A stretch of DNA of 64,000 nt from an uncultured Verrucomicrobiota bacterium (lineage in GTDB: Bacteria; Verrucomicrobiota; Verrucomicrobiia; Limisphaerales; UBA9464), in assembly GCA_903907995.1 (NCBI GenBank), contig CAIVQH010000016.1:1-64000 (forward strand). The letters run 5' to 3'. How positions within the stretch are numbered: position 1 is the first letter of the stretch; each line of letters opens with the position of its first letter. The position numbers and the translations under genes are program-made. Under the pieces are notes generated by a model. It did not search any database. It was not told the origin of the DNA and saw only the letters and a program-made list of their open reading frames with translations. Positions 1 to 64,000 of the stretch are shown here, one piece after another.

Positions 1-50
1 CTTAAGCGTGCTGGCAGTCTGCCGATATACGGAGCGCCGGTTACGCTTCT

Positions 51-2216
51 ATGACTGACTTTGCCGCCGATCCGATCACCGCCCTTGTCCGGCTTACGGA
101 GAAGGTGGCGCTGGAATTGGTCTATTCTGAGGCGGGCAAGGATATCGGGCTGCTGCCACTGAACTGCCTTTTGTCTGAGATTGAGGAGCAAGTCAGCCTG
201 CTGGTCCTGCCGGATGAGGTGAAGCAGGCGGTCAAGATCGCCCGTGGCTGGATTGATGAAGTGTTCGAATCCACAGGTGTCTTTGAACAGCCGGTTTTGG
301 ATCGGCTGTCACAATGGTCACAGTGGATGCTCGAAGTGCTGCCGGTGGCCCAATCCGGACAACCGTTGCCACCATGTGACTTTCTGGCCCCGACCGCTTC
401 GGTTCCGGCTGCTGCCGCCAGTCATGCGAAAGAAATGGGCGCGGATCCGGATGAACCCATCCTGCTGAACCTCGAGGGAGACGGGGAGCTTCTGCGCGAG
501 TTCATCAACGAATCCTACGAGCATCTGCAGAACATCGAGGGCGGTGTCCTGGTGCTGGAGGAAAATCCTACCGACGCCGAAACGCTGAATTCCATCTTTC
601 GCGCGTTCCACACGTTCAAAGGCGGTTCCGGGTTCCTGAACCTGAAGCCGGTCAATCATCTCGCCCACGAGCTCGAATCGCTGCTCGATCTGGCCCGGCA
701 GCACAAGCTCACGATCACCTCGGAGATCATCGATCTCATCCTCGCGGGGCGCGATTCGCTGAAACTGTTCGTCACGGAGATCGAGTTTCAACTGACCGAG
801 CAAAAGCCCCGGGCTCCCATCAGCTTTCCCATCCAGCACCTGATCTCGCGGGTGTTAACGGTGACGACAGGCAGCCAGGCTGCCACGACCAGACCGGCCC
901 CGGCAGCCGCGGCCTCGGCTCCGGTCGTGCCGCTATTCCTGGCGGAGGAGCCAGCAGCCCAGGTCAAACTGGCGATCGTGCCGGAAGCGAACACTCCGCC
1001 TGCACCCGAGCTTCAGGTGTTGAAGAGCACCGCCGGTGCGCTCTCGGTCAAGGTGGACACCTCCAAGCTCGACAGTCTGGTCGATCTCGTCGGTGAAATG
1101 GTCATTGCGCAGTCGCTCGTGGCCCAGGACCCCTACCTGAAGCGGGATCAGAACCAGCAGCTCACGCGCAATCTCGCCCAGCTGGGCCGCATCACCAAGG
1201 ATCTGCAGCGGGCGGCCATGTCGCTGCGCATGGTGCCCATCAAGTCCACCTTCCAGAAAATGACGCGCCTTGTGCGCGACCTTTCGTCCCAGGAGTCCAA
1301 GCAGGTTCAGCTCGTGCTGAGCGGTGAAGATACCGAGCTGGATCGCACCATCGTCGAGGAGATCAGCGACCCTCTCGTCCACATGGTCCGCAACTCCGTG
1401 GATCATGGCGTTGAGCGTCCGGACGTCCGCTTGGCACGGGGAAAATCCGCCCACGGCACCATCCAGCTGCGTGCCTGCCATCAGGGCGGCAGCATCGTCA
1501 TCCAGATCGAGGATGATGGCGGCGGCCTGAACAAGGAGCGCATCCTGGCCAAGGCCATCCAGCAGGGCCTCATTCCGGCCGATGCCCAGCTCCCCGAGGG
1601 CGAAATTTACAAGCTCATCTTCCAGCCCGGATTCTCCACCGCCGAAAAGGTGACGAGCATCTCGGGCCGCGGGGTGGGCATGGATGTGGTGCGCCGCAAC
1701 ATCGACAAGCTGCGGGGGCGCATCGAGATCACCTCCACCCTGGGGGTGGGGTCGTGCTTCACCATCTATCTGCCGCTGACGCTGGCGATCATTGACGGCC
1801 TGCTCATCAGCGTCGGCCGCGAGCGCTACATCCTGCCCACGCTCTCGGTCCGCGAATCGTTCCGGCCCACGCCGCAGATGCTCAGCAGCCTGAACGAAAG
1901 CTCCGAGATGGTCCTCGTGCGCGGGAAGCTGATTCCGCTGCTCCGCCTGGCCGACCATTTCGAGGTGCCCGATGCGGTCAGCAACCCCATGGAAGGACTG
2001 GTGGTGGTCGTCGAATCCAACGGACAGGCGCGCTGCCTGCTCGTGGATCATCTGCTCGGCAAGCAGGAAGTGGTCATCAAGAGCCTGGGCGAGACTTTCA
2101 AGCACGCCCGCTCACTGGCCGGGGCCGCGATTCTCGGGGATGGCAAGGTGGGCCTCATCCTGAACGTCGATTCGCTCGTTCGCCTGCAACCCGACCGGCT
2201 CCCGCTCGCCGCATGA
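51..2216 (+). CDS. cheA: Chemotaxis histidine kinase CheA
   Basis: The product (721 aa) is a CheA-type kinase that autophosphorylates on a histidine in response to chemoreceptors and passes the phosphate to CheY or CheB. An N-terminal part of about 130 residues has no domain I recognise. It is followed by an Hpt domain with the phospho-accepting His187 (AFHTFKGGSGFL), a Pro/Ala linker (about 285-330), a dimerisation domain (about 340-400), a HATPase domain (HMVRNSVDHGVE N-box, DDGGGL, GRGVGMDVV) and a C-terminal CheW-like domain. Hpt is usually at the extreme N-terminus of CheA, so the extra N-terminal region is somewhat unusual. The ATG at 51 is the first in-frame start. cheW follows 93 bases downstream, and the rest of the chemotaxis operon is probably upstream of the window. 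The family call is secure. Confidence 0.95.
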   Translation: MTDFAADPITALVRLTEKVALELVYSEAGKDIGLLPLNCLLSEIEEQVSLLVLPDEVKQAVKIARGWIDEVFESTGVFEQPVLDRLSQWSQWMLEVLPVAQSGQPLPPCDFLAPTASVPAAAASHAKEMGADPDEPILLNLEGDGELLREFINESYEHLQNIEGGVLVLEENPTDAETLNSIFRAFHTFKGGSGFLNLKPVNHLAHELESLLDLARQHKLTITSEIIDLILAGRDSLKLFVTEIEFQLTEQKPRAPISFPIQHLISRVLTVTTGSQAATTRPAPAAAASAPVVPLFLAEEPAAQVKLAIVPEANTPPAPELQVLKSTAGALSVKVDTSKLDSLVDLVGEMVIAQSLVAQDPYLKRDQNQQLTRNLAQLGRITKDLQRAAMSLRMVPIKSTFQKMTRLVRDLSSQESKQVQLVLSGEDTELDRTIVEEISDPLVHMVRNSVDHGVERPDVRLARGKSAHGTIQLRACHQGGSIVIQIEDDGGGLNKERILAKAIQQGLIPADAQLPEGEIYKLIFQPGFSTAEKVTSISGRGVGMDVVRRNIDKLRGRIEITSTLGVGSCFTIYLPLTLAIIDGLLISVGRERYILPTLSVRESFRPTPQMLSSLNESSEMVLVRGKLIPLLRLADHFEVPDAVSNPMEGLVVVVESNGQARCLLVDHLLGKQEVVIKSLGETFKHARSLAGAAILGDGKVGLILNVDSLVRLQPDRLPLAA

Positions 2217-2309
2217 CCTCGCTCAAGTTTCCCTGCCGGTTTCCGACTAAGGAAGGTGTGACTGCGTGGTCCTGCCTTCGCCGGAAGCCATTCCAAACCG
2301 ATTTCTCCT

Positions 2310-2828
2310 ATGCTCGCAGATCAAATTGAAACCCGCGCCGATGCGGTCCGCACGGTTGGTGGAAAGTACCTCACGTTTGTCCTGGGGCGTGCCTCCTACG
2401 GCATCGACGTGCTGAAAATCCGCGAGATCATCCGGCTCGTCGAGTTCACGACCGTGCCGCAGATGCCGGATTTTGTGAAGGGCGTCATCAATCTCCGCGG
2501 CAAGATCATTCCGGTCGTGGATCTCCGCCTGAAGTTTCGCCTCAGCAGCGCCGAATCCACAGAACGTACCTGCATCGTTGTGGTGCAGGTGGACGTCGCC
2601 AACGGCGTCAAGACGCTCATGGGCCTTGTGGTGGACAGCGTCGAGGAGGTGCTCAACATCGGCCAGAACGACATCGAGGCCCCGCCCGATTTCGGCACCA
2701 AGCTCGACACCTCGTACATCCTCGGCATGGCCAAGATCAAAGGCGTCGTGAAGACCCTGCTCGACATCAACCGTGTTATGACCGCCGAGTCGCTGCTCGC
2801 CATCGACCAGTCGCTGGCCCGGGTCTGA
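2310..2828 (+). CDS. cheW: Chemotaxis coupling protein CheW
   Basis: This 172-residue protein is a single CheW domain, the cytoplasmic adaptor that links methyl-accepting receptors to the CheA regulatory domain. Family features are the YGIDVLKIREIIR segment near residue 30, the FVKGVINLRGKIIPVVDLR core near residue 55, and the late GMAKIKGVVKTLLDI strand. It follows cheA in the same direction with a 93-base gap, consistent with cotranscription. Nothing is missing compared with the usual length of about 150-170 residues. Confidence 0.96.
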   Translation: MLADQIETRADAVRTVGGKYLTFVLGRASYGIDVLKIREIIRLVEFTTVPQMPDFVKGVINLRGKIIPVVDLRLKFRLSSAESTERTCIVVVQVDVANGVKTLMGLVVDSVEEVLNIGQNDIEAPPDFGTKLDTSYILGMAKIKGVVKTLLDINRVMTAESLLAIDQSLARV

Positions 2829-3364
2829 GCGGGGCCCGCCCCAAAAGAGGAACGGGCGGCCACCACTTTGGATGGGCAGAAAGCACGTCGTGCCATGTCG
2901 GCATTTCGTCGTTCCTTGGTTCCTTGGTTCCTTGGTTGTTCCTGCCCATGAACCACTCATGGATCTAAGGGACCGCAGCGCTGAAAGCGCGTCTGAGGAA
3001 TGCCTGGGGTGCAGCGAACAACGTGAGCGAAGCCCCAGGAATAAGTGCGGTCGGGTCGTTCTGAGGGCTGAAGGCCTGACTTAAGTTACACTAATACATT
3101 GGGACGCGCTTACAGCGCTTGGCTCCTTTGGCTCAGTCAACCTGGGGCTGCGCTCGCAAAGCGCGCTCCACCCCAGGCTTTCTTCGGACAGGCTTCAGCC
3201 CGCCCAATAATGGCTGTTCCGTTACCAATGAACCTTCCGAAGATGGGCTGATCGCCAAACTTACCAAAAAGGTTTCGAGGAACGATTCGCGACATTGTCA
3301 GGGTTGTGGTTCCTCCCCGCCTTTTGCCTTTTGCCTTTTGCCCTTTGCCCTTTGAACCTCCGGC
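2829..3364. repeat. Non-coding stretch with tandem 8-mers and two CCTGGGG/CCCCAGG hairpins
   Basis: I see no credible gene in these 536 bases; the small open frames are low-complexity. The stretch contains three perfect tandem copies of the 8-mer GTTCCTTG (2911-2934). A nested palindrome has outer arms GACCGCA (2971-2977) and TGCGGTC (3046-3052) and inner arms CCTGGGG (3003-3009) and CCCCAGG (3033-3039). A second hairpin has the identical inner arms (3141-3147 and 3171-3177). Both inner loops are exactly 23 nt. A pyrimidine run built on the word CCTTTTG (3321-3354) ends 11 bases before the next gene. The hairpin pair looks like a dispersed REP-type element; its role is unknown. Confidence 0.6.
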
Positions 3365-4324
<960 letters not shown>

Positions 4325-4334
4325 TGCCTGAAAT

Positions 4335-4601
4335 ATGAAGACCGGATTCTTCGGGTACATATCATCTCTGGCTTCTTTGCTGTTTTTCGTCTTCGGGAAC
4401 CTAGTCGGCTGGTATTCCCCGGATTCCACCACCCTTGAGCTCACCATTTTCGGCACCGGTCTGGCCGTCGGTGTTCTGGCAACAGCGCGCAGCAGACACC
4501 AGCGCCTGGGCTTGTGGTTGCTGCTGTTGAATTGTGGTGGCTTGGTGTTTGCCGCACTGGAAATGCCCCTTCCTTGGATATATCGCGTTACTCACCACTG
4601 A
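4335..4601 (+). CDS. Small membrane protein of unknown function
   Basis: An 88-residue ORF begins 10 bases after the dppD-like gene. The sequence is strongly hydrophobic, with probably three transmembrane segments (about residues 9-27, 33-48 and 57-75) separated by short polar turns such as ARSRHQRLG. I do not recognise a family. Its tight spacing after dppD and its membrane-like composition favour a real gene, but it could also be cargo of whatever event inserted the adjacent toxin-antitoxin module. No function can be proposed. Confidence 0.55.
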   Translation: MKTGFFGYISSLASLLFFVFGNLVGWYSPDSTTLELTIFGTGLAVGVLATARSRHQRLGLWLLLLNCGGLVFAALEMPLPWIYRVTHH

Positions 4602-4613
4602 ACTGTTTCGCCG

Positions 4614-4697
4614 ATGTACCAATCACCTCTTCTCGAAATCCAAAACCTCTCCGTCCACTTCCCGATGAAGCCGGGTGCGTTGGCGCATCGCGCATGA
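4614..4697 (+). pseudogene. Duplicated 5' fragment of the dppF-like ATPase gene
   Basis: An ATG at 4614 opens a 27-codon frame reading [17 protein letters not shown] and ending in TGA at 4695-4697. It matches the first ~25 codons of the intact ATPase gene at 5441 ([14 protein letters not shown]). Over a 44-base stretch (4632-4675 against 5450-5493) I count 4 differences. The fragment stops exactly at higB: its TGA overlaps the higB ATG (ATGA). I read it as the remnant of the original dppF start, left when the higBA module entered the operon. It may still serve as a leader peptide coupling translation to higB. Confidence 0.75.
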
Positions 4698-5002
4698 GGA
4701 TCATCAAGCAAAGCTACCTTCGCGCGCAGGCGGCGAAGTATCCGAAGGCCACCCGTTATCTGGCCGATTGGGTCCGGGTGGTTGCCTCCGCGGAGTGGAA
4801 AAACTTCGCGGAACTGCGACATAGCTATCCTTCTGCTGATCTGGTGGCGGTGGCCAGTGGTCGTCCGGTCGTTGTGTTCAACGTCTGCGGCAATAGTTAC
4901 CGCCTCATCGCCGCCGTGCATTTCAACAGTCGCCGGGTTTACACGCTCCGGTTTCTAACCCATGCTGATTACAGCAAGAACACTTGGAAGCACCAGCTAT
5001 GA
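4694..5002 (+). CDS. higB: HigB-type toxin (mRNA interferase)
   Basis: The 102-residue product is a type II toxin of the HigB_toxin family, a RelE-like ribosome-associated endoribonuclease that blocks growth when its antitoxin is lost. Diagnostic features are the basic N-terminus, the WKNFAELRHSYPSADLV region, the central VVFNVCGNSYRLIA strand pair and the C-terminal THADYSKNTWK. I chose the ATG at 4694 because it precedes the conserved N-terminus and overlaps the stop of the upstream ATPase fragment; longer upstream frames read through unrelated sequence. The stop overlaps the higA start, so toxin precedes antitoxin as is usual for hig loci. The module lies between the two ATPase genes of one transporter. 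Confidence 0.88.
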   Translation: MRIIKQSYLRAQAAKYPKATRYLADWVRVVASAEWKNFAELRHSYPSADLVAVASGRPVVVFNVCGNSYRLIAAVHFNSRRVYTLRFLTHADYSKNTWKHQL

Positions 5003-5430
5003 AGGCCACCACCAAGAGCCAGCTCACTTTCGCCGCCCTGCCCAAGGACTACGCCGGCCTTTGCGAGGTACTGCTGCCGCGCCCGGTCCGTGACCGTATG
5101 GACTACACGAATGTTTCCGAAGTCACCGACGCCATGGCCGCGCACGAAGGCGCCTTTACCGCCGATCAGGAAGACTACTTCGAGCTGCTTTGCCAGTTAT
5201 TGGAAGAATACGACGCCCAGCATACCCGCTGGCCGGCACGTACACCGCTCGCCTCCCTCAAGCACCTGCTGGCGGAACAAGAGATGGAATCGCCCGGACT
5301 GGCGAAGCTGCTGGGCGTGGTTCCCCGCACTGCGGCCGCAATTCTGGCCGGTGAGCGTTCCTTGACCGTGGAACAGGTCCGCAAGCTGGCCGGCCACTTT
5401 GCCGTCAGCCCGGCCTTGTTCATCGGGTGA
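4999..5430 (+). CDS. higA: HigA-type antitoxin with helix-turn-helix domain
   Basis: The 143-residue antitoxin should bind and neutralise the upstream toxin and autorepress the operon. The N-terminal 75 residues form an acidic region with a [13 protein letters not shown] helix. The C-terminal half is a cro/C1-like helix-turn-helix ([23 protein letters not shown], followed by [12 protein letters not shown]), as in HigA antitoxins linked to HigB_toxin-family proteins. The ATG at 4999 overlaps the toxin TGA; an in-frame ATG at 4984 would add five residues. The stop is 10 bases before the likely start of the downstream ATPase, which may be translationally coupled to this gene. Confidence 0.88.
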
Positions 5431-5440
5431 TTTCCCTCGC

Positions 5441-6403
5441 TTGCCCCTCCTCGAAGTCCAAAACCTCTCCGTCCATTTCCCGGTGCAGCCGGGCATGTTC
5501 ACGCGGGCGTCTGGCTCGGTGAAGGCGGTCGAGGATGTGAGCCTTACCGTGGCGGCCGGCGAAGCCGTGGGGCTCGTGGGCGAGAGCGGCTGCGGCAAGA
5601 CCACGTTGGGCCGCGCCGTCCTGCGGCTCATCGAGACAACCGGCGGCACTGTGCGCTTCGATGGGGAGGACATCACCCGGCTGTCGGCCAAGGAACTCCG
5701 TGCGCGACGGCGGCAGTTTCAAATGATTTTTCAGGACCCGTTCAGTTCCCTGAACCCGCGCCTCACCGTCGGCCAGAGCATCGGCGAGGCGCTGGATATC
5801 CACCGGCTAACGCCTGACCCGGCGGCCCGGACGGTCCGTATCGGCGAACTGCTGCGCAGTGTCGGGCTCGAACCGGAGCACGCGGAGCGGTATCCGCACG
5901 AGTTCAGCGGCGGCCAGCGACAGCGCATAGGGATCGCCCGGGCGCTGGCGGTCGAGCCCCGGCTCATCGTGTGCGACGAGCCGGTAAGCGCGCTGGATGT
6001 CAGCGTGCAGGCTCAGGTGATCAACCTGCTGCAGGATCTCCAACGCGATCGTGGACTGGCCTACCTCTTCATCTCCCACGACCTCGCCGTGGTGGAGCAC
6101 CTCTGCCAGCGCGTGGTGGTGATGTACCTCGGCCGCGTGGTCGAGCTGGGCGAGACGCGCGAAGTCTGCCGCGCGCCAAAGCATCCCTACACCCAGGCGT
6201 TGCTTTCCGCCGTGCCGGTCGTGGACCCTGATTCCAAACGCCAGCGTATCGTGCTGGGCGGTGATGTGCCGTCGCCGATCAATCCCCCCAGCGGTTGCCC
6301 GTTTCATCCGCGCTGTCCGGTGGCCGAGGCGCGCTGTCGTGTCGAACTGCCGGCCCTGCGCGAAGTGGCCCCGGGGCGGTTTGTGGCGTGTCATCTGGCC
6401 TGA
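5441..6403 (+). CDS. dppF: Oligopeptide/dipeptide ABC transporter ATPase, OppF/DppF type
   Basis: This is the second ATPase of the transporter (about 320 aa). It has Walker [12 protein letters not shown], the Q-loop region [13 protein letters not shown], the signature [15 protein letters not shown], Walker [15 protein letters not shown], the H-loop FISHDLAVV and the C-terminal Cys motif CPFHPRCP. The frame is open upstream to an ATG at 5399 inside higA, but homology with the 4614 fragment begins at about the TTG at 5441, where the usual [11 protein letters not shown] begins, so I prefer TTG. The ancestral ATG appears to have been left behind in the duplicated fragment before higB. Translation may depend on ribosomes finishing higA. 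Confidence 0.9.
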
Positions 6404-6494
6404 CAGGAGCAGGGGGAAAGGGTGCAGGGGTGCAATTACGAACGAAGAGCGCTCCTTCAAATCGTAAATCGCAAATCATCAACCATAAATGGAT
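6404..6494. repeat. Short word repeat between convergent dppF and queE
   Basis: The 91 bases between convergent genes contain an A/T-rich iteration of the word AAATCG/AAATCA (about 6456-6489) in otherwise GC-rich DNA. No T-run hairpin is evident. It resembles the word repeats at other gene borders in this window. Confidence 0.4.
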
Positions 6495-7229
6495 TCAGAC
6501 CCCGCGCTCATCCGGCGGCCAGATGAACTTGTGCATCTGCAACTGGAAGCGCACCGGCAGGCGGTCGGCGATGATCGCGTTCACCAGCTCCTGCCGGCCG
6601 ATCGGGGTCTGGCCCGCCGGCACGGCCTTCAGCGACTTGTCTTGCTGATGCGGCAGCAGCGGAGCAACCCACGATAAGAGCAGGGGACAGAGCTCCGCCA
6701 GCCGGTGCTCGGCGAGGATGCCTTTGGCCCACGCGTAATCCTCGCGCGTGCCCAGGACGAACTTCACCTCATCGGTCGGACGCAGGTGCCGAAGATTTTC
6801 CCAGCGGTTGCGCGCCACTTCGCCGCTGCTCGGGGACTTCAGGTCCATGATGCGGCGGACGCGTGGGTCGAGGACCGAGATGTCGTGCGCGCCGCTGGTT
6901 TCGACCAGCACGGTGAAGCCGTCGTCACAGAAGAGCTTCATCAGCGCGGCTGCGGCCGGTTGCAGCAGCGGTTCACCGCCCGTGAACTCAATCAGGGGCA
7001 GGCGATGTCCTGACACCTGCGCGTGATAGTTGGCGGCCAGCTTCGTCACCTCGGCCTGGATCTCCTCGAACGACCGTCGTTTGCCTTCGGTGAAGGCGTA
7101 CGCCGTGTCGCAGTAGGAGCAGCGCAGGTTGCAGGCCGTAAGCCGCACAAAAATGCACGGCAGGCCGGCAAAGGTGCTTTCCCCCTGCAGGCTGAGATAG
7201 ATTTCGTTGACGACCAGAGACGCGGACAC
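6495..7229 (-). CDS. queE: 7-carboxy-7-deazaguanine synthase QueE
   Basis: A radical-SAM enzyme (244 aa) that converts 6-carboxytetrahydropterin to 7-carboxy-7-deazaguanine on the way to queuosine. The [4Fe-4S]-binding CNLRCSYC (C33, C37, C40) has the canonical CX3CX2C spacing. The N-terminal NEIYLSLQGES and the FTGGEPLLQ segment are diagnostic of QueE. The start is taken as GTG at 7229, since homology begins about there and the 34 upstream codons look unrelated. No other queuosine gene is nearby. The gene ends facing dppF and starts 32 bases after the stop of the glycoside hydrolase gene. Confidence 0.92.
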   Translation of the reverse strand: MSASLVVNEIYLSLQGESTFAGLPCIFVRLTACNLRCSYCDTAYAFTEGKRRSFEEIQAEVTKLAANYHAQVSGHRLPLIEFTGGEPLLQPAAAALMKLFCDDGFTVLVETSGAHDISVLDPRVRRIMDLKSPSSGEVARNRWENLRHLRPTDEVKFVLGTREDYAWAKGILAEHRLAELCPLLLSWVAPLLPHQQDKSLKAVPAGQTPIGRQELVNAIIADRLPVRFQLQMHKFIWPPDERGV

Positions 7230-7261
7230 GGCCCAAACCTTGGCTTGGAACCGCCGCCGGC

Positions 7262-10200
7262 TCAAACCTGTTTGACGGGCGATTCCTGCGCCAGCCAGCG
7301 CCAAACCCGCAGCGCTTCGGTGCTGCCCCAAGCCTGCGCATCGCAGCCGCGATGAGTGTGTGGGGCGTCGCCGTCGAGAATCTCCGGCAGATGTCCCAGG
7401 CAGCCCTCGCCCAGCAGCCGGTCAATGCTGCCGAGATAGGCGCGGGCCGCCGATAGGGCTTGGGCGTCGCCGGGGTGCGCTTTCACCAGGGCTTCGCAGA
7501 AGGCCGGAAAGGTCCAGGTCCAGGCGGTGCCATTGTGATAGGCGGGCTTGCGCCGGGTGTCCTCGTCGCCCTCGTAACGAGGCCAGTAGGGATGATCCGG
7601 GTCGTTGAGCAGGCCGCCCTGGTTCCCGTAAATCGCCAGCGGCGGAATGATGGGCAGTGGTGCCAGCGAGCGCAGCGCGCCGGGAATTACAAGGTGGCGG
7701 GCGGCGGCCTCGACCATGCGGCGGGCGCGCTCGGCAAACTTGGGATGCTGATCCACGCCAAGGGCCACGAGCAGCAGGCAGTTGCTGCGCAGTGCGTTGC
7801 TCGGCGGTGCGATGCGTGCCGGGGTATCGCTGGAGGCAAGCAGCACGTCGGCATACCAGCCGCACTCTTCGAGCCAGAAATAGTCGTGCAGCGACCGTTC
7901 CGCGCGCCGGGCTAGATCGGCCCAGCTTTCGCCGCGCCCTTCCCACGGTTCCACTCCGAGTCGGGCGAGCAGGCGGAGGAGGCGCACCCAAAGCGCCTGA
8001 ATTTCCACCGGATACCCTTCGCGCGGCGTGCCGGCCGGATGGTTCGTGTCCATCCAGGTGAAATGGCTCGGACTCCAGACCAGACCCGACGCCGCATCCA
8101 CTCGAATGCCATTCGGCGTGCCCTTGAGATAGCCGCACGCGATTGAGCGCAGTACGTCCCGCAGCGGCCGGCCGGCGGTGTCCACGGGCGTGGAGTAGAG
8201 GGCCGTGAGTGAGTCAGTAATCTGTGAATCAGTATTCAGTGACGCGGCAACTGTTGAGTCAGTGCCGCCGCTGGTTTTACTGATCACTGACTTACTGTTT
8301 ACTGTCTTACTGGCTTCCGCCAACTCCTCCGCCACGACCCCAAACCACAGCGGCGCGTCTGTCGTGTCGCGGTTCGAGGCGTCCGCGCCGTTGATGCTGT
8401 TGGGCAGCGTGCCGTCCTTTTCAAAGCGGCCAAAGGTGATCAGCAGGTCGCGGACTTCTTCAAACATGCCCGCAGCGATGAGCCCGCGCGCGCAGATGAG
8501 CGAATCACGGCCCCAGTCGAGGAACCACGGATAGCCGGCGATGACGGACTTGGTGTCGTCGCGCTTCACCACATAGGCCTGGGTGGCCAGGACCAGGGCA
8601 CGTCCGAAGGTGTCGTTGTGCGGCAGCGCGGCCCGCTCGGTCGCGCGCTGCTGGAGCGCGGCGCGGATGGCCACGAAGCGGCCGGACATGTCCGTGCCGG
8701 CCTGCTCCGCTTCCGCACTGGCGACGAGGGTGACGCCGGCATTTTTTGCCAAACGCACTTCAAACCAGCCGGGGCTGTAGGCATCGCCCGCACCTTCCTG
8801 GCCGCGCCCGGCCTCCACCGGATGCGGGAGGTTCATGACCCACTCGGCCTGGTGGTGATAGTGGCCGGCATCCACCCAGACGCGGAGCTGGCGGTCGCTG
8901 GCCGGAGTGAACTCAAAACCGTTGAAGGAATGTTGCCCGTCGCAGATGGGCTTCGTGCAGATCTGCCGGCAATGCGCGCTGAAATGGTATTCCGTGCCGC
9001 TGTTGCGCTTGGTTTCCCAATGGAAATTGCGGTCCTCGATGTCCACCCGGGCGATCAGCGAAACCTTGGACTCTTCCGGCAGGGGGCGGCCAAGCCGGGC
9101 ATCGATGCGGGAGCGGCTGGGCCGGCTGAACTGGAGCACCACCGTGTTCTGGTCGGGCAACAGATCGGCAACCAGATGGATCTCCACACTCCGCCCGTCG
9201 CCCGCATTGGCCACGAAACGCCAGTGCGCGGGCGGGCCGGCCTCGAAGTCGATGAGGTTGTCGAAGTTCAGCGGCGAGACAAAGCCATCTGCATTTACCC
9301 ACACCCGGATGCGTTTGGCGAAGACATGCCGGTCCACCGGTATGGACCCGTTGAGGTTCGCGCCGAGCAGGCAGTCGTATTTCGAGGTGATGCGGCCCAG
9401 GTCCACATGCAGCCGGGCCATGGCACCGCGGCCGTTCGTGAGCAGGACCAGGTGCGGTGCCGGTTGCGGGCCGGCGGTGGCGGCCGCCGGATGCGGGGCC
9501 AGGAAACGCAGGGTACCGACCAGCCGCCGTTCACCGGCGCCGTAGCGTTCAAGTTCGAGTGTGGCGTCGGTGGCAGCGATCGGGTGCCGGGGCTGGAGAC
9601 AGGCGATGAATCCGTCCTGAACCGCCACGGCTTCGACGTTCTCCGTGAATTCTCCCATCCCCGTGAGCCGCGCGTGAAACGGCACCGTGTCGCGGACCAG
9701 CAGCCAGTGACCGGGCGGAACCAGCGTGATGCGGCTGCGGTCCGCCGGGCTCCACGTGACCACCGGACGGTAGCCCTCGGCGGCCCCCAGGGTGCGCGCG
9801 AGAAAGCCGGCCGGATCGCGGTCCACTTCGGCGGCCAGCGTCTTCCAGTCACCGGTCGGATGACTCGCGGAGCCCAGGTGCGCAGCCGCCATGCCCCAGT
9901 CGGCCAGAATGCGGAGGCGGCGGTAGGTTTCACCGGAAATGCCGCACGGTTGCGGTTGCGGCGCGAGGCAGTGGACTGCCCCGGCCGCCAGTTCGAGTTC
10001 CACCCATGCATCGGTCGCGGTGCCGGTGACGATACGGATCAGGGCCGAGGGATTGAGCAGATCGTGGCCGGTGCCACAGAAATCGGACCACAGCTTGGTT
10101 TCCAGCCGGCACGGCCTCCCCTGCTCGCAGTCGGTGTTCACCAGCACCAGCACCGAGTCGGTCCCCTCGGCGGAATCCCGACGCAACACGTAAACGGGCG

Positions 10201-11713
10201 AGCTGTCCGGGCTGAGCCGGGTGAGTTTGGCCCCGTCGAAAAAACAGGGATGGTCCGCCAGCAGGCGGTTCACCGCCCCCAGTTCCTTCAGCAGGTTATC
10301 CGCCGAACCCCACGCGAGGCCCCGGCTGCTATGGACATTGACCTGCTCCGTCGCGAGCCATTCGACGCCGTTGGTGAAACCAAAGCCGCCACCCACCGAG
10401 GTGAGGGCCGACAGGAGGTTCCGATGCAGCGACCACAGGCGTCCCTGTGTATGGGCGGCCAGCCGCGCATTGTCGTGGGTCTCACTGTAGTGGATGAGCG
10501 TGCCGGCGGTCTGGCTCGTGGCAAGAGCGTGATCGAGGTACCACTGCACGCCCTGCCCGCCGAAGTTCTGGAACAGCTCGCTGTAGGCCCACTGCATCCC
10601 GCCCTCGCCGAGCAGGTCGTTGGTCGCGTCCCAGGAGCCGCCTAGCCCTTCGAGCAGAAACACCGTGTCGGGAAATTCCTGCCGCACGCGGGCGGTGATG
10701 AACTGCCAGACCGGCAGCGGGATCTTGTAGCCCGCGTCGCAGCGGAAGGCGTCCACCCCGCGACGGCACCAGGTGAGGAACGCCTCGGCGAACTGTTCCC
10801 AGAGCGCGACGTGGCGCTGGTCGAGTTCCACGAGATCCTCCCAGACCGTGCCCCACGCGCCCGGGCTTTCAAACGTGCCGTCAGTGTGCCGCACGAACCA
10901 CTCGGGATGCTGCTCGTAGAGCGTGCTGCCCCAGCCGGTGTGGTTGATGACCAGGTCCAGCATCAGCTTCGCGCCCGCGGCATGGGTGGCATAAGCCAGC
11001 TCGCAAAACTGCTCCACGCCCGTGCTCTTCTTGTCAAAATCGACGAGCGCGGGATCAATCGCCGTCAGATCCTGCAGCGCGTAGGGCGAGCCGAAACGGC
11101 CGAAGCGCGCAAACGTGGTGGGCACCGGGCTGACCGGCAGCAGGTGCAGGATGCGGCAGCCCAGCGTGCCCGTGATGTGCGGCAGCTCATGGATGAGGTC
11201 GCGCAGCTTTCCACCGGGAGGGATGACGGTGTAACCATCCTGGTCGAGGGGAGCCATCCGCGCGTCGAGGTCGGCATCCACCGTCACGCGCTTCGTCTTG
11301 TTCGGCCCGAACTGGCGGGGAAAGGCGCAGTAAATCGTGTTGCCGGTACGCGTCCAGGCCGGATGCACGCTTACCCCGAAATCCACCCCGTCCGGCCAAT
11401 GCTGGTAGCCGCGCTCGTCGAGGGCGTAGGCCTTGGCCTTGAAGTAGCCGACCTCGGCCAGCGGAAGCGTGAGGGTAAACTCGCCTTTGCCTGCGTCCGT
11501 CATGACCAGGTCACGCCAGGAGGCTCCGGCCAGTGGCAGCCGCTCAAAGTGGGCCCGGACGATCTCGTCGCGGAGCATCGCGGCGCGGCCGACGTTCGTG
11601 CGGAGTTTGGCCGTCCATCCCGGGGGCACACCTCGCAGGGTGAAGGTGAGACAATCGCCGACATGGCGCACAAGGCGCGTGGCGGGCGCGGGGGACATGA
11701 CGAGTTCGGGCAT
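7262..11713 (-). CDS. GH13 alpha-amylase / amylo-alpha-1,6-glucosidase (glycogen debranching) fusion
   Basis: The 1483-residue product joins two carbohydrate enzymes. The N-terminal third has the GH13 regions: DLVINHTGWG (near 254), GVDAFRCDAGYK (near 320, nucleophile Asp), FLLEGLGG (near 352, acid/base Glu) and HYSETHDN (near 408). The C-terminal third (about 1000-1480) is an archaeal/bacterial-type debranching glucosidase ((alpha/alpha)6 barrel), with WFLDWGRDSLICARGL, GTLPNSINGADASNRDTTDA, SHFTWMDTNHPAG and the late YHNGTAWTW. The middle (about 550-1000) holds beta-rich sequence. The likely role is alpha-glucan debranching and turnover; no signal peptide is visible. Residues about 1133-1170 are encoded by a CAGT-word repeat (8205-8314) and read as Ser/Thr/Asp-rich sequence interrupting the barrel domain. 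Confidence 0.85.
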   Translation of the reverse strand: MPELVMSPAPATRLVRHVGDCLTFTLRGVPPGWTAKLRTNVGRAAMLRDEIVRAHFERLPLAGASWRDLVMTDAGKGEFTLTLPLAEVGYFKAKAYALDERGYQHWPDGVDFGVSVHPAWTRTGNTIYCAFPRQFGPNKTKRVTVDADLDARMAPLDQDGYTVIPPGGKLRDLIHELPHITGTLGCRILHLLPVSPVPTTFARFGRFGSPYALQDLTAIDPALVDFDKKSTGVEQFCELAYATHAAGAKLMLDLVINHTGWGSTLYEQHPEWFVRHTDGTFESPGAWGTVWEDLVELDQRHVALWEQFAEAFLTWCRRGVDAFRCDAGYKIPLPVWQFITARVRQEFPDTVFLLEGLGGSWDATNDLLGEGGMQWAYSELFQNFGGQGVQWYLDHALATSQTAGTLIHYSETHDNARLAAHTQGRLWSLHRNLLSALTSVGGGFGFTNGVEWLATEQVNVHSSRGLAWGSADNLLKELGAVNRLLADHPCFFDGAKLTRLSPDSSPVYVLRRDSAEGTDSVLVLVNTDCEQGRPCRLETKLWSDFCGTGHDLLNPSALIRIVTGTATDAWVELELAAGAVHCLAPQPQPCGISGETYRRLRILADWGMAAAHLGSASHPTGDWKTLAAEVDRDPAGFLARTLGAAEGYRPVVTWSPADRSRITLVPPGHWLLVRDTVPFHARLTGMGEFTENVEAVAVQDGFIACLQPRHPIAATDATLELERYGAGERRLVGTLRFLAPHPAAATAGPQPAPHLVLLTNGRGAMARLHVDLGRITSKYDCLLGANLNGSIPVDRHVFAKRIRVWVNADGFVSPLNFDNLIDFEAGPPAHWRFVANAGDGRSVEIHLVADLLPDQNTVVLQFSRPSRSRIDARLGRPLPEESKVSLIARVDIEDRNFHWETKRNSGTEYHFSAHCRQICTKPICDGQHSFNGFEFTPASDRQLRVWVDAGHYHHQAEWVMNLPHPVEAGRGQEGAGDAYSPGWFEVRLAKNAGVTLVASAEAEQAGTDMSGRFVAIRAALQQRATERAALPHNDTFGRALVLATQAYVVKRDDTKSVIAGYPWFLDWGRDSLICARGLIAAGMFEEVRDLLITFGRFEKDGTLPNSINGADASNRDTTDAPLWFGVVAEELAEASKTVNSKSVISKTSGGTDSTVAASLNTDSQITDSLTALYSTPVDTAGRPLRDVLRSIACGYLKGTPNGIRVDAASGLVWSPSHFTWMDTNHPAGTPREGYPVEIQALWVRLLRLLARLGVEPWEGRGESWADLARRAERSLHDYFWLEECGWYADVLLASSDTPARIAPPSNALRSNCLLLVALGVDQHPKFAERARRMVEAAARHLVIPGALRSLAPLPIIPPLAIYGNQGGLLNDPDHPYWPRYEGDEDTRRKPAYHNGTAWTWTFPAFCEALVKAHPGDAQALSAARAYLGSIDRLLGEGCLGHLPEILDGDAPHTHRGCDAQAWGSTEALRVWRWLAQESPVKQV
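8205..8314. repeat. CAGT-word inverted repeat inserted in-frame in the debranching gene
   Basis: About 110 bases are built of variants of TCAGTGATCAGTAATCAGT. The left arm (8205-8244) and right arm (8279-8314) are imperfect reverse complements and flank a mixed loop. The same words form intergenic hairpins at 52492-52583 and 57692-57773. Here the element keeps the reading frame and encodes a low-complexity Ser/Thr/Asp segment. Confidence 0.75.
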
Positions 11714-11988
11714 CGGAGTCGCGCGGCGACGGCGAAAGTGTGTCGCGCCGACCGGGGCCAGTGCAAGACAAGGTCCCGGGAGAGGAAGTCCCGGGTTCCG
11801 AGTCCAAGGTCCAGGGTCCTGCGTTCAACGTTCACCCCGCAGAGGGCAGACAGTGAACGACGAACAGCGGGTCCGCATTCATTACAGGCCTACGCATCAC
11901 CAATGCCGAAAACCGAAAACCAAAAACTGTCGCTCCCCAGACCTGAGGCTCGGGACATTGGACCTGGGACCCGGGACTCGGGACCCTT
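11714..11988. repeat. GGGAC-word inverted-repeat pair between two minus-strand genes
   Basis: No gene is seen in these 275 bases. The arm at 11788-11807 (GTCCCGGGTTCCGAGTCCAA) is a reverse complement of 11958-11977 at 17 of 20 positions, and both lie in longer runs of words such as GGGACC, CCAAGG and CCCGGG. The 150-base centre includes an A-rich patch around 11910-11930. The 5' end of the debranching gene and the 3' end of the isomerase gene flank it. Confidence 0.6.
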
Positions 11989-12888
11989 TCACCCCATGAA
12001 GGGCTTCATCTCGTCGAGCATCTTCGGCACGCGCACCGCCGGGTCTTCCGGAAGTTCGTATTCCAGCGCCACGAAGCCCTGGTAATTGGCATCGCGCAGG
12101 ATCTTGAACGTCCGCGCCGTGTCCCCGGGCCCCTTTTGTTTCTCGCCGCGCGCCTGGATGTAGCCCTTGAACTGCACGTTCACCGCCCACGGCGCGATCT
12201 TTGCGAGATCGGCATAGGGGTCGTCGGTATGAAAGTTGCCGGTATCGAGGTTGATCCCGATCCACGGCGACTTCACCGCCTTGAGGATGTCCACGAGGTC
12301 ATTGGCCTCCGCCACGATGCCGCCGTGGTTTTCGATTCCGAGGAAGATGCCGGCCTTGCCCGCCGCCTCGCCGCATTCTTCGAGCGCGGCGATGCAGTTC
12401 GTCTTGGCCTCCTCCTTGGCCATGCCCTTTGGGGCGGTGCCGGCAAAGACGCGGATGTGCGGCGCGCCGAGGATGGCCGCCTTGCGGACCCATTCGTTCA
12501 CGTCTGCGATCTCCTTGTCCCGGGCCTCGCCGGCCGCGAGGCAGAAATTGTTGCCCACGGCGGTCCCGCTCACCGTCACGCCCCGCAGGTGGGCATGGCG
12601 GTGGACCTGCGCGAGGTAGTCATCGGTGACATTCGCGGGGAAGTAGTAGCTCGTCAGCTCCGCGCCTTCGCAGCCGTGTTCCGCGCAGTAGTCGATGAAC
12701 TTGAACATGTCCATGCCGCCGCGTAAGCCATCCTTGCTGCGCGGGCCGTCGTCGCGGAACGAATAGGCGGCGAGCGAGAGCCGCAGGCGCGATTTGCCAG
12801 CCCGGACGAACGGCTCGGCGGCGTGGGCGAAGGGGAGGGCGGCGGCCGTGGCCGCGAGGCCGCCAAGGAACGAGCGACGGGAAAGCAT
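11989..12888 (-). CDS. Secreted sugar phosphate isomerase/epimerase-like TIM-barrel protein
   Basis: A 299-residue protein of the xylose-isomerase-like TIM-barrel family (hydroxypyruvate isomerase, IolE and related enzymes). It begins with a twin-arginine signal: MLSRRSFLGGLAATAAALPFAHA. Barrel features include SLAAYSFRD, GCEGAELTSYYFP, a metal-site-like GIENHGG and GINLDTGNFH, and VALEYELPED near the end. The ATG at 12888 is chosen because it places the RR motif at the N-terminus; an ATG 60 bases upstream adds residues that do not fit a signal. Proteins of this type are abundant in Verrucomicrobiota and Planctomycetota and are usually annotated only by fold, so the substrate is unknown. Confidence 0.85.
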   Translation of the reverse strand: MLSRRSFLGGLAATAAALPFAHAAEPFVRAGKSRLRLSLAAYSFRDDGPRSKDGLRGGMDMFKFIDYCAEHGCEGAELTSYYFPANVTDDYLAQVHRHAHLRGVTVSGTAVGNNFCLAAGEARDKEIADVNEWVRKAAILGAPHIRVFAGTAPKGMAKEEAKTNCIAALEECGEAAGKAGIFLGIENHGGIVAEANDLVDILKAVKSPWIGINLDTGNFHTDDPYADLAKIAPWAVNVQFKGYIQARGEKQKGPGDTARTFKILRDANYQGFVALEYELPEDPAVRVPKMLDEMKPFMG

Positions 12889-12980
12889 GGGCGGAGTCTG
12901 GGGCGAACCTCCGTTTTTCTCAATGTCGTTCCGAGAATATCGATTCACGCGATGTGGCGGCTTTCGGCGAAACCAGACGC

Positions 12981-13592
12981 ATGCATTGGCTCATGGTTAC
13001 CGTCTCGTTTCTGCTTCAGCTCACAGCGCTCGTGCTCGCCGCGGATTTCGTCAGCGGATTCTTCCACTGGCTGGAGGATGCCTATGGGCATCCCGACACG
13101 CCCTTACTGGGTCCGCTTATCGTCCGGCCCAACATCGTCCATCACCATCAGCCGCGCCGGTTCCTGCGCCATGGGTGGTGGCACAGCTCGTGGGACCTCC
13201 TGTGCATCGCCCTGCTGGTTGTGCTGGGGGCGTACTGGCTGGGTTGCCTGACGTGGCACGTGTGGGTCTTCGCCCTGCTTACGGCCAACGTGAACCAGTT
13301 CCACAAGTGGGCCCACCGCACCCGGGCGGAAAACGGTCCCCTCATCTCGTTGCTCCATGACCTGCGGTTGCTCCAGACGGCCCGGCATCACGCCCGCCAC
13401 CATACGGACCCGAAAAATGTCGCCTACTGCGTCCTGACGAACGCCTTGAACCCTTGCTTGGACCGGCTGCGGTTCTGGGACACGCTTGAGCACGTCATCT
13501 GGAAGCTCACCGGCCTGCGCCGTCGTGCGGACACGTCCGTCAACGGGCAGGGACCGGCTCCCGAATGGCTGCGCGCTGAAATCACGAACTGA
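12981..13592 (+). CDS. CarF/TMEM189-type lipid desaturase (plasmanylethanolamine desaturase family)
   Basis: The 203-residue membrane protein belongs to the lipid desaturase family of bacterial CarF and animal PEDS1/TMEM189, which introduces the vinyl-ether bond of plasmalogens using oxygen and a di-iron centre. The histidine-rich motifs expected for this family are visible: H29 in GFFHWLED, HHHQPRRF (54-61), HKWAH (108-112) and HHARHH (136-141). Several hydrophobic segments lie between (about 5-22, 73-90, 91-103). The ATG at 12981 is preferred to 12954 because it begins at the first hydrophobic segment. It ends 4 bases before the LplT-like gene and probably starts a phospholipid-remodelling operon. 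Confidence 0.85.
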   Translation: MHWLMVTVSFLLQLTALVLAADFVSGFFHWLEDAYGHPDTPLLGPLIVRPNIVHHHQPRRFLRHGWWHSSWDLLCIALLVVLGAYWLGCLTWHVWVFALLTANVNQFHKWAHRTRAENGPLISLLHDLRLLQTARHHARHHTDPKNVAYCVLTNALNPCLDRLRFWDTLEHVIWKLTGLRRRADTSVNGQGPAPEWLRAEITN

Positions 13593-13596
13593 ACCC

Positions 13597-14871
13597 ATGA
13601 AATCCAACCGCAACTATCCGTTGCTCCTCGCCAGCCAGTTCCTCGGGGCCTTTGGCGACAACGCCATCCTCGCCGTGATCGTCGGCCAGCTGACGCTGAT
13701 GCAGAAGGCCGGACAGATCTCCCAGGAGGAGCTGCGCCAGCGTGGCACGATCTATACGAGCATCCTCTTCATCCCGTATGTGCTGCTTGCCCCGCTCGCC
13801 GGTTTTCTCAACGACCGCCACGCCAAGACCTCGTGGCTGCGCGGCGGCAACCTTTTGAAACTGCTCGGCACCGCCGTCTGTGCCTTGAGCATCTGGTATG
13901 GCTACACCTGGCAGGGCATTGGCTACTTCATCGTGGGCATCGGCTCCACGATGTACGGCCCGGCGAAATACGGCATCCTGCCGGAAATCCTGCCGCGCGA
14001 GAAACTGGTGAAGGCCAATGGCATGGTCGAACTACTGACCCTGCTGGCAATTCTCTTCGGGGCCATCGGCGGCTCGGTCATCGTGGACCGCCTGCCGGTG
14101 TCGGCCTGCTACGGAGTGCTGCTCGGCATCTTTGCCTCCTCCCTGGCGTTGAACCTTTTCATGACGCGCACCCCGTCGAATCCCAACGTGCATCTGGCCG
14201 CGAGCGTGGGTGAATTTTTCCGGCATTTTGGCGGCCTCCTGCGTGCCCCGCGCCTGGGCAAGGTGCTCGTCGGCACCGCGCTCTTCTGGGTCTGCGGCGC
14301 GGCCATGAAGATCAACTTCCAGCCTTGGGGGCTCGATGTGCTCAAGCTGCCCGACAACACCCAGATCGCCCTGCTCGGTCTCTGGCTCAGCGTCGGCGTT
14401 ATGATCGGCAGCATCGCCGCCGGAAAGTTTTACCGGGTCAGCGACCTGCGACACTCGCGGTGGTTTGGCTTCGCGTTGGCGGCCATGCTCCTCGTTGTGT
14501 TTGCGGTCGCACCGCTCGGTCTGGGTGAAATGGGACGCCACGTCATCGAGTCGGCAAAGCCGGATGGCACGAAGTCGGTGACTTTGGTGGTGTTGCCCCT
14601 CGTGATGCTGCTGCTGGCGGCGACGGGTGTGGTGGCCGGGCTGTTTCTCATCCCGCTGAACGCCGCGCTCCAAGCCGAGTCGGACCCTTCGAAGCTGGGC
14701 AAGACCATCGCGGTGCAGAACTTCACTGACAATTGCGGGATGATCCTCGCCGGCCTCCTGGTATTCGCTTGCGTGCAGCTTCACCTCTCGTCTTCGCAGG
14801 TGTTCCTGGCCCTGGCCGGTTTGGTGATCGTCGTCGTCGCCTGGCTGCGGATCCCAAAATCGGAAGCGTGA
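13597..14871 (+). CDS. LplT-like lysophospholipid transporter (MFS)
   Basis: The 424-residue major-facilitator protein has about 12 hydrophobic segments and family features of lysophospholipid transporter LplT: N-terminal LLASQFLGAFGDNAILAV, the GFLNDRHAK loop, MYGPAKYGILPEI and NAALQAESDPSKLGKTIAVQN. LplT flips lysophospholipids across the inner membrane for reacylation by Aas. Here an Aas-like acyltransferase/ligase lies two genes downstream, supporting the same pathway. The stop codon abuts the next start (14871/14872). The start at 13597 follows the CarF-like gene by 4 bases. Confidence 0.9.
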   Translation: MKSNRNYPLLLASQFLGAFGDNAILAVIVGQLTLMQKAGQISQEELRQRGTIYTSILFIPYVLLAPLAGFLNDRHAKTSWLRGGNLLKLLGTAVCALSIWYGYTWQGIGYFIVGIGSTMYGPAKYGILPEILPREKLVKANGMVELLTLLAILFGAIGGSVIVDRLPVSACYGVLLGIFASSLALNLFMTRTPSNPNVHLAASVGEFFRHFGGLLRAPRLGKVLVGTALFWVCGAAMKINFQPWGLDVLKLPDNTQIALLGLWLSVGVMIGSIAAGKFYRVSDLRHSRWFGFALAAMLLVVFAVAPLGLGEMGRHVIESAKPDGTKSVTLVVLPLVMLLLAATGVVAGLFLIPLNAALQAESDPSKLGKTIAVQNFTDNCGMILAGLLVFACVQLHLSSSQVFLALAGLVIVVVAWLRIPKSEA

Positions 14872-16359
14872 ATGAAAGCTGCGGACCAACCTGAAAGCAG
14901 CGTCCCGGCATCACCGGCCGGGTTGCCTATGGTGGCGCCCGTCGGACGGCTGCCTCCCGCTTCGGTGGCGCTGCTTGTGGTTGGAGCGGTGGCGTCGTTC
15001 CAGCTCGCGTTCCAGTTTGCACAGCTGTGCTGGCTGGTGGTGGTGTATCTCGGCTGCCTTTACGAGCTGCGCCGGGTGGCCACGGCGCGGCAGGCGTTCT
15101 ATGGCGGGATGGTGGTGGGCCTGGGCGTGTTTGTGCCGCAGATGGGGTTCATGTGGACCATCTTCGGCCCGGCGGCAGTTCCGCTGTGGCTGATTCTGGC
15201 ATTCTTTCATGGTGTGTTCCTCCTTCTGCTGCACCGGGTGGAAGGCAGGCTGGGTGCGCGCTGGGCGATGTGGCTCGCACCGGTGCTGTGGTGCGGGATC
15301 GAATACTTTCGCAGCGAAGTTTGGTGGCTGCGGTTCGCGTGGTTTACGGCGGGGAGTGTGTTTCAGGACGGGCCGGCTTGGCTGATTTCTACCTTCGGCG
15401 TCTACGGGATGGGATTTGCCGCCTGCTTGTTGGCAGTCGTGGTTCACAGGAGCATGGAAAGAGCGGTAATCGTGGTCGTTATATCGATTCTTTGGGCGAT
15501 TTCCGAACCCGCCTATAAAAGGTACTACACGCCCGGTCTACCCGTTGCCGGAGTCCAACTCGAATTCCCCGGGGTTCCGGAAGTCCTCACCGCGCTCGAC
15601 CACGTAGCCAAGGCGCATCCCGAAGCCGAGCTGCTGATGCTCAGCGAATACACCTTCGACGGTGCCGTGCCCGAATCCGTGAAGATCTGGTGCAAACGGA
15701 ACCACAAGTGGCTCGTCGCGGGCGGCAAAGACGTCCTCCAGCCCGGCGACAGCCCAGGAACACCGCTCTTGGGGCCGCCCACAGCCGGCGTGGCCACGGA
15801 GCGCTATTACAACACCGCCTTCGTCATCAGCACCAACGGCGAGGTCGTCTTTACGCAGGCCAAGTCGCGGCCCATCCAGTTCTTTAAGGATGGCGAGCCG
15901 GCGCGCGAACAGCGCGTTTGGGATTCCCCGTGGGGCAAGGTCGGTATCGCCATCTGCTACGACGTCAGCTACCGCCGCGTGATGGATGAACTTATCCGTC
16001 AACATGCGCGGGCCTTGCTCATCCCGACGATGGATGTCGAGACCTGGGGCGAGCATGAACACCGACTCAATGCCCGTATGGCCAAGATTCGCGCGGCGGA
16101 GTACAGGGTGCCCATTTTCCGAGTCGCCAGTTCCGGCATCTCCCAACTGGTCGATGCTTCGGGCAACGAACGGCAGACCGCGCCATTTCCCGGAGCAGGT
16201 GAAATCCTCTCGGGCGAACTGCGCCTGTCGTCCTATGGTGGCAACGTGCCGTTGGATGCCTGGCTGGCCCCGGCCTGTTCAGTGGCGACAGGTGGTGTGA
16301 TCGTGTGGTTGATGGTTTTGGCATTGCGCCACCGTACGGCGCGAAAGGGGGCCGGGTGA
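14872..16359 (+). CDS. Apolipoprotein N-acyltransferase-like protein (Lnt family)
   Basis: The 495-residue protein has an N-terminal membrane region of about 220 residues and a C-terminal nitrilase-like domain, as in Lnt, which N-acylates lipoproteins at the inner membrane. The catalytic triad is traceable: E259 (LLMLSEYTF), K331 (QAKSRPIQFF) and C362 (AICYDVSY). A final hydrophobic helix (about 465-485) precedes a basic tail, also typical of Lnt. The gene follows the transporter directly with no spacer. It may be the only Lnt of the organism or a paralogue; the window cannot show which. The lipid-remodelling neighbours fit an envelope role. Confidence 0.85.
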   Translation: MKAADQPESSVPASPAGLPMVAPVGRLPPASVALLVVGAVASFQLAFQFAQLCWLVVVYLGCLYELRRVATARQAFYGGMVVGLGVFVPQMGFMWTIFGPAAVPLWLILAFFHGVFLLLLHRVEGRLGARWAMWLAPVLWCGIEYFRSEVWWLRFAWFTAGSVFQDGPAWLISTFGVYGMGFAACLLAVVVHRSMERAVIVVVISILWAISEPAYKRYYTPGLPVAGVQLEFPGVPEVLTALDHVAKAHPEAELLMLSEYTFDGAVPESVKIWCKRNHKWLVAGGKDVLQPGDSPGTPLLGPPTAGVATERYYNTAFVISTNGEVVFTQAKSRPIQFFKDGEPAREQRVWDSPWGKVGIAICYDVSYRRVMDELIRQHARALLIPTMDVETWGEHEHRLNARMAKIRAAEYRVPIFRVASSGISQLVDASGNERQTAPFPGAGEILSGELRLSSYGGNVPLDAWLAPACSVATGGVIVWLMVLALRHRTARKGAG

Positions 16360-16366
16360 GCGCGCC

Positions 16367-16493
16367 AGCGTCTTGGAGTGCGGCAGTCCTCGGCCGCTTT
16401 GTGGCGCGGCCAGAAACGGCCAGCTTGCTCCAGCCCTTTGGCAATCCATCCGGCGGTCGAAAGCGCGAGAGGACTGGCGCAGTCCAAGACGCT
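16367..16493. repeat. REP/MITE-like element, copy A
   Basis: A 127-bp element begins AGCGTCTTGGAGTGCGGCAG and ends with an imperfect reverse complement (GCGCAGTCCAAGACGCT). Its reverse complement matches the element at 56374-56500 over its whole length, including the internal CCGGATGGAT segment, so the two copies are inverted relative to each other. It lies between the Lnt-like and Aas-like genes and supplies a spurious upstream ATG at 16373 for the latter. No transposase is seen. Confidence 0.8.
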
Positions 16494-16573
16494 TCGCGAC
16501 CTCGCTTGCCGCCTTCCTTCGGCGATGTCTCCTTGGTTTCATTCGGCCAGGTTGGCGTGATCGGCAAATTGTC

Positions 16574-18748
16574 ATGAAATCCTTCTTCCTCGAACTCGTG
16601 CGGTTCTGCTTCCGCTTCCGGGCATACAACACCGAGGTTCTCTCGACGCCCGGGCCGGTATTGCTGCTGCCGAACCACACCTCGTGGCTCGACTGGCTCT
16701 TCCTCTACGTCGTCCTGGATGACGACTGGAAATTTGTGACCTCCAGCACCACCGCGCAGTCGAGCTGGCTGCATCGGAAGATCATGGTGAACGAGCGCAC
16801 CTTTCCGGTGGACACGACCTCGCCCTACGCGGTGAAGCGCATGGCAGAGTACCTGGCCACAGGCGGACGTTTGGTGCTCTTCGCCGAGGGGCGCATCTCA
16901 ATCACCGGCTCGCTGATGAAGCTCTTCGACGGTACCGGCTTCCTCGTCCACAAGACCCACGCGAAGGTCATCACGGCCTATCTGCGGGGCGCAAGCCGCG
17001 TTCATTGGGTGCGGCACAAGGGCTGGACGAAATGGTTTCCCACCGTGACCGCGCATTTCAGCCAGGTGCTCGAAGCCCCGGCGTTGCCGGAGGGGACCTC
17101 GAACACCGTCGCCCGGCAGAAACGCACCACCTGGCTGCGCGACGCGATGGTGCGGCAGCAGTTCGATACGGAGATGGAGTTTGGCCAACGCACCGTGCTG
17201 GGCGCCATCGCCGAGACGGCGGGGAACATCCCGGGCAAAATCGTGCTCGAAGATTTCACCGGGGCGGAGGTCACGTATCGTAAGCTGATGGTCGGGACCG
17301 AAGTGCTGGCGCAGGCCTTGACACCGCCTTTGCTCGGACCTGCCACCCGGGTCGGGGTGCTGCTGCCGAATATCAACGGGACACCCATTATCCTGCTCGC
17401 GCTGTGGTCGCTGGGCCGGGTGCCGGCGCTCCTGAACTTCTCGACCGGCGCGCAGGTGATGCTCCAGTGCGCGCAACTGGCCGGGCTGAAACAGATCATT
17501 ACGTCGCGGCAATTCGTGACCAAGGCGAAGCTGGACATGAGCACTTTCGCCCCCGCGGGCATCGAGCTGATCTTTCTGGAAGATGTGCGGGCGGGCATCA
17601 CCGCGACGGCCAAATTCGCCGCGCTGCTGAAGCACACCTTGAGCTGTGGCTCCGGCCTGCGCGACATCATCACCGAGGAGCGGCGCACCGAAGTCCAGTC
17701 CGACCCGGCAGTGATCCTGTTCACCTCGGGCTCCGAGGGCGTGCCCAAGGGAGTGGAGCTCACCCACGCCAACCTGCTCGCGAACATCCGCCAGGTGGAC
17801 GTCACGATGGACCTCACGGACGACGAACGGTTTTTCAACGCGATGCCGCTGTTTCACAGCTTTGGGCTCACGGCCTGCACTCTCTATCCGCTGGTGCGCG
17901 GCCTGTACGTGTTCCTTTATCCGTCCCCGCTGCATTACCGCATGGTGCCGGCGGCAGTGTATGACCGTGCCTGCACCATCATGGTGGGCACGAACACCTT
18001 TCTGAACGGCTACGCGCGCAAGGCGCATCCCTACGACTTCAGCACGGTGAAGTACCTCGTGGCCGGCGCGGAAAAGGTGCAGGAGGCCACGGCGAACATC
18101 TGGGCCCGCAAGTTCGGTGTGCGCCTGCTCGAGGGCTACGGCGCGACCGAGTGCAGCCCGGCGGTATGCCTGAACTCGCGTGTGGACGTGAAGTTCGGCT
18201 CAGTCGGCCGCTTCATGCCGGGCATGGAGTGGCGGTTGGAACCGGTCGAGGGCGTTGCCGAGGGCGGCCGGCTCTTCGTTCGCGGGCCGAACATCATGAA
18301 GGGCTACCTCAATCCAGAGCCCAACGCGGCGTTCCTCGCGCTCGGCGGCTGGTACGACACCGGCGACATGGTGCGCGTGGACGACGAGGGTTTTGTGTTC
18401 ATCCTCGGCCGGCTGAAGCGCTTCGCGAAGGTCAGCGGCGAGATGGTGAGCCTCACGGCGGTGGAAGATGCGCTGGCGGGCGCGTTCCCGCAGTTCGGCC
18501 TGCGCTGCGAGATCGCGGTGATCGCGGTCCATGACGAGGACAAGGGCGAGAAGCTCATCGCCATCACGAACGAACCCAAGCTCACCCTCGACGACCTGCG
18601 CCAGGTCATTCGCGCCAAGGGCCTTACGAACCTCTGCACGCCACGTGAAATCCGCGCCGTGCATGAGATTCCGAAGCTCGGCACTGGCAAGGTGAACCAC
18701 CGCGCGCTGATGGAACAGCTCCAGGCTGAAAGCAAACCTTCTGCATGA
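16574..18748 (+). CDS. aas: Aas-like bifunctional acyltransferase / acyl-ACP synthetase (AMP-forming ligase)
   Basis: The 724-residue protein fuses a 1-acylglycerol-phosphate-type acyltransferase (NHTSWLDWL near residue 35; FAEGRISITG near 105) with an AMP-binding acyl ligase. The ligase part shows ILFTSGSEGVPKGVE (P-loop), GYGATECSP, YDTGDMVRVDDEGF, GRLKRFAKVSGE and KLGTGKVNH (catalytic Lys). This is the architecture of Aas, which reacylates lysophosphatidylethanolamine. The frame is open upstream to 16373, but that part lies in the repeat element; the ATG at 16574 gives the proper acyltransferase N-terminus. The stop overlaps the next start. With the LplT-like gene it makes a plausible lysophospholipid salvage route. 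Confidence 0.88.
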   Translation: MKSFFLELVRFCFRFRAYNTEVLSTPGPVLLLPNHTSWLDWLFLYVVLDDDWKFVTSSTTAQSSWLHRKIMVNERTFPVDTTSPYAVKRMAEYLATGGRLVLFAEGRISITGSLMKLFDGTGFLVHKTHAKVITAYLRGASRVHWVRHKGWTKWFPTVTAHFSQVLEAPALPEGTSNTVARQKRTTWLRDAMVRQQFDTEMEFGQRTVLGAIAETAGNIPGKIVLEDFTGAEVTYRKLMVGTEVLAQALTPPLLGPATRVGVLLPNINGTPIILLALWSLGRVPALLNFSTGAQVMLQCAQLAGLKQIITSRQFVTKAKLDMSTFAPAGIELIFLEDVRAGITATAKFAALLKHTLSCGSGLRDIITEERRTEVQSDPAVILFTSGSEGVPKGVELTHANLLANIRQVDVTMDLTDDERFFNAMPLFHSFGLTACTLYPLVRGLYVFLYPSPLHYRMVPAAVYDRACTIMVGTNTFLNGYARKAHPYDFSTVKYLVAGAEKVQEATANIWARKFGVRLLEGYGATECSPAVCLNSRVDVKFGSVGRFMPGMEWRLEPVEGVAEGGRLFVRGPNIMKGYLNPEPNAAFLALGGWYDTGDMVRVDDEGFVFILGRLKRFAKVSGEMVSLTAVEDALAGAFPQFGLRCEIAVIAVHDEDKGEKLIAITNEPKLTLDDLRQVIRAKGLTNLCTPREIRAVHEIPKLGTGKVNHRALMEQLQAESKPSA

Positions 18749-19275
18749 CCGATCTGCGTGAATTCATCCGCATCCTGCTGCTGTGCGTGGTGGCCTCGGT
18801 CGCTTACGGGATTGTCCACGACCAGTTCACGGCTCATCTCTGCGTTGAGTATTTCACGGTCGCCCATCCGCCGGTCTTCGCGACGACCTCACCCCTGTTG
18901 CAGGGCTTGGGCTGGGGTGTCATCGCGACGTGGTGGGTTGGGGCCTTTTTGGGCCTCGTGCTCGCTCTATCGGCGCGTGTCGGCGGTAGGTGGAAGCTGA
19001 AGGCCAGTGAACTCGTGCGGCCAGTTTTTCTCCTGATGGCGGTTACGGCGCTGACTGCCACGGCCTGCGGATTGACCGGCTATCTGCTGTTCAAGGCGCA
19101 TCGCATTGGTATTGCCGGCTGGGAAGATGCGATCCCGCCCGAGAAGCATGCCGCGTTCTCGGCCGATATTTGGTCCCATCTGGCCAGTTACGGGATGGGT
19201 TTTGCGGGAGGTCTGTTCTTGTGCGCCCAAACCCTGTGGCGTCGTTGGCGTCTGTCCCGGGAAGGCTCCAAGTGA
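18745..19275 (+). CDS. Conserved membrane protein of unknown function
   Basis: A 176-residue protein with four probable transmembrane helices (about 8-22, 52-75, 92-113, 143-163). Between the first two lies a conserved-looking luminal/periplasmic segment HDQFTAHLCVEYFTVAHP. I recall this segment from widespread uncharacterised bacterial membrane proteins but know no function. The start overlaps the aas-like stop (ATGA) and its own stop overlaps the next GTG, so it is translationally coupled on both sides and very probably part of the lipid operon. Confidence 0.8.
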   Translation: MTDLREFIRILLLCVVASVAYGIVHDQFTAHLCVEYFTVAHPPVFATTSPLLQGLGWGVIATWWVGAFLGLVLALSARVGGRWKLKASELVRPVFLLMAVTALTATACGLTGYLLFKAHRIGIAGWEDAIPPEKHAAFSADIWSHLASYGMGFAGGLFLCAQTLWRRWRLSREGSK

Positions 19276-20375
19276 GGAAAAAGCGGAGAATCAGAAGTAT
19301 GGCAATTCTCGGCGGCGTGCTCGTTCTGGCCTTCGTGGGGCTGCGGCTGGCCTTTTTTCATGGTCCTTACCAACCAACGTCTGCGCTGCCCCCGGCCAAA
19401 CTCCTCGACCTCCACTGCCACACGGCTGGCATCGGCGCGGGCGGCAGTGGGTGCTTTGTGTCGCGGGAGCTGGAGCAGAGCTACAAGTTCAGCATTTATC
19501 TCAAGGCCTTCGGCGTGACGCGCGAGGAGCTGGCACAGCAGGGCGATTCGCTCATCATGCGCCGCATTTCCGAGCAACTCGCGGGCAGCGCCAGGGTTGG
19601 TCAGGCCATCGTGCTTGCGCTGGATGGCGTGGTGAACGATGCGGGTGAACTGGACCGGACGAACACACAGGCTTACGTCCCGAATGAGTTCGTCGCCAGC
19701 GAGACGGCGAAGTTCACCAACCTGCTCTGGGGCGCGAGCATCAATCCCTATCGCAAGGACGCCCTCGCGCGGCTCGACTGGGCTGCTGAGCACGGGGCAA
19801 AGCTGGTGAAATGGATACCCAGCACGATGCACATCGACCCGGCCGACGAACGGATCGCGCCGTTCTACCACCGCCTCGTGGAGTTGAAGCTGCCATTGCT
19901 CTGCCATGCCGGGCAGGAGCGCAGTTTCGTGGGGGCACAGGATGAACTGGCCGATCCGGTGCGGCTGGAACTTCCGCTGAAGCTCGGCGTCACGGTCATC
20001 GCCGCGCACATTGCGTCCACCGGGAAGGACGACGGCGAACGCGATACGGACCGGCTCGCCCGCATGATGGCCGCGCACACCAACCTCTATTCGGAGATCT
20101 CCTCGCTCACCCAGGCCAACAAGCTTGGTTACCTGCGTGAGGCGCTGACCCGGCCGGAATTCCGGGGGAGGCTGCTCTACGGCACTGATTTCCCGCTCAT
20201 CAATACCGCGCTCGTGTCACCGTGGTTTTATCCGCTGAACCTGACCCGGGTGCAGATGGCGAAAATCGCGGCCATTCAAAATCCCTGGGACCGCGATGTG
20301 GCGCTGAAACAGGCGCTGGGCGTGCCGCCGGATATTTTCGCCCGCGCGGATTCGCTGTTTCACGCCCGGCCATGA
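19272..20375 (+). CDS. Membrane-anchored amidohydrolase-family protein
   Basis: A 367-residue metal-dependent hydrolase with a TIM barrel (amidohydrolase 2 / TatD-like). Visible metal-site motifs are DLHCHTAG near residue 43, LPLLCHAGQE and YGTDFPL near the end. The N-terminus has a basic stretch (RKKRRIR) then a hydrophobic helix (about 11-28), so it is exported or anchored. The GTG at 19272 overlaps the previous stop (GTGA); an ATG at 19299 is the alternative. Its stop overlaps the next ATG. A Gly/Ser/Cys-containing insert (GIGAGGSGCFVS) follows the first motif. The substrate is unknown. Confidence 0.75.
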   Translation: MRKKRRIRSMAILGGVLVLAFVGLRLAFFHGPYQPTSALPPAKLLDLHCHTAGIGAGGSGCFVSRELEQSYKFSIYLKAFGVTREELAQQGDSLIMRRISEQLAGSARVGQAIVLALDGVVNDAGELDRTNTQAYVPNEFVASETAKFTNLLWGASINPYRKDALARLDWAAEHGAKLVKWIPSTMHIDPADERIAPFYHRLVELKLPLLCHAGQERSFVGAQDELADPVRLELPLKLGVTVIAAHIASTGKDDGERDTDRLARMMAAHTNLYSEISSLTQANKLGYLREALTRPEFRGRLLYGTDFPLINTALVSPWFYPLNLTRVQMAKIAAIQNPWDRDVALKQALGVPPDIFARADSLFHARP

Positions 20376-21166
20376 GCGATCTTCTGGAGCTGCGCCGGTC
20401 TGGCGACCCGGCGTTGCCGATCCTGGTTTACCTGCCCGGCTTGCATGGGGATTGGACGCTGATCAGCTCGTTTCGTAAGGCCGTCGAAGGGCGCGTCCAC
20501 TTTGTCGAGCTGGCGTATCCCCGCTCCGTGACGCTCGGCCTCGCGGATCTTGCGCGCTTGATCCTCACCGGATTGCTGGCGGAGGGCATTACCACGGGCT
20601 GGCTGCTGGCGGAGTCGTTTGGCTCACAGGTGGCGTGGGCCATACTTCAGGAAATCCAAACACCAGGCCCCCGTGGAGCGGTCCAGTTCACTCCTGCCGG
20701 ACTGATCCTCGCGGGAGGGTTTGTGCGGCATCCGGTCATTCCTGGGGTCAGGTTGGCGAGGACATTTTGCGCGGAAACGCCGCCCTGGTTTTTGCGGCTG
20801 TTTCTCTGGGCCTATCACAAGTACGCGCACTTCCGTCACCGGCGCGCACCGGAGACGCTGCGTGACATTGCGGAGTTTGTGGTACGCCGCCAGACGCCCG
20901 GCGATCGCCAGGCGATGGCCCACCGCCTGAACCTCATTGCCAAGGCCGACTTTCGTGCCCTGGCCCGCACCACTCGGCTGCCTGTGTTTTCCCTCACGGG
21001 CTTTTGGGACCCGATCGTGTTTTGGTGGCCGGTGCGTGCGTGGCTGCGCCGCGAGTGCCCGGCCTTACGGGGCGACCGCCTGCTCTTCTGGGCCGATCAT
21101 ACCGTGCTCGCCACCCAGCCCGACGCCTCCGCCCAACAGGTGCTTACCTGGATGGGGCCGCGCTGA
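20372..21166 (+). CDS. Alpha/beta hydrolase
   Basis: The 264-residue protein has an alpha/beta-hydrolase layout: VYLPGLHGDW (oxyanion-hole strand) near residue 20, a nucleophile elbow LAESFGSQVAW near 85, and the late LTGFWDPIVFWW and WADHTVLATQP supplying a likely Asp and His. The elbow is AESFG rather than the usual GxSxG. The ATG at 20372 overlaps the amidohydrolase stop, making it the last gene of the run that began at 12981. A lipase or thioesterase role would suit the lipid cluster, but that is inference. Confidence 0.75.
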   Translation: MSDLLELRRSGDPALPILVYLPGLHGDWTLISSFRKAVEGRVHFVELAYPRSVTLGLADLARLILTGLLAEGITTGWLLAESFGSQVAWAILQEIQTPGPRGAVQFTPAGLILAGGFVRHPVIPGVRLARTFCAETPPWFLRLFLWAYHKYAHFRHRRAPETLRDIAEFVVRRQTPGDRQAMAHRLNLIAKADFRALARTTRLPVFSLTGFWDPIVFWWPVRAWLRRECPALRGDRLLFWADHTVLATQPDASAQQVLTWMGPR

Positions 21167-21193
21167 CGGGCAACGGCCCGCCTGCCCGGCCAT

Positions 21194-21217
21194 TGGCTCA
21201 CTGGCTCACTGGCTCAC
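21194..21217. repeat. Three tandem copies of the 8-mer TGGCTCAC
   Basis: Three perfect 8-nt units lie in the short gap between convergent genes and touch the 3' end of the cupin gene. A related word, ACTGGCTT, is iterated at 44715-44746. Confidence 0.7.
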
Positions 21218-21543
21218 GCCACCGTCAGCGGACCGTCGAAGATCGTCAGGCTTACGACTTCACCGCGCGCGACGTGCGGACCATGACGCTCACCCTTGGG
21301 AGCAAAGAAGCAGGTGCCCGGACCGTAGGTGACGCCTTCCTCCTCCCATTCGCCGCTGAGCACGTAGGCCGTCTCATTCGCTTGCGGGTGGATATGCGCC
21401 GGCACGGTCACGTCCGCCGCAAACTTCCGGAGCACGGTAACGCCGCCGGTGGCCGGGTTACGATGCAGCAGCTTCAGCTCGACGCCAGGGTAGGGGCCGG
21501 GCTGCCATGGTTTGTCGGCGGCGAGGGTGACGTGTTGGAACAT
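21214..21543 (-). CDS. Small cupin protein (ChrR-like cupin)
   Basis: A single-domain cupin of 109 residues. The metal-binding pattern is visible as PAHIHPQANETAYVLSGEW (motif 1) followed by GTCFFAPKGERHGPH (motif 2). This layout is like ChrR-type cupins, often sugar or metal sensors or small oxygenases; nothing indicates the substrate. I set the start at the ATG at 21543 because homologous sequence begins there; 17 upstream codons look spurious. It is convergent with the alpha/beta hydrolase and divergent from miaE, 95 bases away. Confidence 0.8.
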   Translation of the reverse strand: MFQHVTLAADKPWQPGPYPGVELKLLHRNPATGGVTVLRKFAADVTVPAHIHPQANETAYVLSGEWEEEGVTYGPGTCFFAPKGERHGPHVARGEVVSLTIFDGPLTVA

Positions 21544-21638
21544 CGGCCAAAAATACAGGAGATGGGAGTTGGGAGAAAGGAGATGGTGCCGCATCCAATC
21601 TCCTGTCGGCTCATTCCGAAACCGCGTATCTTTGGGCC

Positions 21639-22211
21639 GTGCTTCTGTTCCGCGAAAAGATTCCGGCCGACTGGCTGCCGAAGGTGAAGGCGAACCTGCC
21701 TTCGGTGCTGGTCGATCACGCCCATCTGGAGCGCAAGGCGGCGACGACGGCTCTGAATCTGGAGAAGTTCCGCCAGCTTTTTGAACAGGTGCATGAGCTG
21801 AACGCCATCGCCATTGAGGAACTCCAGCACTTCGAGCTGGTGCTTCAACTCCTCAAGGCGCGCGGCATCCCTTTCAGTGAGCCACGACCGAGCGCGTGGA
21901 TCAAAGGGCTCATGAAGTCCGTACGTGGCGGCATCCATGGCCAGGTTATCGACCACCTCATCTGCTGCGCACTGATCGAAGGGCGGAGCTGTGAGAAATT
22001 CCAGATTCTCGGCGAGGCGCTGCGCGACGATGAGCCGGAACTGGCCACGTTTTATCGCAGCCTGGTGGAGTCCGAGGGCAACCACTACGCCACCTACCTG
22101 ATCATGGCCCGGCACATTGATCTGGCGGAGACGGAGCGTCGGCTGGACTGGTATCTCGATCTCGACGCGGAGCTGATGCGGCAGCCGAATCCGGAGCCTA
22201 TCCTGCATTAA
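21639..22211 (+). CDS. miaE: tRNA-(ms2io6A37)-hydroxylase MiaE
   Basis: The 190-residue product is the di-iron hydroxylase that converts ms2i6A37 of tRNA to ms2io6A37. Ferritin-like helices carry the iron ligands: DHAHLERKAA near residue 28, IAIEELQHFELV near 60, CALIEGRSCEKF near 113 and ESEGNHYATYL near 145. The start is GTG at 21639. The length matches the family. MiaE needs oxygen, like the CarF-type desaturase, consistent with an organism exposed to oxygen. Confidence 0.92.
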   Translation: MLLFREKIPADWLPKVKANLPSVLVDHAHLERKAATTALNLEKFRQLFEQVHELNAIAIEELQHFELVLQLLKARGIPFSEPRPSAWIKGLMKSVRGGIHGQVIDHLICCALIEGRSCEKFQILGEALRDDEPELATFYRSLVESEGNHYATYLIMARHIDLAETERRLDWYLDLDAELMRQPNPEPILH

Positions 22212-22319
22212 GCTTCGAATTTCGAGTTTCGAATCTCGAGTGGCAAATCGCGAGCAAGGCGAGCGACGAAAAATCCGTCCGGCATCCAGCATCCAGGAGC
22301 TGGCATCCTGGCCGCAACT
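22212..22319. repeat. TTCGA-word repeat between convergent genes
   Basis: The segment 22214-22240 iterates TTCGAATTTCGAG-like words and is largely self-complementary. It lies just after the miaE stop; the neighbouring gene is convergent. A similar word appears at 56291-56306. Confidence 0.5.
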
Positions 22320-22772
22320 TTACCAGAGGAAGGACCTGGTCTCAGCGAGCTCCGTGTCGCCGTCGAGCAGGGTCACACGCCAGGCCTGGACCTCACCGGA
22401 GTCCTTGTAGGTCTGGCCGTCGAGCGTCAGGCCGGTCCAGCCGCCGTGGAAGAGGCCGACCTTCACCGGAGATTCCAGCACGATGGGCTGGGTGAGCGGC
22501 CGGTTCGCGGTGCGGAGCTGGATGCGGAGCTTCAGGTGCGATGCGTCGGTGACGTGGACCTTCCACTGGACGTCGTAGCGCAGGCCCGAGATCCGGTCCG
22601 GATGTTTCCGGAGTTCGGCCTGGTAGGCGTCCCGCTCGAAGAGGCTGGGCGAGAGCGAATGCCGGCCTTTCTGATCCAGCAGGTGTGGCAGTACCTTGAG
22701 AATTTTTCCATCGGCAGCGAGGGCCGCCGAGCCGATCAGCCAGAAAGCCAACAGAAGGAGCGGTCGGAACAT
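22320..22772 (-). CDS. Secreted protein of unknown function
   Basis: A 150-residue protein with a clear Sec signal (LLLLAFWLIGSAALAA, cleavage about residue 20). The mature part looks like a small beta-sandwich: alternating polar/hydrophobic strands such as VQWKVHVTDASHLKLRIQL, ending in FLW. I recognise no family. It lies 4 bases after the stop of the preceding minus-strand gene for another secreted protein, so the two are probably cotranscribed. Confidence 0.7.
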   Translation of the reverse strand: MFRPLLLLAFWLIGSAALAADGKILKVLPHLLDQKGRHSLSPSLFERDAYQAELRKHPDRISGLRYDVQWKVHVTDASHLKLRIQLRTANRPLTQPIVLESPVKVGLFHGGWTGLTLDGQTYKDSGEVQAWRVTLLDGDTELAETRSFLW

Positions 22773-22776
22773 GCGT

Positions 22777-23859
22777 TTAGAAATCGCGGACCGGTCGGGG
22801 CAGGACCCCCGGCTGCGCCTGCATGATCAGGTCCGGGCGTTTGGGCTGCGGTGCCGGAGTGAAAAACGGCTGCTGGGAAAAGGTGGAAACCCGAGCGGGA
22901 GCCAAAGCCGCAGGGCGGGACGAGGCAAAGCTGCCCAGCACCCCCGCAACGCTGGAGATCGCGTTCGGATCACGACCGAGGATGTTACGCAGATCGTCCT
23001 GATGGGTGTTTCGCTGCCCAAACGGTTCAGTGACGCTGGAAAACGCCGAGGGTCCCGATGGCCCGGTGAAGGCGTTTGGCAGGGAGAAAATCTGGCCAAT
23101 ACGGGCGGCCGAACGGGCGGCAATGGCCGCCTGAGTGTCAGATGTGTCCTTGTCCGCGTCCTGATCCTTGTCCTTGTCGTCCTGTCGCCCCGAACCGAAC
23201 CCGCCTGCGGATTTCTTGCTCACGTTCGCCCGCTCAAAAGGATCACTGAAGTATGCCTGCGAAGCATCCTTGTCCGCGCCGCCCTTTCCCGAGCCTTTGC
23301 GCGAGGAGGTGGAAGACAGCATTTTGTCGTCCGACAATTGGTCCGGCGTGGCCGAAGGGTCATCCGCGTTGTCCTGATCCTTCTGCCGACGGGTTTCCTT
23401 CTGCCTGTCCTGCTTGCCGTCGGAATCGCTGTTCAAAAAGCGCTTTTCGAGGGCGGTCCGGCGGCTGTTTACGACCTCTTCAAAGGGATCCTCCTCCTTT
23501 TCCTTGCCCGCCTCGGACAGCTTGTTGCTGCCACTGATGAGCCAGTTTTTCTTGCGGTCCCACTCCTGCAGAATGCGGGCCCGGGTCTTGGAGTCGATCT
23601 GCAGGGCGTTCTGTGGCGGGCTGTAGGAAGGGGGCAGGGCCACTCCAGATGAAGGTCCTCTGGAATCGGAATGGCCGAAGATGCTGATCTCCTTCTCGAT
23701 GTCCCGGGGGTGAATCGGGGCGAGCGAGGAAGCGGTCTGGTTCGTCGTCGCGCTGTAATCGACTTTTTCCCAGGCGCCCGCTGTGAACGCCATAAGCCCC
23801 GCCGCCAGCGCGAGCGTCGCGCGGCCCGTACGGGTCAGTTGGTTCAGCGGCCAATGCAT
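22777..23859 (-). CDS. Secreted, largely disordered protein of unknown function
   Basis: The 360-residue product has an N-terminal signal (LALAAGLMAFTAGA). A highly charged, low-complexity middle (about 115-250) is rich in Lys, Asp and Ser (DKDKDQDADKDTSD), and a Pro/Ala/Phe-rich C-terminus ends in VLPRPVRDF. Such composition suggests an intrinsically disordered periplasmic or surface protein. No domain is recognised. The downstream gene encodes a small secreted protein 4 bases away. The reverse strand also carries long open frames, but signal peptide and coupling favour this one. Confidence 0.65.
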   Translation of the reverse strand: MHWPLNQLTRTGRATLALAAGLMAFTAGAWEKVDYSATTNQTASSLAPIHPRDIEKEISIFGHSDSRGPSSGVALPPSYSPPQNALQIDSKTRARILQEWDRKKNWLISGSNKLSEAGKEKEEDPFEEVVNSRRTALEKRFLNSDSDGKQDRQKETRRQKDQDNADDPSATPDQLSDDKMLSSTSSRKGSGKGGADKDASQAYFSDPFERANVSKKSAGGFGSGRQDDKDKDQDADKDTSDTQAAIAARSAARIGQIFSLPNAFTGPSGPSAFSSVTEPFGQRNTHQDDLRNILGRDPNAISSVAGVLGSFASSRPAALAPARVSTFSQQPFFTPAPQPKRPDLIMQAQPGVLPRPVRDF

Positions 23860-23902
23860 GCTTAGTCCCTAGCGGAGTCAGACCACGGCGTCAAAGCCGC
23901 GT

Positions 23903-24949
23903 TCAACCCAATTTTGCCCGCAACGCCCGGGCGACCTCCAAGAAGGCCTGGGCCGGAGCGCTGTCCGGGGCCGAGACCACGATCGGGATGCCCCGGTCCC
24001 CGCCTTCGCGAATGGCCGTGAACAGGGGGATTTCCCCCAGAAACGGCACGCCCTTGCGCGCCGCCTCGGCCTTGCCGCCACCGTGGCCGAAGATTTCCAG
24101 CCGCGTGCCGTCCGGGGCCGTGAAATAGCTCATGTTCTCCACGAGGCCGAGGATGGGCACGTTCACCTTCTCGAACATGGCCACGCCCTTGCGCACGACG
24201 CCGAGGGATGCCTCCTGCGGGGTGGTGACGATCACGCCGCCATCGAGTGGAACGATCTGGCAGAGCGAGAGCTGCGCGTCGCCGGTCCCGGGGGGGAGAT
24301 CCACCAGCAGATAATCGAGCGTGCCCCAGTCCACCTGGTGGATGAACTGCTGGATTGTCTTTTGAATCATTGGCCCGCGCCAGATGACCGGCTGGTCGTC
24401 CGTGATGAGGAAGCCCATGCTCATGAGCTTCACGCCGTGGGCGACTGGCGGGATCAGCTTCTCGTCCTCCGTGAGGCCGGGACGCTCGTTCAGCCCCATC
24501 ATCAGCGGGATGCTCGGGCCGTAGATGTCACAGTCCAGCAGGCCGACCCTGGCTCCCAGGAACTGCAGGGCACAGGCGAGGTTCACCGAGCAGGTGGATT
24601 TGCCGACGCCGCCCTTGCCGGAGGCGACCGCGACGATGCGGGCGAGCCCGGGAATCTTGGTTTTGGCCCCGAGTCCCGGGGCGGCAGCCGCAGCTTGCTG
24701 GGGCGTGGGCACCCGCAACTGGATATGGGCATCGGTCAGGCCTTCGATGCGGTCGCGCAGGGCGAGCCGGGCGGCATCGGCAATCTGCTCGCCGAGTTCC
24801 TGGTTTGGCGTGGTCAGCTCGATGAGCACGCCCACGGCCATGCCGTCGATCTGGATGTCCTTCACCAGGCCGAACGACACGATGTCGCGGCTGTATCCCG
24901 GGTATTTCACCGTCTTCAGGACGGCGAGAACTGCGTCTTGCGAAAGCAT
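23903..24949 (-). CDS. mrp: Mrp/ApbC-family iron-sulfur carrier ATPase without the usual CxxC
   Basis: The 348-residue protein has an N-terminal MIP18-like domain (about 1-85), an Ala/Pro-rich linker, and a deviant Walker A P-loop ATPase: VASGKGGVGKST near residue 122, LLDCDIYGPSIP, LLVDLPPGTGDAQ and VTTPQEASL. Mrp/ApbC proteins carry Fe-S clusters to apoproteins. The bridging-cluster CxxC that usually follows VENMSYF is replaced by TAPDGTR, so no cysteine pair is present there. Some bacterial Mrp proteins also lack it. It may work differently from ApbC; the isc operon is 10 kb away. Confidence 0.88.
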   Translation of the reverse strand: MLSQDAVLAVLKTVKYPGYSRDIVSFGLVKDIQIDGMAVGVLIELTTPNQELGEQIADAARLALRDRIEGLTDAHIQLRVPTPQQAAAAAPGLGAKTKIPGLARIVAVASGKGGVGKSTCSVNLACALQFLGARVGLLDCDIYGPSIPLMMGLNERPGLTEDEKLIPPVAHGVKLMSMGFLITDDQPVIWRGPMIQKTIQQFIHQVDWGTLDYLLVDLPPGTGDAQLSLCQIVPLDGGVIVTTPQEASLGVVRKGVAMFEKVNVPILGLVENMSYFTAPDGTRLEIFGHGGGKAEAARKGVPFLGEIPLFTAIREGGDRGIPIVVSAPDSAPAQAFLEVARALRAKLG

Positions 24950-25229
24950 GGCGGGAGGTTAGCCACAGAGGCATCCGGGACGCAGAGAAAACTTTTGTCC
25001 ACGGTGGACCCAGCGAGGGCAGGGGCAACGCCCCACCCGCAACAGCTTCCGAAGACTGGGACAGGCCCGGATGACCGGAGGTCCGTATGGAGAGTCTCGT
25101 CGGTGCGGGGGAAGCGGGAAGCTGGGCAGGCCGAACCGTCCCCTTTCGAAATCGCTCACGGGGCTGCGACGGGAGAAGTTGTCGCTTTATATCGGGGCCC
25201 CTCCCTAATTATGGTGGGCCTGCTTCGAC
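24950..25229. other. Divergent intergenic region
   Basis: This 280-base region separates the divergent mrp and transglutaminase genes and must hold both promoters. A short palindrome GTCCACGGTGGAC lies at 24996-25008, and an A/T-rich GCTTTATATC occurs about 45 bases upstream of the plus-strand start. I see no gene or RNA. Confidence 0.4.
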
Positions 25230-28200
25230 ATGAACCCGACTTCCCCCGATCCCAAGCTGCTGGGGCAAATCTTCGCATTGGTATTCCTGTCGGTGCTGGT
25301 CCTGGCTGTGCTGGGCGTCCTCGTGATGGGAGTGGTCGGCTTGCGGCGTCGGAACATCAATCCGCGATGCGCCTGGGCTCTGATCATGGAGCTGGGACCG
25401 TTTTTTGCATTCGGTGCCGTGGCGCCGTTCTTTGCTGCTCCGGAGGCACCCGCTTATGCCCACGTCATCATGGCGGTCATGGGCTGCTTCATGTTTGCCG
25501 GAATGGTGGGCGGTCCCGCCATCGCTGTGCTGGGGCTGATCCAATTTTACAAGCAGCCGCGACGCTGGCCGCGGGGAGCCCTGGTGGGCTGGACGGCGAC
25601 GATCATTCCCCTGGTGCTGATCGCCTCCGCAATGCTCAACGCATTGGTGAACCTGGAGGCGCCTTCGCAGGCTGCTTCGGCCAGAGGCCTTTCGGGCCCG
25701 TCGAAATGGCTGCCCCGGGGGGCCGTGAGGACGCCCGATGGCCGGTGGCGGTTTCCCGGCTTCAACTTCGAATTGCGTCCGCCCCCCGGCAATTGGACCT
25801 CACAAAATCCTATGGACAAGGATTCGCCTCATATCCTGATGCAGAAATTCCGCCCCCGACGGGTATTCGAGGTGGTTTCGGAGAAACTGCCGGTCAATAT
25901 TCCTGGTGGCACTTCCAAATGGCTGGCGCATTACGCGGAAAACTTTGTTCGCGGCATCGATGCTGAGGCGCTGATTCAGCGGGAGGTCCCCATCACGATT
26001 GGCAGCCTGCCGGGGATCCAGTTTGAGGCGGATCAATTCATAGATGGGATGCGGTCATTCCGAATCCAGTGGTGCTTCAGCCGTCAGGGCTGGGCCTACC
26101 AGCTTCAGTTGCGTGGACCCCAGGCCGAAGCCGACGCCATCCGGAGGGAGGCCACTGGAATATTCGCGAGCTTTGCGCAGATCGACACCAACCGGGCCGC
26201 GCCGGGTTGGGAATACCTGTCCCGGGACCAGTTCCGGTCCACCAATGATCCTTTCACGGTGAATCTGGCCGGCCACGAATGGCGCCCGTTTCCCAACGTG
26301 GCCGGCTCCTACCCGGCGGCCGACTTTGCGGCCTTCGAAGAGCATGACTTTGACCTCGTGGTCCTGCCCTTTGCCTTGCCCCAGCCCACCCCAACGTTCA
26401 CCCCCGAAGCCATTACCGGCGCCCTGCTGGCTCCGAGCCCGTTCGGCAGCCAGGCGAAAAATCTGCAGGGCAGGACTTCATGGCATGCCGGGGAATTGCA
26501 GGGCGAGACGGTCACGCTGGATCGCAACGATGTGGACGAGCCCTGGCTGGGCCGGCTGCGTTTTGTCTGGGGCCGGCAGACCGCCTGGCTGCTGGTCGCG
26601 GGCGGGGCCAAGAAGGCGGGGCCCACGGTCGGCCAGTTGGATCTCCTGCTGGACCGGGTCGTGTTGGAGGATGTTCCGGCGAAAAGGGGAGGGGAAGAGC
26701 TCCCGCCCGCCCGGCGTCATTCCCAGGGCCTGTTTCTGAACCAACTGGGTCTGCCTGCGTATCGGACCGGCCGCATGGCGCAAGCCGAGGACCTCTTCCG
26801 GCTGGCAGGCGATCTGTCGCCGGAAAATCCGGTCTATCTGGCCAACCAGTGCGATGCGCTCGCCTCCCTGAAGCAGTACTCCAATGGACTGGTCCGGCTC
26901 GAGTCGCGCCTGCCGATGGTGCTCACCAACCTGCCCTTGCGCGCCACCCGGGCGCGCTTTCAGCTGCACACGGGCGACACCAATGCCGCCCTGCTTCAAT
27001 ACCAGGAGACCTTTGAGGCGGGATTCACCGATGAAGATCAGCTCTCCATTTTTCTCCAGCTGCTGCTGGACACCGGGCGCACCAATGATGCCCGGGCGCA
27101 GATGGAGGCGTTTGCCCGCACCCATCTCACGACGTCCGCTCAGCTCCTCCAGGCCAAACTGCTTCGCGAGGTGGACGACCTGCCAGGTGCGATCCGGCTG
27201 CTCCGGGTGGAGCGCGATCGCAGCGGGCTGAGCGCCGACTTGGGATATGCGCTGGCGGACCTGCTGCTGGAACAGGGTGACGCCGCGGCGGCCTACGAGG
27301 TTTGTGAGGCGCTGCTGGCCAGGGGTTACGAAACGGCCGAGTCCTGGACGTTACGCGGCCGGGCGGAAATCCAGCTCAAACGCCTTCCCGAGGCGAAAAA
27401 GTCACTGGAAACCGCCGCGAAGCTGGACCCCGGCGATGCCGGGATCCGTGCCCGGCTGGTCCGGGTTTCCGCCTTGCAGGGGCAGGGGGACAGTTCGGGG
27501 ATCAAGACCCCACTGCCTCCGGTAAATCTTCCGGAGGAGCTGACCCGCAACTGGCCCGCGCCTTTGCAGCCGGATCAGATTTCCCCCCAAGGCGCCCAAT
27601 ATCTGGATAATACCACCGCCATTCATTTCGAGTCCGGCAAGGAGCGTCGCGAAACCTCGAAATGGCGGGTCGCGATCTATGACCGGGTCGGTCTGGAACG
27701 CTTTGGCACCCTGGCGTTCGACTTCGATCCTTTGCACGAGGAAATCTACGTCAATGAGCTGGTGGTGCGTGACGGGGCCGGTCAGGTGGTCGCCACCGGA
27801 AAGGTGGATGATTATTATGTCTCGGATGACTCCGCCCACGCCCTCCAAGCCATCGCCTCCCATCGCAAGCAGCTCAATGTGCCCGTGCCCGGTCTCCAGC
27901 CCGGCCGCATGCTCGAGTTGACGATCACGCGCCGGGACCTGGCTCCGCCGGATGAGTTCCAGTGGCTGGATGAACTTTTTGAGCGGCAGACACCGGCTGC
28001 CCGGCTGCTGACGTATGTCGAGGGCGATGTGGACCGGCTCCGCTGGGAGACCTCCTCCGGGATCAAGCCGCTGCGAGGCGATCATTACCTTGCCTGGCAG
28101 TGCGACCACACCCCGGCGGCAGTGGTTGAACCCCTGGAGCCGGTCTCGTCCGTGTTCCGGCCCAAATTATGGGTGACCGACAGTCAGCTGACTTGGCGGG

Positions 28201-29381
28201 CGGAGATCACAAATTATCTGGCCTTACTGGCGGAGAAGCTGGGGCCCGATGCTGAAACCCGGGCCGCGCATTCCCAGGCCACCGCCGGCATCACGGGCCG
28301 GAAGGAACAGATCCGTGCGCTGGCAAAATTCGTCCAATCCCATTGTACCTACCGGGCCATCGAGTTCGGCCGCCGCGCCCGCGTCCCCAACCATGCGGGA
28401 GAAACGCTGAGCCACCATTATGGTGACTGCAAAGACCAGGCGGTCCTGCTGCACGAGCTGCTGGCCTTGAGCGGCGTGCCGTCCCATCTGGTGCTCGCCA
28501 ATTCCGCCCAGCCGGTCCACACCAATCTTCCTTCACTGGACCAGTTCAACCACATGCTGGTCTTTGTCCCCGGGGAGCAGGGAGGGCGTTTTGTGGACAC
28601 CACCGGTCAAAGCGTCGATCCCTTCATCACGCCCTCGCTGTCGCTCGGTGGGCGGGCGGTGCTGGTGCTGGATCCCGCCAACCCTCATTTCGCGGATGTG
28701 CCCCCGCTCGGGCCGGATTCAGCCCGGGTGAGCATCGAGCGAGAGGTCAAGGTCACGGACGGTACCGATGTGCTGATCGAGGAGGAGGTCACCGCCACTG
28801 GCGTGGCGGCCGCCTGGTTTCGCATCGTCCTGAACGAGTCCGACGGCTCGAGCTTCAAGACCCAGGCGCAGCGGCTGCTGGGCGGCGGTACACCTGCCTG
28901 CGAGGTTGAGAGCCTGGAGGGCAAAGGATTCGACGACAACCAGGAGGCGGTGCGGTTCCATTTCAAAGCACGGATCCGTAACCAGTTCCAACGGGTCGGT
29001 GAGCGGCTCGTGGGGACCCTTCCCGTCGTTTGGGAACCGTTCTGGTTTGCCGCCGGCTCACCGATGGAGCGGCGTGCCCCGCTCGAAATCCGGCAGCCTT
29101 ATCAGGTCGAAGTTCAGACCTCGCTGGTGCTGCCCACCGGATATGATTGGCCCGAAGCACGCAAATCGGCGGCCATGCGCCAGGGGGACTTCGCCGACAC
29201 TTCAATGGGCGTTTCGGGGCGGGGCGACGCCTGGTTGCTGACGTCCAAGTGCGCCCTGCATACGGGAGTGTTCCCGGCCGTTCGCCACGAGGAACGACGT
29301 CAGGCCCTGACCGAGGCGATGCGATTGCTAGCTCCGTCCGTCGTGTTGGAGAAGGGCACGCTGACGACCAGGAAAAAGTAG
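25230..29381 (+). CDS. Large membrane protein with TPR, DUF3857 and transglutaminase-like domains
   Basis: A 1383-residue protein. The first ~140 residues have three or four transmembrane helices. An unknown region with a beta-rich part follows (150-480), then TPR-like helical repeats (about 490-760; PAYRTGRMAQAEDLFRLAG), a DUF3857 domain (about 790-1010), and a transglutaminase-like domain with catalytic Cys1067 in HHYGDCKDQA, His in FNHMLVF and Asp in FVDTTGQ. DUF3857-transglutaminase proteins are common in Bacteroidota and Verrucomicrobiota without assigned substrates. The membrane-anchored N-terminus is an uncommon addition. A role in envelope peptide or protein processing is inference. 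Confidence 0.82.
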   Translation: MNPTSPDPKLLGQIFALVFLSVLVLAVLGVLVMGVVGLRRRNINPRCAWALIMELGPFFAFGAVAPFFAAPEAPAYAHVIMAVMGCFMFAGMVGGPAIAVLGLIQFYKQPRRWPRGALVGWTATIIPLVLIASAMLNALVNLEAPSQAASARGLSGPSKWLPRGAVRTPDGRWRFPGFNFELRPPPGNWTSQNPMDKDSPHILMQKFRPRRVFEVVSEKLPVNIPGGTSKWLAHYAENFVRGIDAEALIQREVPITIGSLPGIQFEADQFIDGMRSFRIQWCFSRQGWAYQLQLRGPQAEADAIRREATGIFASFAQIDTNRAAPGWEYLSRDQFRSTNDPFTVNLAGHEWRPFPNVAGSYPAADFAAFEEHDFDLVVLPFALPQPTPTFTPEAITGALLAPSPFGSQAKNLQGRTSWHAGELQGETVTLDRNDVDEPWLGRLRFVWGRQTAWLLVAGGAKKAGPTVGQLDLLLDRVVLEDVPAKRGGEELPPARRHSQGLFLNQLGLPAYRTGRMAQAEDLFRLAGDLSPENPVYLANQCDALASLKQYSNGLVRLESRLPMVLTNLPLRATRARFQLHTGDTNAALLQYQETFEAGFTDEDQLSIFLQLLLDTGRTNDARAQMEAFARTHLTTSAQLLQAKLLREVDDLPGAIRLLRVERDRSGLSADLGYALADLLLEQGDAAAAYEVCEALLARGYETAESWTLRGRAEIQLKRLPEAKKSLETAAKLDPGDAGIRARLVRVSALQGQGDSSGIKTPLPPVNLPEELTRNWPAPLQPDQISPQGAQYLDNTTAIHFESGKERRETSKWRVAIYDRVGLERFGTLAFDFDPLHEEIYVNELVVRDGAGQVVATGKVDDYYVSDDSAHALQAIASHRKQLNVPVPGLQPGRMLELTITRRDLAPPDEFQWLDELFERQTPAARLLTYVEGDVDRLRWETSSGIKPLRGDHYLAWQCDHTPAAVVEPLEPVSSVFRPKLWVTDSQLTWRAEITNYLALLAEKLGPDAETRAAHSQATAGITGRKEQIRALAKFVQSHCTYRAIEFGRRARVPNHAGETLSHHYGDCKDQAVLLHELLALSGVPSHLVLANSAQPVHTNLPSLDQFNHMLVFVPGEQGGRFVDTTGQSVDPFITPSLSLGGRAVLVLDPANPHFADVPPLGPDSARVSIEREVKVTDGTDVLIEEEVTATGVAAAWFRIVLNESDGSSFKTQAQRLLGGGTPACEVESLEGKGFDDNQEAVRFHFKARIRNQFQRVGERLVGTLPVVWEPFWFAAGSPMERRAPLEIRQPYQVEVQTSLVLPTGYDWPEARKSAAMRQGDFADTSMGVSGRGDAWLLTSKCALHTGVFPAVRHEERRQALTEAMRLLAPSVVLEKGTLTTRKK

Positions 29382-29592
29382 GCTCCGATATTTGCGGATG
29401 GTCGACGTGGCGCCGACCGGGCCCGGGTGCAGCTCAACCTGCTGCCGGGCAAGCCGCACGAAGTCCGCGCCGTCCCGGCTTGACCCCGCAGCCCTCAGTC
29501 CCAGCCCTCCGCCGCGAGCCGGGCTGAGGGGATCATGGTGCTACCCACGGGTGTCGCGGGGACATCGGGCGGGCAGGGATGACCGGTTTTCA
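29382..29592. other. Intergenic region before the sensor kinase
   Basis: These 211 bases are in frame with the kinase gene but read as low-complexity Pro/Arg/Ser sequence, so I treat them as non-coding. No hairpin or clear promoter was identified. Confidence 0.35.
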
Positions 29593-32500
29593 ATGGTCTT
29601 GCCTCGGCATTCCGTCTCCGTAGGGTCGGCGCGCTTGCCCCCCTTGGATTCCAACCTGATCCGGATCATGGTCTGGGTCGCGACCCTTCTCCTGGCTGGC
29701 TGCCTGCGGGCGGAGACGGGGTCCATGGGGCCGGATGATTATCTGATCCGCAATTTCACCGCCGATGACGGCCTGCGGAGCGACACGCTCTACGCGCTCG
29801 CTCAGGACCGGGACGGCTACCTCTGGGGCGCCAGCGCCGTGGGCTTGGTCCGCTTTGACGGGGCACGGTTCACTGTCTTTGACCGGGATAACACGCCCGG
29901 CTTCACGACCCGGGCCGTGTACTCGGTCTCGCCAGATGGGGGCAGGGGGCTGTGGTTCACGGATGCGCATTATTGGCTGTTCCGCTGGCGGGACGGCCAG
30001 ATCCATCCGCTGCCGCTGCAACCCGCTCCGGAAGCCCCACCGGAAGGGGTGCTCCTCACCTTTCCGGATGCGCAGGGCAACCTCTGGATCTGGAGCCGGG
30101 AAGGTCATAGGTACCGCTGGCGCGAGAGCCAGGCCAATCCGGAACCCGTGGGGCTCGCCGGCTCGCAGGCCTTGCCCTGGCCCGGGAACGGTCCCGAATG
30201 GCACCAGTTGGGCGGTGCTGGCCCGGGCACCCTGCAGTATGGGCTGATCGCCGACGGGCATTTCGTCGCCCGGGCCGATCCGGAAGGGGCGCAAGAATTC
30301 CACACACCGCGCTGTTTCCCACGGGTGGCGGGCGGCTTGTGGATGTTGGAGGATACCGGGGCCGAACTGAAGCTGCGGGCGTTGTCGGCGGCGGGCACGA
30401 TTTCGGCGACACGGCCTTTTCCGCGTCTCCCCGGTGCGCCTCCCAACGCCTATCTGGAAGACCGGGAAGGCAATCTGTGGATCGCCCTGCCCGAAGCCGG
30501 TCTGGCACTTCTCCGGCCGGACGGGACGTTGCGCAGGTTCACGCGGCCGGACGGCTTGCTGTCGGAGCGTATGCGCGCACTTCTCCTCGACCGCGAGGGG
30601 AACGTGTGGGTGGCCACCGATGGCGGCGGGCTTGCCCGGTTCACCCGCCGCCGCTTCCGGACGCTGGGGCGTGCGGAGGGCCTGCCCAGCGAGATCATCT
30701 ACTCCGTGATCGCGGCACCGGCTTCCAGTGGCGGCGGGCTGTGGGTCGCGACTCACGGCGGTGGGGTCCAGCGCTTCCGTGATGGACGTTTTGAGCGTCA
30801 ACCCGGCTTTGATTCCTATCCCTGGGCACTGCATCTCGCTCCCGACGGGGCGCTCCTGGTCGGGGACCTGATGAATGGTCTCGGCACGCTCCGCAACGGA
30901 TCGTTGACGCCGATGGTGGTCGGGCGCCAGTCGGACGCCATCTGCGACGATCCTTCCGGAGGCGGCTGGGCCGGGGGCCAGGGACTCTTCCGTTGGCACG
31001 CGGGCAGCGCCAGCCTGGTTACGAACTGGCTGGGCGGGGGCAACATCACCTCGCTGGCCTGTGCCCGCGATGGCGCGCTCCATTTGGGAACGACCGATGA
31101 CGGACTCTGGATCCGGCGCGCAGGCGCCTTTGAGCGTCTGCCTCTCCCGGGGTGCCCGGCCGGCGTCGAAATCAGCGCCCTCCACTTCGATTCCCAGGAG
31201 GCGCTCTGGGTCGGAACTGCCGGCCATGGCCTGTTCCGGTTCCGTGATGGCCAGTTCAAGGCGATTGCGGTGAAGGATGGGCTCGCGGACCGCTCCGTGC
31301 TGGGCATCGCCGAAGATGGGATCGGCAGCTTCTGGTTCACTTCGCTGGCGGGTATTTTCCGCATCAGCCGGCAGGATCTGGACAATTTTTGCGAGGGACT
31401 GACCTCCCGGGTCACCTCGTACCGTTTCGGCCAGGAAGACGGCCTGGCCGGGTTGCAATGCACGGGTTGGTCTCAACCCAAGATCGCGCGGACGGCCGAT
31501 GGCCGGATGTGGTTCGCGACCATGCGGGGGCTGGCGGTGGCTGACCCGGCCGCCATGTCGGTGAATCCGGCGCCGCCGCCGGTGGTGATCGAGCAGATCA
31601 GCGCCGATGGCCGTGTGCTGCAGGTCACCGGCAGTCCGGCGGCGTACCGCGTCGCCGCCGGCACGCGGCGGATCGAGGTACAGTTCACCGCGCTCAGCCT
31701 CACGGCTCCGGGCAGGGTGCTGTTTCGCCACCGCTTCGTGGGCCGCGACGCCGAATGGACCGAAGCCTCGCCGGAGCGCCGTTTCGTGTTCGGCTCCCTG
31801 CCCCCGGGTCCGTACCGGCTTCAGGTAAGCGCCTGCAACAACGACGGGGTGTGGAATGAGGAGGGGGCGACGCTCGAATTTTCCGTGCTGCCGTTCTTCT
31901 GGCAGACGCTCTGGTTTCGTGCGGCCACGGGCGCTGCGGCCCTGGTCCTGGCGGTCTGGGGCATCCGCTGGGTGTCCCTCCGCAAAGTTCGCCGCCGGCT
32001 GGCCGAACTGGAACGGCAGCAGGCGGTGGACCGCGAGCGCGCCCGCATCGCCCGCGACATGCATGACGACGTCGGCTCCGCGCTGACCCAGCTGACGCTG
32101 ATCAGCTCGCCGATGGACCCCACCGGCGCGGCCATCGAATCGGCGCCGAACCGCCTCGCCCAGGTCACCGAGCTGTCCCGTGAAATTGTCGGCAAGCTGG
32201 ACGAACTGGTCTGGACCGTGAACCCGCGCCACGACACCACCACCGGTCTCGTGGACTATCTCAGCCGGCATGCCGAGGAGATGCTGCGGCCCGGCGGCGT
32301 GAGGGTCCGCTTCGACTTCGCGCCGGGCTTGGCGGCTGTGCCCTTTCCGGCGGATCGGCGCCATCAGGTGTTTCTCGCGTTCAAGGAGGCGGTCAGCAAC
32401 GCCGTCAAACACTCCCAGGCCACGGAAGTCTGGCTGCGCGTCCGGGTGGAGGCGGGCGTCCTGCATTTCGCCGTGGAGGATAACGGGCGGGGTTTCAGTC

Positions 32501-32655
32501 CTGAGTGCGCGACGGGCGGCGACGGGCTGGCAAACATGCAGGAGCGCCTGAAATCCGTGGGTGGAAGGTGTGTGTTCAGCCGGCCTGCGACGGGGGGAAC
32601 CCGGGTCGAATTCCAGCTTCCCATGGCTGACGCTCTTGCGCGGGTGAGGAATTGA
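29593..32655 (+). CDS. Two-component-propeller sensor histidine kinase (NarL/DesK-type kinase core)
   Basis: The 1020-residue sensor has an N-terminal signal or anchor (MVWVATLLLAGC, possible lipobox). A periplasmic region of two beta-propeller-like sets of Reg_prop repeats follows (DRDGYLWGASAVGLVRFDG, DREGNVWVATDGGGLARF), then a Y_Y_Y domain (about 690-760) and one transmembrane helix (about 772-795). The cytoplasmic part is a HisKA_3 dimerisation domain with His824 (IARDMHDDVGSA) and a HATPase (FKEAVSNAVKHS, VEDNGRGF). Such sensors in other bacteria often respond to polysaccharide breakdown products. ATG 29668 is an alternative start. Its regulator follows 60 bases downstream. Confidence 0.87.
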   Translation: MVLPRHSVSVGSARLPPLDSNLIRIMVWVATLLLAGCLRAETGSMGPDDYLIRNFTADDGLRSDTLYALAQDRDGYLWGASAVGLVRFDGARFTVFDRDNTPGFTTRAVYSVSPDGGRGLWFTDAHYWLFRWRDGQIHPLPLQPAPEAPPEGVLLTFPDAQGNLWIWSREGHRYRWRESQANPEPVGLAGSQALPWPGNGPEWHQLGGAGPGTLQYGLIADGHFVARADPEGAQEFHTPRCFPRVAGGLWMLEDTGAELKLRALSAAGTISATRPFPRLPGAPPNAYLEDREGNLWIALPEAGLALLRPDGTLRRFTRPDGLLSERMRALLLDREGNVWVATDGGGLARFTRRRFRTLGRAEGLPSEIIYSVIAAPASSGGGLWVATHGGGVQRFRDGRFERQPGFDSYPWALHLAPDGALLVGDLMNGLGTLRNGSLTPMVVGRQSDAICDDPSGGGWAGGQGLFRWHAGSASLVTNWLGGGNITSLACARDGALHLGTTDDGLWIRRAGAFERLPLPGCPAGVEISALHFDSQEALWVGTAGHGLFRFRDGQFKAIAVKDGLADRSVLGIAEDGIGSFWFTSLAGIFRISRQDLDNFCEGLTSRVTSYRFGQEDGLAGLQCTGWSQPKIARTADGRMWFATMRGLAVADPAAMSVNPAPPPVVIEQISADGRVLQVTGSPAAYRVAAGTRRIEVQFTALSLTAPGRVLFRHRFVGRDAEWTEASPERRFVFGSLPPGPYRLQVSACNNDGVWNEEGATLEFSVLPFFWQTLWFRAATGAAALVLAVWGIRWVSLRKVRRRLAELERQQAVDRERARIARDMHDDVGSALTQLTLISSPMDPTGAAIESAPNRLAQVTELSREIVGKLDELVWTVNPRHDTTTGLVDYLSRHAEEMLRPGGVRVRFDFAPGLAAVPFPADRRHQVFLAFKEAVSNAVKHSQATEVWLRVRVEAGVLHFAVEDNGRGFSPECATGGDGLANMQERLKSVGGRCVFSRPATGGTRVEFQLPMADALARVRN

Positions 32656-32715
32656 TCCATCCCCCATTCATCCGATACCCATGTCCGTTGCCGCCGGCCA
32701 AACTTCACCGATCTG

Positions 32716-33363
32716 ATGCCTGCCAAAGCCCCGCCACCGATCAGGGTCGCCGTCGTGGAGGACGACGACCGGCTGCGTGCCGGCTTCGTGTCGCGCCTGG
32801 AACGCGCGGAGGGCTTCCGCTGTGTGGGGGCCTTTGCCAGCGCGGAGCAGGCGCTGGCCGGGCTTCCCGAAGCCGCGCCGGAGATCGTGCTCATGGACAT
32901 CAACCTGCCCGGGAAATCGGGCATCGACTGTGTCCGTGAGCTCAAGCTGAAGCATCCCGCCATCCAGTTCCTCATGCTGACCGTGTATGAGGATCTGGAC
33001 CTGATCTTCCGCTCGCTGCAGGCCGGAGCCACCGGCTATCTGCTCAAACGGGCCGTTCCGGGGGAATTGCTGGCGGCCATCCGTGATCTGCACGCCGGCG
33101 GGGCACCGATGACCAGCCTGATTGCGCGCAAGGTCGTGGAATCCTTCGCGTCCAAGACCCGGACGGATGGTCGGGAGCAGGTCAGCCTGACACCGCGCGA
33201 GCGGGAAATCGTCGAGGCCCTCGCCCAGGGCTGCCCCTACAAGGAAATTGCCGACCGCTGCGGCATCAGCCTCTCCACGGTCCGCACCCATCTCCAGCGT
33301 ATCTACGAAAAGCTGCAGGTGAACAACCGCACCGAGGCCGTCGTGAAATTTCTGGGCCGATAG
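32716..33363 (+). CDS. NarL/FixJ-type response regulator
   Basis: The 215-residue protein joins a receiver domain (acidic pocket VVEDDD, phospho-acceptor Asp61 in VLMDINLPG, conserved Thr in LMLTVYED, Lys in YLLKRAV) to a LuxR-type helix-turn-helix (LTPREREIVEALAQG, GISLSTVRTHLQRIYEKL). It is the evident partner of the propeller kinase just upstream. Targets are unknown; the next gene downstream, a PEP-CTERM protein 240 bases away, is one candidate. Confidence 0.93.
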   Translation: MPAKAPPPIRVAVVEDDDRLRAGFVSRLERAEGFRCVGAFASAEQALAGLPEAAPEIVLMDINLPGKSGIDCVRELKLKHPAIQFLMLTVYEDLDLIFRSLQAGATGYLLKRAVPGELLAAIRDLHAGGAPMTSLIARKVVESFASKTRTDGREQVSLTPREREIVEALAQGCPYKEIADRCGISLSTVRTHLQRIYEKLQVNNRTEAVVKFLGR

Positions 33364-33603
33364 GGTGGGGTCGGACCTGGCTTTTGCCGGGAAGACCTGA
33401 GGAGTCCCGGATTTGGACAGTTTGGCTAGGCGGACCGGTCACCCATGGCGGAGTTTGAGCCTCGCCACCCCGACTCCCACCGGTCCCGGCCGTCGGATGA
33501 ACATCCGATACCCCTCGGCCGAGAAATGTCATTGTGGTCGGCGAATCCCGCCGGCAGTGGCTGGCTGATTTTTAACCACCCTAACGTTACAAGTCCCACC
33601 CTT

Positions 33604-34377
33604 ATGAAACCGTTTGTCACAAATCCCCTGATCGTCCTGGCGGCCCTGGCGGCGCTGACCGCACCCGCGTTGGCCGACTATTCCAACGACTTTACCTCCG
33701 GCAGTGACGCCGACTTCACCCACTATTCCCCGTTGCAAGGGTTCGGGGCGGGGGGGGTGTATTCGTTCCCCGGCGGGGGCTACAGCATCAGCGCTCCGGC
33801 TTCACCGGCTCCTGGCGCCCTCGGGCCGGCGCGGGCAGGTTCCTTCCTCACCTCCCAAACCTACGGAAACTTCGATATCAGCTACGACATTCTCAGCTAT
33901 TCGACCGCGAACGCGCAGTTCATGGGCGTCTTCGGCCGGGTGAGCACGCCGGGGCTGGGCACCCTCAACGGGTACGCCATGGGGCTCGATACCACCACGG
34001 GCCAGCTTTTCATCAGCCGGGTGCAGGGTGAGCAGTCGCTCGGACCGATCGGGCCCGCGGCGGTTTCGGCCGCGCTGACGCTGACCCCGGCCGACGCCTA
34101 CTCGCTCTCCTTCTCGGCGGTGGGTTCCGCCTTCACCGGCTCGATCCGCGACAAAACGACGGGCACGCTTCTGGCGAGCGTCTCGGGCACCGACAGCACC
34201 TATGCGAGCGGCGAAATCGGCTTCGGTGTGGCTGCCCAGACCTTTGGCGCCGGGGCGACGGCCGAGGCCACGTTTGACAACCTGTCGGTCACTGCAGTGC
34301 CCGAGCCGGCCGACTGGTCACTCATCGCGGCTGGCGGTCTCGGGGTGTTTGCCTGGATGCGCCGCCGGTCGAAGTAA
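33604..34377 (+). CDS. PEP-CTERM sorting-domain secreted protein
   Basis: The 257-residue protein has a signal peptide (VLAALAALTAPALA), a beta-sandwich-like mature part rich in Ser, Thr and Gly that resembles LamG/concanavalin-like folds, and a C-terminal PEP-CTERM signal: VPEPADWSLI, a short hydrophobic helix, and a basic end (MRRRSK). Exosortase cuts such signals and attaches or releases the protein at the cell surface, usually in exopolysaccharide-producing bacteria. No exosortase gene is in the window. The ATG at 33604 gives a proper signal; 53 upstream in-frame codons are rejected. Confidence 0.85.
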   Translation: MKPFVTNPLIVLAALAALTAPALADYSNDFTSGSDADFTHYSPLQGFGAGGVYSFPGGGYSISAPASPAPGALGPARAGSFLTSQTYGNFDISYDILSYSTANAQFMGVFGRVSTPGLGTLNGYAMGLDTTTGQLFISRVQGEQSLGPIGPAAVSAALTLTPADAYSLSFSAVGSAFTGSIRDKTTGTLLASVSGTDSTYASGEIGFGVAAQTFGAGATAEATFDNLSVTAVPEPADWSLIAAGGLGVFAWMRRRSK

Positions 34378-34393
34378 GCCGAAGACGGGAAAA

Positions 34394-34420
34394 AGGCCGG
34401 CCGCTTCCAGCGGCCGGCCT
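34394..34420 (-). terminator. Intrinsic terminator between convergent PEP-CTERM and iscS genes
   Basis: A perfect 11-bp stem AGGCCGGCCGC / GCGGCCGGCCT with a 5-nt loop. On the minus strand the stem is followed directly by TTTTT (AAAAA just before it on the plus strand), so it should end iscS transcription, whose stop is 20 bases away. It may also serve the plus-strand gene less efficiently. Confidence 0.85.
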
Positions 34421-34440
34421 GTCATTGGTTTCAGGGCGAT

Positions 34441-35706
34441 TCAGTGCGCCGCCTTGCCCGAAACATCCGCCGCGTGCTGGGAGAAGGACTTGCCACGGCC
34501 CGTCGGGGCGATCACCGAGTCGATGACGCCGCGCTGGAACTCGTCCCACATGGGCGACATGCCGCGCAGCTTCGTCGCGATCTTGGCGAAGGTCTCGATC
34601 GTGTAGTCCACGTCCTCCTCGGTGTTCGCCATGCCCAGGGTCATGATGATGTTGCCCTGTGCCAACGCGTGGTCGAGGCCGATGGCGCTGAGCACGTGCG
34701 AGACCTTCAGCGACTTGCTCACGCAGCTCGAACCGCTCGCGACGGCGATGCCGTTCATGTCGCAGAGCAGGAGCTGCCCCTCGCCCTCAATGAACTCGGT
34801 CGAAAGGTTCAGGTTGGTTGAGATGCGCTTCGGGCCGGGTTCGGCGCCGTTCAGCTTGATGTACGTGATCTGCGACTTGAGGCCGTCCCACAGGCGCTTT
34901 TGCAGGTGCGCGGTGTGGGCGATGCGCTTGGGCAGTTCCGTCAGCGCAATTTCTGCCGCCACGCCACCGCCGACGATGGCGGGGACGTTTTCCGTCCCGG
35001 CGCGACGACCGCCCTCCTGCACGCCGCCATGCATCATCGAGACGATGCGGGCCTTCTTGTTGCGGTAGAGCACGCCCACGCCCTTCGGCCCGTAAAAACG
35101 GTGGGGCGAGAAGCTCACGAGCGCCGCGCCGAACTCCTTCACGTCGATCGGCAGCCAACCGGCGCTGGCTTCGCAGTCCACGTAGAGCGGCACGCCCTTC
35201 TCGGCGCAGATCTTCCCGACCTCGCGCATCGGTTGGATCGTGCCGATGTCGTGGTTCACGTGGTGGACGGCGACGAGCACGGTCTGCGGCGTGATGGCCG
35301 CGCGGAGTTCCTCCAGGTTCAGAACGCCTTCCTTGTCCACGCTCACGCGGGTGCAGGTCCAGCCCTGCTTCTCCAGGAATTCCACCGAGTTGATCACGCT
35401 CGGATGTTCGGTGGCGGAAATGACGAGGTGCTTGCCCTTGCGCTCGTTGGCATAGGCGACGCCCTTGATCGCCAGGTTGGCGGACTCGGTGCCGTCGGAG
35501 GTGAAGAAGATCTCCTCCTCGCTGTCGGCATTGATGAGGGTGGCCATCTGCTGGCGGGCCTTCTTCAGCGCATCCCGCACGCGCAGGCCGTGCTGGTGCA
35601 GTGAAGACGGATTGCCGAAGGCCTCGGTGAAGTACGGCTTCATCGCGTCGAAGACTTCGGGCAGCACGGGCGTGCTGGACTGGTGGTCGAGAAAAACGTG
35701 GCGCAT
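34441..35706 (-). CDS. iscS: IscS/NifS-like cysteine desulfurase lacking the PLP lysine
   Basis: The 421-residue protein aligns with class I cysteine desulfurases, which move sulfur from cysteine to IscU. It keeps TSDGTESAN near 70, His101 (SATEHPS), Asp177, the RRAGTEN motif and the mobile-loop Cys328 (SGSSC). Three cofactor residues are changed relative to E. coli IscS: HK of the PLP-lysine motif is HR here (Arg203 in SPHRFYGPKG), the Asn of VNNE is His152 (VNHD), and the Gln of DxxQS is Ala180 (DCEAS). Codon 203 (35098-35100) reads CGT on the minus strand. It may be a divergent subclass or a non-desulfurase. It is the last gene of the isc operon. Confidence 0.85.
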   Translation of the reverse strand: MRHVFLDHQSSTPVLPEVFDAMKPYFTEAFGNPSSLHQHGLRVRDALKKARQQMATLINADSEEEIFFTSDGTESANLAIKGVAYANERKGKHLVISATEHPSVINSVEFLEKQGWTCTRVSVDKEGVLNLEELRAAITPQTVLVAVHHVNHDIGTIQPMREVGKICAEKGVPLYVDCEASAGWLPIDVKEFGAALVSFSPHRFYGPKGVGVLYRNKKARIVSMMHGGVQEGGRRAGTENVPAIVGGGVAAEIALTELPKRIAHTAHLQKRLWDGLKSQITYIKLNGAEPGPKRISTNLNLSTEFIEGEGQLLLCDMNGIAVASGSSCVSKSLKVSHVLSAIGLDHALAQGNIIMTLGMANTEEDVDYTIETFAKIATKLRGMSPMWDEFQRGVIDSVIAPTGRGKSFSQHAADVSGKAAH

Positions 35707-35898
35707 AAGATTCAGAGTCTAAAATTCAGTTTCAGTCCGGATGGACGGCCCGTTTGAGATGCCGGCATTTCCGGCCGTCATGCGGGCGATCGCCCCGTCA
35801 TGCCATCGGCACAGCGTGAGCAATGATACAACCGATCCGATCAGCGCAAAGAGCATGTCCCATTGGGGCGGCATGGAAAGGGGGCGGTTCCCTGCGGA
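35707..35898. other. Intergenic region inside the isc operon
   Basis: These 192 bases hold no gene that I can see. Near iscS a segment (35720-35741) contains TCTAAAATTCAGTTTCAGT, and a similar word set (TCTAAATCAGT and GTTTCAGTTTC) recurs at 36746-36776 before iscU. The recurrence may reflect shared regulation or the word-repeat habit of this genome. Confidence 0.35.
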
Positions 35899-36237
35899 CT
35901 AGGCGTTCGGCAGAAAATAGAATTTGAAGCCGTATTCGCGCAGGAGCAGGAAATCCCTCACGTTTTCCTGATCGAAGACCTCCGTCAGTTTCTTCTGATC
36001 TGCGGCCTGTGGATTGAGCTCGTGACGGCCGAAGTCCAAGGCGCCGACGCCGAAACAGGCCGCCAACGCATGGCTCTCCTCCGAGGTCATGGCGAGGAAC
36101 ACATTGGAAACGACCGTGGCTCCCTCCTTCACCTGGGCGTAGTCAGCTTCCGGATACTCCAGAGCCTTTACGACTTTTCGTGAAAAGGGGCCGATGGCGA
36201 TGATCTGGGCATCCAATCCCATGGCTATATTGGACAT
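35899..36237 (-). CDS. Uncharacterised small protein in the isc operon
   Basis: A 112-residue soluble protein encoded between iscU and iscS on the same strand. It starts MSNIAMGLDAQIIAIGPFS and contains hydrophobic strands alternating with charged helices, e.g. VVSNVFLAMTSEESHALAACF and DFLLLREYGFKFYFLPNA. The ATG at 36237 is preferred to a TTG 15 bases upstream. I do not recognise a family. Two cysteine-poor regions and only one Cys argue against an Fe-S scaffold. Its position, with gaps of 77 and 192 bases to its neighbours, suggests but does not prove a role with IscU or IscS. Confidence 0.65.
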   Translation of the reverse strand: MSNIAMGLDAQIIAIGPFSRKVVKALEYPEADYAQVKEGATVVSNVFLAMTSEESHALAACFGVGALDFGRHELNPQAADQKKLTEVFDQENVRDFLLLREYGFKFYFLPNA

Positions 36238-36314
36238 CGTTTGCGGTGACAAAAAATCTGCGGCTACACGGCGCGAACCGTCCAGCCGCAGGATTTCGTG
36301 AAATTGACTAACGT

Positions 36315-36743
36315 TCAGGCGGCAACGGGTTCGGCCTTGTTCGCCTTGGCGGCGGCTTCGGGATGCCGCTTCACGTAGTCTTCGAGGGCGGCCTTCAGGG
36401 CTTCCTCGGCGAGGACGGAGCAGTGGATCTTCACCGGCGGCAGGCCGCCCAGAGCGTCCACAACTTCTTGGTTCGAAAAGTCCATGGCCTCGGCGATCGT
36501 CCGGCCCTTGATCAGCTCGGTCGCCATGCTGGAGCTGGCAATCGCCGAGCCGCAGCCGAAGGTCTTGAAACGGGCGTCCTCGATCTTACCATCCTTGATC
36601 TTGATCGAGATCTTCATGATGTCGCCGCAGGCGGCGGCCCCGACTTCGCCGACGCCGTCGGCGTCCTTGATGTCACCCATGTTGCGCGGATTCATGAAGT
36701 GTTCCATGACCGTCGGGTTGTAGAGAGTGTAGGTATCGCTCAT
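36315..36743 (-). CDS. iscU: Iron-sulfur cluster scaffold IscU
   Basis: The 142-residue scaffold protein on which Fe-S clusters are built. All ligand residues are present: Cys39 and Asp41 (AACGDIM), Cys64 (TFGCGSA), His107 and Cys108 (KIHCSVL). An Ala/Lys-rich tail of about 15 residues follows the domain. The usual LPPVK motif (recognised by the HscA chaperone) is present just before the last cysteine. The gene is 35 bases downstream of the iscR-like gene on the same strand. Confidence 0.94.
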   Translation of the reverse strand: MSDTYTLYNPTVMEHFMNPRNMGDIKDADGVGEVGAAACGDIMKISIKIKDGKIEDARFKTFGCGSAIASSSMATELIKGRTIAEAMDFSNQEVVDALGGLPPVKIHCSVLAEEALKAALEDYVKRHPEAAAKANKAEPVAA

Positions 36744-36778
36744 AGGTCTAAATCAGTACGGAGTTTCAGTTTCAAAGT

Positions 36779-37288
36779 TCAGGAGATCGCAGCCACGGCG
36801 GGCACTGACTTGTCGGTGGTCTGCGGACGGAAAACGATGGGACTCCGGGTGTTGGCCTGCGCCCGCTTCACGAGTCCGGCCGGAATGTGCCGGGTGGCGA
36901 GCTGCGCCAGCGTCGTGCCGGCGAAAACTTCCTTCACCTTGTCCTGCGCCTCGGCGAAGAGGCTGCACAGGGCACAGCCACCGGCATGTTCGCAGCCGGT
37001 TTCTTCGTCCAGGCAGCGGGTGAGCGCCACCGGTCCCTCGACGGCCTCGATCACCGTCAGCACCGTGATTTCCTCGGGCCGGCGCAGCAGGACGAAACCG
37101 CCGCCGGAACCGCGGGTGGACTTCACCAGCCCGGCGCGGGCAAGGCTCTGAAAGATCTTCCCTAGGAAGCTGACTGGCACGTCTTCCTCGTGCGCGACGA
37201 CGTCCAGCAGCGCCACCTCACCGACCGGACGGCGGGCGAGGGCGAGCAGACCCAGCATGGCATATTCGCTGGCGCGGGTGACTTGCAT
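36779..37288 (-). CDS. iscR: IscR-like Rrf2-family Fe-S-sensing regulator
   Basis: The 169-residue protein has an Rrf2 winged helix-turn-helix (SEYAMLGLLALARRP, VPVSFLGKIFQSLARAGLVKSTRG, GGGFVLLRRPEEITV) and a cysteine cluster at C92, C99, C105 and C108. The spacing C-x6-C-x5-C-x2-C differs slightly from E. coli IscR (C-x5-C-x5-C-x2-H), with a fourth Cys where the His ligand would be. It should bind a [2Fe-2S] cluster and repress its own operon. A 17-bp palindrome matching the IscR type 1 core lies 20 bases before its start. Confidence 0.9.
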   Translation of the reverse strand: MQVTRASEYAMLGLLALARRPVGEVALLDVVAHEEDVPVSFLGKIFQSLARAGLVKSTRGSGGGFVLLRRPEEITVLTVIEAVEGPVALTRCLDEETGCEHAGGCALCSLFAEAQDKVKEVFAGTTLAQLATRHIPAGLVKRAQANTRSPIVFRPQTTDKSVPAVAAIS

Positions 37289-37307
37289 GTTCGTGTCGTT
37301 TTTAAAG

Positions 37308-37324
37308 CGGACTGAAATAGTCCG
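37308..37324 (-). promoter_or_regulatory. IscR type 1-like operator
   Basis: The palindrome CGGACTGAAATAGTCCG contains, on the minus strand, GACTATTTCAGTC. This agrees at every position with the core GACTRWWWYAGTC of the E. coli IscR type 1 consensus as I remember it. It lies 20-36 bases upstream of the iscR start codon, a position fit for autorepression. A second palindrome, CCGGTTACCGG, sits just upstream (37322-37332). Confidence 0.75.
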
Positions 37325-37382
37325 GTTACCGGAGGCAACCTAATCGGACGGGGTCGGGTGTCAAACGGAGATACGCGCCGGT

Positions 37383-39146
37383 TCAGCTGTTAAACAGCTC
37401 CGGGGCCACCGACTTCGCCAGTGCCTGCGAACGGGCGAGAATCTCCTCGCCGGAATCGCACGACATGGCGCTGGTGGCGAGCGCCTGCGCCTCGGCCAGC
37501 TTCAGCCGGCGCAGAAGGAATTTCGCGGCGGGCACCACCGCCGGCGTGGCGCTGAGTTCATCGACGCCCAGACCGACGAGCAGGGGAATCACCGCCGAAT
37601 CACCCGCCATTTCGCCGCAGACGCCGACCCAGCAGCCGGCGGCGTGGCCGGCCTCGATGGTGAGCTGGATGAGCCGCAACACCGCCGGATGCGTCGGCGT
37701 ATGGAGGTGCGCGACACGGGCATTGAGGCGGTCCACGGCCAGGGTGTATTGGGTGAGGTCGTTCGTCCCGAGGCTGAAGAAGTTGACGTGCGGTGCCAGC
37801 GCACGGGCGATCAGCGCCGCCGAAGGTACCTCGATCATCATCCCGACCTCCATCTTCTCATCAAAGGGCACTCCTTCCTGGCGCAGTTCGGCGCGGCATA
37901 CCTCGAGCATCCGGTTCGCCGCCAGCAGCTCCTCCAGGCACGAGATCATCGGGTACATCAGCTTCACGTTGCCGTAAGCGCTGGCGCGGAGGATGGCCCG
38001 CAACTGCGGCTTGAAGATGGCCGGGTCGGCCAAGCTGATCCGGATGGCCCGCCAGCCGAGGAAAGGATTCGACTCGTGATGCTGGCCGGCGAAGAGCTTG
38101 TCCCCGCCGAGGTCGAGTGTGCGGATCACGACCGGTGCCGGGGCGAAGGCGGCCGCGACTTCCCGATAGACCGCGAACTGCTGCTCCTCGTCGGGCGAAA
38201 CCGCGGGATTCAGGAAAAGAAACTCGGTACGGAAGAGCCCCACGCCCTCGGCGCCCGATTCCTTCACGGCGGGAATGTCCGCCGGCCCCTCGATGTTCGC
38301 GGCGAGCACGAGCCGCGTGCCGTTCATCGTGATCGCCGGCTGTTCGCGCAAGTCAGCCAGCCGATGTTCCAAGGCGGCGCGGCGTTCGCGGATCTGCCCG
38401 TACTGGAAGAGTGTGGCGTCGGTCGGGTTGACCGTCAGCACGCCGCCATGACCGTCGATCAGGGCGTATTCGCCGGTGTGGACCCTGCGGGCCACGTCCC
38501 CGAGACCAACCACCGCCGGGATGCGGAGCTTGCGCGCCATGATGGCCGTGTGACTGGTCTTCCCGCCGGCGTCGGTGGCAAAGCCGAGCACCTTGCTGCG
38601 GTCCAGCAGCGCGGTCGTGCTCGGCGAAAGGTCGGGTGCCACGATCAGCACGGGCTCCGTCAGTCGCGAAAGGTCGGCCTCGCTCACTACGCCCAGCAGG
38701 TTTCCCAGTACGCGGTTGGCGACATCGTGGACGTCCGCCGCGCGCTCGCGGAGGTAATCGTCGTCCATCGCCGCCAGCGCGGCGGCGTACTTGGAGGTGA
38801 TGTCCCGGAACGCCGTTTCGGCGTTGGTTCCGCTGCGGATGGCGCTGTTGACTTTGTCCAGCAGCGTGGGGTCTTCGAGGACGAGCAGATGGGCGTCGAA
38901 GATGCCCGCCTCGTGCGCGCCCATCGCGGTTTTCACCCGGTGCTGGACCTCGGCGATCTGGCGGCGGGTTTCGACCAGCGCCTGCTGGAAGCGCGCCAGT
39001 TCGGCGACCGTCTCTGCCTCGGTCAGGCGGTGGTCGGGTATGTCGTGGTTGGTCTGGCCGAGCCGGAGAATTTTCGCGTGCGCGACGCCTCCGGCCACGG
39101 GAATGCCCCGGTAAACTCGTTCACCCGCTGGCTCGCGCTCAGGCAC
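37383..39146 (-). CDS. ptsI: Phosphoenolpyruvate-protein phosphotransferase, PTS enzyme I
   Basis: The 587-residue enzyme transfers phosphate from PEP to HPr. The phospho-histidine is His199 in GGKTSHTAIMAR. The PEP-binding TIM barrel shows GVGLFRTEFLF, FLGWRAIR, GMMIEVPSA, FFSLGTNDLTQY and the catalytic Cys region VGVCGEMAG. Length and domain order match canonical enzyme I. No HPr or EII gene adjoins it, so it may act in a regulatory PTS, common in Verrucomicrobiota, but that is inference. It lies 74 bases downstream of the pabA/trpG gene on the same strand. Confidence 0.94.
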   Translation of the reverse strand: MPEREPAGERVYRGIPVAGGVAHAKILRLGQTNHDIPDHRLTEAETVAELARFQQALVETRRQIAEVQHRVKTAMGAHEAGIFDAHLLVLEDPTLLDKVNSAIRSGTNAETAFRDITSKYAAALAAMDDDYLRERAADVHDVANRVLGNLLGVVSEADLSRLTEPVLIVAPDLSPSTTALLDRSKVLGFATDAGGKTSHTAIMARKLRIPAVVGLGDVARRVHTGEYALIDGHGGVLTVNPTDATLFQYGQIRERRAALEHRLADLREQPAITMNGTRLVLAANIEGPADIPAVKESGAEGVGLFRTEFLFLNPAVSPDEEQQFAVYREVAAAFAPAPVVIRTLDLGGDKLFAGQHHESNPFLGWRAIRISLADPAIFKPQLRAILRASAYGNVKLMYPMISCLEELLAANRMLEVCRAELRQEGVPFDEKMEVGMMIEVPSAALIARALAPHVNFFSLGTNDLTQYTLAVDRLNARVAHLHTPTHPAVLRLIQLTIEAGHAAGCWVGVCGEMAGDSAVIPLLVGLGVDELSATPAVVPAAKFLLRRLKLAEAQALATSAMSCDSGEEILARSQALAKSVAPELFNS

Positions 39147-39220
39147 GTGGGAGGAGAATTAGGTGGAAATGGTTGGCAGGCAACCCGGTTTCTGGCCCGG
39201 CTCGCGGATATGACCGCCCG

Positions 39221-39793
39221 TCACGCCGCCATTTTCAGAAAATTGGACAGGATGGTCCGGCCGTTTTCCGTCAGGATGCTCTCCGGGTGGAATTGCACCC
39301 CCCAGATCGGCAGCGTCCGGTGGCGCAGCCCCATGACCTCGTCCTCGGCCGTCCAGGCCGTGACCTCCAGTTCGGCCGGGATCGTGTCCTTCTTCGCCAC
39401 CAGCGAATGGTAGCGGGTCGCGTTGAAAGGATTCGGCATTCCGGCGAAGAGATCCTTGCCGTTGTGATAGATCGGCGAGGTCTTGCCGTGCATCATGCGG
39501 TGATTGACCACCACCGATGCGCCAAAGACATGCGCAATGCACTGGTGCCCGAGACAGACCCCCAGCACCGGTGTGCGCCGGTCGGCAAACGCGCGGAGCA
39601 GCTCGTTCGACAGCCCCGCCTCCTTGGGCGAGCAAGGACCGGGCGAGATCAGCACCCGCTCCGGCTGCAGCGCCAACGCCGCCTCGACGGTGATCTGGTC
39701 GTTGCGATGCACCTGCATGTCCACGCCCATCTCGCCGAGATACTGCACGAGATTGTAGGTGAACGAATCGTAGTTATCGATGACCAGCAGCAT
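39221..39793 (-). CDS. pabA: Glutamine amidotransferase of anthranilate/aminodeoxychorismate synthase (TrpG/PabA)
   Basis: The 190-residue class I glutamine amidotransferase gives ammonia to chorismate-using synthases. It has the catalytic triad motifs GVCLGHQC (Cys), GVQFHPESI (His and Glu) and the N-terminal [18 protein letters not shown], plus the oxyanion motif ISPGPCSP. TrpG and PabA cannot be told apart from sequence; many bacteria use one protein for both tryptophan and folate synthesis. No trpE or pabB lies in the window. Confidence 0.9.
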
Positions 39794-40055
39794 TGCGGGC
39801 GTACCCTAGAGGCGAACGGCCCGGAAGGGAAGCGCGGGGCGGAGGAGACAGGCAGAAGCGGGGGAGCGGTGAGCGAGCAGGGAAGGGGGACGATTCGTGA
39901 GCGTGATACGCACCCACTCCTCAGACTTCGGACTTCGTACCCGGGACCCGGGACACCGAACCCATCACCATTTTTGCTTTTTCCTTTTTCCATTTTCCTT
40001 CCTACCACCTTATCAATCGCGCCGCTCAGTTCAACCGGTACCCCGCCGAGGAAGA
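39794..40055. repeat. Divergent intergenic region with GGGAC and CTTTTTCC words
   Basis: These 262 bases separate pabA and the delta-60 gene. They contain a GGACTTCG/ACCCGGGACC word run (39928-39958), followed by a pyrimidine-rich run with CTTTTTCC words (39968-40009). A similar pair in the same order (GGGACTTCGGACTTGG then CCTTTTGCC) precedes modE. A good ribosome-binding site GAGGAAG sits just before the ATG at 40056. Confidence 0.5.
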
Positions 40056-42788
40056 ATGCAAACCGCCCGTTATTCATACGTCAGATGTGTTGTCCGCATT
40101 TGGACCCTCCTTCTTTTATGGCTGCTTGGCGGTTTCGACGGTTCCGCTGGGCCGCTCGCGCCGGGCCAGCTTGACCCGAATTACCGTCCGCGATTTGAGC
40201 GTAGTGGCGCCCCGTACCGGCTGCATGCCACGACCAGTGGCACCATCCTGGTCGAGCTGCCTCCCGATGGTGTCCGGATAAACGGCACCGCGGCCAGACG
40301 GCTGGCCCGGATGCAGCAGGACGGAACCATTGATCCGACATTTCACGGACCTGCCTTCCTGACCAACGCCTCGTTTTCACAGGTGCTGGCGCAGGCCGAC
40401 GGCCGTATCTGGATCGAGTACAGCACCACCACGACCAATTACCCGGTGCCACCCGCCCGCTTCCTCCGCCTGCGCGCCGATGGCTCCCAGGATGACTCCT
40501 TCCAGTTGCCGGTGCGCTCCGACGACGAGGATTGGCGACTGCTGGCCATCCAGCCAAATGGCGGGGTGCTGGCGGCCGTGAACCGGCCGGCGGCTCCGGC
40601 GGCGGATCGCCACAAACTGCTCCGGCTGCAAAGCGACGGCAGTGTTGACCCCTTCTTCGCCAGCGCCGTGGACGAAGGGGCTCGCACCGTGAGCGCGCAG
40701 CCGCTGCCCGATGGGGGCGTGCTGGTGGAGTATGTGCCCATTTCCTTTGGCGATGGGGGGGCACTGCTTTGGACCCGGCTGCAGCCGGACGGATCGCTCG
40801 ATGAAACCTACTTTCCCCCGTCCAAGCCCAACCGTGACTTTCGCACCTTCCACGCGATCTCGCCCGCCGGCGAGGTGCTGATTGCGTATTACTCGACCTA
40901 TGAGCACCTGCCGAACGGTGGCACCGCCCCCACCCTTCCTTTTGTCCGGTTGCGGGTGGATGGCAGCCTTGACCCGGATTTTCATCCTGGATTTGCTCCG
41001 GCCGGTATTGTGGGCTTCCTGCCTGCGGGCCACGTGCTGGTGACGGTCACGGATCCCCACACCACCCTGACCTCGGTGCTGGAGCTGGATCATGACGGTA
41101 CCCAGGTGCGGGAGATCACGCTGGACGCCGTCGCCGAACCCGGCAGTTCCCTGTTGGTCGAGCTGCTGCCGGATTCGGGTCATTATCTGGCCCAAGATGG
41201 CCATCACTCCTGGCTGTACGCCGCTGCCGGCGACCGGTTTTACTCATTTGCCCCGGCGGTTTACCAGGCAATGAAGCCGCCTGTCCCGGTGGCCTATGCC
41301 GACGGTTCGCTGCTTTTTGGCCACGGAGGAACCGTGAGTCCGGCCTTTGACACGGTGAACCTGCTCCCGGTGTCCGGCCCGGCCCTGGTGGATCAGGATG
41401 GAAAAATCGACCTTCCGTTTACCACCTGGTTTGAGAGCCAGGCCGATTGGCTGGCGGTGCCAGGCGCGAAGGGCGAGGTCTACGTCTACGATCTTTTCAG
41501 CCATCAATTCGCCGCGGTGAGCCGGGACGGCTCCCTGCGCCAGCTGGGCGGCCGGGGCGACACGCTTCCCATCGGCTTCTCCACCGACTCCGGTAATCAT
41601 CTCCAGTTTCAAAGCGATCTTTCCCTGATCGAACGGTCGGACAACAACCTCCTGCGCGTCCGCCCCTCGGCTTCGACGGAATATAACTTGGGCATCCTCA
41701 GCCCCAAGGCCCAATTGGAGGGGTTTCTGGTGCTGCCTGATGACTCCGTGCTGGCCTGGGGCTATTCCCGGGCTTTTGAAGGCGCGCCGGGCAACGGGAT
41801 TGGGCGGCTCAGTCCGGATCTTCGCGGACCGGATGCTGAATTTCACTCGTCGCTGCCGCAGTTCACGGAGGTGTTGCAGGTGGAACCGCAGCCGGATGGC
41901 AAGCTGCTCGTATTCCACGATTTTTTCCGGGCCTTGAATCATCCGCACAATTACCTGCTGACCCGGTTGAACCAGGACGGCAGCCCGGATGCCGAGTTCA
42001 ACCGCCACCTCACCTTCGACGCACTGGTCCGGGCCATCAAGCTGGACAGTCAGGGTCGGATCCTGGTCGCCGGGGCGTTCCATACCGCGAGCGGAGAAGC
42101 GCGGGGCGGCGTGCTGCGGCTGCATCCGGATGGAACTCCCGACAATGACTTCCTGGTGGGTGAAGGACCGGATGCGCCGATCGAAAACCTATTTGTGTTG
42201 CCGGGCGATGACGTCGTGTTGCACGGCAATTTCCGCCACTTTAATGGCGAGGAAGCCTGGGGCCTGGTCAGGCTGTCAGGCGGCCCGTCGGTGGCCGCCT
42301 CCCCCCGGATCCTGTCGCTGACGGGATCCCGGACGGCGTCCGCTGGTGAGAGCGTAAGCCTGGGCGCGGTGATCACGGGCGGTCCTGTCTGGCAGGCGCA
42401 ATGGTACCTCGATGGAAACGCCCTGCCCGGCGAAACCAATGCGACGCTCATCTTGCGCCAGGTGAATGCTCAAATCCAGGGGAGCTATGCGCTTTTCGTT
42501 GCCAATGGCGAAGGAGCCGACGTGGGTCTCACCTCGCTTGCGGTGGTGCCACCGGTAGCCCGGCCTCCTTCGGTAGCCCTTCTAGGCGCGGACGGCACCA
42601 CATTCCCTCCTCAGCTGACGGTGGGCCTGACCGGGGATCCGACCCGCCTCTATGAAATGCAGGTCTCTACCAACCTGACGGACTGGCGCGGCGTATTCAG
42701 CGGCATTTACGCGAACACTTCCGGAAGCTTCGATGACCCATTCAGCTATGGGCCGGGCCCACGATTCATCCGCGCCGTCGCACCATAG
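40056..42788 (+). CDS. Secreted delta-60 repeat protein with a C-terminal Ig-like domain
   Basis: A 910-residue exported protein. After an N-terminal signal anchor (VRIWTLLLLWLLGG) come many delta-60 repeats, recognisable by patterns such as LDPNYRPRF, DGTIDPTFHGP, RLRVDGSLDPDFHPGF and RLNQDGSPDAEFN, spanning about residues 30-735. An Ig-like domain follows (about 745-830, AQWYLDGNALPGETNATL), then a short beta-domain (YEMQVSTNLTDW). Such proteins are presumed surface propeller or adhesion proteins; function is unknown. The ATG at 40056 has a strong ribosome-binding site. Upstream in-frame codons translate the word repeats and are excluded. Confidence 0.82.
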   Translation: MQTARYSYVRCVVRIWTLLLLWLLGGFDGSAGPLAPGQLDPNYRPRFERSGAPYRLHATTSGTILVELPPDGVRINGTAARRLARMQQDGTIDPTFHGPAFLTNASFSQVLAQADGRIWIEYSTTTTNYPVPPARFLRLRADGSQDDSFQLPVRSDDEDWRLLAIQPNGGVLAAVNRPAAPAADRHKLLRLQSDGSVDPFFASAVDEGARTVSAQPLPDGGVLVEYVPISFGDGGALLWTRLQPDGSLDETYFPPSKPNRDFRTFHAISPAGEVLIAYYSTYEHLPNGGTAPTLPFVRLRVDGSLDPDFHPGFAPAGIVGFLPAGHVLVTVTDPHTTLTSVLELDHDGTQVREITLDAVAEPGSSLLVELLPDSGHYLAQDGHHSWLYAAAGDRFYSFAPAVYQAMKPPVPVAYADGSLLFGHGGTVSPAFDTVNLLPVSGPALVDQDGKIDLPFTTWFESQADWLAVPGAKGEVYVYDLFSHQFAAVSRDGSLRQLGGRGDTLPIGFSTDSGNHLQFQSDLSLIERSDNNLLRVRPSASTEYNLGILSPKAQLEGFLVLPDDSVLAWGYSRAFEGAPGNGIGRLSPDLRGPDAEFHSSLPQFTEVLQVEPQPDGKLLVFHDFFRALNHPHNYLLTRLNQDGSPDAEFNRHLTFDALVRAIKLDSQGRILVAGAFHTASGEARGGVLRLHPDGTPDNDFLVGEGPDAPIENLFVLPGDDVVLHGNFRHFNGEEAWGLVRLSGGPSVAASPRILSLTGSRTASAGESVSLGAVITGGPVWQAQWYLDGNALPGETNATLILRQVNAQIQGSYALFVANGEGADVGLTSLAVVPPVARPPSVALLGADGTTFPPQLTVGLTGDPTRLYEMQVSTNLTDWRGVFSGIYANTSGSFDDPFSYGPGPRFIRAVAP

Positions 42789-43007
42789 CGGGTGAGGTGC
42801 GGGGACGGGAGGGTGAAGTCAGGAGACGGGGCAGGGCGAGCGGGAGATCGGATGAGAAAGGGGAATGGTGGGAGTGGCGGGTTATCAATCGTGGATCGTA
42901 ATTCCACCCCATCGGCCTCCGCTCCTCGGGACTTCGGACTTGGAACCCCGGACCATTCCTGCCTTTTGGCTTTTGCCTTTTGCCTTTTTCCTTTCCCCTC
43001 GTCACCC
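42789..43007. repeat. Word repeats upstream of modE
   Basis: No gene is seen. The stretch contains GGGACTTCGGACTTGG-type words (42930-42945) and a CCTTTTGGCTTTTGCC pyrimidine run (42962-42995) that ends 12 bases before the modE start. The latter resembles 3321-3354, which ends 11 bases before another plus-strand start. Confidence 0.5.
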
Positions 43008-43382
43008 ATGGCGTCGACGCCCAAGCGCAAGGCCTCTCTTCACACCCTCGAACCCCGGTTCCGCGTGGTCGTGGGCAAGGACGTGGCACTGGGGCCGGGA
43101 AAGATCGAGCTGCTCGGCCACATTGCCTCCACAGGCTCGATCGCCCGCGCGGCCGCGGCGATGGGCATGTCCTATATGCGCGCCTGGACCCTGGTGCAGA
43201 CCATGAACCGCTGCTTTCGGGAACCCCTGGTGAGCGCGTCACGCGGCGGCAAAGCCAGCGGCGGGGCCACCCTGACGTCGACCGGCAAACGCGCCTTGGA
43301 ACTGTACCAGCAGATCGAGGAGGCCAGCCGTCATGCCGTGGAACCATTCTGGCAGGAAATCCTCCCTATGTTGCCAAAGTAG
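43008..43382 (+). CDS. modE: ModE-type molybdate-responsive regulator, DNA-binding domain only
   Basis: The 124-residue protein corresponds to the N-terminal winged helix-turn-helix of ModE: GPGKIELLGHIASTGSI, ARAAAAMGMSYMRAWTLV, then GGKASGGATLTSTGKRALELY. It lacks the C-terminal molybdate-binding (TOBE) domains of E. coli ModE, so either it senses molybdate through another protein or works ligand-free; single-domain forms are widespread. It lies upstream of modA in the same direction, and a ModE-like palindrome precedes modA. Confidence 0.85.
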   Translation: MASTPKRKASLHTLEPRFRVVVGKDVALGPGKIELLGHIASTGSIARAAAAMGMSYMRAWTLVQTMNRCFREPLVSASRGGKASGGATLTSTGKRALELYQQIEEASRHAVEPFWQEILPMLPK

Positions 43383-43432
43383 GACGGGAACCCGTCCCGA
43401 TCCGCCTGTCCTCGCAGAGGTTGCTGCTTCGC

Positions 43433-43669
43433 TTAGCTGACCATTGGTTCCAGCCGAGGTGTCCGGAAACTCGCCGGCAACCGGGCTTTCAAGATCCGTT
43501 CATCGCGGTCGTAGCGCACGTCGTAGTGTTGTTCGTTCAACAGGGCGAACGCTGGCCGCAGGTTCAAAAGATTACAGTCCCGGACGATGACATCCGCGCG
43601 CGCGCCGATGGCGGCCACGAGGAAAGGCAGCCAATCGGCGGCAATTGCAGAAAGCTGGTGAATCTCCAT
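43433..43669 (-). CDS. Possible small protein between modE and modA
   Basis: A 78-residue frame on the opposite strand with an ATG start and mixed composition (EIHQLSAIAADWLPFLVAAIG, VRYDRDERILKARLP). It fills the 500-base gap between modE and modA without overlapping either. I recognise no family, and it could be a chance frame; GC-rich DNA yields many. No other frame in this gap looks better. Confidence 0.35.
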   Translation of the reverse strand: MEIHQLSAIAADWLPFLVAAIGARADVIVRDCNLLNLRPAFALLNEQHYDVRYDRDERILKARLPASFRTPRLEPMVS

Positions 43670-43797
43670 CAGTCAACGCTAGGAGACCGACTGGAGGACA
43701 CCCATGGGGTGAAACCCGAATTGAGTGACCAGTGGCGAGTGAAGGTGACGAAGAGCTGCCTCCGGCCTCTGCGAAAGAGAGCAGGATGTGTTAGGCA

Positions 43798-43825
43798 AGC
43801 CCGACAGCGTCGGGCTCCAGGAGCC
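43798..43825. other. Hairpin in the modA leader
   Basis: AGCCCGAC and GTCGGGCT pair perfectly around a 3-nt loop (43798-43816), and the overlapping GGCTCC-A-GGAGCC (43813-43825) forms a competing hairpin. No T-run follows. The two mutually exclusive stems just before the ModE-like site could be regulatory RNA or a cruciform; I cannot match a known riboswitch. Confidence 0.45.
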
Positions 43826-43838
43826 TCGCCTGCAGACC

Positions 43839-43860
43839 GATATATTTGACAGGGTATATC
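43839..43860 (+). promoter_or_regulatory. Candidate ModE operator upstream of modA
   Basis: Perfect inverted arms GATATA (43839-43844) and TATATC (43855-43860) are separated by 10 bases. The arrangement of two TATA-containing half-sites resembles the E. coli ModE site (TATA-type half-sites about 7-8 bases apart). It lies 24 bases before the modA start, is A/T-rich in GC-rich surroundings, and the modE-like gene is nearby. Confidence 0.6.
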
Positions 43861-43883
43861 TAATCGGATGCGATTGCCGCCAC

Positions 43884-44711
43884 ATGAGTTTCCTTCCGGT
43901 GGGCAAGGCAGGGTGGCGCTCGCTGGCGTTGGCGTTTGGGGTGATCGCGGTTGCGGCACTCAGCTGGTCGGCTGCGGCGGTGGATACCCCCCCGTCCGCC
44001 ACAGGGACCATCACGGTGGCTGCCGCCGCCGATCTGATCTTTGCCCTCGATGAGCTGAACGCCAAATTCCAGGCCATCCATCCAGGGACGGCGGTGAAGG
44101 TGACTACCGGTGCCTCCGGCAACCTCTTCGCGCAGATCAGGCAGGGCGCGCCGTTCGACGTGTTTCTTTCCGCCGACATGAATTTTCCGCGCGAACTGGT
44201 GAAAACCGGTGCGGCGGACGAACGCAGCCTCGCCAGTTACGCCATCGGCCATCTCGTACTATGGACGACGAAGACCAACCTGCCGGTACGTCAGGGCCTG
44301 GCCGTGCTGACCAACGCGACCATCGGTCGGATTGCCCTCGCCAACCCCGCCACCGCGCCCTATGGCCGGGCGGCCAGGGCAGCGCTCACCAACGCAGGAC
44401 TCTGGGAGGCTGTGCAACCGAAGCTCGTGCTCGGTGACAACATTGCGCAGACCGCGCAGTTCGTGCAGACGGGCAACGCGGATGTCGGGCTGGTGAGCCT
44501 CTCGCTGGTCTCCGCACCCAAGCTGGCAGGCGTCGGCGTCTGGTGGCCGGTGCCCGAAGATGCGTACCCGCGCCTGGAACAGGGTGTGATCCTCACCGCG
44601 CGCGGCGCGACCAACGACCTGGCCCGTGCCTACCTGACCTTCCTCGGGTCCGACACCGCTCGCGTGGTGTTGGACCGCTTCGGCTTCCGTCGTCCCCCAC
44701 TGACCCACTGA
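43884..44711 (+). CDS. modA: Molybdate ABC transporter substrate-binding protein ModA
   Basis: The 275-residue periplasmic protein has a signal-like N-terminus (LALAFGVIAVAALSWSAAAV) and the ModA features TITVAAAADL, VTTGASGNLFAQIRQGAPFDVFLSAD, ANPATAPYGRAA, GDNIAQTAQFVQTGNADVGLVS and FLGSDTARVVLDRFGF. It binds molybdate or tungstate for uptake. The ATG at 43884 gives a proper signal peptide. No modB or modC follows; downstream are an 8-mer repeat and an unrelated isomerase gene. Molybdenum use is supported by a sulfite-oxidase-type gene at 57.8 kb. Confidence 0.9.
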   Translation: MSFLPVGKAGWRSLALAFGVIAVAALSWSAAAVDTPPSATGTITVAAAADLIFALDELNAKFQAIHPGTAVKVTTGASGNLFAQIRQGAPFDVFLSADMNFPRELVKTGAADERSLASYAIGHLVLWTTKTNLPVRQGLAVLTNATIGRIALANPATAPYGRAARAALTNAGLWEAVQPKLVLGDNIAQTAQFVQTGNADVGLVSLSLVSAPKLAGVGVWWPVPEDAYPRLEQGVILTARGATNDLARAYLTFLGSDTARVVLDRFGFRRPPLTH

Positions 44712-44714
44712 CCC

Positions 44715-44746
44715 ACTGGCTTACTGGCTTACTGGCTTACTGGCTC
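44715..44746. repeat. Tandem ACTGGCTT 8-mers after modA
   Basis: Three perfect and one near-perfect 8-nt units start 4 bases after the modA stop; related ACTGACCC words precede them and contribute the last modA codons. modB would normally begin here. Confidence 0.65.
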
Positions 44747-44800
44747 TCCGCCCACCTGCCGGCTCGCCAGCCTGAAAGCGCCTGAGCTAAGCTCGGCCCC

Positions 44801-46039
44801 ATGCCGCTTACCACAGACCTCCCGCAGCGGGTTTCGCGCATCGTCGGGGCCACGCCGGTGCTGGACATCCACACGCACCTGTATGATCCGGCCTTCGGCT
44901 CGCTGCTGCTCTGGGGCATCGACGATCTGCTGGTTTACCATTACCTCGTGAGCGAGTCGTTCCGCCAGATGGACGTGCCTTATGACCGCTTCTGGGCCGC
45001 CTCCAAAACCGAGCAGGCCGACTTCGTCTGGGACGCCCTTTTCGTCCGACACTCACCCGTGTCGGAGGCCTGCCGGGGTGTGCTGACCATCCTGCACTCG
45101 CTCGGACTGTCGCCGCGCCAGAAGGATCTGAAGGCTTTGCGGAAGTGGTTCGGGGAACAGCGGCCCGCCGACTACGTGGAGCGCGTGCTTTCCGCCGCGA
45201 ATGTCTCGGGCATCGGCATGACCAACTCGCCGTTCGACGACGAGGAACGCCCCTTCTGGGAGCGCAACACGCCGCGCGACCCGCGCTTTTTCGCCGCGCT
45301 CCGGATTGACCCGCTGCTCGTCGCCTGGAAGCAGACCGTGCCGCAGCTCCGGGGCTGGGGTTACGACGTGACCGCCGAACTGACCCAGCGCACCGCCGAC
45401 GAGGTGCGCCGTTTCCTGTCCGATTGGACGCGCCGGATCGGGGCGCGCTACTGCATGGTCTCGCTGCCGCCGCACTTTGCGTATCCGGCCGACACGGAGA
45501 CGGCGTGGCTCATCGAGCACGCGGTGCTGCCGCATTGTCGCGACCACGGACAACCGTTCGCCCTCATGATGGGCGTGAAGCGCGCCGTGAATCCCGCGCT
45601 CCGCATGGCCGGCGATGGTGTGGGCCGCAGCGACCTGACCGCGCTGCAAAGCCTGTGTGCTGCGCACCCACAGAACCGCTTCCTGGTGACCTGCCTCGCC
45701 CGGGAGAACCAGCACGAGCTGGTGGTGCTCGCGCGCAAGTTCCGCAACCTGCATCCGTTTGGCTGCTGGTGGTTCACCAACACGCCGCAGCTGGTCGCGG
45801 AGATCACCACGATGAGGCTCGAACTCCTCGGCACGAGCTTCACGCCCCAGCACAGCGACGCCCGTGTGCTCGACCAGCTCGGCTACAAGTGGTCGCACTC
45901 GCGCACGATCCTGGCCAATTGCCTCGCGGAGAAATACGCCGCCATCGAAGCCGCCGGCTGGCCGATCACCGACGCCGACATCCAGCACGACGCCACCGAG
46001 CTTCTCAGCGGTGCGTTCACGCGCTTCTGCAATGGGTGA
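44801..46039 (+). CDS. Uronate isomerase-like amidohydrolase (UxaC family)
   Basis: The 412-residue protein resembles the uronate (glucuronate/galacturonate) isomerase branch of the amidohydrolase superfamily: an early metal motif DIHTHLYD near residue 23, SLPPHFAYP, LVTCLARENQHEL, and the late FGCWWFTNTPQL. It is shorter than E. coli UxaC (about 470) and lacks obvious neighbours for uronate catabolism, so the substrate is uncertain; related proteins of Verrucomicrobiota and Planctomycetota are annotated only as amidohydrolases. The ATG at 44801 is the first start after the word repeat. Confidence 0.75.
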   Translation: MPLTTDLPQRVSRIVGATPVLDIHTHLYDPAFGSLLLWGIDDLLVYHYLVSESFRQMDVPYDRFWAASKTEQADFVWDALFVRHSPVSEACRGVLTILHSLGLSPRQKDLKALRKWFGEQRPADYVERVLSAANVSGIGMTNSPFDDEERPFWERNTPRDPRFFAALRIDPLLVAWKQTVPQLRGWGYDVTAELTQRTADEVRRFLSDWTRRIGARYCMVSLPPHFAYPADTETAWLIEHAVLPHCRDHGQPFALMMGVKRAVNPALRMAGDGVGRSDLTALQSLCAAHPQNRFLVTCLARENQHELVVLARKFRNLHPFGCWWFTNTPQLVAEITTMRLELLGTSFTPQHSDARVLDQLGYKWSHSRTILANCLAEKYAAIEAAGWPITDADIQHDATELLSGAFTRFCNG

Positions 46040-46099
46040 CGAGTGACGAGGGGCGAGTCAGCGGGGAGGACGCATAGCCCCCTCAGCTTTGATGCTTGG

Positions 46100-47101
46100 C
46101 TATAGTGCCTTCGCCACGTCCTTGGCGAAGTAGGTCAGGATCAGGTCGGCACCGGCGCGTTTGATCGCCAGCAGCGACTCGTCGCGGGTTTTCACGAGGT
46201 CGAGCCAGCCCTTCTCCGCCGCCGCGTGCAACTGCGCGTATTCGCCGCTCACCTGATAGGCCGCCAGGGGCAAGGACGTGGAGTCGCGCAGTTCGCGGAT
46301 GATGTCCAGATACGGGCCGGCCGGCTTCACCATGAGGGCGTCCGCGCCTTCGGCCTCGTCGAGCAGGGCGTCGGCGATGGCCTCGCGGCGGTTCGCCGGG
46401 TTGAGCTGGTAGGTGCGCTTGTCGAGCGACTTGGTGCCCGCCGCGCTGGCGCTGCCCACGGCCTCGCGGAAGGGTCCGTAATAGGCCGAGGCAAACTTCG
46501 CCGAGTAGGCCAGGATGCCGGTGTGACATTGCTCGGCGGCATCGAGAGCGGCGCGGATGGCGGCGACGCGGCCATCCATCATGTCACTGGGTGCCACGAA
46601 GTCCGCGCCGGCACCGGCGTGCAGCACCGACATCTGGGCGAGCACATGGAGGGTGGCGTCATTGTCCACGTCGCCCCCGTCGGGGGTGAGGATGCCGTCG
46701 TGGCCATGAGTGGTGTAAGGGTCGAGGGCGATGTCGGTGAAAATCACCAGCCCGGGCACGGTGGCCTTCACCGCGCGCACGGCACGGAGCACGAGACAGT
46801 CGGGGTTCAGCGCCTCGGTGCCGTTGTGATTTTTCAGCGCCGCCGGAGTCACGGGAAACAGGGCGATGCCGCGCACACCGAGTGCGTGCAGCTCACGGCA
46901 CTCGGCCACGAGGTCGGTCAGGTTCAGGCGGAAGACCCCCGGCATGGAGCCGATCGGCTCGGGTGCGCCCTCGCCCTCTTTGACGAAGAGGGGAGCGATC
47001 AGGTCGGCCGCCACGAGCCGCGTCTCCTGCACAAGTTCGCGGATGGCAGCGGTGCGGCGCAGGCGGCGCAGACGGACGACGGGCAGCGGAACGTTTTGCA
47101 C
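46100..47101 (-). CDS. hemB: Delta-aminolevulinic acid dehydratase (porphobilinogen synthase)
   Basis: The 333-residue enzyme condenses two 5-aminolevulinate molecules to porphobilinogen in haem and corrin synthesis. Schiff-base lysines lie in SYSAKFASAYYGPF and MVKPAGPYLDI. The metal region reads DIALDPYTTHGHDG with Asp in place of the zinc-binding cysteines, placing it with the magnesium-dependent type. The start is GTG at 47101. Haem demand in this region is evident from the five-haem cytochrome 2.5 kb away. Confidence 0.95.
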   Translation of the reverse strand: MQNVPLPVVRLRRLRRTAAIRELVQETRLVAADLIAPLFVKEGEGAPEPIGSMPGVFRLNLTDLVAECRELHALGVRGIALFPVTPAALKNHNGTEALNPDCLVLRAVRAVKATVPGLVIFTDIALDPYTTHGHDGILTPDGGDVDNDATLHVLAQMSVLHAGAGADFVAPSDMMDGRVAAIRAALDAAEQCHTGILAYSAKFASAYYGPFREAVGSASAAGTKSLDKRTYQLNPANRREAIADALLDEAEGADALMVKPAGPYLDIIRELRDSTSLPLAAYQVSGEYAQLHAAAEKGWLDLVKTRDESLLAIKRAGADLILTYFAKDVAKAL

Positions 47102-47152
47102 GCCGCACAGGCTAGCGGCTGGAGCGATGGGTGGCCAGTTTGCGTTCCGGGC

Positions 47153-48004
47153 TCAGAACTCCGTGCCGAGCTTCAGCCGGATTTCAAGCCGTTCCCGGTC
47201 GTCGAGATACAGGCCGCCGGTGCCCTTCTTATCCGGCCAGCCCCAGATCTGGGGCAGCACGGCCAGCGTGGCGAAGAAACGGTCACCGGCGTAATGCAGC
47301 GTCGGTCCGGCGGAGAAGGTCACAAACTGGCTGTTGTCCAGGTCGGCGTTGCCGAACTCGGTGTCGAGCCGCGTTTCCACGCCAAACCACCAGTGGTCCG
47401 CAAACTTCCAGGACAGGCCGGCGGCCCATTCCATCGTGAGGTTGGTCTCCCAGTCGTTGCCCGGTTCCTTCTCAAACTCGGGCTCGATGGTGTAGTTGAG
47501 GACGGCAATGAGCCGGTTATCGAGGAAGTTCTTCTGCACGATCAGCTTCGTCTCCAGCTCGATCTCGTGGTGCCGTTCGCCGCCCGCCCGCTCGATCGTG
47601 TTGTAGCCCGGCTCGAAATAGAGCGAGACCCCGACCGCCGCCTTGGTGGGGTCCAGCAGCTGGTACTTCAGTTCGAAGGACGTCCCGCTGAGACCGAAGC
47701 GGTTGCGGTCGTCGAACACCTCGGAACTGCCCACGGAGTCCCTGGTATAGTGGTAGTCGGCCAGCAGGTAGGCGGCGACCTGGAGGCGGTCAGTCACGCC
47801 GTATTCCAACTCGGTGGCCAGGTCGAGGCCGAGGTAGCGGCCGGATTCCTTGCCGATCCGCGCGGTGGACCACTGGGTAAGCTCCCATTCGCCCTTGGCC
47901 TCGCTCTGTGCCCCGCGCAGATAGCCAAAGGGTTCTTCGTGGGCGAGGAGGGATCCGGTGACGGCGGCCAGAGCGAGGCCGCCTGTAATCAGTTTCAAAT
48001 TCAT
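47153..48004 (-). CDS. Probable outer-membrane beta-barrel protein
   Basis: A 283-residue exported protein with signal LITGGLALAAVTGSLLAH. The mature part alternates aromatic and polar residues in strands typical of small barrels (LGLDLATELEYGVTDRLQVA, WWFGVETRLDTEFG) and ends in LGTEF, a terminal Phe as recognised by the BAM machinery. I recognise no named family. It lies between hemB and a membrane-dehydrogenase-like gene on the same strand, with 51- and 80-base gaps. Confidence 0.7.
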   Translation of the reverse strand: MNLKLITGGLALAAVTGSLLAHEEPFGYLRGAQSEAKGEWELTQWSTARIGKESGRYLGLDLATELEYGVTDRLQVAAYLLADYHYTRDSVGSSEVFDDRNRFGLSGTSFELKYQLLDPTKAAVGVSLYFEPGYNTIERAGGERHHEIELETKLIVQKNFLDNRLIAVLNYTIEPEFEKEPGNDWETNLTMEWAAGLSWKFADHWWFGVETRLDTEFGNADLDNSQFVTFSAGPTLHYAGDRFFATLAVLPQIWGWPDKKGTGGLYLDDRERLEIRLKLGTEF

Positions 48005-48084
48005 TGGCCGCGCACCGTGACGGATACGGCGGCGGCCCGCTAACGCTCGGTTGCCAATCTTTGCCGGGCGCTTGCAGCCCGGAC

Positions 48085-49578
48085 TCAGGACTTGGGAATC
48101 ACGTTCAGCCAGTAATAGCCGACGGGATGAAGCAGCGCGCGCCCATCAGCGCTGCGCACGCCCGGGAGCTTCAGCTCATGCACGTGCCCGACCACGAGAC
48201 CGGTCTTGATGCTGACGCGCAGACCATCGGGCGACACCTTGACCGATTCGATGGCGGGCTTGGTCTGGTCCACCTCGGGGGAGCCGTATTCGGCGCGGTA
48301 CACATAGGTGAAGGTCTCGTAGGCGTACGATTCGAGCTTGGCCGCCGTGGCCGGGTCCACCGGCTGGGTGAAGGTCAGTTCGAAGCCGTCGGGCTTCACC
48401 CGCATGTGCTGGATTTCGAACGGCGTCTTGCCGTTCCATTCCAGCCGTTGCAGGGCGAACGGCTGACCGCCCCGCGCGCCCCAGCCGCGATCCGTCCCGC
48501 CGACAAAGAGCACGCCCTCGGGGCACATTTCCAAACTGAGGGAACCGGAGGCGAGGCCCTCACGGAAAGGGAAGCAGGCACCCTGATACACGCCGTCGAT
48601 CTCCTCCAGATCGGCCCGCATCACCGTGCTCCAGGTCTGGTCGCCGACGAAGAGCTGTTTGGTGAACGGCCCGAATTTTCCGGCCGTGAAGTCGTTCTGT
48701 ATGCCGCTCGCGCTCTGACCCATTTTCTGGTAGGGAAAGGCAATCACCGGCGGCACAAATTCGGGCATCTTTTTCCATTCGGTGGCGATGCGGCTGTTGC
48801 TCAGCGGATCGGCCGGACGCGGCCCGAGGTTGGTCGCCAGCGTGTACCATTTGTTGCCCTGGGGATTGCCCATGAAGCCGCCGGGTTTGAGGTGTTTCAA
48901 CCAACAGGTGCCATTCCATGGACCCTGGTTGTCGGTGTAGAACATCTCCCCGACCGAGTTCGTGGCCACGCCGCCGGGCGAGCGCAGGCCGCTGCACGTC
49001 GGGATGACCTCGCCCTTGGGCGTCACCCGCAGGCACCAGCCGCGGAACTCGGTCTCGCTCGTGAACGAGCCCGTGAGGCAAAGCGTGACCCAGATGTTGC
49101 CCTCGCGGTCGGGCTTTGAGCCGAACGCGTATTCGTGATAGTCACCGGTGATGCCCCAGCCGTCGGCCACGGTTTCAAACACGTCGGCCCGGTCGTCGCC
49201 GTCGGTGTCACGCAGCCGCGATACCTCACCGCGCTGGGTGACGTAAAACCAGCCGTCACCGAGCGTGGAAAGCCCGAGCACCTCGTGCAGCCCCGAGGCA
49301 TAGCGGGTGAACTTCACGGTGGACGGCTTTGGGTCCTTCCCAAAAGCCCCATCCACGAAATAGATCTCCCCGAGCCGGGTGGAGACGGCGAGGCGCTGAT
49401 GGCCGAACCGCTGGATGGCTCCGGCCTCCAAGGTCACACCTTCGGGGATTGGCACGGTGACCAACGGGTAATACTCCGCCTCCTCGTCCGCCTTGCCGGC
49501 GGCGAACAGGGAACCTGTGGCGAGCGTCAGCCCCAAGGCCGTGGCGATTGGGGAAAACAGGGAAAACAGTCGCTTCAT
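48085..49578 (-). CDS. Secreted membrane-bound-dehydrogenase-like beta-propeller protein
   Basis: A 497-residue exported protein with a signal (ATALGLTLATGSLFA) and a glucose/sorbosone-dehydrogenase-like propeller: GHQRLAVSTRLGEIYFVDG, VLGLSTLGDGWFYVTQRGEV, RLRDTDGDDRADVFETV, SPGGVATNSVGEMFYTDNQG. It resembles the propeller part of the large Planctomycetota/Verrucomicrobiota 'membrane-bound dehydrogenase' proteins that are often fused to cytochrome c domains. Here the cytochrome part is probably the separate gene 19 bases upstream in the operon. The substrate may be a sugar or alcohol; electrons would pass to the cytochrome. Confidence 0.8.
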   Translation of the reverse strand: MKRLFSLFSPIATALGLTLATGSLFAAGKADEEAEYYPLVTVPIPEGVTLEAGAIQRFGHQRLAVSTRLGEIYFVDGAFGKDPKPSTVKFTRYASGLHEVLGLSTLGDGWFYVTQRGEVSRLRDTDGDDRADVFETVADGWGITGDYHEYAFGSKPDREGNIWVTLCLTGSFTSETEFRGWCLRVTPKGEVIPTCSGLRSPGGVATNSVGEMFYTDNQGPWNGTCWLKHLKPGGFMGNPQGNKWYTLATNLGPRPADPLSNSRIATEWKKMPEFVPPVIAFPYQKMGQSASGIQNDFTAGKFGPFTKQLFVGDQTWSTVMRADLEEIDGVYQGACFPFREGLASGSLSLEMCPEGVLFVGGTDRGWGARGGQPFALQRLEWNGKTPFEIQHMRVKPDGFELTFTQPVDPATAAKLESYAYETFTYVYRAEYGSPEVDQTKPAIESVKVSPDGLRVSIKTGLVVGHVHELKLPGVRSADGRALLHPVGYYWLNVIPKS

Positions 49579-49597
49579 AGTCGTATCCTTTGCCGCC

Positions 49598-52348
49598 TCA
49601 CCACGTCAGCTCTTCCACGAATTGGCCGCCGGCTTCCACCGGTACCCGCAGTTCCTTTTGGGCGATTACCGGTTTGCCACCGCCCACAAACTTGAGCTTC
49701 AGCTTGCCGTCCACCGTGTAAGTGCCGTCCGGATTGGCCTGAATCTCACCCGCCGCCGCACGGAACCAGAGGCTGCCTGCCGGCGGGGTGCCAGTGAGCT
49801 TGAAGGTGCGCACGAGGGTCACATCCACGTCCGCCACCTTGGGCACGATGGCGTCTTCGATCAGGAGCCCACCCAAGCCATAGCGGAAGGCCGGCCGGCG
49901 TTTTTCGTCCAGCGTGTAGCCGTGGAACTGCCAGCCGGGCGAGCGGCCCTTAACGGCAGTCGGCCAGGCGGCATCGGCCCGGTCGAGCACCGCGAACGCC
50001 GGCCCTTCCGGCAGCCGCACGATGTGGTTACCGAGCGGCGGTTCGTAGCCCACGCCACGGTCCGTGCTGTGCCGCGAAGCATCGATGAACGCGCCCTGCC
50101 AGATCATGGCGAGCCGGACCTGATTGGCATCAAAGGCGAGGCTCGCGTGTTCCGGGTAGCCGACGCCGATCGCGCGCGAACCGGCGCCGTCGATGAAGTT
50201 GCGATAGATCACGGCTTCCTTGTCCACCAAGATTTCCTTGCTGGCACGCACCAGGCCCAGCGGCACCTCGGCCTTGGCCCCGTCCGCGAGCCACGCCCAG
50301 ATGGCGCGGATCTGAGCCTCGGTGTCGCCGGCGAGGATGCCGGTGTTCACGGCCTTGCCTTCCGGCCAGAAGCTGGGCATGCGCGTGCCCGGCCGCAGCG
50401 CCGCCGGATCGGGCAGGTAGCGGCGGAACCAGTCCCACTTCAGCCGCTCGTGCATCCGGTCGAGGCCGAGGGCGGGAATTCCGAGCGAGGCGAAGTTGCC
50501 GAAGGTGTGGCAGGCGATGCAGCTCAGGCCGTCACGACCGACCAGCTTGTGCCCGAACTTCGCGTCCCGCTCGGTAAGGGCCGGGGCGGGGGCGGCATTG
50601 GTTCGTGAGTCTGCCTGATCGAAAGCGTCTGCCAGCGCGCCAACGTTGGCCTCGCCAAACACCGGCATGCGGGTGGCCATATAGGGGCGGACTTTCACGC
50701 CTTCGCCCAGTACGCGGGCGGTCCACGTCGGTTGGAGCTTGGCGCCGACGGCGTTCAGGTGGGGTGGCAGGCGGCCTTCCTCACCAAGATCCGCTTCGCC
50801 CACGATATGGAACCACGCATCGCGACCGGTCGCGGCGGGGCCGCCGATGCCGTCCCGCGAATGGCAGGCGAAGCAGCTCAGGCGGGTCATCGTCGTGGTA
50901 ATCTGCCGGGCGGGCTTCAACGGTATGGTCAGTGTGCCGGCTTTGGCCATGGTACGGCGCAGGGCGGCGCGTTGAGCGACACTCAGGCCATACTTTGGGG
51001 CCCCGGCGGGGACCGTATCCGCCAGGCAGCCGCCGAGGTTGGGTGGGGCGAGGTCCAAGAGTGGCTTCGCCGGCCTGGCGGCCACACCGGCCATCTGGTG
51101 GCAGGCCGCGCAGTTGAGCTTCGCAAACCATTCGCGACCCTTCGCCGCCTTGGTCGCATCGACGGCAAATGCCGCGTAACCCAGCGGGCGCATCGGCACG
51201 CCGATCCGCTTGAGTGCCGAAGCCGGAATCCGCTGCCGCGAAAAGCCGGGACCCGCCCAACCCACCTTGAACTCAAAGCCGGCACCGTTCTGGTAGAAGC
51301 GTACCTCCAGACCGTGCAGGCCCTTGGTGAGCTTGATCTTGCCCTGCTTTTCCACGGGGGCATGGTCACCGTCGTTGTCCACGATACGCTTGCCTTCCAC
51401 GTCGAGCGTCGAGCCGTCGTCAGACTCAGTGAAGAAGGTGTATTCGCCATCGGCCGGGGCCTCGATCAGGCCGGTGAAGCGCAGGCCGAAGCTCTCCTTG
51501 CGCTGGGCCAGCTTCGCCGTCAGTTCCGGCGTGTCACCGGAGGCCTTGGGCTTCAGCTTGTCGAAATCGGCACAGCCGCCGAACGACGATTCGTAATACT
51601 CCCACTTGAGGCCGGCGATGGTGGCGGCCGTCTGCGTGCTGTCCTGCAATTCCGGCACCTGGGCCCGGAGCAGGTAGGTCGCCAGCGCCTGGGCGTCGCC
51701 CGCGTTCAGATTGAGTGACGGCATCCGGCCGCCCGGGTGCAGTTTCACCGGGTCCTGCAGGAACCGGGCGAGCTCGGTGACAAAATACTTATGTGCCAGA
51801 TCGCCGAGCGGGATGGCTTCGCTGACCGCACGTTCGAAGACGGCGGGCGTCACGCCTTCCGGTCGGACCTCCGGTGCGTGGCACGCCACGCACCCGATGG
51901 AATGAAACAGCTCGCGACCCTGCTGGATGCGGGCCGGGTCTGCCGAGGAACCTTCGGCCTCACCCGCCGGCTGCTGGGAGATCAGGAAGTGAACCAGGGT
52001 GTCGGCGGCATCCGCGCGCTCCGCCGCCGGAATGCCGGCGAACAGGTCCGGCATGGCCGACCCGGGCTTGGTGGACTCGTGATTCAGGAGCCAGGAACCC
52101 AGCCACTGCGGAGTCAGGCGCAGGCCGGCAGCACCCAATAACGGAGCCGCACGGGAGGTGAGCCGTTTGGCGATTTCCGGTGGAACCGTGTGGCAGGCGC
52201 TGCAGTTCAGCTCGCCGAGCAGCATCTCGCCTTCATCCACGCCGGGTGGAAGCACGAGCGGCCCAGCGAAACCGTCGCCGCGCACCGGGTTGCCGAGCGC
52301 AAGCGCGAGCAGGCCGAGACCCGCCAACCATAGCCGAAAGGGGAACAT
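49598..52348 (-). CDS. Five-haem c-type cytochrome with PA14 domain
   Basis: The 916-residue exported protein has a signal (MFPFRLWLAGLGLLALALG) and five CxxCH haem-binding sites: CSACH (near residue 47), CVACH (156), CAACH (416), CFACH (494) and CIACH (612). A PA14-like domain lies at about 250-370 (FTGLIEAPADGEYTFFTESDDGS). The C-terminal ~230 residues are beta-rich. Alternation of haem and carbohydrate-type domains is common in PVC bacteria. I set the start at ATG 52348; an upstream ATG at 52534 would add 62 residues with no signal, partly from a word repeat. It probably takes electrons from the protein encoded next. Confidence 0.85.
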   Translation of the reverse strand: MFPFRLWLAGLGLLALALGNPVRGDGFAGPLVLPPGVDEGEMLLGELNCSACHTVPPEIAKRLTSRAAPLLGAAGLRLTPQWLGSWLLNHESTKPGSAMPDLFAGIPAAERADAADTLVHFLISQQPAGEAEGSSADPARIQQGRELFHSIGCVACHAPEVRPEGVTPAVFERAVSEAIPLGDLAHKYFVTELARFLQDPVKLHPGGRMPSLNLNAGDAQALATYLLRAQVPELQDSTQTAATIAGLKWEYYESSFGGCADFDKLKPKASGDTPELTAKLAQRKESFGLRFTGLIEAPADGEYTFFTESDDGSTLDVEGKRIVDNDGDHAPVEKQGKIKLTKGLHGLEVRFYQNGAGFEFKVGWAGPGFSRQRIPASALKRIGVPMRPLGYAAFAVDATKAAKGREWFAKLNCAACHQMAGVAARPAKPLLDLAPPNLGGCLADTVPAGAPKYGLSVAQRAALRRTMAKAGTLTIPLKPARQITTTMTRLSCFACHSRDGIGGPAATGRDAWFHIVGEADLGEEGRLPPHLNAVGAKLQPTWTARVLGEGVKVRPYMATRMPVFGEANVGALADAFDQADSRTNAAPAPALTERDAKFGHKLVGRDGLSCIACHTFGNFASLGIPALGLDRMHERLKWDWFRRYLPDPAALRPGTRMPSFWPEGKAVNTGILAGDTEAQIRAIWAWLADGAKAEVPLGLVRASKEILVDKEAVIYRNFIDGAGSRAIGVGYPEHASLAFDANQVRLAMIWQGAFIDASRHSTDRGVGYEPPLGNHIVRLPEGPAFAVLDRADAAWPTAVKGRSPGWQFHGYTLDEKRRPAFRYGLGGLLIEDAIVPKVADVDVTLVRTFKLTGTPPAGSLWFRAAAGEIQANPDGTYTVDGKLKLKFVGGGKPVIAQKELRVPVEAGGQFVEELTW

Positions 52349-52491
52349 GACCCGCGTCGGACGCGCCGGTCGGTCGGCAAATTCAGCGGACGCATCGGGC
52401 CGGACCCGACGTGGCTGGCGGTAAAATGCGGAGGGAGTCACGGGCGGATATTTGCCCGTCTGCGCGGCGCTGGCCAACCAGAAGCGTGAAA

Positions 52492-52583
52492 AATCAGTGA
52501 AACAGTAATCAGTGTTCAGTAAGTCAGTCCCCAACGGGCGGGAGCGTTTGGTTCACTGATCACTGATTACTGATTTACTGATT
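52492..52583. repeat. CAGT-word inverted repeat between recG and the cytochrome gene
   Basis: The left arm (52492-52522) and right arm (52552-52583) are imperfect reverse complements built of AATCAGTGATCAGT-like words. The right arm runs into the last codons of recG (stop at 52575). It could act as a transcription-ending stem-loop, but lacks a T-run. Confidence 0.7.
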
Positions 52584-54716
52584 ACTACCCCCACCCAGCG
52601 ACTTCCGTACGAGCTCACGTGCCTCCTCGACCAGGGCGCGGTCGTGGCGCAGGTCGCCGAAGCGGAAATCAGGCACGCCACTCTGCTCCCGGCCGATCAG
52701 GTCACCAGGACCGCGCAGGCGCAGGTCAGCTTCGGCGAGGGCAAAGCCGTCGGTGGTCTCGGCCAGCACCTTCAGCCGCTGCTTCGCCGTGTCGGTCTTC
52801 TGTTCGGCTACCAGGATGCAGTGCGATTCGTGGGCTCCGCGGCCAATGCGTCCGCGCAACTGGTGGAGCTGGGCGAGGCCGAACTGGTCGGCATCCTCGA
52901 TGAGCATCACGGTCGCGTTGGGTACATCCACACCGACCTCAATCACACTGGTGGCGACCAGCGCCTTCACCGTGCCGTTGCGGAAGGCGGTCATTACCGA
53001 CTCCTTCTCCTCCGACCGCAGCTGACCATGCAGCAGGCCGACGCGGTGCGGTGCCAACTCCTTCTGCACCCGGGCGAATTCTTTGGTGACGGCTTTAACC
53101 TCATCGTGATCGGACTCGCTGACGCGCGGGTAAACGACGTAGGCCTGCCGGCCTTTCTCCAGTTCCGCACGGACGAACGCCCACACCCTGGGCAGGGCCG
53201 CCGCGTCGCGCACATGGGTGCGAATGCGCGCCCGACCGGCCGGCAGTTGATCCAGGACGCTCACGTCGAGATCCCCGTAAAGCGTCAGGCCGAGCGTGCG
53301 CGGGATGGGCGTGGCGGTCATCACGAGCAGGTGGGGGAACCGCCCGCCATCGCGGCCCTTGCGGAGCAGTTGCTCGCGTTGGGCGACCCCGAATTTGTGC
53401 TGCTCGTCGATGATGACCAGCCCGAGCCGGTCGAGCGTTACCGAATCCTCCAGCAACGCGTGGGTGCCCACTACAAGCCGGGGGAGTCCCGGGTTCCGGG
53501 TCCTAGGTCCCGAGTTGCCGAGGCTCAGTCCGACTTGGGACTCGGGACCTTGGACGCGGGACGTTTTCCGGCTCCCCGTCCGCAGTTCCACCGTGATTCC
53601 GAGCGGTTCGAGCCAGCGCGTGAAGTTGCGGTGGAGCTGCTCGGCCAAGATCTCGGTCGGGGCCATCAGGGCGACGTTGCAGCCGCTTTCCAGGGCCATC
53701 AGGGCGGTACCGGCGGCCACGACGGTCTTGCCGGAGCCGACGTCCCCTTGCAGCAGCCGGCGCATGGGGACCGGGCCGCCCATGTCGGCGCGCAACTCGC
53801 GTAATACCCGGACTTGGGCCTCGGTGAGCTTGAAGCCCAGCGCGGCGAGGAAGGGCTTCATCAGCCGGTTGTCGCCGGAGCAGGGGAACGCGCGGGCGTT
53901 GCGTTCGAGTTTCTGCCGCCGCCGCTGGATTTCCAGTTGCAGCTCCACAAACTCATCGAGTGCCAGCCGCTGCCGCGCGCGATCGGCGTCGGCAAGTTCG
54001 TTGGGGAAATGCAGGGACCGGATGGCCTCCGCTCGCCGGGGCAGGGGGCGGGCTTCCAGTTCGAGCTGCTCGCGGGCGGCATCGACGGCGGCCCGTGTGC
54101 GCACGGCAGTGAGATCCATTTCCGGGTGCGCGTCTCGCACTTGGTCCGCAAATTCCTGGACGGCCCGCCACACGATGCTGCGGACGGCACGCTGCGGCAG
54201 CCCCTCGGTGAGCGGGTAAATGGGAACCACGCGGTTGATGTGCACCGTGATGTCGTCACCGTTCTCCACTTTTTCCGTCTCGGGATGGTCCATCGTGCGC
54301 GGCTTCAGCAGGTTCGGCTTGCCGAAGACCATCACCTCGTCGCCGACGGCGAAGAGGCGTTCGAGAAACGGGAGATTCCACCACCGGCAGTGCAGCCGCG
54401 CCGAGCCATCCTCCAGCACGAACTCGTACACCGAGCGCGCCCCGCCACGAAAGCGCTTCACGCCCGACGCCACGATCTTGCCAAAGACGGTCGCGCTCTT
54501 CCCCAGCTCCAACTCGCGAATGGTGATGAACTTCCGCCGGTCCTCATAGCGGCGCGGCGCGTGCAGCAGCAGGTCACCGACCGTGCGGACGCCGAGCCGG
54601 GCGAACATCTCCGTCCGCTCGATGCCCACCCCGTAAATGATGCCCACCGGTGACGCCAGCGATCTCGCCGCCGGTTTTACGGCGGGAGACGGGAGCGATT
54701 CACGGACCGGCGGCAC
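52575..54716 (-). CDS. recG: ATP-dependent DNA helicase RecG
   Basis: The 713-residue helicase reverses stalled forks and branch-migrates Holliday junctions. It has an N-terminal wedge/OB domain (about 20-170) and helicase motifs LLQGDVGSGKTVVA (I), MAPTEILAEQ (Ia), VIIDEQHKFG (II), MTATPIPRTL (III), VIEVGVDVPNA and QLRGRIGRG (VI). Between motifs Ia and the VVGTHAL segment, residues about 385-411 are encoded by a GGGAC-word inverted repeat (53484-53563), where other RecG proteins have a shorter basic helix. The start is uncertain; GTG at 54716 keeps the family N-terminus. Confidence 0.9.
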   Translation of the reverse strand: MPPVRESLPSPAVKPAARSLASPVGIIYGVGIERTEMFARLGVRTVGDLLLHAPRRYEDRRKFITIRELELGKSATVFGKIVASGVKRFRGGARSVYEFVLEDGSARLHCRWWNLPFLERLFAVGDEVMVFGKPNLLKPRTMDHPETEKVENGDDITVHINRVVPIYPLTEGLPQRAVRSIVWRAVQEFADQVRDAHPEMDLTAVRTRAAVDAAREQLELEARPLPRRAEAIRSLHFPNELADADRARQRLALDEFVELQLEIQRRRQKLERNARAFPCSGDNRLMKPFLAALGFKLTEAQVRVLRELRADMGGPVPMRRLLQGDVGSGKTVVAAGTALMALESGCNVALMAPTEILAEQLHRNFTRWLEPLGITVELRTGSRKTSRVQGPESQVGLSLGNSGPRTRNPGLPRLVVGTHALLEDSVTLDRLGLVIIDEQHKFGVAQREQLLRKGRDGGRFPHLLVMTATPIPRTLGLTLYGDLDVSVLDQLPAGRARIRTHVRDAAALPRVWAFVRAELEKGRQAYVVYPRVSESDHDEVKAVTKEFARVQKELAPHRVGLLHGQLRSEEKESVMTAFRNGTVKALVATSVIEVGVDVPNATVMLIEDADQFGLAQLHQLRGRIGRGAHESHCILVAEQKTDTAKQRLKVLAETTDGFALAEADLRLRGPGDLIGREQSGVPDFRFGDLRHDRALVEEARELVRKSLGGGSNQ
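53484..53563. repeat. GGGAC-word inverted repeat inside recG
   Basis: GGGTCCTAGGTCCCGAGT (53498-53515) and the reverse complement of 53540-53557 agree at 16 of 18 positions, flanking a 24-nt loop. Words match the repeats at 11788-11977 and near 39940. The frame is kept; the encoded stretch is Pro/Gly/Arg/Ser-rich. Confidence 0.75.
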
Positions 54717-54952
54717 CGGCGCAGCGTGACACGGACTTTTGCGCGGGACGAAGAAAAGTGTGCGCGAGGAATGGGAGCACCAGACGCCAAGCTCCAAGCG
54801 CCAATGAAACACCAAGCTCCAAGTTTCGAAGGCCTCGGAGCGTTCACACCTTGGAGGTTGAAGCTTCTCTGGAGGTTGGAGCTTGGACTTTGGTGCTTCT
54901 TCGTTTGTTCCCGAGCCTTGACGTCCTGCGTCCCTCCGCGTGTCCTCTGCGG
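54717..54952. repeat. CCAAGCTCC-word inverted repeat between divergent genes
   Basis: The arm at 54777-54797 (GCACCAGACGCCAAGCTCCAA) is complementary to 54876-54896 at 18 of 21 positions. Additional copies of CACCAAGCTCCAAG and GGAGGTTGGAG lie between them. The divergent recG and hydrolase promoters must lie in or beside this element. Confidence 0.65.
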
Positions 54953-56272
54953 GTGCAATTCCCGAAACGTCTCGTGCCTGCCTTGGCCGGTCTGATTTTC
55001 GCCACCGCCACGGTTTTTGCCGGCCCCCTTGAAGACTATGTCAATGCGCCCGACGCGTCTTTCAACTGGAAGCGCAACGAGCAGAAGGCGCTGCCGCACG
55101 CGACCATGACGCACCTCGAACTGGTGTCCCAGACGTGGCATGGCCAGTTCTGGAGCCACCATCTGCTGGTGGTGCGGCCCGAGAAACTCACCCATCCGGA
55201 GATCGCCCTGCTGTTTGTCACCGGCGGCGGTTACGGCTCACCGGATGAGAAGGAGGCGGAACGCTTCAACCTCATCGCCCAGCGCGCCGGGGCCATCGCG
55301 GCGATCATCACCAAGACGCCCAACCAGCCGCTCTACGACGGTCGCACCGAGGATGCCCTGATCGCCTACACGTTCATCCAGTACCTCAAGACCGGCGACA
55401 AGACCTGGCCGCTGCTGTTTCCGATGGTGAAGAGCGCCGTTCGCGGCATGGACACGGTCCAGCAGTTCGCCCAGAAGGAATGGGGGCAGGACGTGAAGCA
55501 GTTCGTCATCTCCGGCGCAAGCAAGCGTGGCTGGACCACCTGGCTCACCGGTGCCACCGACGCACGCGTCAAGGCCATCGCCCCGATGGTCATCGACATG
55601 CTCAACATGAAAAAGCAGCTCGAATGGACCGGCAAAATGTACGGCCGCCAGAGCGAGGAGATCAACGACTACACCGAGGTGCACCTCGACACCCGCGACG
55701 ACGAGCCGATGCGCCAGCTCCGCTCCTGGGTCGATCCGTATGCCTACCGCGCCCGCTACACCATGCCCAAGCTGCTGCTGCTCGGCAGCAACGACCCCTA
55801 CTGGGTGGTCGATTCCCTCCGCAACTACTGGGACGACCTGCCCGCCCAGAAGGTGGTCTTCCAGACACCCAACGCCGGTCACGACCTCGGCGGCGGCAAG
55901 GACGCCATCGTCACGCTCGCGAACTGGTTCGCGCAGGTCGCCAACAATGATCCGTTGCCAGATGTCGGTTGGAAGCTGCATGACGGCGCCAATGGCCCGG
56001 CCGGCATCGACGTGACGGTGAACCGCCCCGCAAAGGCGATCCGCCTTTGGAGCGCCCACTCCAAGGACCGCGATTTCCGCGATGACAAGTGGACCAGCCG
56101 CGAGTTGCCCCTCGGGGCCGACCACCAATCCGCCCATGCCGACGTGGAAAAGCCCGCCGCCGGCTTCGATGCCTTCTTCGCCGAGATCGAACTGCCCACC
56201 CCGCAGGGCGACACCTACAAGCTCTCCACCCAGGCCCAGGTCGTGCCGGATTTCGTGAACAAAAACCCCTGA
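54953..56272 (+). CDS. PhoPQ-activated pathogenicity-related family hydrolase (PqaA-like)
   Basis: The 439-residue exported protein belongs to the PhoPQ_related family of secreted alpha/beta-hydrolase-like proteins. Features are the signal (LVPALAGLIFATATVFA), TWHGQFWSHHLLVVRP, LFVTGGGYG, a nucleophile elbow ISGASKRGWT with Ser in GAS-type context, and LLLGSNDPYWVVD and AGHDLGGG placed like the acid and histidine. No biochemical activity is firmly known to me for the family. Start GTG 54953 yields the signal; longer frames begin in the word repeat and are rejected. Confidence 0.82.
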   Translation: MQFPKRLVPALAGLIFATATVFAGPLEDYVNAPDASFNWKRNEQKALPHATMTHLELVSQTWHGQFWSHHLLVVRPEKLTHPEIALLFVTGGGYGSPDEKEAERFNLIAQRAGAIAAIITKTPNQPLYDGRTEDALIAYTFIQYLKTGDKTWPLLFPMVKSAVRGMDTVQQFAQKEWGQDVKQFVISGASKRGWTTWLTGATDARVKAIAPMVIDMLNMKKQLEWTGKMYGRQSEEINDYTEVHLDTRDDEPMRQLRSWVDPYAYRARYTMPKLLLLGSNDPYWVVDSLRNYWDDLPAQKVVFQTPNAGHDLGGGKDAIVTLANWFAQVANNDPLPDVGWKLHDGANGPAGIDVTVNRPAKAIRLWSAHSKDRDFRDDKWTSRELPLGADHQSAHADVEKPAAGFDAFFAEIELPTPQGDTYKLSTQAQVVPDFVNKNP

Positions 56273-56373
56273 GAGTGGCGAGTGACGAGTTGCGAATTTC
56301 GAATTGAGGACTGCGAGCCCGTTTGAAGTGGCGGGTGGTGGGGAAAACCAGAAGCCGGCACCATGGGCGCGGT
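56273..56373. repeat. TTCGA-word stretch after the PqaA-like gene
   Basis: GAGTGACGAGTTGCGAATTTCGAATTG-like words occupy about 56279-56308. No gene or terminator was recognised. Confidence 0.35.
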
Positions 56374-56500
56374 AGCGTCTTGGAGTGCGGCAGTCCTCTG
56401 CCGCTTTCAACTGCCGGATGGATCGACAATGGGCTGAGGCATGCCTGCCTCTTGCCGGTAGCCCCGACCAAAGCGGTAGAGGACTACCGCACTCCAAGAC
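56374..56500. repeat. REP/MITE-like element, copy B
   Basis: The left end (56377-56404) and the reverse complement of the right end (56473-56500) agree at 26 of 28 positions (GTCTTGGAGTGCGG core). The inner part contains CTGCCGGATGGATCG, as in copy A at 16367-16493 read on the other strand. It lies between convergent genes. The bases from 56501 to 56617 show nothing recognisable. Confidence 0.8.
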
Positions 56501-56617
56501 CTCGCGGACTTTGCGGCGGGCTTTGAATCCTGTGGCGGACTGCGATACAGCTGATCAGGCAATCCGCGCACGCCCGGCAATGCACTGCCGGCCGTGCTGG
56601 CAGCGCATCCACATCTT

Positions 56618-57592
56618 TCATTTCGGGTAATCGCGCCAGAGCCAGCGGAGGGAGTCGGGCAGGATCGCGCCGCCGTGGTTGCCGCTGTGGCGGCCGCCGC
56701 CAAGCACGTATTTGTAGTCGTAGTCCTTGTTCTCCAGCGCGGAGGCCATGTTCAGGTTGCCTTCCACCCAATCCCAACCGGGCCGGCGGCTGCGGTTGTC
56801 ATTTTCACCGTCCTGCAGGAAAATCCGGATCGGCTTCGGTTCGGCGGCGCGGATGATCTCGGGGTATTTGTTGCCGCCCCGGATGTTCGTGAAGCTGCCC
56901 ACGTGCGTGAGCACCTTGTGAAACTGGTCGGGCCGTTCCCAGGCGACCGTCCATGCACAGATGCCGCCGCTGCTGATGCCGGCGATCGCGTGGCCGTCGG
57001 GATCGTCGGTGATGTTATAGAGCTTCTTCACCTCGGGAAGGATCTCGTTGATCAGGAAGTCGGAATAGGCGGCACCGAGCGAGTCGTACTCGAAGCTGCG
57101 GTTCTGCGGCTCCGGCTGCCAGCCCCGGGGCGAGTTCGCAGGGAATTCGGCCTGCTTGAAGCCCGGATCGATGAACACCCCGATGGTCACGGGCATCTCC
57201 TTCGCCGCAATCAGGTTGTCGAACACGACCGGTACCCGGAAATCTCCGTCCTCTTTGAGGTAGGTATGGCCGTCCTGAAAAACCATGAGCGCGGCGGGCT
57301 TGGCCGGATCGTATTGCGCGGGCACATAGATCGACCAATGGCGGATGGTGTTCGTGAACACCTTGCTGTCCTTCCAGACGTAGTCGGTGACCTTGCCGTG
57401 CGGGACGCCTTCCTTGCGCAGGGAATCCGGGCCGAGCGGGTATTTCACCTCGGGCTTGGGGAATCGGGTTTCCGCGCGGCGGACGTTGTTGGTCTTGGGC
57501 GGCGTGGTGGACGCTGCCGGATTGGCGGTCTGCGCCACGGCCGAGACCATCAGCAAAGCCGTGGCCATCAACCGGATCAGGGGTGTTTTCAT
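56618..57592 (-). CDS. Secreted esterase (enterochelin-esterase-like alpha/beta hydrolase)
   Basis: The 324-residue exported enzyme has a signal (LMATALLMVSAVAQ) and an esterase-D-like fold: YVPAQYDPAKPAALMVFQDG, then TIGVFIDPG, the nucleophile elbow IAGISSGGICAW (Ser in GxSxG), and the late YKYVLGGGRHSGNHGGA supplying the histidine. Relatives include Fes-like esterases, feruloyl esterases and acyltransferases acting on plant or glycan esters. The ATG at 57592 is preferred since it begins the signal; 30 upstream codons are rejected. Confidence 0.82.
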   Translation of the reverse strand: MKTPLIRLMATALLMVSAVAQTANPAASTTPPKTNNVRRAETRFPKPEVKYPLGPDSLRKEGVPHGKVTDYVWKDSKVFTNTIRHWSIYVPAQYDPAKPAALMVFQDGHTYLKEDGDFRVPVVFDNLIAAKEMPVTIGVFIDPGFKQAEFPANSPRGWQPEPQNRSFEYDSLGAAYSDFLINEILPEVKKLYNITDDPDGHAIAGISSGGICAWTVAWERPDQFHKVLTHVGSFTNIRGGNKYPEIIRAAEPKPIRIFLQDGENDNRSRRPGWDWVEGNLNMASALENKDYDYKYVLGGGRHSGNHGGAILPDSLRWLWRDYPK

Positions 57593-57691
57593 GCGCAAGC
57601 TGGTACGGGAACGGGTTTTCGGACGCAACCGAGAAGCGGCAGCTTCAAGGAAGTCATCGGAGACCGGTGAACAGTGTCCCATAGCTAAGTA

Positions 57692-57773
57692 AGTCAGTGA
57701 TCAGTAAACAGTAATCAGTTACACCACGCTTCCACCCGCTGGGAGCTGACTCACTGTTTACTGATCACTGACT
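57692..57773. repeat. Perfect 21-bp CAGT-word inverted repeat
   Basis: AGTCAGTGATCAGTAAACAGT (57692-57712) is repeated as an exact reverse complement at 57753-57773, with a 40-nt loop between. It lies between two minus-strand genes, 17 bases from the stop of the upstream one. The same words occur at 8205-8314, 52492-52583 and 58881-58909. Confidence 0.85.
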
Positions 57774-57789
57774 CACCAGCTCCCCACCC

Positions 57790-58422
57790 TCACGAAAACC
57801 GGTCGTTCGTCCACGGGTCGGCCGTGTTGGAGTAGCCGCGCACCTCCCAGAAGCCGAGGATGTCGCGGTCCATGAAGGTGATCTCGCGGATCCACTTCGC
57901 GCCCTTCCAGGCGTAGCGCTTGGGCACGATGACGCGGGCGGGACCGCCATGCTCGCGGGGCAGGGGAGCGCCGTTCCACGAGTGCGCGATGAGCACGTCG
58001 TCATCCATGAGCACATCCAGGGGGTTGTTGGTGGAATATCCGTCGTAGCTCTTGAAAAAGACGTGCGTGGCGCTGGCCTTGAGCTTCACCAGCTCGGCCA
58101 GCGTAAAGAAGGAGACCCCTTCCCAAGCCATGTCGAACTGGCTCCAGGTCGTGACGCAGTGAAAATCGCTTACGTCCTTGAACTGCGGCAGGGCGAGAAA
58201 ATCGCTCCACTTGAGCGTCACGGGGTTCTCGACGTGGCCGCCGATCTTCAGTTCCCAGCGCTCAGGGGGCAGCTCGGGTTTGACGCCGAGATCAAGCACG
58301 GGAAAGTTGGTGACCTGCCGCTGCCCGGGAGGCAGGCGGTCTTCGGAGCGGGCCGACGGCTTTTCCGTGCCGGCCATCTTGCGGGCCCAGCGTTCCTTGG
58401 CCGCGATGTAGGCTTCTTTCAT
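57790..58422 (-). CDS. Molybdopterin-dependent oxidoreductase, sulfite-oxidase fold
   Basis: The 210-residue protein is a compact sulfite-oxidase-type molybdopterin domain. The molybdenum-ligand cysteine is Cys89 in DFHCVTTWS, and the family motifs DGYSTN, LIAHSWNGAPLPREHGGPAR and KWIREITFMD follow. It lacks the TAT signal of MsrP/YedY and any haem partner, so it may be cytoplasmic. Similar short proteins are common but uncharacterised. It depends on molybdenum cofactor, consistent with the modE/modA genes at 43-44.7 kb. Confidence 0.88.
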   Translation of the reverse strand: MKEAYIAAKERWARKMAGTEKPSARSEDRLPPGQRQVTNFPVLDLGVKPELPPERWELKIGGHVENPVTLKWSDFLALPQFKDVSDFHCVTTWSQFDMAWEGVSFFTLAELVKLKASATHVFFKSYDGYSTNNPLDVLMDDDVLIAHSWNGAPLPREHGGPARVIVPKRYAWKGAKWIREITFMDRDILGFWEVRGYSNTADPWTNDRFS

Positions 58423-58475
58423 CGCCGTTAGTGTGCGGGCGGCCCGGGGGAACGCAAGTGGACGGAGAATTAGAC

Positions 58476-58504
58476 TTGCAGCCGATTCCGCCGAACGGTA
58501 AATA
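58476..58504 (+). promoter_or_regulatory. Sigma-70-like promoter of rpmB
   Basis: TTGCAG (58476-58481) and TAAATA (58499-58504) are spaced by exactly 17 bases, placing transcription start near 58511, about 27 bases before the rpmB ATG. The leader is short and A-rich (AAGGCTAAAAATAT). Confidence 0.65.
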
Positions 58505-58537
58505 CCTCGCTCCTTTACGAAGTAAGGCTAAAAATAT

Positions 58538-58807
58538 ATGGCACGCATCTGTGAGATTTCCGGGAAACGCCCCATCAAGGGCAACCATATCTGGCGTTCC
58601 GGTAAGGCGAAGAAAAAGGGCGGCATCGGTATGCACGTCACGGCGATCACGAAGCGCCGCTTTTTCCCGAACCTGCAAAAGGTGCGCGTGCTCCTGCCGA
58701 ACGGCCAGGTGAAGCGAATCCGCGTCGCGGTCAAGGCCATGAAGAAGGGCCTGATCACCAAGGCTCCGCCCCGCAACTGGAAGAAGCCCGTGGCCAAGGC
58801 CGCCTAA
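58538..58807 (+). CDS. rpmB: 50S ribosomal protein L28
   Basis: An 89-residue basic protein matching L28 across its whole length: ARICEISGKRPIKGNH, RRFFPNLQKVRVLLPNG, RIRVAVKAMKKGLI. Zinc-ribbon cysteines are absent apart from Cys5. The gene is monocistronic, with its own promoter and a strong downstream stem-loop. Confidence 0.97.
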   Translation: MARICEISGKRPIKGNHIWRSGKAKKKGGIGMHVTAITKRRFFPNLQKVRVLLPNGQVKRIRVAVKAMKKGLITKAPPRNWKKPVAKAA

Positions 58808-58834
58808 GCGCGCCTGATTCCTGTTTCAGCGAAA

Positions 58835-58860
58835 AGGCACAGTCCTCTGGGACTGTGCCT
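58835..58860 (+). terminator. Intrinsic terminator of rpmB
   Basis: Perfect 11-bp stem AGGCACAGTCC / GGACTGTGCCT with a 4-nt loop, followed by TTCTGCTTT; AAAA before it would make it active on the other strand too. Confidence 0.85.
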
Positions 58861-58880
58861 TTCTGCTTTGGGTCGGGCGT

Positions 58881-59038
58881 GAGCAGTAAGCAGTGATCAG
58901 TAATCAGACACGGAGGCCGCTAGGTAAGACCCCAGACCCCAGACCCCAGACCCCAAACGCCAGATCCTAGACCCCGCCTCCCCAGCCCCTCGATTCCCGG
59001 CCACAAAACCTCGGACCCCGGACCCGAAACCCGGGATT
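58881..59038. repeat. Composite word repeat between rpmB and smpB
   Basis: A single CAGT-word run (58881-58909) is followed by four perfect tandem 7-mers AGACCCC (58927-58954), degenerate copies, then GGACCCCGGACCCG-type words up to the smpB stop. Two word families thus adjoin. No gene is seen. Confidence 0.7.
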
Positions 59039-59040
59039 CT

Positions 59041-59496
59041 TCACCGCCCGCGCCGGTCGTGCATCAGGGCGCGCTTCATCTCCCGTTCCGAGTCGCGCTT
59101 CTTCATGTCCTCGCGCTTGTCGTAGTCGGCCTTGCCCTGGCCCACCACGAGCTGGAGCTTGACCTTGCCGTTTTTCCAGTAAAACGACAGGGGGACAATG
59201 GTGTTGCCCTTGACCTTGCCGAGTTCGGCCATCTTGCGGATTTCGGTCCGGTTCAGCAGCAGTTTCCGGGGGGCCTTGGGCGCGTGGTTGGAGAGGTTCC
59301 CGTGGGAATACTCGTCAATGTAGGAGTTGTAGAGCCACACCTCATCACGCTCCACCTTGGCGAAGGCGTCGGCGATCTGCCCCTTGCCCGCCCGCAGAGA
59401 CTTCACCTCCGTGCCGTGCAGGACAATTCCCGCCTCGAAAGTCTCGAGGATGAAGTAGTCCCGCCGGGCCTTGGAATTGGTGAGGATGTCGGCCAT
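59041..59496 (-). CDS. smpB: SsrA-binding protein SmpB
   Basis: The 151-residue partner of tmRNA in rescue of stalled ribosomes. Recognisable features are NSKARRDYFILETFEAGIVL, GTEVKSLRAGKGQIADAF, the EYSHGNLSNHAPKAPRKLLL loop, and the C-terminal helical tail KKRDSEREMKRALMHDRRGR. The ssrA gene itself is not in the window. A palindromic terminator lies between it and rpoZ upstream. Confidence 0.96.
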   Translation of the reverse strand: MADILTNSKARRDYFILETFEAGIVLHGTEVKSLRAGKGQIADAFAKVERDEVWLYNSYIDEYSHGNLSNHAPKAPRKLLLNRTEIRKMAELGKVKGNTIVPLSFYWKNGKVKLQLVVGQGKADYDKREDMKKRDSEREMKRALMHDRRGR

Positions 59497-59508
59497 GAAA
59501 CAAAAACA

Positions 59509-59530
59509 GCCGGAGAGCGCGCTCTCCGGC
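59509..59530 (-). terminator. Palindromic terminator after rpoZ
   Basis: GCCGGAGAGC and GCTCTCCGGC abut in a perfect 22-bp palindrome; on the minus strand it is followed by TGTTTTTGTTTC. It ends rpoZ transcription and lies 12 bases before the smpB start, so smpB must be read through it or have its own promoter. Confidence 0.75.
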
Positions 59531-59553
59531 CGTGGTAGACGAACAGCGTGCGA

Positions 59554-59814
59554 TCAGGCGGCGCGTTTGGCGCGGCGCTTGACGGGCGCGGGGGGCTGGA
59601 CGGCGTCGTTGGGAGATTCCCAGCCGATCTTTTCCTCGATGAGCTCCAGCAGGGCGACGTCAGCGGCCCCCATGCCCGGGGTCACCTCGACGAGCGGGCG
59701 GCTGAGCCCGCCACCGCCGCTGTTCAGCTGGCGGACGCGACGGGAAACAAGGTTTACCAGCACGTGCGCGTTACCCACCTTTTCGAGGGCCCGCTTTGTA
59801 AGTTCGATGTTCAT
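59554..59814 (-). CDS. rpoZ: RNA polymerase omega subunit
   Basis: An 86-residue small subunit that helps RNA polymerase assembly. NAHVLVNLVSRRVRQLN and the later DVALLELIEEKI match the omega core; the C-terminus is a basic Lys/Arg/Ala tail. The RQLNSGGGG loop followed by GLSRPLVEV takes the place of the usual short linker. The gene lies upstream of smpB on the same strand. Confidence 0.88.
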   Translation of the reverse strand: MNIELTKRALEKVGNAHVLVNLVSRRVRQLNSGGGGLSRPLVEVTPGMGAADVALLELIEEKIGWESPNDAVQPPAPVKRRAKRAA

Positions 59815-59898
59815 CAGGACAGAAATTGTTACTGCGAAAGAATCTGCAAGTTAGCGCCGGGGTGGTCGGGGGCAACACAAAATTCCAGTGAGCGCAGC

Positions 59899-60459
59899 AT
59901 GGCGTGCCGGCACCGGTTCGATTACGCTGGCGCCGTGCTTTCCACGTTACGCTTCTTTGGCATCGTGAATGCCGCGATCTGGCTGGGTGCGGCCGTGTTC
60001 CTGACCTTCGTGGCCGGGCCGGCCATTTTTTCGCCCGCCATGCTCGAAGTGCTGCCGCGCTACCATGCCGGCCGGGTCGCGCAGATCCTGCTTGGCCGTT
60101 ACTTCATCCTCCAGCACGTCTGTGGAGCCATTGCCGTGCTGCATCTGGTGGCGGAATGGCTGTACGCCGGGCGCAACCCGCGCCGTTTCGGCCTCTGGCT
60201 GCTGGTGGGCCTGGTCGGGCTGGGACTGGTAGGCGGGTTGTGGCTGCAACCGAAGATGAAGGACCTGCACACGGTCAAATACGCCGCCAATGCCACCCCG
60301 GCGCAACGGGAGGCCGCCGGAAAGTCGTTCGGCCTGTGGCACGGCATCTCGCAGACGGCGAATCTGCTCATGCTGGGCGGGGTGCTGGTGTATTTCTGGC
60401 GCACGGTGAATGCGTCCGTTCCCACCCGGATCGGGCGCAATGCCCGGCTGCCCAACTGA
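59899..60459 (+). CDS. DUF4149-like membrane protein
   Basis: A 186-residue membrane protein with four probable helices (about 17-40, 62-85, 95-112, 153-170) and a short cytoplasmic or periplasmic loop QPKMKDLHTVKYAANATPAQ. The opening FGIVNAAIWLGAAVFLTFVAGPAIFS fits DUF4149, a family of unknown function. The ATG at 59899 is the best start; a GTG at 59935 is possible. It is divergent from rpoZ and convergent with rsfS. Confidence 0.78.
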   Translation: MACRHRFDYAGAVLSTLRFFGIVNAAIWLGAAVFLTFVAGPAIFSPAMLEVLPRYHAGRVAQILLGRYFILQHVCGAIAVLHLVAEWLYAGRNPRRFGLWLLVGLVGLGLVGGLWLQPKMKDLHTVKYAANATPAQREAAGKSFGLWHGISQTANLLMLGGVLVYFWRTVNASVPTRIGRNARLPN

Positions 60460-60474
60460 GGCGGCAGTGCCGTT

Positions 60475-60852
60475 TCAGACAGCCGCCGGATCCGCCTTCT
60501 TGCGCGTGCGGGGCTTGGCCACGCGGGGGGCATCGCTCCACAGGCCTTCGAGGTCGTAACGCTCCCGCACATCCGTCTTCATCAGATGGACGATGACGTC
60601 GAAGAAGTCGGCCACAATCCAGTTGGTCTGGGCGCTGCCCTCGGTGACGTGCGGCTTGATGCCGTGCTCTTCCTGGAGCTGGTCAAAAATCTCGGATTCG
60701 ATGGCGCGCAGGTGCGGTTCGCTGGTGCCGGTCGCGATCACGAAAAAGTCGGTCACGCTCGACAGCTTGCGCACGTCGAGCACGACCACGTTCTCCGCCT
60801 TCCTGTTCTCGGCCAGCTCCCGGCACAACTGCGCCATCTTTTTCGAATCCAT
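60475..60852 (-). CDS. rsfS: Ribosomal silencing factor RsfS
   Basis: The 125-residue protein binds L14 and prevents subunit joining under starvation. Family motifs are VVLDVRKLSSVTDFFVIATGTS, HVTEGSAQTNWIVADFFDVIVHLM and ERYDLEGLWSDAPRV. A short Lys/Arg-rich tail follows. Confidence 0.95.
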   Translation of the reverse strand: MDSKKMAQLCRELAENRKAENVVVLDVRKLSSVTDFFVIATGTSEPHLRAIESEIFDQLQEEHGIKPHVTEGSAQTNWIVADFFDVIVHLMKTDVRERYDLEGLWSDAPRVAKPRTRKKADPAAV

Positions 60853-61107
60853 CGGACGGCCAGCCTGCCCGAATCTTGCGGGAAATCAAAGCGGATTGTC
60901 CCAGACGAGGGGAAAGATAAGCGGAGTGGCATTAACAACAAAGGCACAAAGGCACGAAGGAAGCAGGGAAAGAAGGCGCGAACCGAGCCCCGGCGGTGGG
61001 CGCTTCCTCTTAATCCTAATCTTACTCGTAATCTTAATCGTCCCAGTGCGGCAGCGATGATTAAGAGTAAGATTAGGATTAGGATTACGATTAGGATCGG
61101 ATAGCGG
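60853..61107. repeat. GATTAG-word inverted repeat between rsfS and a response regulator gene
   Basis: TAATCCTAATCTTACTC (61011-61027) and GAGTAAGATTAGGATTA (61065-61081) are exact reverse complements, inside longer runs of GATTAG/GATTAC words (61009-61042, 61056-61100). A second word, AAGGCACAAAGGCACGAAGG, is at about 60942-60961. No gene is seen. Confidence 0.75.
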
Positions 61108-61752
61108 TCACTCCGCCCACGACTGCAGCGTGGACATGATTGCCGCCGTCCGGTTTTCCACGCCCAGTTTCTGGAAGATGTGCTCCAGGTGCTTCTTCAC
61201 CGTGGCCGGAGCCATGCCGAGAATGGTGGCGATGTCCGGATTGCTCTTGCCCTCGATGAGCCAGAAGAGGACCTCCGCCTCGCGGGCGGTGACCCCCAGC
61301 CGCTCCAGCTCCTCGGCACGCTGCGGGCGGGTGGGCCGGGTGGCCATCCCGGTCTGGTGACGCCGGTCCAGCCGTGCGCGGACGGAGGCGAGCAGATCCT
61401 CCACCTTCACGGGCTTGGTGAGGTAGTCATCCGCTCCCTGGTTCATGCCGGAACGGACGTCGCCGCGTTCGCTGCGGGCGGTGAGGAAGACAAACGGGAT
61501 CGGGGCGGTGGTCGGTTGGTTTCGTAGCCGGGCCAGCACCCCGAAGCCGTCCAGCCCCGGCATCATGAGGTCGCACAGGATCAGGTCGGGCAGTTCCGCC
61601 AGCGCCACGGCCACGCCTTCCTCGCCACCGGGTGCGCTGAGTGCCTGAAAACCCTCGGCCCGGAGGATGGTGACGAGGTTGCGCAGCATCTGCGGCTCGT
61701 CCTCGATGACCAGGATGCGGGCGGAGGGTTCGGGGGAGGCGGTCGGATTCAT
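61108..61752 (-). CDS. LuxR-type response regulator
   Basis: A 214-residue regulator with a receiver domain (VIEDEP, phospho-acceptor Asp61 in LCDLMMPGLDGF, Thr in FLTARSE, Lys in YLTKPVK) and a LuxR helix-turn-helix (LGVTAREAEVLFWL, MAPATVKKHLEHIFQKLGVENR). Its start overlaps the kinase stop by four bases, so the two are coupled as a kinase-regulator pair. Confidence 0.92.
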   Translation of the reverse strand: MNPTASPEPSARILVIEDEPQMLRNLVTILRAEGFQALSAPGGEEGVAVALAELPDLILCDLMMPGLDGFGVLARLRNQPTTAPIPFVFLTARSERGDVRSGMNQGADDYLTKPVKVEDLLASVRARLDRRHQTGMATRPTRPQRAEELERLGVTAREAEVLFWLIEGKSNPDIATILGMAPATVKKHLEHIFQKLGVENRTAAIMSTLQSWAE

Positions 61753-64000
61753 GGGGAAGAGGGGGCAAAGAGGGGCACACGCACGGTGGCAGTCGTGCCG
61801 GTGCCTTCGTGGCTGTCGAGTTCGATGGTGCCGCGGTGGAGATCGAGGCAGTGGCGGATGACGACCAGGCCAAGGCCGGTGCCGGGCAGGTGGCGGACGT
61901 TGCTCCCGCGTTGGAAGGCCGTGAACAACCGGGTGCGGTCCGCTTCCGGAATGCCCACGCCGTGGTCGCGCACGGTGAACACGGCGTCGTTGCCGTCGCG
62001 GTCCACCTCGAATTCCACCGGACTCCCCGGGGACGAATACTTTACGGCGTTGGAGAGCAGGTTTGAGCAGATGTGCCGCAGCAGATCCATATCGCCGTTC
62101 TTGACCATGGGCAGCTCACCCAGGGTCAGGCGGATCGGGCAGCGGTGGTCCGTGGCCAGCGTCAGCTCCTGTGTCCAGCGGCGGCAGGCCTCGTCGAGGT
62201 CAAACGGGGCGGTGCGGAACTCGAGGCGGCCGGCCTCCATCTTGCCGAACAGCAGCACCTCCTCCATCAGCGAGGCCATGCGCCAGGCATGGCTCTGGAT
62301 TGCCCGCAGATGTTCGGTGCGTTCCGCTGCGGAGAGCCGTTCCTGGTAGCGCTCCAGGATTTCGGCGGACGAGTGGATGATGCCGATGGGCGTGCGAAAC
62401 TCGTGTGAGACGAGGGAGACGAAAGAGCTCTTCAGCCGGCTCAGCTCCCGCTCGCGGGCCAGCGAGCGCAGCAGTTCCTCCTCCGCCAGCTTGCGCTCGT
62501 TGATGCTCAGGGCCAGCGCGAGGATGCACTTCTCGCCGTTCAGCTCGATCAGTTCCGCCGAGATGAGCATGGTGCCCAACGTGCCATCGCGGGCGCGCAA
62601 GCCCGATTCGAACGAGTGCACAAACCCCTGCGTCCGCAGGAGGCGGAAAAATTCCGTGCGGTCGGCCAGATTGGGCCAGATACCAAGCTCCGACGTGGTG
62701 CGGCCTATCACCTCGGCGCGCGTGTAGCCCGATTCCTTGAGGAAGGACTCGTTGACCTCGATGAGGCGCTCGTCGGCCACCCGCACCAGCGACACGTTGG
62801 CCGGGATGGCGCGGAACGCCTTGCTGAAACGTTCCTCCGATTCCCGCAGCCGCTGCGTGCTGGCGCGAAGCTCCGCCTCGGCGCGCTTGCGCTCGATGGC
62901 CAGTGCCGTCTGCCCGGCCACGAAGCCGAGCAACCGCTTGTCCTCCTCGCCGTAGGCCGTCTCGTCATGCTGGTCCTGAACCGCCATCACGCCGAAGGTG
63001 CGGCCGTCCACCGTGAGCGGGACGCCGAGCCACACTGCCGCTGGACGGCCGATGGGGAGGCATTCGCCGGTCGCGATCAGCTCCTGCATTTCCTTCTGCG
63101 CCACGAGTATTGGGCGGCCGATGCGGATCACGTACTCGGTCATGCCCCGCGCGGCCCGCCGTGGCGGGGGGGCCGGATCATGGTCATCGCGGTAGTAGGG
63201 GAAGCTGACCGTTTCGGCGACCGGGTCGTAGAGCGCCAGGTAGAAGCTGCGCGCCCGCATCAGCGTGGCGATGATCTCGTGGATGCGCCGGTACAGGCTG
63301 GGCAGATCGGCGACGGCATGGACCGCCTCCGAGATTTCCAGTAGGGCCTTCTGCACGCGCTCGGCGCGCACGCGTTCGGCGATCTCGCGCTTGAGCTGTT
63401 CGTTGGCCCCGACCAGCTCGACCGTGCGCTCGGCGATGCGGCGTTCGAGGTCGGCGTTCAGCTGCTGCAGCTGCCGCTCCGCCCGCGCCCGCACGAGCTT
63501 GTTGGCGCAGATGGAGGCGATCGCCCGAAGAATGACCAGGTGTTCCTCGGTGAAGAAACCCGGTGCCGAATGCTCGGAGTCAATGACTCCCAGGACCTGG
63601 CCTTCGGACACAATGGGCACCGCCATTTCCGAACGTCGTGGCGTGTCGTCAACGATGTAGCGGGCATCCAGCCGCGCGTCGGCCACCAGCTCTGCCGTAC
63701 TGTTGGCGGCGGCAGCCCCTACGATGCCCTGGCCCAGCGGGATTTCGATGGGCGAAAGGATTTCCCGCCCGCGCGGATTTTTTGGCCCGTAGGCGGCCTT
63801 TTGCACCAGAACTCCACGGGCCGCATCCAGCAGGTAGATGACGCAATCCTCGAAGCCGAGCCGGGCGATGCAAAGACGGGTGATGTCCCAGAGGATGTCC
63901 TCTTCGGTGTGGAGCGCGGAAAGGGTGGTGGCGAACTCGTTGATCGTGCGGGTGGCCGCCTCGCTGCGACGCAGCCGTTCCGTCGCGTCCCTTTGGGCCG
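61749..64000 (-). CDS. GAF/PAS sensor histidine kinase (5' end beyond window)
   Basis: The frame is open to the window edge, so the N-terminus is missing; at least 750 residues are encoded. From the edge inward come a GAF-like domain (LCIARLGFEDCVIYLLDAA, GIVGAAAANS), a coiled coil, a second GAF domain (EISEAVHAVADLPSLYRR to AVQDQHDETAYGEEDKRLL), a PAS domain (FSKAFRAIPANVSLVRV), then HisKA (FVSLVSHEFRTPIG) and HATPase (NLLSNAVKYSS, DHGVGIPEADR, GTGLGLVV). No transmembrane helix is visible, so it is probably cytosolic. The response regulator follows with a 4-base overlap. Confidence 0.92.
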   Translation of the reverse strand, partial: AQRDATERLRRSEAATRTINEFATTLSALHTEEDILWDITRLCIARLGFEDCVIYLLDAARGVLVQKAAYGPKNPRGREILSPIEIPLGQGIVGAAAANSTAELVADARLDARYIVDDTPRRSEMAVPIVSEGQVLGVIDSEHSAPGFFTEEHLVILRAIASICANKLVRARAERQLQQLNADLERRIAERTVELVGANEQLKREIAERVRAERVQKALLEISEAVHAVADLPSLYRRIHEIIATLMRARSFYLALYDPVAETVSFPYYRDDHDPAPPPRRAARGMTEYVIRIGRPILVAQKEMQELIATGECLPIGRPAAVWLGVPLTVDGRTFGVMAVQDQHDETAYGEEDKRLLGFVAGQTALAIERKRAEAELRASTQRLRESEERFSKAFRAIPANVSLVRVADERLIEVNESFLKESGYTRAEVIGRTTSELGIWPNLADRTEFFRLLRTQGFVHSFESGLRARDGTLGTMLISAELIELNGEKCILALALSINERKLAEEELLRSLARERELSRLKSSFVSLVSHEFRTPIGIIHSSAEILERYQERLSAAERTEHLRAIQSHAWRMASLMEEVLLFGKMEAGRLEFRTAPFDLDEACRRWTQELTLATDHRCPIRLTLGELPMVKNGDMDLLRHICSNLLSNAVKYSSPGSPVEFEVDRDGNDAVFTVRDHGVGIPEADRTRLFTAFQRGSNVRHLPGTGLGLVVIRHCLDLHRGTIELDSHEGTGTTATVRVPLFAPSSP

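Follow-up and report, generated by a model that had tools for sequence, protein, structure and literature searches.

Iron-sulfur (Fe-S) cluster assembly, in its textbook form, requires a pyridoxal phosphate (PLP)-dependent cysteine desulfurase bound to a scaffold. What, then, is to be made of a gene that lies in an ISC-style cluster beside iscU and encodes an IscS-like protein without the lysine that holds PLP? The gene in question was found in a window of 64,000 nucleotides (the whole stretch of DNA that was analyzed) from an uncultured verrucomicrobial bacterium of the order Limisphaerales. Its open reading frame, encoding 421 amino acids, is carried on the minus strand at 34441-35706; on the plus strand the same interval is interrupted by stops. 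We put at about 0.6 the probability that the product has the IscS/NifS fold but is catalytically silent, and that it has been retained as the partner of IscU or of Mrp in assembling Fe-S clusters.

The active site was compared with that of E. coli IscS by alignment, using a reference sequence that matched PDB 1p3w over its full length. As the first-pass annotation of this DNA had read from the letters, an Arg codon (CGT, at 35098-35100) stands at codon 203, within SPHRFYGPKG, in the position of the Schiff-base Lys206. The two further replacements claimed there, His for Asn and Ala for Gln, are borne out by the alignment of His152 (35251-35253) with Asn155 and of Ala180 (35167-35169) with Gln183. 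A fourth loss had escaped mention: Ile354 (34645-34647) where IscS has Arg354. The residues described as remaining do remain, His101, Asp177 and the sulfur-carrying Cys328 (34723-34725; all of these codons on the minus strand) being aligned with His104, Asp180 and Cys328. The protein shares with the NifS/IscS desulfurases their fold, the Cys328 loop with its persulfide cysteine, the equivalents of Asp180 and His104, and an iscR/iscU operon, but it differs from them in the four active-site residues, among them the Schiff-base lysine (now Arg203) and the pair Gln183 and Arg354 (now Ala180 and Ile354), and it scores below the cut-offs of both curated families (422 versus 530.75 bits for TIGR03402, NifS; 380 versus 643.2 bits for TIGR02006).

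According to PMC9978102, the K206A, Q183E and H104Q variants of E. coli IscS have no desulfurase activity, and R354K, the sole Arg354 variant tested there, remains active. Arg354 is thus not indispensable in E. coli IscS, and the weight given here to its replacement by Ile is a matter of judgment. With Lys and Gln lost and Ile in place of Arg, the window protein is unlikely to desulfurate cysteine, and since other needed positions are lost as well, an R203K substitution alone probably would not restore activity. Annotation by similarity would probably label these proteins cysteine desulfurases all the same.

The operon with iscR and iscU that had been proposed is present: upstream of the gene, on the same (minus) strand, lie iscU (36315-36743), encoding a scaffold with C39, D41, C64, H107, C108 and an LPPVK motif, and a gene for an Rrf2-family (IscR-like) regulator recognized by profile scan (36779-37288). 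Between iscU and the iscS-like gene is an open reading frame of 117 amino acids with a TTG start (35899-36252, minus strand), for which searches of Pfam and NCBIfam gave no matches. Homologues of it (61-68%) occur only beside the genes of a few close relatives (loci L009-L011 and those of genomes G391 and G435), and none was found beside that of L008, which is 99% identical.

Could the Arg codon be a sequencing error, as the first-pass annotation had allowed? That is ruled out by the conservation of Arg among relatives and by the variety of its codons. Residue 203 is Arg in 127 of 135 distinct members (Lys in 6, His in 1, Gly in 1), and the Arg is encoded in five ways, by all four CGN codons and by one AGG. 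Removed before this count were second copies of a locus, proteins identical in sequence, matches without residue 203 and, as Lys-type, those having both Asn152 and Gln180. When genomes were scanned, one for each species, 132 relatives emerged, and the best 80 of them, retained as named loci, carry Arg (77), Lys (2) or His (1); these were found by means of peptide patterns from the query, one of them including His152, and so lean to query-like proteins, but residue 203 was in none of the patterns. The record titles of the same best 80 of 132 name Verrucomicrobiota in all but three cases, a "bacterium", a "Betaproteobacteria" and a "Bacteroidetes" bin. The family is centered on this order: a match of at least 400 bits was found in 69 of 145 genomes within the order and in only 4 of 387 across the phylum (G000, G008, G265 and G078), while some members score lower (e.g., L215, at 365 bits). 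A distant member from another family of the class (L090, in G265) has Gly203 and a changed pocket (FRGCGGPV) and retains Cys328.

Cys328 and Asp177 are present in all 135 distinct members, and the Cys328 loop is highly conserved. Gln183 is lost in all 135 (the proteins with Asn152 and Gln180 having been set aside beforehand as Lys-type), and residue 354 is Arg in 1 of the 134 members where it is readable, the rest having Ile, Leu, Val, Met, Thr, Gln or Ser. Among aligned rows, Asn155, Gln183, Lys206 and Arg354 are all intact in 21 of 21 of the Lys type (18 loci from the phylum and 3 references), whereas in 66 rows of the R family Asn155 and Gln183 are kept in none, Lys206 in 6 and Arg354 in 1, a comparison in which the grouping was itself made by these residues. 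The six members with Lys203 still lack Asn155, Gln183 and Arg354; they are L123, L124 and L125 (family f91, which includes the single-contig genome G461), L068, L085 and L175. The four positions have thus been lost as a set and Arg203 is conserved in its own right, and a residue so conserved probably has some role.

A lysine-less IscS beside IscU is already known from archaea. The IscS of Archaeoglobus fulgidus (PDB 4eb5, 4eb7, 4hvk; D199K mutant 4r5f), which is reported (PMC7585200) to have no desulfurase activity and to provide its Cys as a ligand to the IscU cluster, shares with the window protein the IscS fold, an IscU partner, the loss of the PLP lysine, Ala for Gln183, an aliphatic residue for Arg354 and the retained Cys. 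However, it is archaeal and only 43% identical, Asp rather than Arg replaces its lysine, and it has lost His205 (now Asn) while keeping Asn155, the reverse of what is seen in most of the bacterial family. In Methanosarcina acetivorans, IscS1 is described as lacking the catalytic lysine and being encoded in an IscSU pair (PMC7585200); the same source and PMC10500019 credit that organism also with SufBC and two IscS proteins with the PLP residues. The MisSU system of Helicobacter pylori joins a desulfurase-like protein to a scaffold, as sole machinery according to PMC10653786, but that pair includes a cysteine desulfurase, whereas here the S-type partner lacks the lysine and is accompanied by two A-type proteins and Mrp. 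As far as the literature searched extends, what is new is the bacterial family, its Arg signature, the loss of four residues, the tie to Mrp and the position next to the sole recognized scaffold of a lineage without SUF. No verrucomicrobial lysine-less desulfurase was found by title or start of abstract in that literature, from which most subscription papers were excluded.

Did the archaeal and the bacterial proteins lose their lysine separately? With the four active-site columns removed, the family makes up one side of a branch with an SH-aLRT value of 100 in a tree of 88 rows, and the corresponding branch in a tree of 48 rows has support of 100/99 (with a bootstrap that had not settled). A. 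fulgidus IscS groups with a Lys-type sequence in the trees (98/86 in that of 48 rows). Forcing it into the family gave a likelihood 19 log units higher in the quick 88-row tree (p-AU 0.772) and 15 log units lower in the careful 48-row tree (p-AU 0.283). A loss of lysine independent of that of A. fulgidus IscS is favored by the trees but not established by them, as the AU test does not reject the union and a single shared loss would also be compatible with it. On the 88-row tree no fewer than four changes are needed to account for the members of the family with Lys203, whose lysine looks secondary. Perhaps this part of the clade, G461 included, might bind PLP covalently. These proteins, having Lys203 and lacking the other three residues, amount to natural tests of whether lysine alone restores PLP binding.

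If the window protein does not release sulfur from cysteine, another protein might. The genome assembly (60 contigs, 95.67% complete) has seven matches to class-V aminotransferases, six of them above cut-off, and the search for a second NifS or SufS with the lysine, suggested at the outset, turned up two Lys-type NifS-like proteins, one on contig C49 (SAHKLHAPKG) and one on contig C1 (CAHKFHGPKG). The first is above the NCBIfam cut-off for NifS (547 versus 530.75 bits), and the second is below that of TIGR03402. The IscU of the iscS-like operon is the genome's only NifU_N match. No match to the SufB/D core was found in the genome by a search that was positive in 14 of 14 control genomes, nor any SufS above cut-off. 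HscB (PF07743) gave no match in the genome either, in a search that was positive among the 14 controls only in E. coli. There are two matches to A-type carriers and one strong match to Mrp/ApbC (323 bits; four others reach at most 57 bits). The latter is an Fe-S carrier ATPase with an N-terminal FeS_assembly_P domain by profile scan, encoded at 23903-24949 on the minus strand, 9.5 kb downstream of the iscS-like gene.

The absence of SUF extends to relatives. Of 145 genomes sampled from the order, 27 have no SUF (20 listed as such and 7 missing from the list of SUF matches), and 25 have a strong IscU, defined as a NifU_N match above 130 bits. The two go together: SUF is absent from 22 of the 25 genomes with strong IscU versus 5 among the remaining 120 (Fisher p 3e-18, a value that treats related genomes as if they were independent). 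In the 22 genomes combining strong IscU with no SUF, the IscS-like protein has the Arg203 form in 19 and the Lys203 form in 3, and a Lys-type NifS is present in all 21 that were checked (G471 lying outside the check). One of them, G461, consists of a single contig with iscU, no SUF and an IscS-like protein with Lys203, so there the absence of SUF is not due to lost contigs. Of the five SUF-less genomes without strong IscU, four (G434, G436, G439 and G503) show no NifU_N match of any strength, a hint that genes are missing from some bins. The scaffold gene need not be adjacent: in G404 a distance of 69 kb separates it from the iscS-like gene, and in SUF-bearing relatives the IscS-like protein is often encoded without an adjoining iscU.

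Gene order ties the family to a second Fe-S protein. A gene for Mrp/ApbC follows downstream, no more than 3.5 kb away and on the same strand, in 76 of 120 distinct members and in 0 of 39 Lys-type loci; within 2.5 kb upstream, again on the same strand, iscU is found in 76 of 127 versus 16 of 47. These counts drop matches that end before residue 370 or do not cover residue 203, as well as copies identical over residues 20-369, and for mrp they supersede a count with repeated loci included (87/138 versus 0/25). Where both flanks are readable (114 members), mrp follows in 49 of the 67 with iscU and in 24 of the 47 without it, leaving 23 with neither iscU directly upstream nor mrp downstream. A domain scan of two Mrp proteins showed, in both, an iron-transfer NTPase domain of the NUBPL type and an FeS_assembly_P domain. 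The recurrent neighbors are Fe-S genes along with pyrR and pyrB. After mrp, 30 of 138 loci (repeats included) carry a gene for a conserved protein of 70 amino acids, mostly followed by pyrR and pyrB; the example between mrp and pyrR at L030:8708-8917 has a DUF4032 match just below cut-off.

The predicted structure has the fold of IscS and NFS1. An AlphaFold2 model made from a 17-row alignment (mean pLDDT 74, pTM 0.78) superimposes on A. fulgidus IscS 4eb5 with Z 41.1 and an rmsd of 2.1 over 346 residues, and it fits human NFS1 and E. coli IscS equally well (Z about 41 and rmsd 2.0-2.4 for the three). Since pLDDT falls below 50 at 225-238 and 306-352, among other places, the pocket and the Cys loop of the model were not interpreted. 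The C-terminal tail, which in IscS helps IscU binding and may do so here, reads SPMWDEF, resembling SPLWEMY of E. coli IscS and SPLWEMV of NFS1, while the organism's own NifS differs (SPLNPE). Its Trp387 is found in 55 of 66 R-family rows and also in 9 of 22 others.

How might such a protein work? Judging by gene order and tail alone, the IscS-like dimer would dock on IscU or on Mrp. The Cys328 loop would accept persulfide from the genome's Lys-type NifS, or take up sulfide, and pass the sulfur to the scaffold; alternatively, Cys328 could coordinate the cluster itself, the role reported for the Cys of A. fulgidus IscS. Under anaerobic conditions, E. coli can make do with sulfide in place of IscS but not of IscU (PMC13015791). 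In a lineage without SUF, the IscS-like route would make most clusters. The broadest version of this proposal, which we find possible but short of probable, is that in the SUF-less lineage essentially all Fe-S clusters are made on IscU with a catalytically dead IscS partner, the PLP pocket and conserved Arg binding some other ligand or handling persulfide, and sulfur coming in trans from NifS via Cys328 or as sulfide, while in SUF-bearing relatives the same protein serves Mrp/ApbC and so would be a general Fe-S assembly factor.

The first-pass annotation had offered two explanations, a subclass with unusual cofactor binding or a sulfur relay without desulfurase activity in a genome with another IscS. 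The second, as a non-desulfurase partner accompanied by another desulfurase, fits best, given the Lys-type NifS proteins on C49 and C1 and the four residues lost in one clade. The first would have the protein still be a PLP enzyme, holding PLP or PMP without a Schiff-base lysine and using Arg203 and His101 for a slow reaction, or one of another kind, with a sulfur compound. In its favor, much of the pocket remains (Thr73 in 128, His101 in 130 and His202 in 126 of the 135 distinct members, besides the invariant Asp177), Arg203 itself is conserved, E. coli IscS K206A retains some PLP (PMC9978102) and a published figure of the A. fulgidus complex 4EB5 shows PLP (PMC9769115). However, the pervasive loss of Gln183 and Arg354, the inactivity of E. 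coli Q183E (PMC9978102), and neighbors that point to no substrate make it unlikely.

Perhaps instead the protein is a structural or regulatory subunit that sits on IscU or Mrp, or anchors the genuine NifS, with Cys328 chemically unused. The loss of catalytic residues beside a retained fold and C-terminal tail accords with this, but a purely structural role needs neither an invariant Cys328 nor a conserved loop around it, and we rate the idea as improbable. One might also see in the lost catalytic residues a relic, either a decaying desulfurase pseudogene or an error of assembly. Conservation in our view already refutes this, leaving it a negligible chance: the frame stays open throughout the order, even in relatives of only about 40% identity, Arg is written with five codons, and the same neighbors recur. 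If the protein is indeed a non-catalytic partner of IscU or Mrp, then two roles of IscS, producing sulfur and attending the scaffold, would seem to have been separated by evolution in more than 100 distinct members, and in one lineage the IscS-like protein usually sits beside the only recognized Fe-S scaffold. Whether IscS can contribute to assembly without catalysis, the question that A. fulgidus raised, can now be put to the test in bacterial proteins, alongside a Lys-type NifS encoded by the very same organism.

Two of the four losses possibly have counterparts among structures already solved by experiment. In the PDB series 9wep-9wfy of cysteine desulfurase structures, the alignments of 9wfe and 9wfy place Val at the position of Arg354, and SufS K235R has been solved as 7tlp. 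Near the iscS-like gene, on the opposite (plus) strand, the window also carries a two-component pair, consisting of a propeller sensor histidine kinase (29392-32655) and a LuxR-type response regulator (32716-33363).
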